In this document: in pieces, positions 1-22,525 of the stretch
Numbering within the stretch: the first letter of the stretch is position 1
Layout of the letters: every line of letters starts with the position of its first letter
NCBI GenBank assembly: GCA_030594925.1
Contig: JAUVEG010000001.1
Coordinates: 1 to 22,525, forward strand
Source: Gammaproteobacteria bacterium
Lineage (GTDB): Bacteria > Pseudomonadota > Gammaproteobacteria > Chromatiales > Chromatiaceae
Direction of reading: 5' to 3'
DNA: 22,525 nucleotides
The notes under the pieces: generated by a model
Seen by the model: the letters and a program-made list of their open reading frames with translations, nothing else
Database searches by the model: none
Told to the model about the DNA's origin: nothing
Program-made: the position numbers and the translations under genes

Positions 1-1
1 T

Positions 2-235
2 TTTACCCCTTACCGTTTTCTGCTCAGAACCTTCAAAAAAGGCAAGGTGATGGCCAAGACCGGAACGTTGAAAGGCGTCAGCTGCTATGCAGGCTTTGTC
101 AACCGCAATGGCAAATGGCAGCCATTCTGCGTATTCGTCAATCAGTCAGTTGGAGGCTATCTGCGCAAAAATGCGGCGCTGCAGATGACCAGCCGCAAGA
201 AACTGCCGGCAATCTGCGATGGCCCCCGGTGTTAG
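2..235 (+). CDS. dacB: D-alanyl-D-alanine carboxypeptidase (PBP4, peptidase S13), 3' end only
   Basis: The reading frame is open from the window edge to a TAG stop, so only the last 77 residues are present. PBP4-type enzymes trim or cleave D-Ala cross-links of peptidoglycan in the periplasm. The visible part contains the third catalytic motif of penicillin-binding proteins, KTG, within VMAKTGTLKGVSCYAGFV, followed by a strand ending in FCVFVNQ, as at the C-terminus of DacB/PBP4. The SxxK and SxN motifs would lie upstream of the window. The C-terminus ends in Cys (DGPRC). A degenerate repeat tract starts directly after the stop. An internal GTG/ATG near 47-50 is not a real start, because the KTG motif follows it immediately and the family is several hundred residues long. 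Confidence 0.8.
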   Translation, partial: FTPYRFLLRTFKKGKVMAKTGTLKGVSCYAGFVNRNGKWQPFCVFVNQSVGGYLRKNAALQMTSRKKLPAICDGPRC

Positions 236-241
236 AAGAGA

Positions 242-375
242 TAGGACTGAGTAGAAAAGATAGGACTGAGGACTGAGACGTGAGGACTGAGAGATGAGGA
301 GTGAGCCGCATCCTATGTGCCGAGTACTGAGGTTTGTTTATTGTTACTCAGTCCTCGTTACTCGTTACTCAGCCC
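242..375. repeat. Degenerate GGACTGAG repeat tract with inverted copies
   Basis: GGACTGAG occurs at 244-251, 263-270, 270-277 and 284-291, with a variant GGAGTGAG at 298-305. Its complement CTCAGTCC is at 347-354 and a variant CTCAGCCC at 368-375, next to repeated CGTTACT units. The tract begins after the dacB stop and extends into the signal-peptide codons of ggt. Direct and inverted copies could pair as a hairpin over the ggt start. Spacing is irregular and there are no unique spacers, so this is not a CRISPR array. Confidence 0.7.
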
Positions 376-2108
376 TATTACTTCTGCTTTTCATCTTCAT
401 CTCAACGCCTCTCCTGGCATCTCAAGCAACACCTCCCGCCAATGCCATTGCAAGCGCCCACCCGCTGGCAACCAGCGCTGGAATCGAGATTCTGCAGCAA
501 GGCGGCAATGCCTTTGATGCGGCTGTCACGGTAACGGCCGTGCTTGCAGTGGTGGAGCCCTACTCATCAGGGATCGGGGGAGGGGGCTTCTACCTGCTGC
601 ATCGGCAACGGGATAATCATCAGACGATGCTGGATGCGCGGGAGAAGGCGCCACTGGCGTCAACCCGCGATATGTATCTCGATGAAAAAGGCAAGCTGGG
701 CAAAGATTCCATGGAAGGGCCGCTCTCAGCGGGAATCCCCGGAATTCCGGCTGCCCTGGCCCACCTGGCGCAACACTATGGAAATCTGCCGCTGAAGCAG
801 ACACTCGCAGCGGCGATCAAACTTGCCCGAGAGGGCTTTGCCGTCGATGACTACTACCGCCGCATGGCCGGTATGCGGCTCTCTCTGCTGCAGCGCTACC
901 CGGCAACCTCTCAAATTTTCCTGCACAACAATGAAGTTCCGGAAAATGGTTATCTGATCCGCCAGAGTGATCTGGCGGAGACGCTGGAGCAGATAGCGCA
1001 AACACAGGGGAGGGCATTCTACTCCGGTAAAATTGCCCGGCAGATGGTCGCTGCAGTGAATCAGGCAGGCGGCATCTGGTCACAAAAGGATCTTGAGGCC
1101 TACCAGCTAAAAGAGAGAGAGCCAATTCGCGGTCAATACAGGGGCTGGAACATCACTTCGGCAGCACCTCCCTCATCCGGTGGCATCGCGCTGCTGACAA
1201 TGCTCAACATCCTCGAACCCTATGATCTCACCGCCATGGATGAAGCAGGACGCATCCACACCATTGTCGAGGCGATGCGCCACGCCTACCGGGATCGTGC
1301 GCAATTCCTGGGGGACTCTGATTTTGTCGATGTGCCAGTCAGGGAGCTGATCAGCCGGCCACACGCCAACCTCAAACGGCGCTGGATAAAAGCGGATGAA
1401 GCAACCCCGAGTGCAACCTTTCCAGCAGTAACGGCAAGTGATTCACAGGGTGTGGATACCACCCATTTTTCAATTCTCGACCAGCAGGGCAACCGCGTCG
1501 CAGCGACACTTAGCATCAACTATCCGTTTGGTTCCGGCTTTGTGGTTGCGCACACGGGAGTATTGCTCAATGACGAGATGGATGACTTTTCGGCAAAGCC
1601 CGGAGTCCCCAATGCCTACGGACTGGTTGGTTCCCAGGCCAATGCCATAGCGCCGGGAAAACGTCCGCTCTCGAGCATGTCGCCAACCTTTATCGAAAAT
1701 AATGAACGTGTCGCGATCCTGGGAACGCCCGGCGGCAGTCGCATCATCAGCATGCTCTTGCTGGGGGCTCTGGAGTTTATGCAGGGGGGTGATGCAGCAG
1801 CAGTCGTCGCCCAACCGCGTTTTCACCATCAGTATTTGCCGGATAAAATCCAGTATGAACAATCGGCCATGAACGACAAAGTGCGCGACAAGCTCAAGCA
1901 AATGGGACATCAGATTGCACAAAGAGCATCATCCGATGGCGCCCCCAACCCTGCCTATGGCAACATGCAGGCTCTCATCTGGGAGCAAAAAAAGCAGCGC
2001 GTGGAGGCAGCAAGTGATCCGCGAGGTATTGGCGCATCGCAGGTTCTTGCGTTCCCCTCTACAACAAAAAATGCGTCGCAAGCCCCAGAAAGGCGAGAAA
2101 GCCGATGA
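294..2108 (+). CDS. ggt: Gamma-glutamyltransferase precursor
   Basis: Periplasmic Ntn-hydrolase that hydrolyses glutathione and other gamma-glutamyl compounds or transfers the glutamyl group. A hydrophobic run at about residues 27-41 followed by LLAS is a Sec signal peptide. The large subunit has GIGGGGFYLL (94-102) and LDAREKAP with the substrate-binding Arg at about 116. Self-cleavage is expected in VDTTHFS, making Thr389 the nucleophile. The small subunit keeps NDEMDDFSAKPGVPN, PLSSMSPT, GTPGGSR and QPRFHHQ, very close to E. coli Ggt. At 604 residues it is full length. The start is uncertain: ATG at 294 or ATG at 315, both inside the repeat tract with only a weak ribosome site. The 3' end overlaps convergent mgtE by 50 bp. 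Confidence 0.93.
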   Translation: MRSEPHPMCRVLRFVYCYSVLVTRYSALLLLLFIFISTPLLASQATPPANAIASAHPLATSAGIEILQQGGNAFDAAVTVTAVLAVVEPYSSGIGGGGFYLLHRQRDNHQTMLDAREKAPLASTRDMYLDEKGKLGKDSMEGPLSAGIPGIPAALAHLAQHYGNLPLKQTLAAAIKLAREGFAVDDYYRRMAGMRLSLLQRYPATSQIFLHNNEVPENGYLIRQSDLAETLEQIAQTQGRAFYSGKIARQMVAAVNQAGGIWSQKDLEAYQLKEREPIRGQYRGWNITSAAPPSSGGIALLTMLNILEPYDLTAMDEAGRIHTIVEAMRHAYRDRAQFLGDSDFVDVPVRELISRPHANLKRRWIKADEATPSATFPAVTASDSQGVDTTHFSILDQQGNRVAATLSINYPFGSGFVVAHTGVLLNDEMDDFSAKPGVPNAYGLVGSQANAIAPGKRPLSSMSPTFIENNERVAILGTPGGSRIISMLLLGALEFMQGGDAAAVVAQPRFHHQYLPDKIQYEQSAMNDKVRDKLKQMGHQIAQRASSDGAPNPAYGNMQALIWEQKKQRVEAASDPRGIGASQVLAFPSTTKNASQAPERRESR

Positions 2109-3426
2109 TGTCCGTCACCGTTGTGAGGAACACGCCGCCTGCCAGCGCCGGGTCGATACCGAAGCGATCCAGCAGCAATGGGATGATTGCACCGGCGACA
2201 GCTGCTGAAAGCAGGTTGATGCTCATGGCGACGCCGATCAGCCAGGCGATGTTGATGTCGTGGAACCAGATGCCGGCGATGATTGCGATAATCGTTGCCC
2301 AGATGAGGCTGTTGATCAGACCTACTCCAAACTCCTTGATCACCAGCCAGCGCATGTTTGCAGAGGTGAGTTGGCCCAGTGCGATGCCGCGGATGGCCAG
2401 TATCATCGTCTGGGTTCCGGCAACGCCACCCATGCCTGCTACGATCGGCATCAGCACCGCCAGGGCAACGATCTGTTCAATGGTTCCCTGGAAATTCCCG
2501 ATCACCCATGAGGCGAGAAAAGCGGTGATGAGATTGACGCCCAGCCACAATGCACGGCGCCTGGCGCTGATCATCACCGGGGCGAACATATCCTCGTCTT
2601 CCGACAAGCCGGCCTGTCCCATGAATTGGTGTTCGCCCTCTTCACGGATGACATCGACGACGTCATCGACGGTGATTCGTCCCACCAGTTTACCGTCGTC
2701 ATCGACCACGGGCGCCGAGACCAGGTCGTGATGTTCAAAACGGCTGGCGACCTCGTTGTCGGAGAGATTGGTATTCATGGGTTTGAAGTCAAGGCGCATC
2801 ACTTCAGCAACGATATCTGATGTTTTTCCTGCGACCAGTCTGGAGAGCGGCAGCATGCCGAGGTACTCGTCTTCGCGGTTGACGACGATCAGTGCATCGG
2901 TGTTCTCCGGAACCCGATCTCCAAGGGTGCGCAGAAACCGCAGCACAGAATCGAGAGAGACCTCGGGTCTTACAGTAACCGTATCGACGTCCATGAGGCC
3001 GCCGGCAGTATCCTCGGGGTAGGAGAGCACACTCTCCAGGCGTTTGCGTCGCTGGGAGTCGAGCGAATCGAGCAGTTGCGTGGTCAGTGTCGCCGGCAGG
3101 TTCTGTATCAGGTCGGCAAGTCGATCGAGATCAAGGCCGTCGGCAGCGGCGAGAAGCTCGGCTGTATCCATTTTTTTGATAAGGTCGGCGCGCACCTCGT
3201 CGGAGAGGTGCACCAGCACTTCACCATCCTGGTCACCGACCAGACCCCACAGAATCTCACGTTCCGTTAACGGCAGACTCTCGAGAAGGTGTGCAATTTC
3301 AGCCGCAGTAAGCGCATTCAGCAGCACGCCGCTGCGTTGCAGGGCGCCGCTTTCCAGCATTGCCTGCACCTGATGCAGGCGGCTGTTCTCGTCCATAGCG
3401 TGAACTGGCATGAGTGATGCGTCCAT
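2059..3426 (-). CDS. mgtE: Magnesium transporter MgtE
   Basis: Inner-membrane Mg2+ channel gated by cytoplasmic Mg2+. The 455 residues show the usual order: an MgtE_N helical superhelix (about 30-130), two CBS domains (about 135-260, the second with SAPVVDDDGKLVGRITVDDVVDVI), a connecting helix, and five transmembrane helices (about 290-455). GGVAGTQTM and the C-terminal PALAGGVFLTTVTDIIGF with its pore-region Asp match the conserved MgtE channel segment. Met6 and Met11 are alternative starts, and none of the three has a clear Shine-Dalgarno sequence. It converges on ggt with a 50-bp overlap, so neither gene has a separate terminator there. It is divergent from lpxD across 165 bp. No M-box-like leader was recognised, though the upstream region is short. 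Confidence 0.93.
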   Translation of the reverse strand: MDASLMPVHAMDENSRLHQVQAMLESGALQRSGVLLNALTAAEIAHLLESLPLTEREILWGLVGDQDGEVLVHLSDEVRADLIKKMDTAELLAAADGLDLDRLADLIQNLPATLTTQLLDSLDSQRRKRLESVLSYPEDTAGGLMDVDTVTVRPEVSLDSVLRFLRTLGDRVPENTDALIVVNREDEYLGMLPLSRLVAGKTSDIVAEVMRLDFKPMNTNLSDNEVASRFEHHDLVSAPVVDDDGKLVGRITVDDVVDVIREEGEHQFMGQAGLSEDEDMFAPVMISARRRALWLGVNLITAFLASWVIGNFQGTIEQIVALAVLMPIVAGMGGVAGTQTMILAIRGIALGQLTSANMRWLVIKEFGVGLINSLIWATIIAIIAGIWFHDINIAWLIGVAMSINLLSAAVAGAIIPLLLDRFGIDPALAGGVFLTTVTDIIGFLAFLGLATHFLL

Positions 3427-3591
3427 GTGGCTGAAATCCGGGAAAGTGTATCATTCACAGTGTTATTAAGATATTACAAAAGAGGGCCTTGTTGAGTTGA
3501 AAAGATTGATGTTTACGCTAATGCCACATATTCTTACGTCCTATCAAGCAGATATTCATGGGGCAGAGGATTTGACGGGAGCAAATAGCTG

Positions 3592-4674
3592 ATGGGTGAC
3601 AAGCAGAGAGACGGAATTTCAGTGCGGCGGATTGCTGAACTGATCGGCGCTGAAATCATTGGTGATGCATCCATTGTGGTCGGTTCATTTGCATCACTGG
3701 ATACAGCTGAACCAGGCGATATCACCTATCTGAATGAGAAGGCATACGCGTGCTTTCTTGCTGAAACCAGTGCATCGGCAGTGATCCTGGGAGAGGAGTA
3801 TGCTGCGCAATGTCCGGTAACAGCACTGGTGGTTGATGACCCTTATGTTGCTTATGCGCGTGTGGCGCAGCAACTTCACCCGCCTGTGCCGCTGGTGGCC
3901 GGAGTTCACTCCTCTGCAGTGGTCAGCGCCGGAGCGGATATTTCAACAACTGCCCAGGTGGATGCGCTGGCGGTTATCGAAGCCGGTGTCAAAGTTGGGG
4001 ATGAATGTTTTATCGGGCCGGGATGCGTTCTCAAACAGGGTAGCCGGATTGGTGACCGGACTCGTCTGACAGGCGGTGTTATGGTGGCCGGGATGTGCGT
4101 CATCGGTGAACGCTGCGTGCTGCAGCCGGGGGTTGTGATTGGCGGCGACGGATTTGGTTATGCCAATAACAAGGGCGAGTGGATGAGAATTCCGCAGACA
4201 GGGCGTGTTGTCATTGGTGATGATGTGGAGATAGGCGCCAATACCTGCATCGATCGCGGCGCAGTCAAGGATACCATCATAGGCAACGGTGTCATCATCG
4301 ATAATCTGGTGCAGATCGGTCACAACTGCATTATTGGCGAGCATACGGCGATTGCGGGGAATGCGGGTCTATCGGGCAGTAGTATCGTCGGTAAACACTG
4401 CATGCTCGCCGGCGGTGTCGGGCTGGCGGGTCACCTGGAACTGTGTGACGGCGTGACTGTCACGGGAATGAGCATGGTGACCTCTTCCATCACAAAACCC
4501 GGCGTTTACGCCTCCGGCCTCTCAGCCCAGGATGGCCGTGAGTGGCGTAAAAATCATGCGCGCCTGCGAAACCTCGATAAAACCATCAGGGAGTTGAAGG
4601 CAGAGATTCGAGCCTTGCAGGAGAGGCTTCCCAGGCCGGAGCCTGGGAGCCAGGTAAATCCCGGAGAGCAATAG
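3592..4674 (+). CDS. lpxD: UDP-3-O-acylglucosamine N-acyltransferase
   Basis: Third step of lipid A synthesis: transfers a 3-hydroxyacyl chain from acyl-ACP to the 2-amino group of UDP-3-O-acyl-glucosamine in the cytosol. It has an N-terminal uridine-binding domain (about 8-105, with DITYLN and LVVDDPYVAYARV), then left-handed beta-helix hexapeptide repeats (about 108-320) with IGGDGFGYA and the general-base His in QIGHN (His244), and a C-terminal helical region. At 360 residues it is slightly longer than E. coli LpxD; the extra tail (from about residue 345) is encoded inside a palindromic repeat. It stands alone, without bamA, skp, fabZ or lpxA, so it may be a second copy or a relocated one. 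Upstream GGGAGC is a possible, rather distant ribosome site. Confidence 0.93.
   Translation: MGDKQRDGISVRRIAELIGAEIIGDASIVVGSFASLDTAEPGDITYLNEKAYACFLAETSASAVILGEEYAAQCPVTALVVDDPYVAYARVAQQLHPPVPLVAGVHSSAVVSAGADISTTAQVDALAVIEAGVKVGDECFIGPGCVLKQGSRIGDRTRLTGGVMVAGMCVIGERCVLQPGVVIGGDGFGYANNKGEWMRIPQTGRVVIGDDVEIGANTCIDRGAVKDTIIGNGVIIDNLVQIGHNCIIGEHTAIAGNAGLSGSSIVGKHCMLAGGVGLAGHLELCDGVTVTGMSMVTSSITKPGVYASGLSAQDGREWRKNHARLRNLDKTIRELKAEIRALQERLPRPEPGSQVNPGEQ
4625..4651. repeat. REP-like palindrome inside the 3' end of lpxD
   Basis: GGCTTCCCAGGC, loop CGGA, then GCCTGGGAGCC: an 11-bp stem with one bulged T. It lies in frame within lpxD and encodes residues from about 345 onward (RLPRPEPGS). It is a variant of the perfect palindrome at 4698-4727. 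Confidence 0.7.
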
Positions 4675-4697
4675 CAGGCTGGTGCTTCGCGATCCGG

Positions 4698-4727
4698 CTG
4701 GTTCCCAAGCTGGAGCTTGGGAACCAG
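4698..4727. repeat. REP-like perfect palindrome after lpxD
   Basis: CTGGTTCCCAAGCT followed by GG and the exact reverse complement AGCTTGGGAACCAG, a perfect 14-bp stem. Palindromes of this TTCCCAAGC/GCTTGGGAA kind are dispersed REP-type repeats in many proteobacteria. It has no T-tract, so transcription termination is possible but not shown. It lies between the ends of convergent lpxD and the secreted-protein gene at 4758. Confidence 0.75.
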
Positions 4728-4757
4728 ATGATACTGGTTAAAGGAGAGAGGATCAGA

Positions 4758-5126
4758 TCAGAGAGTGTTGCGACCTGGTCCGAGAAGTGGGCAGAGGAAA
4801 AATTTGTCCCCATCATTCATCAGATCATCGCCATTTATATCGATCCACCAGCGGCCGCCCAAATGACCAACTTCTCCTGGGCCGTATTCTGTTGTCAAAC
4901 CAGCCATAGTAGGCACCAGTTGTTGGAATTCACCCTGTTGCGGCAAGTCCCCCAGAGCAATCGAGTCATAGTATAGCCCCTGAGACGTGACAAATACGAC
5001 GGGGGCGGGGTCGCTTCCTCCATGTCCCCGTCCGGTTGTTCTCTCTTTTGCATAAGAATAGCTGGCCACTACCAGCGATGCGACGCCGATCATTGTTACG
5101 ATACTCGCTGTTGATAATATTTTCAT
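4758..5126 (-). CDS. Small secreted protein of unknown function
   Basis: The 122-residue protein begins MKILSTASIVTMIGVASLVV, a Sec signal peptide ending near SYSYA. An in-frame ATG 66 nt upstream exists, but it would put 22 mostly polar residues before the signal, so the start at 5126 is preferred. The mature part has PVVFVTSQGLYYDSI, YGPGEVGHLGGRWW, DINGDDLMNDGDKFFLCPL and one Cys. The Asp/Gly-rich DINGDD segment resembles a calcium-binding or EF-like loop, but this is only suggestive. It is on the same strand as the FUSC-like gene and 105 bp downstream of it, so co-transcription is possible. I do not recognise the family and assign no function. Confidence 0.7.
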   Translation of the reverse strand: MKILSTASIVTMIGVASLVVASYSYAKERTTGRGHGGSDPAPVVFVTSQGLYYDSIALGDLPQQGEFQQLVPTMAGLTTEYGPGEVGHLGGRWWIDINGDDLMNDGDKFFLCPLLGPGRNTL

Positions 5127-5230
5127 GATGAAGTTCTCTTTCAATGTGATTGGGAGCTTCAGTATTGCAGGGATGGTTGCGTCAATCCTCACAAGGAGAT
5201 CACAAGTTGATCACGAAATTGTAACGGTTG

Positions 5231-6301
5231 TTATTTTTCGACAGCTCCATGAGATCGCTGCGGGCTTCTGCTCAAACGCTCCAGCAGTTTGAAAGCGCCG
5301 ACGATGTAGAGCACCGCTATCGAAATCTGCACGATTCGAAGAACGAATTTGCTATCGACTTCGCCACCAAATGGCATGGTGCCTGTACCTATCAGCAGCA
5401 GCAGGGTCGAAAAGGCCATGCCGTAGAGCGGGGCCGTAGGCCTTTCCGAGTAATTCGCTATTGCAAACAGCAGACTGCCTGCAAGCATCAGCAGCAGCAG
5501 AAATTCAAATTGGGGAACCATCACCAGCAATTCGTAAAACAGTATCGCTGTGATACCGCCAAAAATATTACCCAGGATAATTGCAGAGCCCATCTTTTTT
5601 CCGACTGCCAGGTTGGTCTGCTGCGACAAAATAGCGATAAAAATCATAATGACCACGGCGCCGCTGATATTGAACATAAAAAACAACACCACCACGGGAT
5701 AGGAGACCATGGTGCTGAGTATCGCTGCTCTGAGGCGTTCATCAGGGGGCGGGAGCGGAGGCGCTGCAGCTGCTTTCAGTTTCTCATCGACGCCGGGAGG
5801 ATTCGGCAGCAGCCCATAGGCCAGCCACACCAGCGAGACGGCAACGACACCCCCCAGGGTGATGTTTGTTGCGATCATGATGGCCAGCGCCTGTGACTGC
5901 ATTCCCATTATCGGAATCAGGGTGATGCCAACGAGCACCCAAATGATCAGGAATGGCGGCGCACCGCTGTTGTTGGCGTAAAAGGTTGTCAGCATCAACA
6001 GCAGCAATACCAGCAGCAGCACCGCCGGCATGTTCAGCAGCGAGAGTGCGAGCACAAGACCGAGTCCCGTGCCCAAAAAGATATAGATGATATTTCCCAG
6101 ACCATCGCGCAGTGACTGTCTCGGGTTGGGCGTATTCAGGAAGCCCCACACAAAGATCGTTGTGATAAAGGAGAGCGGCCAGTTGATGGTGTAGGCGATG
6201 GCAACGGCGGCGGTCGTTGTTAGCGCCAGGCGCAGCGCACGCACGCTGTTGACATCATCACGCCAGGAGATGACCCTGGCGGTGGCTTCTTCAGTAGACA
6301 T
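5231..6301 (-). CDS. FUSC-like (DUF2955-type) inner-membrane protein
   Basis: A 356-residue protein with two hydrophobic halves, each with several transmembrane helices (about 20-175 and 205-335), separated by a Pro/Ala-rich loop (about 180-200, AAAAPPLPPP). This two-half layout fits the FUSC/aromatic-acid-exporter superfamily and DUF2955-type proteins, which work with a HlyD-type adaptor to export small amphipathic or aromatic compounds. Its start overlaps the adaptor gene by 11 bp, so the two are translated from one message. No outer-membrane TolC-type gene is in the window, so the pair would use an unlinked one. Substrate is unknown. The family call rests on topology and partner more than on a sharp motif. 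Confidence 0.75.
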   Translation of the reverse strand: MSTEEATARVISWRDDVNSVRALRLALTTTAAVAIAYTINWPLSFITTIFVWGFLNTPNPRQSLRDGLGNIIYIFLGTGLGLVLALSLLNMPAVLLLVLLLLMLTTFYANNSGAPPFLIIWVLVGITLIPIMGMQSQALAIMIATNITLGGVVAVSLVWLAYGLLPNPPGVDEKLKAAAAPPLPPPDERLRAAILSTMVSYPVVVLFFMFNISGAVVIMIFIAILSQQTNLAVGKKMGSAIILGNIFGGITAILFYELLVMVPQFEFLLLLMLAGSLLFAIANYSERPTAPLYGMAFSTLLLLIGTGTMPFGGEVDSKFVLRIVQISIAVLYIVGAFKLLERLSRSPQRSHGAVEK

Positions 6302-7448
6302 AAGAGAGGATGCTGAGCAGGCGGATCCACAGTTTGGCGATGCCGTTGAGAATCATCGAGTCGCCGGTATAGATGGTGACATCCGCCTGTCCTCCCGCGC
6401 GTCGAAGTCCCTTGGTCTCATCGTCACTGAAGCGGATCATGACAGGGAATCGCTGTGCATCCCGCAGCCATCCGGTGGCGCTCTGCACCGAGGCGAGTTG
6501 ACCGGGCGTATCACTCGATTTCAGCTGCACGCCGTAACCGATGCTGACAACTTCGCCTTTGAAAATTCTCCCCGGCTTCACATCCAGAAGGATCTCGACC
6601 GGGTCGCCCTGTTTGATGTTGCCGATGCTGTTTTCACGCATATCCGCCTGAATCCAGACATCACCCGCCGAGACAAAGGTCATCAGCGGCTTGCCTGCCT
6701 GGGCATACTGGCCAACATCGATGTTGAGATTGGTAATACCTCCAAGGCCCGGTGCATAGAGTGTCGTGCGTGCAAGATCCAGGCGCGCTTTTCCCAGTGC
6801 TGCAAGCGCCGACTTGATCCTGGCGTTGTCGCTTCCCTCGGCGCCAAGCTGCTGCTTGGCTTTCTCCAGGTCAGCCCGGGCGCGTTCGGCATCAGCCTCG
6901 GCGGTGGTCAGCCCCGCACGCGCCTTGTCACCGTCTGACTCGGAGATCACACCCTTCTCTTCGAGCGGGAAAACCCGCTTTGCCTGCGCCTGTGCATTTT
7001 GCAGATTCGCCATTGCAGCTACCAGGGCCGCCTGTGCAGTCGATACTCCGGCAGTGCCTGCGCCAACATCCTGTCCGGCCAGCTCAAGCGCCGCCTCGGC
7101 GGATTTCACAGCCAGTTGATAGGTTTCAGGATCGATCTTCAGCAGCTCCTGTTCGGGTTTGACAACCGCATTCTCCTTGACATTGATTTTAGTGACCAGT
7201 CCCGAGACCTGGGGAACGACAGGCACGATGTAGCCATCGATGCGGGCAAGATCCGTGGTGGGTGTATAGCGGTCGGAAACCACGTACCAGAGAAAGAACA
7301 GCAGCGCCAGGCTGAGCACGAAATAGGTGATTGGCCGCAGCGGATCCATCTTGTTTGCAGTTTCAGCCTGCTTTTCAGCAGCTTTCTTTTCATCGACTTT
7401 GGCTGTGCCGTTGTCATCTGCGGGCGTCTTGATCTCTTTATTCGTCAT
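6291..7448 (-). CDS. HlyD/EmrA-type membrane fusion protein
   Basis: Periplasmic adaptor that links an inner-membrane pump to an outer-membrane channel. The 385 residues comprise a charged Lys/Ala-rich cytoplasmic N-terminus (1-34), one transmembrane helix (about 38-58), a first lipoyl half with IDGYIVPVVPQVSGLVTKI, a long Ala/Gln/Lys-rich coiled-coil hairpin (about 105-215), the second lipoyl half with LARTTLYAPGLGGITNL, and a beta-barrel (VWIQADMRENSIGNIKQGDPVEI). AAGAG lies about 10 nt before the ATG. It is first in a two-gene operon with the FUSC-like gene, overlapping it by 11 bp. A MITE occupies the upstream region, so the promoter may be partly element-derived. Confidence 0.88.
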   Translation of the reverse strand: MTNKEIKTPADDNGTAKVDEKKAAEKQAETANKMDPLRPITYFVLSLALLFFLWYVVSDRYTPTTDLARIDGYIVPVVPQVSGLVTKINVKENAVVKPEQELLKIDPETYQLAVKSAEAALELAGQDVGAGTAGVSTAQAALVAAMANLQNAQAQAKRVFPLEEKGVISESDGDKARAGLTTAEADAERARADLEKAKQQLGAEGSDNARIKSALAALGKARLDLARTTLYAPGLGGITNLNIDVGQYAQAGKPLMTFVSAGDVWIQADMRENSIGNIKQGDPVEILLDVKPGRIFKGEVVSIGYGVQLKSSDTPGQLASVQSATGWLRDAQRFPVMIRFSDDETKGLRRAGGQADVTIYTGDSMILNGIAKLWIRLLSILSYVY

Positions 7449-7514
7449 AGGGTTAACTCTTATTCAAACAATTTATAAAGCTGTATTTGCAGGAGTGAAA
7501 TGATATTTCAAAAG

Positions 7515-7646
7515 GAGCTTCTTGCAAAACTCAATAATTCGTCATTCCGGCGAAGGCCGGAATCCAGTAAATCAACTATTTGCAGAGCAAGAGATATTGA
7601 TTCCGGCTAAAAGCATGCCGTAATGACGGGGTTTTGCAAGAGGCTC
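7515..7646. mobile_element. MITE copy 1, 132 bp, with 4-bp target duplication
   Basis: Ends are imperfect inverted repeats: GAGCTTCTTGCAAAACTC (7515-7532) and GGGTTTTGCAAGAGGCTC (7629-7646), 16 of 18 paired. The 4-bp direct repeat AAAG flanks it at 7511-7514 and 7647-7650. An inner inverted repeat carries TCATTCCGG, GGCCGGAATC and the complementary GATTCCGGC and CCGTAATGA. There is no ORF, so it would be moved by a transposase in trans. A second copy with the same ends and length is at 13749-13879. The 4-bp duplication would fit an IS5-like source, but that is inference. Confidence 0.8.
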
Positions 7647-7666
7647 AAAGGGTAATTATTGCAAAT

Positions 7667-8767
7667 TCAGTTTGCTGTTTCTTCAGCAACCGCCTCTGCA
7701 CTTGCCGGATCGAGCCAGATCATAAACAGCTTGTAACCCAGCGCGAGAACGACCGAACCGACGAAGAGGCCGATGATGCCTGCTGTCATCATTCCGCCGA
7801 TGGCGCCGAGCAGGATCACCAGCATGGGAATATCCATGCCGCGTCCGAGAAACAGGGGTTTCAAAAATGCATCGCTGCCGCTGACAACAAGGCTCCAGAT
7901 CATAAATGCGATTGCAGGGCCTGTTGATGCAACCGAGAAGACATAGAGGATAATGGGGCCGAGCACCAGTATCGGCGGCAGCTGGACCACTGCCAGCAGC
8001 AGCACCAGCAATGCCCACAGACCGGCTCCGGGCACATCCATGACCAGCAGGCCGACGCCGGCCAGCAGTGATTGAATAATTGCGACACCCAGCACGCCCT
8101 GGGCGACACTGCGTATGGTTGCAATCGAGATGCCCGCCAGCTCCTCTCCCCTGTCACCGGCAATACGTGATGAGATTGCCAGGGTGGAGCGGTGCGCCGC
8201 TTGCGTACCCGCCAGAAACACAGCCGCGATCAAGATCGAAATAATGAATTGTAAAACGCCAAGGCCTGCGCCGCCGACGGCGCCGAATAACCAGGCTCCT
8301 GCTGACTTGAGCTGGGGTGCGATCTGCCTCAGGGCTGCCTCGATATTGACCGAAGCTAGCGTCCAGTACTTATGCAGTTTCTCGCCAATCAGTGGCCACT
8401 CGGCGACGCTCTCGTCAGGCGGAGGGATTTTGAGGGCGCCACTCTCCCATGCGGTAGAGAGCGCCTGGGTCGTATCGATCATGGAGGCACTGAGCTTGAT
8501 GGTCGGTATGATCAGCAGCGCCAGCGCAACAATGGCAAACAGCGCGGCCGCCATTTTTTTCCGTCCTCCCATGGCTGCGACCAGCTTCACATAGAGCGGG
8601 TAGATCGCTACAGCGATGATGACGGCCCACAAGATCGGGCTGATGAAGGGCGAAATGATTTTCAAACACCAGTAAGCCAGCAGCAGCACCATGCCAATGC
8701 GAATGGTGGTGTCGAGCATGCGATTGATGAATACCTTGTCCTGCTCGGTTTGTCGGGGAGTCGTCAT
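7667..8767 (-). CDS. AI-2E family (PerM/UPF0118) membrane permease
   Basis: A 366-residue polytopic membrane protein with two N-terminal helices (about 24-65), a helix near 70-90, a soluble region (about 95-150), and a C-terminal block of helices with GDRGEELAGI, VAQGVLGVAIIQSLLAGVG and QLPPILVLGPIILYVFS. This is the normal layout of the AI-2E transporter family, whose members have been linked to autoinducer-2 or Na+/H+ exchange; the substrate here cannot be read. AGGA lies about 9 nt before the ATG. The channel gene upstream ends 49 bp away on the same strand, suggesting an operon. The MITE lies 20 bp beyond the stop. Confidence 0.87.
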   Translation of the reverse strand: MTTPRQTEQDKVFINRMLDTTIRIGMVLLLAYWCLKIISPFISPILWAVIIAVAIYPLYVKLVAAMGGRKKMAAALFAIVALALLIIPTIKLSASMIDTTQALSTAWESGALKIPPPDESVAEWPLIGEKLHKYWTLASVNIEAALRQIAPQLKSAGAWLFGAVGGAGLGVLQFIISILIAAVFLAGTQAAHRSTLAISSRIAGDRGEELAGISIATIRSVAQGVLGVAIIQSLLAGVGLLVMDVPGAGLWALLVLLLAVVQLPPILVLGPIILYVFSVASTGPAIAFMIWSLVVSGSDAFLKPLFLGRGMDIPMLVILLGAIGGMMTAGIIGLFVGSVVLALGYKLFMIWLDPASAEAVAEETAN

Positions 8768-8816
8768 TGAATGTTTTCCTGTTGTTTGTTGTGTGGTGGT
8801 TAAGGTTTATGTTGTT

Positions 8817-9485
8817 TCATTCTTTGTTTTCGCTGCCGGAGAAACGCAAGCCGATCAGGCTGGCGACAAGAATGGCCAGGTAGAACTGCCCGACAATCGC
8901 CTCCAGATAGACGAAAAATCGGGGTACGGGCAACAGCGGTGAAATGTCACCATACCCCAGGGTTGTCAGGGTGACAAAACTGAAATAGATCATGTGTGGG
9001 AAATTCTCTTGCCAGTTTGTCGAAGTGACTCCGTTGAATGACTCTGGTGCCGCCCTCATGAGCAGCAGGTAGATCATGGCCCAAATCATGCCCAGCAGCA
9101 GATAGAAACAGATAGCGCCGGTGATTCTGTTTCCATAGATGGTGTCAGTAGAGAGCACCTGCTGAATCGCCAGCCAGGCAGTCAGCGAGAAGAATCCGAG
9201 CATGATCAGCAGGTGAAGATACGCTAATCCAGCGAACTCCAGGAGACTTCCCGCAATGGCAATCAGCACGATGGCGGCGACGAGGCCAAGGCCGGTATGA
9301 AACCAGCGTCGCTCACTGCGGATGCTGGAAACGCCAACAATCAACATCAGGACAGTAGATGCAGTTATCAGCTCTTGTCCCACGCCCTGAGTATATTGTT
9401 CAACGACCGCACTGGCAAACAGTAGCAGGAGCAGGACAAGGGTCAGGTAGATGAAGTTGTTTTCTGTTGTCATCTTGTTCGGCAT
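8817..9485 (-). CDS. Ion channel family protein (putative K+ channel)
   Basis: The 222 residues contain about five to six hydrophobic segments, then a pore loop with TLTTLGYGD (about 173-181), the signature selectivity filter of two-transmembrane-pore (Ion_trans_2) potassium channels, and a final helix (about 190-213). There is no C-terminal RCK/TrkA domain, so ligand gating is not evident. Met5 (9473) is an alternative start; neither start has a strong ribosome site. It lies 49 bp upstream of the AI-2E family gene on the same strand, so the two may respond together to osmotic or ionic stress; that link is inference. Confidence 0.85.
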   Translation of the reverse strand: MPNKMTTENNFIYLTLVLLLLLFASAVVEQYTQGVGQELITASTVLMLIVGVSSIRSERRWFHTGLGLVAAIVLIAIAGSLLEFAGLAYLHLLIMLGFFSLTAWLAIQQVLSTDTIYGNRITGAICFYLLLGMIWAMIYLLLMRAAPESFNGVTSTNWQENFPHMIYFSFVTLTTLGYGDISPLLPVPRFFVYLEAIVGQFYLAILVASLIGLRFSGSENKE

Positions 9486-9530
9486 AATTTATTTGACGCC
9501 TGAGAAGCCCAAGGTTGAATGCACTGTCTC

Positions 9531-9613
9531 TCATTTCGACCAGCAGAAGAGGTCTTATTTGCATTTGAATCAATGTTACATGATTCCTGGATCTCTCGCT
9601 CCGCTCGAAATGA
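9531..9613. repeat. TCATTTCGA-type imperfect inverted repeat
   Basis: TCATTTCGA at 9531-9539 is matched by TCGAAATGA at 9605-9613, and the arms continue imperfectly inward (CAGCAGAAGAGGTC versus the complement of GGATCTCTCGCTCCGC). These arms match the inner arms of the MITE at 13749-13879, but the outer GAGCCTCTTGCAAAAC ends are missing. It fills most of the gap between the channel gene and the glycine-zipper gene. Confidence 0.65.
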
Positions 9614-9652
9614 CAATCCATCAGAGCATAGGATGTCCTAAGCCAGATTAGC

Positions 9653-9681
9653 ACCCTGACCCTCAGGAAGAGGGTGAGGGT
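9653..9681. repeat. Hairpin repeat downstream of the glycine-zipper gene
   Basis: ACCCTGACCCTC, loop AGGAA, GAGGGTGAGGGT: 11 of 12 pairs. It lies 25 bp beyond the stop of the glycine-zipper gene and could end that transcript, but no T-run follows. Similar ACCCTCACCCT/GAGGGTGAGGG hairpins are common dispersed repeats. Confidence 0.55.
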
Positions 9682-9705
9682 GAGGGAATTCAAAACAATG
9701 TTATT

Positions 9706-9990
9706 TTATCTATGGCGGCGGTGATGTCTGCCGCGGTTTCTGTGCCGTCTATGCCTCCTGTTGTCTTTTGCGCCGGATATCGCTCCGACTGCGCCGCCGA
9801 TGACAGCGCCCTTTGCAGCAGCATCACTGCCACCTATGACTGCACCGACCAGGGCGCCTGCCGCAGCGCCCTGGACGCCTTTCCTCAGGACTCTGCCAGC
9901 CTGGGCATCGCTGATCGTGACAACAATGAGTGCTGTTGATATCAGCGCTGCGATAATCGTGCGCCTTGGTAGAATATTCGACATCATCAT
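9706..9990 (-). CDS. Secreted glycine-zipper protein with Arg/His-rich tail
   Basis: A 94-residue protein with a signal peptide (ending near ISDAQA), a glycine-zipper segment (about 38-73, GAAAGALVGAVIGG and GAVIGGAVGAIS), and a C-terminal tail of about 20 residues that is almost entirely Arg, His and Asn. Glycine zippers of this type insert in or pack on membranes, as in YMGG/SlyB-like envelope proteins. The tail is strongly basic and could bind nucleic acid, phosphate lipids or metal; that is inference. The start overlaps the stop of the MORN gene in an ATGA, and GGGGAG lies about 9 nt upstream, so translation is coupled. Three consecutive ATG codons leave the exact start ambiguous. Confidence 0.75.
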   Translation of the reverse strand: MMMSNILPRRTIIAALISTALIVVTISDAQAGRVLRKGVQGAAAGALVGAVIGGSDAAAKGAVIGGAVGAISGAKDNRRHRRHRNRGRHHRRHR

Positions 9991-10835
9991 TTCTGTTTCT
10001 CCCCTTTAACCCAGGTTTCAACCGACTGGCTGCCGTCTGCTTTGGTCACCAGGATCTTTCCTTCGGCCTTGCCATCCTTGAAAGTCCCCTGGTAAGAGAC
10101 GCCATCCGCAGCGATGACTGTCGCTGCCCCGTTGGGCGATCCTTTTGCAAACTGGCCGATCACGATGGAGCCATTGGCATACTCATAAGAGCCAATGCCG
10201 GATGCTACGCCTTTTTCAAATTCACCCACATAGGTCTCTTCATTGGCGTGTATCAGGGTGCCAAACCCATCCCTGGCTCTGTTTGCGATATCACCGAAAT
10301 AGGTTTCGCCCTGTTTGGTTTTGTAATACATAAACGCATCGCCAACCATCTTGCCATCTTTGAACTCTCCCTTTATCACGGCCTCATTCTCGTCCAGATA
10401 CATGGTGCCATCGCCGCTGTCGAAGGCGCCGTCAAAATACCCCTGCAGCCGCCACCCCTCGCTGGAGTCATAAATCCCGTTGCCTTTGGGCGTGCTGTTT
10501 TTGAAATTGCCGATGTAGCGGTCATATTTGCCGGTTTCATCATTGCGGAACTTCATCGCACCCCGGCCATCCATTTTTCCGGCCTTCATCTCGCCGTTAA
10601 AGACCACCGCCAGGCCATCCTTGTCAGTGGCGACAAGGGTTCCTCTGCCGATAGCCTTGCCATCCGCACATGCACCGGACCAGCTGGCGACCTCTTTTGC
10701 ACTGCCGTCATCGCCAGACCATACCCGGCAATCCGTGGTGGGGTCTTTGACCCATATATCCGCATGGCTGCTGCTCGCCACGCCGAGTGACAATCCGGCC
10801 ACGCCGGCTGCCATCAAAGCATACTTTTTTATCAT
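9987..10835 (-). CDS. Secreted MORN-repeat protein
   Basis: A 282-residue protein starting MIKKYALMAAGVAGLSLGVA, a signal peptide ending near SSSHA. AGGAG lies about 11 nt before this ATG; a frame extension 66 nt upstream would bury the signal peptide and is rejected. The mature protein is a run of MORN-like units, for example YIGNFKNSTPKGNGIY, YFGDIANRARDGFGT, YVGEFEKGVASGIGSY, VIGQFAKGSPNGAATV and YQGTFKDGKAEGKI. Two Cys residues near the N-terminus (DCRVW, GACADG) could form a disulfide. MORN repeats commonly bind membranes or act as structural beta-hairpin stacks; the precise role is unknown. It is the first gene of a coupled pair with the glycine-zipper protein. Confidence 0.85.
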   Translation of the reverse strand: MIKKYALMAAGVAGLSLGVASSSHADIWVKDPTTDCRVWSGDDGSAKEVASWSGACADGKAIGRGTLVATDKDGLAVVFNGEMKAGKMDGRGAMKFRNDETGKYDRYIGNFKNSTPKGNGIYDSSEGWRLQGYFDGAFDSGDGTMYLDENEAVIKGEFKDGKMVGDAFMYYKTKQGETYFGDIANRARDGFGTLIHANEETYVGEFEKGVASGIGSYEYANGSIVIGQFAKGSPNGAATVIAADGVSYQGTFKDGKAEGKILVTKADGSQSVETWVKGEKQK

Positions 10836-10959
10836 AACTATTATTCTCCTGGAGTTCAGTGTTGCATGAGCGCCAACACCAGCGCTAAATAAACCTGGCA
10901 ACTATCAATCTGGAAGTGCAGAATTTCAAGCCCGTAGATGTAGCATTGTGTCCACCTGT

Positions 10960-11202
10960 CTAATCGGTAACATCATCCATGATTTTGATTTTTGCAGCTT
11001 TCTTAATGGTGGAATCACCCGGGTCGCTGATAATCTCATCGGCGGCTTTCAGTTTAGCCCCCTTCTTGATCAGGGAGTCATCGTCAGCATCCTTGACAAT
11101 TTTAAGCTTGATCAGTTTTTCTGCAGTGGAATCATCCTCACCGGCATATGCGGCAGGTGCTGCGATAAGCAGAGAGAGGCTAAGTAATAGAAGTGTTTTC
11201 AT
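10960..11202 (-). CDS. Small secreted protein with internal repeats
   Basis: An 80-residue protein: a signal peptide (MKTLLLLSLSLLIAAPAAYA), then about 60 residues made of three related units, starting EKLIKLKIVKDADDD, SLIKKGAKLKAADEI and STIKKAAKIKIMDDV. Each has the shape x-I/L-I-K-K/L-x-A/L-K-x-K followed by an acidic stretch, so the mature protein alternates basic and acidic patches. GAGG lies about 9-10 nt before the ATG. It is on the same strand as the MORN gene, 125 bp upstream of it. I do not recognise a family; the repeats are the only structural clue. Confidence 0.7.
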   Translation of the reverse strand: MKTLLLLSLSLLIAAPAAYAGEDDSTAEKLIKLKIVKDADDDSLIKKGAKLKAADEIISDPGDSTIKKAAKIKIMDDVTD

Positions 11203-11352
11203 TGGGATATATCCTCAAGTTGTGTAATGGTTGATGGAGTACATATTCAGGTAACCACCCTGAATTCATTTGGAATCTCAAGCGTGACTGCATTCAATCA
11301 ACAGACCTTATGGAATTCAATCATAGGTGACAGATGAAAATGTTCTGTAGAG

Positions 11353-11436
11353 CTATTTGAACCAGTCTGCCATGATAAAGATGTCTTTCATCGGATTTCC
11401 GTCCACCACGAGCAGGTGGCTGTTTTCGTACGTCAT
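11353..11436 (-). pseudogene. C-terminal remnant of an amidohydrolase
   Basis: A 27-codon ORF beginning MTYENSHLLVVDGNP and continuing MKDIFIMADWFK. The stretch LLVVDGNPMKDI matches the well-known C-terminal motif of metal-dependent amidohydrolases (usually ADLLVVDGNPLEDI). The rest of the enzyme is absent: upstream in frame a TGA stop lies within the neighbouring membrane-protein gene. Its ATG overlaps that gene's stop in a TAATG. It is either a decayed fragment left by rearrangement or, less likely, a translated micro-ORF. Confidence 0.55.
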
Positions 11437-11912
11437 TAATCCTCTACGGGATCACCAAGAGAAGAGTAAATCTTTTTTGCGATTCCATCAGCTACCAGGA
11501 CAGCTGTAACCAAACCAATAAAGGCAACAGCACCACCGAAAGGCCCTGTAAATTTCACCAGATCACCAAAGAGAACAGCGATAACCCCCATAAGTACAAA
11601 TTTACCACCAACCAGAATGATATAGGAGCTGATGCCACGAAGGACTTTTGTCTTTACACCCGGTTTAGATTTGAAGTGATCAGCTGCTTTGCCTTCCATC
11701 TTTATGAAGAAAGCCAAACCAACCACGAGCAGAATAGATACAAGCATCGAAACGGAAAAAGAATCGATGGAGACCCATTCCCAATACTCATCACAAAAAT
11801 TGATGATAGTAAGATAAAGCAGTATGACAATTGTGTAGCCCAGATAGAGGCGCTGACGGTTATTTACTATGCGCGAACCATCATCATTTGGGATTGACTC
11901 TTTACTGTTCAT
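11436..11912 (-). CDS. Membrane protein of unknown function
   Basis: A 158-residue protein with a polar N-terminus (1-20) and four hydrophobic segments at about 22-40, 52-71, 93-113 and 124-144. The loop between helices 2 and 3 is basic (KMEGKAADHFKSKPGVKTKVLRG), which places it on the cytoplasmic side. No catalytic motif is visible and I do not recognise the family. An ORF of 69 residues ends 18 bp upstream on the same strand, and an amidohydrolase fragment overlaps the stop. Confidence 0.65.
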   Translation of the reverse strand: MNSKESIPNDDGSRIVNNRQRLYLGYTIVILLYLTIINFCDEYWEWVSIDSFSVSMLVSILLVVGLAFFIKMEGKAADHFKSKPGVKTKVLRGISSYIILVGGKFVLMGVIAVLFGDLVKFTGPFGGAVAFIGLVTAVLVADGIAKKIYSSLGDPVED

Positions 11913-11930
11913 AGATGTTCCTGTACTCAG

Positions 11931-12140
11931 CTATTCAACCACGTAGTGGAACTCTTCCACTCTGCTCTCTTTGTTTGATCTCTCTTGAGCAGGTAGGGCA
12001 ATAGAAATAGATAGATGCCTGTTCCCCACGTAACTTCTCAAAGTGTCCGTGCATTGTTCAAGTCTGTGCAGGGTCGGGATCAGCCTTTCAGCGACGCTGC
12101 GAATACGTCCATGTACGCTTGGTTGCACTGTTGTAATCAT
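11931..12140 (-). CDS. Possible small protein, unknown
   Basis: A 69-codon ORF upstream of the membrane-protein gene, on the same strand and ending 18 bp before its start. AAGGTG lies 3 nt before the ATG, a plausible but tight ribosome site. The product begins MITTVQPSVHGRIRSVAERL and is polar, with one Cys. It shows no signal peptide, membrane helix or known motif. It occupies the region between two divergent genes, where the araC promoter is also expected, so it may be a chance ORF. Confidence 0.3.
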   Translation of the reverse strand: MITTVQPSVHGRIRSVAERLIPTLHRLEQCTDTLRSYVGNRHLSISIALPAQERSNKESRVEEFHYVVE

Positions 12141-12199
12141 CGCACCTTTTTACGGCCAATACTTGCCATTTCACGACAATTGTAATATTTTATTCATCC

Positions 12200-13195
12200 A
12201 TGATTATGAAAAAAGAGTCGATTCCACTGGTTAAAGCCGCCTTTAAAAAGCAATTCGTTCAGGCGATGCTGAATAATGGCCTATCGCCTGACACTTACCT
12301 GGAAAAGGTGGGGTTGCCAACTCATGATCAGGATGATCCGGAGAGTCTGATACCTGTAAAGCCCTTCTACCACCTCATCAACCAGGTTGCTGTCGATGCA
12401 GGAATAGCAGATTTCGGCGCCCAGGTTGCACTGATTACACCCTGGCATAAAGTGAAGTCACTCGGCCCGTTGATTAGCCATAGTTCAAGTCTTGGTGATT
12501 TACTCGCAACTTTCTGTGGGATTGCTCCAGGTCAAAGCTCCCACGTTAGCTTTTCTATTCAGGAGGACGATGCAGGGATATGGTTTAGCTATACTGGTAC
12601 AGCTTTAATACCCAATGATATCCAGATGGAGCTGTATCGAATCACCAGTATGATCCAGTTTGTTCAACTGGCTTCAGGTTCAGGCTGGCATCCGCAAGAT
12701 ATACAACTATCAATGCCCAGGACAAAGAGTGTGCTGGCTTGTGATTTAATCAGGAAAAGCCGCATTACTTTCTCACAAGTTAGATCAGCGATTGTTATCC
12801 CTCGTATTCTACTTAAATTACCCGTTCATCTGAATGTCGTCGATACCATTCAGAGAAATAATCACTATGATATGAATGCTGATTTTGTCGATACTTTACG
12901 CAACATAATCAGCATTTACATCAGCAACAAAAATTGCAAAATCGATTTGATCGCCAAAGCAGTAGATATCCCTGTTCGCAGCTTGCAACGGCGACTCAAA
13001 CGCCATGGAGTCAGCTTTAACGATTTACTGAATCAGGCCAAATTTGAGCTGGCAAAAAACAGACTCGAAAATTCATCATTACCCATCATGGAGATTGCTT
13101 TCCAGATTGGTTATGCCGATGCAGCGCATTTTACCCGTGCTTTTCACCGCTGGGCGGGTATGTCACCTAATCAATTCAGGAAGAGATTGCTGTAA
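12200..13195 (+). CDS. AraC family regulator, OruR/ArgR-like
   Basis: A 331-residue transcription factor. The N-terminal two-thirds (about 20-210) matches the arabinose-binding-like domain found in OruR-type AraC proteins (LSPDTYLEKVGLP, FGAQVALITPWHKVKSLGPLISHSSSLGDLL). The C-terminal AraC DNA-binding domain (about 235-331) has two helix-turn-helix units: IDLIAKAVDIPVRSLQRRLK and MEIAFQIGYADAAHFTRAF, then HRWAGMSPNQFRK, the AraC signature. ATG at 12206 is an alternative start. Effector and target are unknown; it is divergent from the membrane-protein gene at 11436, a possible target. Confidence 0.88.
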   Translation: MIMKKESIPLVKAAFKKQFVQAMLNNGLSPDTYLEKVGLPTHDQDDPESLIPVKPFYHLINQVAVDAGIADFGAQVALITPWHKVKSLGPLISHSSSLGDLLATFCGIAPGQSSHVSFSIQEDDAGIWFSYTGTALIPNDIQMELYRITSMIQFVQLASGSGWHPQDIQLSMPRTKSVLACDLIRKSRITFSQVRSAIVIPRILLKLPVHLNVVDTIQRNNHYDMNADFVDTLRNIISIYISNKNCKIDLIAKAVDIPVRSLQRRLKRHGVSFNDLLNQAKFELAKNRLENSSLPIMEIAFQIGYADAAHFTRAFHRWAGMSPNQFRKRLL

Positions 13196-13202
13196 TATAC
13201 TG

Positions 13203-13772
13203 TTGCTGTTTATTGACAGCATAGCAGTCGAGTCTCCAACGCTTCCTGATGTAGTGGATAAGGCGGATACCGTGCTTATTGTTCCCTTTCTACCAGGTTT
13301 CGTTACTTTGGATATCGTGAAAAATGTGAAGGACAAGAAAAGTCTTGCTACTGTTAACGTGGTAACAGTTTTCGAGGAATTCTTCCGGGAAAATAGAGAG
13401 GACACGTATTGTGTAACAACAGATGAGGATAAGACAGGTAGTAACGGGAAAATGTGGCGTATGAATATGATAGAGGATGTGATAGGGATATTTGGAGAGA
13501 TCGACACTCCGGCTGAAGTTCAAGCAGTACTAAGACTTCGTAATAAACATGCTGGAGACAGCTATCGTAAAACCTCAAAAGCCCATGAAGTCAGCATAAA
13601 ATATACAGAAGAAGGCGATTCTCAATCGTACTGTAAAAAATATAAATACAAGCCGACTATCGACAAAAAAAGAAAAGTCATCAAATACAAATTACTCGAA
13701 TCTAAAAAGACCAGGAGATATTGCATGCATATTGATTGGATACCTTGTGAGCCTCTTGCAAAGCCCCAATAA
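13203..13772 (+). pseudogene. Unrecognised ORF, both ends altered; 3' end inside a MITE
   Basis: An open frame from just after the araC stop to a TAA at 13770. An ATG at 13044 would overlap araC by about 150 bp, so a TTG at 13203 (product begins LLFIDSIAVESPTLPD) is more plausible, though no ribosome site supports it. The body includes NVVTVFEEFFRENREDTYC, MWRMNMIEDVIGIFGEIDTP and a basic Lys/Tyr-rich stretch (CKKYKYKPTIDKKRKVIKY). Codons from 13749 on are MITE sequence, giving the tail LAKPQ after DWIPCEP. The natural C-terminus has therefore been replaced. Family unknown. A 5'-truncated gene and a short intact gene are both possible. Confidence 0.45.
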
Positions 13773-13879
13773 GTTGTCATTTCGACTGAAAGGAGAAATC
13801 TTAACTCATTGATAAATAAGATCTCTCACATTCGTTCGAGATGATAAAGTTCACTATTTACGAGTTTTGCAAGTGGCTA
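13749..13879. mobile_element. MITE copy 2, 131 bp, with 4-bp target duplication
   Basis: The left end GAGCCTCTTGCAAA (13749-13762) is inverted at the right end as TTTGCAAGTGGCTA (13866-13879). TTGT flanks both sides (13745-13748 and 13880-13883). Inner arms are TCATTTCGACTGAAAGGAGA and its partner containing TCTCTCACATTCGTTCGAGA. Ends, length and duplication size agree with the element at 7515-7646. It has inserted in the 3' part of the preceding ORF. Confidence 0.8.
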
Positions 13880-13892
13880 TTGTGATAATAAA

Positions 13893-14010
13893 TAAAGGGG
13901 GGTAGTCAACTAGCGCCTCTCCTCACTATATGTTGTGTTACAAGCAATCGTAATCGTGGTATCTGCCACTATATGCTGTAGCAAGAGGTGCTAAGTGACC
14001 ACCCCCTTTA
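13893..14010. repeat. Second palindromic element, about 118 bp
   Basis: Arms of about 28 bp: TAAAGGGGGGTAGTCAACTA at the left, continuing GCGCCTCT (13893-13920), and the imperfect complement AAGAGGTGCTAAGTGACCAC, continuing CCCCTTTA (13983-14010). AATAAA occurs on both flanks (13887-13892 and 14011-14016), a possible 6-bp target duplication, though the AT-rich flanks make this weak. CACTATATG occurs twice inside. It shares no sequence with the MITE 14 bp away. It could be another non-autonomous element or a structured RNA. Confidence 0.55.
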
Positions 14011-14026
14011 AATAAATTTACACCTG

Positions 14027-14695
14027 TCAAAAATCAGGTTTCTGTTTGATCTTCCGATATTGGCCGTCGAATGTAACATTAACACCCCACTCTCCGGCAG
14101 GATCAGTACTTTCACTGATAAGAAGGGTGCTTTTTCCAAAGGTTATTATAAGGCTGCCTCCGTATTCATCTTGATAGTGTGCTTTATCCCCGATCAGCAA
14201 AGAGGAACCCTCTATCTCACCGAGATGCAGAATGCTCTTCTGTTTATCAACAAACCATATGGCAATCCCATGAATATATATCTTCTTGTCTTTCAATTTT
14301 AAAATGTTTATATCCGATGGATTAAAATCCGGTTTGCCTTGATAATATCGTTCATAATCTCCGGAAATAGAAGTACCCTTGTCACTATCTGTAAGTTCCA
14401 TTATGCGAGACAGATATTCCTCTTTTATACATTGCTCATCATCATTGCACTTGTTGCGCCTGGACCTAAGCCAATCACGCTGTGCTGCTCTAGTGGTATT
14501 TTTATGTAAAGAATTCTCCAGTGCCTTTTTGTATGAGAAAGAGAGGAAATCATCCAAATCAGAAAGTGTCTGATCGGAACAAATAGTCTTTTCAACTACA
14601 GTACCTGCCTTTGTGCAGTCAAAACCGGCTCCGAATAGCGGTTGTGATACTGTAAATACAGATAATATGCAAATTTTTATTTTATTTATTGTCAA
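14027..14695 (-). CDS. Secreted LprI-domain protein
   Basis: A 222-residue protein with a signal peptide (ending near PLFGA) and an N-terminal LprI/DUF1311-type domain (about 24-105): FDCTKAGTVVEKTICSDQTL, then AAQRDWLRSRRNKC, DDEQC and YLSRIMEL, with the four conserved Cys. LprI is a lysozyme inhibitor in mycobacteria, but in proteobacteria the domain is widespread and its role is usually unknown. The C-terminal half (about 115-222) is a separate beta-rich region. The start is TTG at 14695, supported by AGGA 7 nt upstream. It overlaps the Q-rich gene by 14 bp, so the two are probably coupled. Confidence 0.75.
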   Translation of the reverse strand: MTINKIKICILSVFTVSQPLFGAGFDCTKAGTVVEKTICSDQTLSDLDDFLSFSYKKALENSLHKNTTRAAQRDWLRSRRNKCNDDEQCIKEEYLSRIMELTDSDKGTSISGDYERYYQGKPDFNPSDINILKLKDKKIYIHGIAIWFVDKQKSILHLGEIEGSSLLIGDKAHYQDEYGGSLIITFGKSTLLISESTDPAGEWGVNVTFDGQYRKIKQKPDF

Positions 14696-15191
14696 TGTTA
14701 TTTCCTGAGTTGGATTTACGTAAATTGATGATCCTTATTTTCATGTTGTCACTCCCGGGTGTTTCACTCACATTAGAATCAGCAACACCCGTTGTATTGT
14801 CATCACCGTCGACTCGCATAGTGCCATCTCCCTCCGGTACTGGCTCGGAGGAATTGGAGGTAGCTTGATTATGTGAATCTGACAGTCGTGATCGTTCAAC
14901 CTCTTCAGTCTCCGCGAGCTGAGAAGTGTCAGGTGTTACCTTATCGTGTTGGACAACTTCTGCCGAAGAGGCCTGATGGACTTCGCTCTGCTGGTTGGGA
15001 TTGTCAGACTGTGTTTGTTGCTGCTGCGCGGATGGTTGCTGATCCGCATTTTCCTCCTGATCCACCCCTTGGTCACTAGCAGGCTGTTGCTGTACCGGTA
15101 ATATTTGTGGAGGAGTGGTTTGATGAGGAGGCTGACTTGACGCCAACTGTTCAAGAGCCTGGTCTGATTGAGTCTGTTGATACAGACGCAT
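14682..15191 (-). CDS. Gln/Ser-rich disordered protein
   Basis: A 169-residue protein of low complexity, with a Q/S/P-rich first half (for example QPSAQQQQTQSDNPNQQSE) and an acidic Ser/Asp-rich second half, ending in a short basic segment (MKIRIINLRKSN). It has no signal peptide, membrane helix or folded domain. It sits between a 44-residue ORF (6-bp gap) and the LprI-domain gene (14-bp overlap), and this tight spacing is the best support that it is expressed. It may be the tail or linker of a larger protein broken upstream. No function is assigned. Confidence 0.5.
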   Translation of the reverse strand: MRLYQQTQSDQALEQLASSQPPHQTTPPQILPVQQQPASDQGVDQEENADQQPSAQQQQTQSDNPNQQSEVHQASSAEVVQHDKVTPDTSQLAETEEVERSRLSDSHNQATSNSSEPVPEGDGTMRVDGDDNTTGVADSNVSETPGSDNMKIRIINLRKSNSGNNIDNK

Positions 15192-15197
15192 TGCTGC

Positions 15198-15332
15198 TTA
15201 GGATTTTGGATCAAATTCCCCATCAATCGTTTCGCTGTAAACCCCTGTATCTTCAGTGCCACCACCCCTGACTCTTTTCACCTTACCCCCGGACTTCAAG
15301 GCTGGGAGTTTCGTTACAGTTAGGTTTTCCAT
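15198..15332 (-). CDS. 44-residue ORF, possibly a 5'-truncated gene
   Basis: An ATG-started ORF beginning MENLTVTKLPALKSGGKVKR and ending DGEFDPKS. The same frame stays open about 25 further codons upstream of the ATG with no start (EGSAGQERQIPPDLYQLDSG), then meets a TGA. That suggests the 5' part of a longer gene has been lost. It ends 6 bp before the Q-rich gene. GGGAG is too close to the ATG for a good ribosome site. Family unknown. Confidence 0.4.
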   Translation of the reverse strand: MENLTVTKLPALKSGGKVKRVRGGGTEDTGVYSETIDGEFDPKS

Positions 15333-15461
15333 GCTCCCAATATCCCCAGAGTCAAGTTGGTACAGATCCGGGGGTATTTGCCTTTCTTGCCCTGCAGATC
15401 CCTCTACGTCTCAGATTGTGTCAGATATGCTGTAGGAGTGTAAGTATATGACAGGCAAAGA

Positions 15462-15492
15462 AAAAGGCCAGCCCTTTTGAGGCTGGCCTTTT
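15462..15492. terminator. Rho-independent terminator, probably originally of tmRNA
   Basis: AAAAGGCCAGCC (15462-15473), a 7-nt loop, then GGCTGGCCTTTT (15481-15492): a perfect 12-bp palindrome with A-tract and T-tract, so it can act on both strands. Reading on the minus strand, it lies just after the tmRNA-like 3' end at 15498-15512, the normal position of the ssrA terminator. Confidence 0.85.
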
Positions 15493-15497
15493 ATCGT

Positions 15498-15512
15498 TGG
15501 TGGAGACGGCGA
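15498..15512 (-). other. tmRNA-like 3'-end fragment, candidate attachment site
   Basis: The minus strand reads TCGCCGTCTCCACCA. The CCA end, the discriminator A and the U that would pair with G3 of an Ala-type acceptor stem all fit the 3' terminus of tmRNA or tRNA-Ala. The T-arm does not follow: sequence at 15513 and beyond has no GGTTCGAATCC equivalent. A short 3' copy next to the original terminator is what integration of an island into ssrA leaves at the distal end. No integrase or second copy is in the window. Confidence 0.55.
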
Positions 15513-15573
15513 CTACCGAAAAGTAGAATCAACATATTGAAAAATAAAGGAAATAAAAATCATTATTTGCACT

Positions 15574-15593
15574 GTTGCCCCTAAAGTTGCCCC
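15574..15593. repeat. Direct repeat GTTGCCCC x2, possible integrase arm sites
   Basis: GTTGCCCC at 15574-15581 and 15586-15593, separated by TAAA. It lies about 60-80 bp inside the proposed island end, where tyrosine integrases usually have short direct arm-type sites. The role is inferred from position only. Confidence 0.4.
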
Positions 15594-15669
15594 ATGTTTC
15601 TGCGTGTCACCCTGGCGAAGCCTTCTCAAAAAATGAAACAGATTATATTTGATATTTTTTATCATAGCC

Positions 15670-15719
15670 TTGACAATACCGAACCAATCATTGACAATAT
15701 AAGGCGATAACATTGACAA
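15670..15719. promoter_or_regulatory. Three phased TTGACAA repeats upstream of the wHTH/ATPase gene
   Basis: TTGACAA occurs at 15670-15676, 15691-15697 and 15713-15719, with starts 21 and 22 bp apart, two helical turns. The first is followed at 17 bp by GACAAT, so a promoter TTGACA-N17-GACAAT is possible, with the other copies as operator sites. The gene just downstream encodes a winged-helix protein that could bind here. Confidence 0.5.
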
Positions 15720-15729
15720 GAAGGTGGTT

Positions 15730-16764
15730 ATGGTAGGCGTTAGAAGTCGGGGCGAAGCAATCCGCCAATTCATTGTAGACAACGTGGCGGGGCATCCTTC
15801 CTCCATTGTAGCTCTTACCTCCAAAGAATTTGGAATTTCACGCCAAGCAGTGAATTCCCATATCAAGCGATTGACAGAGCAAAATTCTTTAGCTGCAGAG
15901 GGTAATACTCGAAATCGAGTCTACAAGTTACACCCGGAAATTGCCATCTCCAAACATTTACCGCTCGGTGAACTAGAAGAGGATTTTGTTTGGCGTGATT
16001 TTGTTAAGCCTAATCTTGGATCATTGCCTGACAATGTGATGGATATTTGGAGCTATGGTTTCACGGAAATGTTGAACAATGCGATTGACCATTCCCAAGG
16101 TAAATACGTACGTATAGCAGTAGAGAAAAATCCAGCTTTTTCCCAAGTGATAATTTCAGATGATGGAGAAGGGATATTTTGCCGAATTCAGAGGCTTTTG
16201 GGGTTGCATGATGAGCGGCACGCTGTATTGGAACTTGCAAAAGGCAAGTTGACGACAGACCCCGAAAATCACACAGGAGAAGGTATCTTTTTCTCATCAC
16301 GGATGTTCGACGAATACGCAATTCTGTCAGGAGGCGTTTACTTTTCTCATGAATTTTGTAAACCGGAGGATTGGATAATGGAGCAGGAAAACCTACAAAG
16401 TGGCACTACTGTTTTTATGCAGATAACGAATAACTCCGCTCGAACAATTAAATCTGTTTTTGACAAGTACGCATCAGGCGCGGAGTATGGTTTTGATAAG
16501 ACTATTGTACCGGTCTCTTTGGCGCGCTACGGTAATGAGATGTTAGTTTCACGTTCGCAGGCTAAAAGGTTGCTGGCGAGAGTGGATAAATTTAGAATTG
16601 TAATTTTTGATTTTTCTGATATTGATCAGATAGGTCAAGCTTTTGCTGATGAAGTATTCCGTGTGTTTAAAAACCAACATCCAGAAATGCAGTTATATTT
16701 TTCCCAAGCCAACGCGGACGTTGAGGACATGATCATTCGCGCACTTCGTTCTGATGAAATATAA
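15730..16764 (+). CDS. Winged-helix / GHKL ATPase / STAS-like (DUF4325) protein
   Basis: A 344-residue protein with three parts. Residues about 5-70 are a winged helix (LTSKEFGISRQAVNSHIKRL). Residues about 95-240 are a GHKL ATPase with N box EMLNNAIDHSQG (113-124), G1 box DDGEGIF (144-150) and G2 box HTGEGIFFSSRMF (181-193). Residues about 255-340 are a STAS-like DUF4325 domain (IVIFDFSDIDQIGQAFADEVFRVF). There is no dimerisation/phosphoacceptor domain, so it is not a classic histidine kinase. The domain pair resembles an anti-sigma kinase and its anti-anti-sigma partner on one chain, joined to DNA binding. A GTG at 15724 is possible, but AAGG 5 nt before the ATG at 15730 favours the latter. 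Targets are unknown. Confidence 0.8.
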   Translation: MVGVRSRGEAIRQFIVDNVAGHPSSIVALTSKEFGISRQAVNSHIKRLTEQNSLAAEGNTRNRVYKLHPEIAISKHLPLGELEEDFVWRDFVKPNLGSLPDNVMDIWSYGFTEMLNNAIDHSQGKYVRIAVEKNPAFSQVIISDDGEGIFCRIQRLLGLHDERHAVLELAKGKLTTDPENHTGEGIFFSSRMFDEYAILSGGVYFSHEFCKPEDWIMEQENLQSGTTVFMQITNNSARTIKSVFDKYASGAEYGFDKTIVPVSLARYGNEMLVSRSQAKRLLARVDKFRIVIFDFSDIDQIGQAFADEVFRVFKNQHPEMQLYFSQANADVEDMIIRALRSDEI

Positions 16765-16850
16765 CGACCAAAATCAGCACCCTGTTGGCTGTTATGTGTC
16801 AGTGGATTGTTTTCGCTACAAACATCGAGGTTCTATTGATTATGTAGCGG

Positions 16851-17150
16851 CTATGCATTACCCATATGCAAGTTTTTAAATACAGTTGCTGGATCAGCTT
16901 GAACTAATCTTAAAAGAATTCTGGCTGGCCCTGTTGGGTGTCGATGACCCTGCTCCCAGTTTTGGAGCGTGCGTATACTTACCCCAATTAATGCTGCAAA
17001 CCTTGATTGAGAGAAACCTGTGTTTTCACGGATGGCTTTAACATCCGGTTCTGGAAATTCAGTAACACGTGAGGCTTTGACCTCTTCGCGCCGAATTTTC
17101 CCTGCTTCTTCAATGCTGGCCATTAATTCATTGAAATGTTCATTTCTCAT
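16851..17150 (-). CDS. Xre-family antitoxin (HigA/NadS-like)
   Basis: A 99-residue protein with a central helix-turn-helix (about 45-75, FSQSRFAALIGVSIRTLQNW followed by EQGHRHPTGPA), typical of NadS/HigA antitoxins that neutralise RelE-fold toxins and repress their own operon. The start codon shares one base with the toxin stop (TAATG), giving translational coupling. Toxin-first gene order is the HigBA/RelE-NadS arrangement. It presumably binds the palindrome at 17478-17494. Confidence 0.88.
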   Translation of the reverse strand: MRNEHFNELMASIEEAGKIRREEVKASRVTEFPEPDVKAIRENTGFSQSRFAALIGVSIRTLQNWEQGHRHPTGPARILLRLVQADPATVFKNLHMGNA

Positions 17151-17467
17151 TATTTGAACTCCGAGGTTACGGCTTTTTTCAGCGTTGATAATTGATCTTT
17201 GGTTAAATTATCACTTTCATTCTTTGCATAGGCGTAGAGCATGAAAATTTGGTCATAATGTGTTGCCCAGTAATAAATTACCCGAATGCCGCCTCTCTTT
17301 CCTCTACCGCCGCTTTTCCAGCGAACTTTTCGAATGCCACCACTTCCCTGGATGAGATTCCCAGTATGAGGCATTTCCACTAACGCGCTTTGGAGAGACC
17401 TGTATTCGTCATCATTTAGCAGGGCAGTGATTATTTTTGTGAAAATGGATGTTTCGATGATGACCAT
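17150..17467 (-). CDS. RelE/HigB-like toxin
   Basis: A 105-residue protein with the RelE-fold pattern of the NadS-partner family: IETSIFTKIITALLNDDEYR, LVEMPHTGNLIQGSGGIRKV, RWKSGGRGKRGGIRVIYYW and FMLYAYAKNESDNLTKDQ. Members are usually ribosome-dependent mRNA endonucleases. The basic GRGKRGGIRVIYY strand carries the residues expected for RNA binding. It is the first gene of the pair. The predicted -10 box lies only 7 bp before the ATG, so the message may be leaderless. Confidence 0.88.
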   Translation of the reverse strand: MVIIETSIFTKIITALLNDDEYRSLQSALVEMPHTGNLIQGSGGIRKVRWKSGGRGKRGGIRVIYYWATHYDQIFMLYAYAKNESDNLTKDQLSTLKKAVTSEFK

Positions 17468-17477
17468 ACCGCATATT

Positions 17478-17519
17478 ATACGTCAATGACGTATTTTCGC
17501 AAGATGGGGTTTTTCCTGT
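17478..17519 (-). promoter_or_regulatory. Promoter and operator of the RelE/Xre pair
   Basis: On the minus strand, TTGCGA (-35), a 16-bp spacer and TATAAT (-10, ending about 7 bp before the toxin ATG). The palindrome ATACGTCAATGACGTAT (17478-17494, 8-bp arms around one A) covers the spacer and part of the -10 box, a natural site for autorepression by the Xre antitoxin. Confidence 0.6.
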
Positions 17520-17599
17520 AATAGAGCGGGACATAGCATGTAGCTTAAGCCAAAACCCTTTTTGATTGATTAATTCAGGTTGCGCGTGAGTGCTGTCTC

Positions 17600-17630
17600 G
17601 TAGTCCACGCACTGTAGTCCATGCTATACT
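17600..17630 (+). promoter_or_regulatory. Candidate promoter/operator of the UPF0175-DUF3368 pair
   Basis: A -10-like TATACT at 17625-17630 is preceded by two direct repeats, GTAGTCCACGC (17600-17610) and GTAGTCCATGC (17614-17624). No good -35 box is visible, which fits a repeat-bound, regulated promoter. It lies 30 bp before the antitoxin start. Confidence 0.4.
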
Positions 17631-17660
17631 ATTGCTGTTATGAGCTCGTGGAGGTGGATT

Positions 17661-17999
17661 GTGTTTGCTACAAATGTAAGAAATCTCAAGAAGAATCCCT
17701 CTCTTGCACTTCGTCAGGCGGAGGAATCTCCCGTATTGGTTCTGAAAGGTGATGAGCCCAATGCCATTATCGTCCACCTGGATAAAACGGTGATCGATGC
17801 TGAACAGTCGATAAAGCCGTCATTGGCAGCGAGCCTGTTCAAGGATGGAACACTCTCACTCGGGGGCGCTACCCGCCTGAGCACTCTTTCGATGCAGGCA
17901 TTTCTTCAGTTTCTGGCTGAGTTGGGGATTGATGTTGTCCGTCCTGATGAGACAACGGGTCATGAGGCCAAAGATCTGAGTCGATGGCTCGCATCGTAA
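17661..17999 (+). CDS. Antitoxin, Phd-like N-terminus with UPF0175 domain
   Basis: A 112-residue protein. The N-terminus (FATNVRNLKKNPSLALRQAE then SPVLVLKGDEPNAIIVHLD) resembles Phd/YefM-type DNA-binding segments. The C-terminal part (about 55-110, SLAASLFKDGTLSLGGATRL then STLSMQAFLQFLAELGIDVV) is UPF0175, an antitoxin domain usually paired with DUF3368 PIN toxins. An ATG at 17640 would add seven residues, but GGAGG lies about 6 nt before the GTG at 17661, and the family normally begins just there, so GTG is chosen. It overlaps the toxin gene by 16 bp. Confidence 0.82.
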   Translation: MFATNVRNLKKNPSLALRQAEESPVLVLKGDEPNAIIVHLDKTVIDAEQSIKPSLAASLFKDGTLSLGGATRLSTLSMQAFLQFLAELGIDVVRPDETTGHEAKDLSRWLAS

Positions 18000-18460
18000 T
18001 TGCCGATGCGGGGCCGCTCATCGCCTTTGCCAGTATCGATGCACTTTCTGTTTTGCGGGGACTTTTTTCCGGCATCTATGTGACTGAATCGGTCAAGGAG
18101 TGTCAGGGCAAACCCGGCATCGATGCGCGACGCATTGAGGCAGCCGTTGACGAAGGTTGGTTGGTGATTTCCCATCAAGTTGCAGGCGCTGCGCCTCTAT
18201 CTCCCGCTCTGGGCGTCGGCGAAAGCGACTCGATACGTCTCGCCCTCGAGACCCGTGAAGAGTCGCTATTGATCGTCGATGATCGACTGGCCCGCCGATA
18301 TGCTTTGAAACAGGGCCTCAATATCGTCGGCACGGTTCGGTTGCTCGATTTAGCAGAACAGCGGTATCTGATCGATAGCGCAGAACAGTGTATTCGCGAG
18401 ATGGCGATTGTTGGCTACCGTATTTCGGTAGAGATCCTGAATCTGATCAGGTCAGAGTAG
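17984..18460 (+). CDS. DUF3368 PIN-domain toxin
   Basis: A 158-residue PIN-fold protein, expected to be a Mg2+-dependent RNase. The first acidic residue is in IVIADAGPLIAFA (Asp8), others are in LGVGESDSIRLALE and LLIVDDRLARRYA, giving the expected set of acidic residues. It follows the UPF0175 antitoxin with a 16-bp overlap, the standard order for this pair. It converges on the broken helicase gene, whose end is 57 bp away. Confidence 0.85.
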   Translation: MARIVIADAGPLIAFASIDALSVLRGLFSGIYVTESVKECQGKPGIDARRIEAAVDEGWLVISHQVAGAAPLSPALGVGESDSIRLALETREESLLIVDDRLARRYALKQGLNIVGTVRLLDLAEQRYLIDSAEQCIREMAIVGYRISVEILNLIRSE

Positions 18461-18517
18461 GATGCCTGCTGTATGATGCCAAGCCTCTTTTTCGTTATCA
18501 TCAGGGATGATGATGAA

Positions 18518-21047
18518 CTATGAGAATAGATCATCGACATCCCTCTCCTGATATCCCAGAGAGCGATAGCCGGCACGGCGTTTCTTGAACATTTTACTCA
18601 GCATGGGAACACTGCTGTCGAAGTAGTCGACAATACGCACTTCGTGCTTGCCGGGGTGGCGTCGGTGAAGTCGTCCGCTATATTGCACGAGGATTCCTCT
18701 CCATGAGACCGGCAGTGCCAGGAACAGGGTGTCCAGCCGGGCATCGTCGAACCCTTCGCCGATATATTTTCCGATTGCCAGAAGTAACCGTTCTTCATCT
18801 GCAGGGATAGATGCGAGTTGCTCTTCGACTTTGCGCTGCTCTTTTGCCGATCGACCACCGTGCAGTATGATGATGTGGCGAACAAAGCCTTTCAAGCGAT
18901 GATGAAGTCGTTCAAGGTGCTCCTTGCGTTCGGTCAATACAATCGGTGATCGACCCTCCTCCATGGCGTGCAGTACATCATCGATAATCATCTCGTTTCG
19001 TGCTTCATTGACAATGAGTTGGGCATACAATTTTTGTATCGTCGTGTTGGACTCAGTCAGATCAGTAGTAAAGGTGGTCTCGCGCACGACAAGTCGATAC
19101 TCGAATTCCTGTTTCGCCAGCTGACTGCGCGGATCGACTCGGAACCGTATGGGACCAAGCTGCATGCTGGTAATGGGGTGGCGCCCGTCGCGACGCTGTG
19201 GTGTGGCGGTCAGGCCAATGACATACTTTGCTTTGACTTCTGAGATGACACGCTCAAATGAGGCGGATGGCAGGTGATGACGTTGATGCGCACCATCCAT
19301 GGTGCGCACCCTTCGGGCGCTCTGAAGCGCGCCCAATTTCGCTCCCGGCGAAATTGTCATCGATGATCACCTGTCCATAGTCTGCGACGATATTGTCTAC
19401 GCTCTTCTTGCGGTACAGGCTCTGGATCATGGCGACGTCGACTTCTCCTGTCAGTTTGCGTTTTGCTCCTCCTCCGACGTGACCAATCGATTTCGCATCA
19501 CGGTCGAGAAAGATGCCGATCTGAGCCTGCCACTGTTTCAGCAGCGGCTTTGTGTGCACGATGACCAGGGTGCTGCACTTGCGTTCAGCAATCAGGTAAG
19601 TGCCAAGCACGGTTTTTCCAAAACCCGGCGGAGCCACGATAATGCCATTGTCGTGTTCGAGTAGGGTTTTTGTGGCTTGCTTCTGTGCGTTGCTCAGTTT
19701 ACCGGAGAAGTTGACTTCGATGGCGTCCCCCGGATTTCTCAAATCCTCGATTTCAAGTGTGCTGTGATGTTCGCTGAGCAGATCCTCTACATCGCCAACG
19801 CACCCTCGCGGCATGCTAATGTATTTCTCTTCATCCTTAGCGCAGGAGATGATGCGAGCTTCCTGGTGCGTTGAAAGCCGGAGGCTTTGCTTCCTATAAA
19901 ATTCAGGATTCTGAAATGCAGCCAGCCATTTGATCTGGCTGATCAAAGATGACGGCAGGCCTTTTTTTTCGATGAATAGACGCTGGGATAAAACCCCGTG
20001 AACCTGTTGCGGAACCGGTTCGGTAATTGGTGCATTTGTTGGTTCTCGTGATGGCGGTCTCAGCCACGGGCTGGCATCGTATGCATCACCCCCGGTCTCG
20101 GCGATTTGAAGTCCGGTTATTTGCCCACTTGCTAATGCTTCCCCTGCGATGCGTTCTACATCAGCTGTCGGGATATGGGGGAGGGTGCTGAGAAAATTCC
20201 ACTGATCTTTGTATGGCTCCAACTCGTCATTCAGGAACAGGGTGTTGCCTTTCTGTCGCAGCTTGAGTTGAAGCGGCAGCGCGATGAGATTGCCGAAACC
20301 GCCCTTGGGCATGGTGTCCTGGTTCGGGAACAGCCTGTCATAAGATGACATCCTCAGCTGGTGTCGTCTCGCCATAGTCTCCGTCAACAGATAGCTGCCC
20401 ATTCTCCTTGCTGTTGCGGCTGAAACCGGGGTATCGAAGAAGAACCAGACGTGTGCGCCGTTGCCTGAACGGGAACGCTCCAGGGCATAGGGGATATCGA
20501 CGCGCCTGCATGTCTCTGTAAAGGCCCGAACGTCGGCTTGCCAATCCTTCTTGTCAAAATCGGCAGCGAGAAACCAGCATGTCTCATCTTTCAGCATGGG
20601 GTAGACGCCGATGGTATGCTCACCCAGCAGGTGCTTTTCAATCACATCGGCTGTGACTGGCAGGAACTGCCGGTTGGGACACTCGCCGCATTTTACCGGC
20701 CCCTTATTGCATAACTCTGGCTTCCATTCATTTGCACAGACGGGTGAGTAGCCTATAGAGTCAGAGGTTTTTCCCTCCCACAACAGGGGGTAGACATCGT
20801 CCCGCCCGCGAAAAAGACGCATAAAAAGGGAGATCCTCTCCTCGCGAGTCAATTTGTTTGGTGTGGGAACAGGCGTGGTGGGAGTTGTGATGGTCTGGTT
20901 GCCATTCTCGCTATTGTGTTCAGCGAGGCGTTCTCTTAGAGACTGAAGCTTCGTCTCAGCTTGTTTCTGTTGTTTGCTGAGGTGAGTAAGCTCCTGCTCT
21001 ACTTCGTCGATTTCCTGAAGGATATTTTCGTGCTTAGTGGGTTCCAT
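18518..21047 (-). pseudogene. TOTE-type primase-helicase, broken at Walker B
   Basis: One ancestral gene now reads in two frames. The first part (21047 to 19254, 597 codons) has a coiled coil (about 8-45), four Cys of a likely zinc site (104, 113, 120, 123), an archaeo-eukaryotic primase domain with ADFD (162-165), SRSGNGAHVW and GNLIALPLQ, and a superfamily 2 helicase with Walker A APPGFGKT (472-479). The frame runs off after VIIDD (560-564). The helicase resumes in another frame at HHLPSASFERV and keeps GLTATPQRRDG and YSGRLHRRHPG, ending DVDDLFS. The break is a 76-nt insertion at 19281-19356. Helicase activity is probably lost; a free primase fragment could still be made. Related proteins are found in TOTE-type conflict systems. 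Confidence 0.8.
19281..19356. mobile_element. 76-nt three-hairpin insertion in the helicase gene
   Basis: Three adjacent hairpins: TGCGCACCAT-CC-ATGGTGCGCA (19287-19308, perfect 10 bp), GGGCGC-N8-GCGCCC (19315-19334), and CAATTTCGC-TCCCG-GCGAAATTG (19334-19356, perfect 9 bp). It replaces the two or three bases expected between the Walker B Asp codons and the following His-His, and shifts the frame. It has no coding capacity of its own. It resembles REP/BIME-like or very small MITE elements; no clear target duplication is visible. Confidence 0.7.
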
Positions 21048-21090
21048 ATGTTAGAACCTGCTCAAGTAATTTGTAGATGACCCCTGTATG

Positions 21091-21504
21091 TTAGATGTCT
21101 AATATTTCGACAAACCGTCGTGCTGTGATAATGGGTACACCACTGAATGTACGCAATGCCAATAAATCCCGCTTGTCACCGGTAACGAGATAGTGCGCCT
21201 GACTTACCTGCGCCATGGACAGTATTGGATTGTCATCAGGATCCGGCGACACATCTACAGTTGGTAGTGCTTCAAGGATTGTCGCCTGGTGGCGTAGGCC
21301 GTTTATCATGTTGCCAGCTTCAGCAGGTGTGAAGTATTGGTGTAGCTTCGGGTAGTGAGATACGCGACGAAATTCATCGAATTGCCACTCCGATGTAATC
21401 AATTCAAAACACTTCTTGCGCCAAGCCTGGTAGATCAGTGCTGGCGGTGTTGCCGTGGTAATGAGCGCTGCAATCAGTATGCCGGTGTCAAGCACAACGC
21501 GCAT
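21091..21504 (-). CDS. PIN-family toxin
   Basis: A 137-residue protein of the putative toxin-antitoxin PIN family: VVLDTGILIAALIT (Asp6), a central FDEFRRV motif, DVSPDPDDNPILSMA and HYLVTGDKRDLLAL, giving the acidic residues of a PIN RNase site. It follows the RHH antitoxin gene with a 5-bp gap, so the two form an operon. It lies 43 bp upstream of the broken primase-helicase on the same strand, so read-through into that gene is possible. Confidence 0.85.
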   Translation of the reverse strand: MRVVLDTGILIAALITTATPPALIYQAWRKKCFELITSEWQFDEFRRVSHYPKLHQYFTPAEAGNMINGLRHQATILEALPTVDVSPDPDDNPILSMAQVSQAHYLVTGDKRDLLALRTFSGVPIITARRFVEILDI

Positions 21505-21509
21505 CGGCG

Positions 21510-21740
21510 TTACTTACCGGGTTGGAGCGCATCTGCAATTGCTCCCATGATCTCTTTCTGATCATATGATTCGTTGCGTTTTTTGACAGTATTGACAGTG
21601 AGTTCGAACAAACGCGCCTGCACTGCTTCCTCAACAAAGTGAGAAATATCACCATCACTGGTTGCTCTCTGAGCTAGAAAAGTGCGCAAAGCCAAATCGG
21701 TTTCTTCAGGCACAACAATCGACCAGCAAACGCTACTCAT
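21510..21740 (-). CDS. Ribbon-helix-helix antitoxin
   Basis: A 76-residue protein with an N-terminal ribbon-helix-helix pattern (WSIVVPEETDLALRTFLAQ, then ISHFVEEAVQARLFEL) and a flexible polar C-terminus (KKRNESYDQKEIMGAIAD) that would contact the toxin. It is the first gene of the pair with the PIN toxin. A promoter with TTGACT and TATCAT boxes lies upstream; RHH antitoxins normally repress their own promoter. Confidence 0.8.
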   Translation of the reverse strand: MSSVCWSIVVPEETDLALRTFLAQRATSDGDISHFVEEAVQARLFELTVNTVKKRNESYDQKEIMGAIADALQPGK

Positions 21741-21787
21741 TGGATCTCTCTATTTTCTAAACTTAACAGGAGTGTATGTAATTGTAG

Positions 21788-21815
21788 ATGATAGCGTACA
21801 TATTGATACAGTCAA
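21788..21815 (-). promoter_or_regulatory. Promoter of the RHH/PIN pair
   Basis: Minus strand: TTGACT (21815-21810), a 16-bp spacer, TATCAT (21793-21788). It lies about 48 bp before the antitoxin ATG. Confidence 0.55.
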
Positions 21816-22327
21816 CAAAACATTTTCTCCCCCTGTTTCTGCTTGCTATAGTCCAAGCGTAACAACGATTTTAAAACAGCTCGCCAGTCTGTATAAACCC
21901 TGGTAAACCTTCTCTGGCGTGGGATCACATCTTCCCCTGATGACACCAAACACCGGAAACGGCAGATTCCCTGCACGACCACTTCAGCAACGGTTAGCCG
22001 TTGACATAGTGTTCCCTCTTCTTTTCGATGAAATGATGAGAGAAATGCAAAGCACTACAATCGAGGCCTTACCACGTTACGGTAGAATAGAGAGGCGAAT
22101 CGGCTTCATTGTCGCTGAGTCGAAAGACTTGGAATGTCATTAAGCGGGCAAAACCCAAGTATAATAAGCAAGGTGAAAAAGCCCGATAAGACACTTCGCC
22201 AAGCGGGAATCCCATTACGCTGCATAGCGTCCTGGCGAGAGAACATCATCTGTGCCATGGTTCGTCAATTTGAGACTTGGTCTTGCTGGCTATGGGGTTT
22301 ATTTTCATAAGCAATCTGGAGAACAAA
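21816..22327. other. Gap with no supported gene
   Basis: The only sizeable ORF is 21919-22143 on the plus strand (74 codons, product begins MGSHLPLMTPNTGNGRFPAR). It has no clear ribosome site, motif or membrane segment, so it is not called. Reading from 22150 to 22300 shows no conserved frame or strong repeat. This may be decayed island DNA. Confidence 0.4.
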
Positions 22328-22525
22328 TTGAAAAGTAAGTCGAACAAAGTTCCAAAAGAGATGCAGGATATTTATTTATTCATCACAAAAATCACCGATG
22401 ATATTTCACAACAGATGTTGAATGATGAGTATGCAGAATATATTCAATATGCTGTTGCTGAACTTTGTAGAAAGCGGCCATCTCCTTTATTAAAAGGAAA
22501 ACTGAATATCTGGGCTTGCGCCATC
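22328..22525 (+). CDS. DUF6398-type protein, 5' part only
   Basis: A frame starting with TTG and open to the window edge (66 codons). GGAG lies 6 nt before the TTG, which decides the start. The product runs KSKSNKVPKEMQDIYLFITK, then MLNDEYAEYIQYAVAELC and KRPSPLLKGKLNIWACAI. The KVPKxMQ start and RKRPSPLLxGKxxxWACxI match the DUF6398 pattern as I know it; function is unknown. It is low in GC like the rest of the island. The C-terminal part lies outside the window. Confidence 0.6.
   Translation, partial: MKSKSNKVPKEMQDIYLFITKITDDISQQMLNDEYAEYIQYAVAELCRKRPSPLLKGKLNIWACAI

Follow-up and report, generated by a model that had tools for sequence, protein, structure and literature searches.

A hairpin element of an RtT-core family at one Walker B codon of AEP-TOTE primase-helicase genes in Gammaproteobacteria

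Introduction

The hallmark of REP sequences is a GTAG tetranucleotide at the hairpin foot, while bypassing of the gene 60 type is marked by matched take-off and landing codons. Among repeats that live in protein genes, the nearest described kind is that of the Rickettsia palindromic elements (RPE), likened here by description; in the excerpt of PMC10969869 at hand, they are about 150 bp long, palindromic and placed inside protein genes, often in frame. For CsrA/RsmA, a SELEX consensus, RUACARGGAUGU, is given in the part of PMC7652899 consulted. RtT RNA (RF00391, the tyrT operon repeat) is described in the available portion of PMC4986893 as an RNA released from tRNA operon transcripts during tRNA processing. 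A search of the open-licence literature found nothing on RtT as a mobile element or inside a protein gene, and nothing on TOTE.

The locus considered here lies in a stretch of 22,525 nucleotides (the whole of which is called the window) from a gammaproteobacterium of the Chromatiaceae (assembly GCA_030594925.1, contig JAUVEG010000001.1). On its minus strand, at 19358-19283, a 76-nt hairpin element is found inside an AEP-TOTE primase-helicase gene.

The interrupted primase-helicase gene

The gene is recognised by its domain matches to AEP-TOTE (PF22548, E 7.2e-100), ResIII and Helicase_C, and falls into two parts, both taken from the list of open reading frames and from the domain search:

19359 to 21047, minus strand: N-terminal part, 563 aa
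18518 to 19282, minus strand: C-terminal part, 254 aa from RHHLPSASFERV, in the +1 frame

In the N-terminal part, the AEP-TOTE primase domain occupies aa 70-299 and is joined by the first half of RecA1, which includes Walker A and runs to the Walker B Asp; the open frame continues through the element as far as 19254. The C-terminal part holds what is left of RecA1, together with RecA2 (Helicase_C). At the insertion site intact relatives have GATGAATGCCACCAT or similar, that is, D-E-C-H-H, and DECHH is present in 114 of the 120 listed homologues of the N part, whereas of the other six, three are carriers (the window, P0002 and P0003) and three are proteins ending short of it. In the window the motif is broken after its D: along the minus strand VIIDD is followed by the hairpins and then by HHLPSASFERV in the +1 frame, which bears out the original prediction of a primase-helicase with its Walker B motif disrupted by a palindromic element. 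Comparison with intact TOTE homologues, which had been suggested there as a check, places the net gain of 73 nt (19284-19356) inside the Glu codon of DECHH, between its GA (19358-19357) and its A (19283), the helicase reading frame being shifted to +1.

That everything else in the helicase is conserved, as was also held, is nearly right. The window departs at 14 of the 187 columns that are at least 95% conserved (aa 70-563), and 8 of the 10 such changes in a 176-aa stretch shared with G002, a genome of the same genus, are identical there, so that they are mostly habits of the lineage rather than an effect of the insertion. PADLOC reported CRISPR-associated PrimPol models at the locus, and the AEP-TOTE gene is a candidate for a conflict or defence role by its name only. 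On either side of the helicase lie toxin-antitoxin genes, a RelE/NadS-like pair, a UPF0175 + DUF3368 pair and a gene for a PIN-domain toxin, which together make a small cluster (domain search):

16851 to 17467, minus strand: toxin-antitoxin cluster
17640 to 18460, plus strand: toxin-antitoxin cluster
21091 to 21504, minus strand: toxin-antitoxin cluster

Extent and fold of the element

The ends of the element were set from its family. When the insert and its flanks were searched in 38 genomes, its own included, partial matches in several of them began exactly at 19358, and the best-matching members stop at 19283. The earlier coordinates, 19281 to 19356, thus had the right length of 76 nt and a position two bases off. 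The features are as follows (R1 is the covariance model described in the next section):

19283 to 19358, minus strand: four-stem element of the RtT-core family (family ends, R1 match of 94 bits, comparison with intact homologues)
19334 to 19356, minus strand: hairpin 1, 9 bp, loop CGGGA (repeat search, covariation)
19318 to 19331, minus strand: hairpin 2, 5 bp in the family structure (repeat search, fold, covariation)
19309 to 19317, minus strand: hairpin 3, CCC-GAA-GGG, gCCCGaAGggC in RtT (RtT match, covariation)
19287 to 19308, minus strand: hairpin 4, 8 bp, loop AUGGAU, family loop A(N)GGA (repeat search, covariation)
19358 to 19360, minus strand: junction ATG (gATGACAATT), start of the listed C-terminal reading frame MTISPGAK... 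(ORF list)

On the minus strand the element reads GACAATTTCGCCGGGAGCGAAATTG, a short second hairpin, CCCGAAGGG, the strong last hairpin with its loop AUGGAU, and a terminal GCATCAA. The arms of the strong hairpins lie at 19348-19356/19334-19342, 19326-19334/19315-19323 and 19299-19308/19287-19296, to which the small CCC-GAA-GGG hairpin is added; hairpin 2 of the window copy contains one G.A mismatch, and a shifted GGGCGC/GCGCCC pairing folds better. The fold is far stronger than that of shuffled sequences (z -6.09 as RNA and -5.89 as DNA, with 0 of 200 shuffles equalling it in each). The end sequences GACAATT and GCATCAA are not inverted repeats, and any target duplication amounts to one A at most. 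Two ATG codons deserve attention, one at 19298-19300 in hairpin 4, in frame with the C-terminal half, and the other at the junction, an arrangement also seen in G122 and P0122.

A dispersed family with an RtT core

A pattern scan of genome contigs gave 100 stretches, most of whose record titles name Gammaproteobacteria; the other titles are a Burkholderiales MAG, Muproteobacteria, two 'Proteobacteria bacterium' MAGs and tubeworm endosymbionts. Eighteen copies, including those of the window, G142, G122 and G152, were aligned for the structure and for the covariance model R1. The family structure has 25 pairs, with 96.7% of the cells paired and 12 of the 25 pairs changed on both sides, and its covariation reaches 0.373 as against 0.120 after shuffling and 0.078 or less in slid controls. 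The window copy scores 94 bits over model positions 1-75 of 75, a match by construction, as it is one of the training rows.

The search for further copies that the original prediction had proposed came out differently with the two methods. With blastn (E <= 0.001) the query itself is the sole match in its own genome, whereas R1 (E up to 0.1, best 150 candidates per genome) finds 9 copies there and 2-11 copies in 11 of 12 genomes, G102 being the one without a match. Thus, the idea of the TOTE copy as the sole copy in its genome was rejected and holds for close copies only. In G142 and G122, blastn with E up to 1 likewise returned the TOTE copy alone, and repeated local transposition is harder to envisage with no close donor copy at hand.

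Many copies have TTCGA^ATCC-like surroundings; of the 151 collected, 71 show TTC followed by GA at the left side. ARAGORN was run on 46 loci for tRNA context, and at three loci read base by base the copy lies in a duplicate tRNA 3' end that follows an intact tRNA. A new tRNA intron was considered and rejected, as the T-loop copies inspected are such duplicate 3' ends downstream of intact tRNA genes. The copies of L028 and L125 lie near 5S rRNA ends. Rfam assigns the tRNA-linked units to RtT RNA with scores that equal or fall short of the cut-off, and the 45-bit gathering value is exceeded by the siblings L151 (68.9 bits) and L155 (46.3 bits). RtT exceeds the cut-off in 6 of the 38 genomes, the window's included (C235, 46.3 bits), and among 14 control genomes in E. 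coli only. Many sibling copies therefore form the core of Rfam RtT RNA in copies of tRNA 3' ends. For the window copy (L002) no match to RtT appears at E up to 1; it is without tRNA 3'-end flanks, its flanks encoding the helicase. The element is not the new REP/MITE class that had been suggested: its family is widespread in Gammaproteobacteria, and the copies linked to tRNAs are RtT RNA.

GGA stands in the hairpin 4 loop of 119 of 151 copies, as counted by a rough stem search, while the corresponding count for hairpin 1 carries no information, its loop having been part of the search pattern; ACA(N)GGA(N)GT occurs in 33 of 154 copies. A plasmid, phage or viral donor was rejected, since plasmid and phage DNA held no match to the G142 element at E 1e-5 and viral contigs gave 0 exact pattern matches. 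The Y1 transposase of the RAYT type (PF01797) was discarded as a marker of the element, being present in 12 of 12 genomes, among them G102, which has no R1 match. Some copies (G000:C137 and C109, L279 and L281, and G003:C26, L291) lie inside another palindromic repeat, gtcatt(g/a)cgagc...ccgcggc-like, and in L094 one element lies within the first hairpin loop of another.

Carriers at the same site and their phylogeny

The element is found at the same Walker B codon in the endosymbionts of the tubeworms Escarpia laminata and E. spicata (G142, L058, and G122, L093), in which the N parts of 585 codons and the C parts of 254 are both open. G152, from another genus, with a helicase 46% identical to the window's, has a 76-nt element at the same site. 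The four agree in orientation, nucleotide of insertion, length of 76 nt, net gain of 73 nt and +1 frame. Among proteins, P0002 and P0003 are N parts running into the element, and P0121 and P0122 are C parts with element-coded starts (18 starts were inspected among the 120 proteins listed, and a pattern was run over all 240). The window and P0121 share an Arg in place of the Cys after the Walker B Glu (RHH, with DECHH in 114 of 120 listed homologues), which means that the insertion most likely predates their split.

These findings bear on two alternatives. An assembly or binning artefact might be suspected in a genome of 330 contigs and 72% completeness such as the window's; it is refuted by the same junction in the independent genomes G142, G122 and G152, and its probability is practically nil. 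Homologues carrying the same segment in frame, named as a reservation in the original prediction, turned out in part: the segment is there, but likewise out of frame. The view first put forward, an ordinary one-off insertion that recently killed a dispensable gene, agrees with the broken frame, the decayed sister gene in G002 and the low copy number in the genome. A single recent event is contradicted by the identical insertions at the same nucleotide in other genera and by the proteins read into or out of the element, including P0121, which shares the insertion; the recurrence refutes 'one-off', and this explanation is quite unlikely.

In the family set, the element lies in TOTE in at least 4 of 210 genomes (best 4 candidates per genome scored), with a TOTE match in 40 of 194 genomes, and R1 run over 35 TOTE-related sources (the window and some overlapping loci included) returned the same four carriers, together with one weak antisense match in L168 (E 0.53). 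Among 369 genomes sampled from the class, there were 39 matches to the element or its flank; two of the 29 class-sample loci besides the window's had TOTE, both uninterrupted. In a tblastn search of the 34 class and family loci that match the element alone, TOTE was found only in L223 and L239, continuous across the motif in both; a further locus, L082, has only a distant helicase, 21-23% identical.

In the tree of N parts (87 rows) the carriers need 4 changes, at least 3 of them forced by starred branches, and in that of C parts (69 rows) 5 changes, at least 4 of them so forced. G039, G092 and G159, with DECHH, are placed among the carriers of genus g35, in which insert-bearing and insert-free alleles coexist. 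Placements are unsure, with long-branch warnings for G152 with G158 in both trees and for the window in the N tree, and a count of three changes may stand for a single gain with two losses. That one insertion was inherited vertically was rejected, since the trees give no single carrier clade, though losses are allowed and long branches blur the positions. Judged from these sequences, repeated gain, or gain with loss and recombination, would be needed. The elements of G122, G142 and G152 are identical to the window's at 71, 70 and 64 of 76 positions, respectively, and a non-TOTE copy, L056, is as near to it by alignment score as that of G142. Its presence at one and the same letter of the gene in several distantly related bacteria suggests repeated, targeted insertion and not a single accident.

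Target site and other places of insertion

Wherever it can be judged, the insertion site is GA^AT: in Walker B, by reference to intact homologues; in tRNA 3' ends (TTCGA^ATC), by reference to the intact tRNA of the same locus; and in a second TOTE gene of G135 (AATGA^ATGG), as read from the insert's own flanks. The element often lies inside other palindromes, such as the tRNA T-loop copies and intergenic hairpins. A GA^AT site is present in the Walker B codons of TOTE helicases, GAY GAA TGY CAY CAY; in nine intact TOTE genes, GAAT occurs 8 to 32 times, counting both strands, and ATGAATG 0 to 2 times. Repeated insertion in Walker B could be explained by a preference for a Walker B-like site, and is not easily accounted for by picking GAAT words at random; in G142 and G152 the site is preceded by GAC, so the heptamer ATGAATG is not strictly required.

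With moderate confidence we hold that the RtT-core repeat inserts repeatedly at GA^AT and truncates the helicase after the Walker B Asp, leaving the primase domain whole. A short, RNA-structured repeat of this family would insert at the site that the TOTE Walker B codons supply, either through repeated insertions or through insertion with loss and recombination. The first chain would then end just past the Walker B Asp, the Glu being replaced by Asp and an element-coded tail; the ATPase/helicase would be inactive, or at best work as two chains, with the AEP primase domain intact, and the C-terminal half could start at an ATG provided by the element or its junction.

Protein genes are entered elsewhere too. 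The second AEP-TOTE gene of G135 (L278, G135:C65:5000-10000) has two elements, at 6766-6840 on the plus and 6994-7063 on the minus strand, one in frame within the primase (AEP) domain and the other reversed; this gene is broken elsewhere and keeps its DECHH. In G159 (L261, G159:C1:2799882-2799959) the element is in frame in an HsdS-like ORF with two Methylase_S stretches. In G039 and G159 (L252, G039:C101:40919, and L254, G159:C1:720301) it makes up the first 24 or so codons of a c-type cytochrome gene, assigned by Pfam on the G039 copy; these genes start at an ATGACAA junction like the window's, with an ATGA stop/start overlap, behind GAAGGAGG. Such cases suggest that the element sequence is translated elsewhere in the family (HsdS-like, cytochrome c). 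As an observation apart, in L100 (uncultured Methylococcaceae, CAIOOA010000125.1) the element follows what appears from the translation to be the C-terminal part of an HsdS-like ORF.

Is the split gene still used?

A plain knock-out leads one to expect decay, against which both halves are open in all four DNA carriers and look constrained. Between G142 and G122, dN/dS is 0.205 for the N and 0.079 for the C part, the intact pair G039-G159 giving 0.223 and 0.078. The C parts of the window and P0121 differ at 2 conserved columns among 19 differences, with 8.6 expected, and those of G142 and G122 at 1 of 7 (3.2 expected, not significant). A control was provided by G002 (L290, G002:C259:1000-6000), whose TOTE gene is a pseudogene with an internal deletion, a TGA, GFEKT for GFGKT in Walker A and no match to the 3' part. 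Compared with the window, it shows 4 conserved-site differences of 30, against 11.9 expected; the same deficit in a pseudogene means that this test cannot separate a living gene from a recently dead one. The argument that constraint proves function was accordingly rejected, and continued function of the split gene cannot be claimed. The selective loss of a costly gene, as proposed originally, fits the decayed gene of G002, but it does not sit well with the coexistence of insert-bearing and insert-free alleles in g35. The elements of G142 and G122 differ at 1 of 76 sites, with a flanking synonymous divergence of 0.13-0.155, which leaves room for a recent arrival; it may be that the insertions postdate the splits compared.

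An unlikely, though not far-fetched, alternative is that of a split gene, in which the element creates two overlapping genes, one for the primase with half of RecA1 and another for the rest of the helicase, the second chain starting at the loop ATG GAT GGT or at the junction ATGACA, and the two cooperating or acting separately. It is favoured by the hairpin-4 ATG, which all four DNA carriers have in frame with the C part and which P0121 and P0122 retain (MDGAHQ, MEGAHQ), while ATGGA is found in this loop in 29 of 147 other copies (Fisher P 0.002, an optimistic value given that the carrier elements are related); the element, moreover, acts as a gene start for the cytochromes of G039 and G159. 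The loop ATG is buried in a stable hairpin, however, and the junction ATG is missing from G142 and G152. Broken conserved columns of the C part cluster near the cut, as if this end were free, in the window (3 of 12 against 4 of 102, Fisher P 0.025) and in P0121 (4 of 12 against 5 of 102, P 0.007), but not in P0122, G142 and G122. Furthermore, the Walker B Glu is lost from either chain and the cut falls in the core of the RecA fold.

Alternatively, the 73 nt might be skipped at expression, by RNA removal or by ribosome hopping, to give an intact helicase, and the position within one codon, GA^A, the constant 76 nt in all four DNA carriers, the two open and constrained halves and the copies that interrupt RNA-level hairpins, such as the tRNA T-loop copies, would all agree with this. 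Rfam nevertheless gives no intron match (with L002 at E up to 1, with the window at gathering), reading revealed no take-off and landing codons matched in the way of gene 60, the Arg for Cys in the window and P0121 leaves the intact motif seemingly unguarded, and the tRNA-linked copies inspected lie beside intact tRNAs, where splicing is not required. We consider it decidedly unlikely. The wider proposal is very unlikely: that RtT-core elements would be mobile intervening RNAs, the TOTE copy homing to the Walker B codon and being skipped or removed at expression, perhaps with CsrA-type control through the GGA loops, as a conditional on/off device of a defence helicase.

As read here, the RtT core recurs as a dispersed element whose insertion site is consistently GA^AT and which is also found in protein genes, whether in frame (HsdS-like), as a gene start (cytochrome c) or, repeatedly, at one catalytic codon of a defence-type helicase. 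RtT-like repeats thereby become testable as mobile elements, and the recurrent split of the TOTE helicase is a natural test of whether a broken catalytic core stays usable.

Comparison with known systems

REP/RAYT repeats and MITEs are, like the present element, short, non-autonomous, dispersed and palindromic; in contrast to REP, the 76 nt contain no GTAG (by reading), and in contrast to MITEs there are no terminal inverted repeats and the target duplication is of 1 nt at most. Group I and II introns are set apart by the absence of an Rfam match and by the mere 73 nt of the insert. The T4 gene 60 bypass and byp elements, as far as the sources consulted describe them, share the structured gap inside a coding sequence, but no matched take-off and landing codons were seen in the TOTE carrier. 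CsrA/RsmA hairpins, going by the same partial account of the SELEX work, resemble the element in the GGA of the loops of hairpins 1 and 4, a likeness that may serve as a lead only; the window loop, CCAUGGAUGG, lacks ACA, and the stems are longer than those of most SELEX hits.

RPE have their counterpart in the in-frame copies of the HsdS-like gene of G159 and the AEP domain of G135, although the element is about half as long and its Walker B copies in the window, G142, G122 and G152 are out of frame and confined to one nucleotide of one gene family. From RtT RNA the window copy differs in lying in a protein gene, with neither tRNA 3'-end flanks nor an RtT match; what the two have in common, as seen in the sibling units, is the core gCCCGaAGggC set in a T-loop-like GGTTCGA...AATCC.
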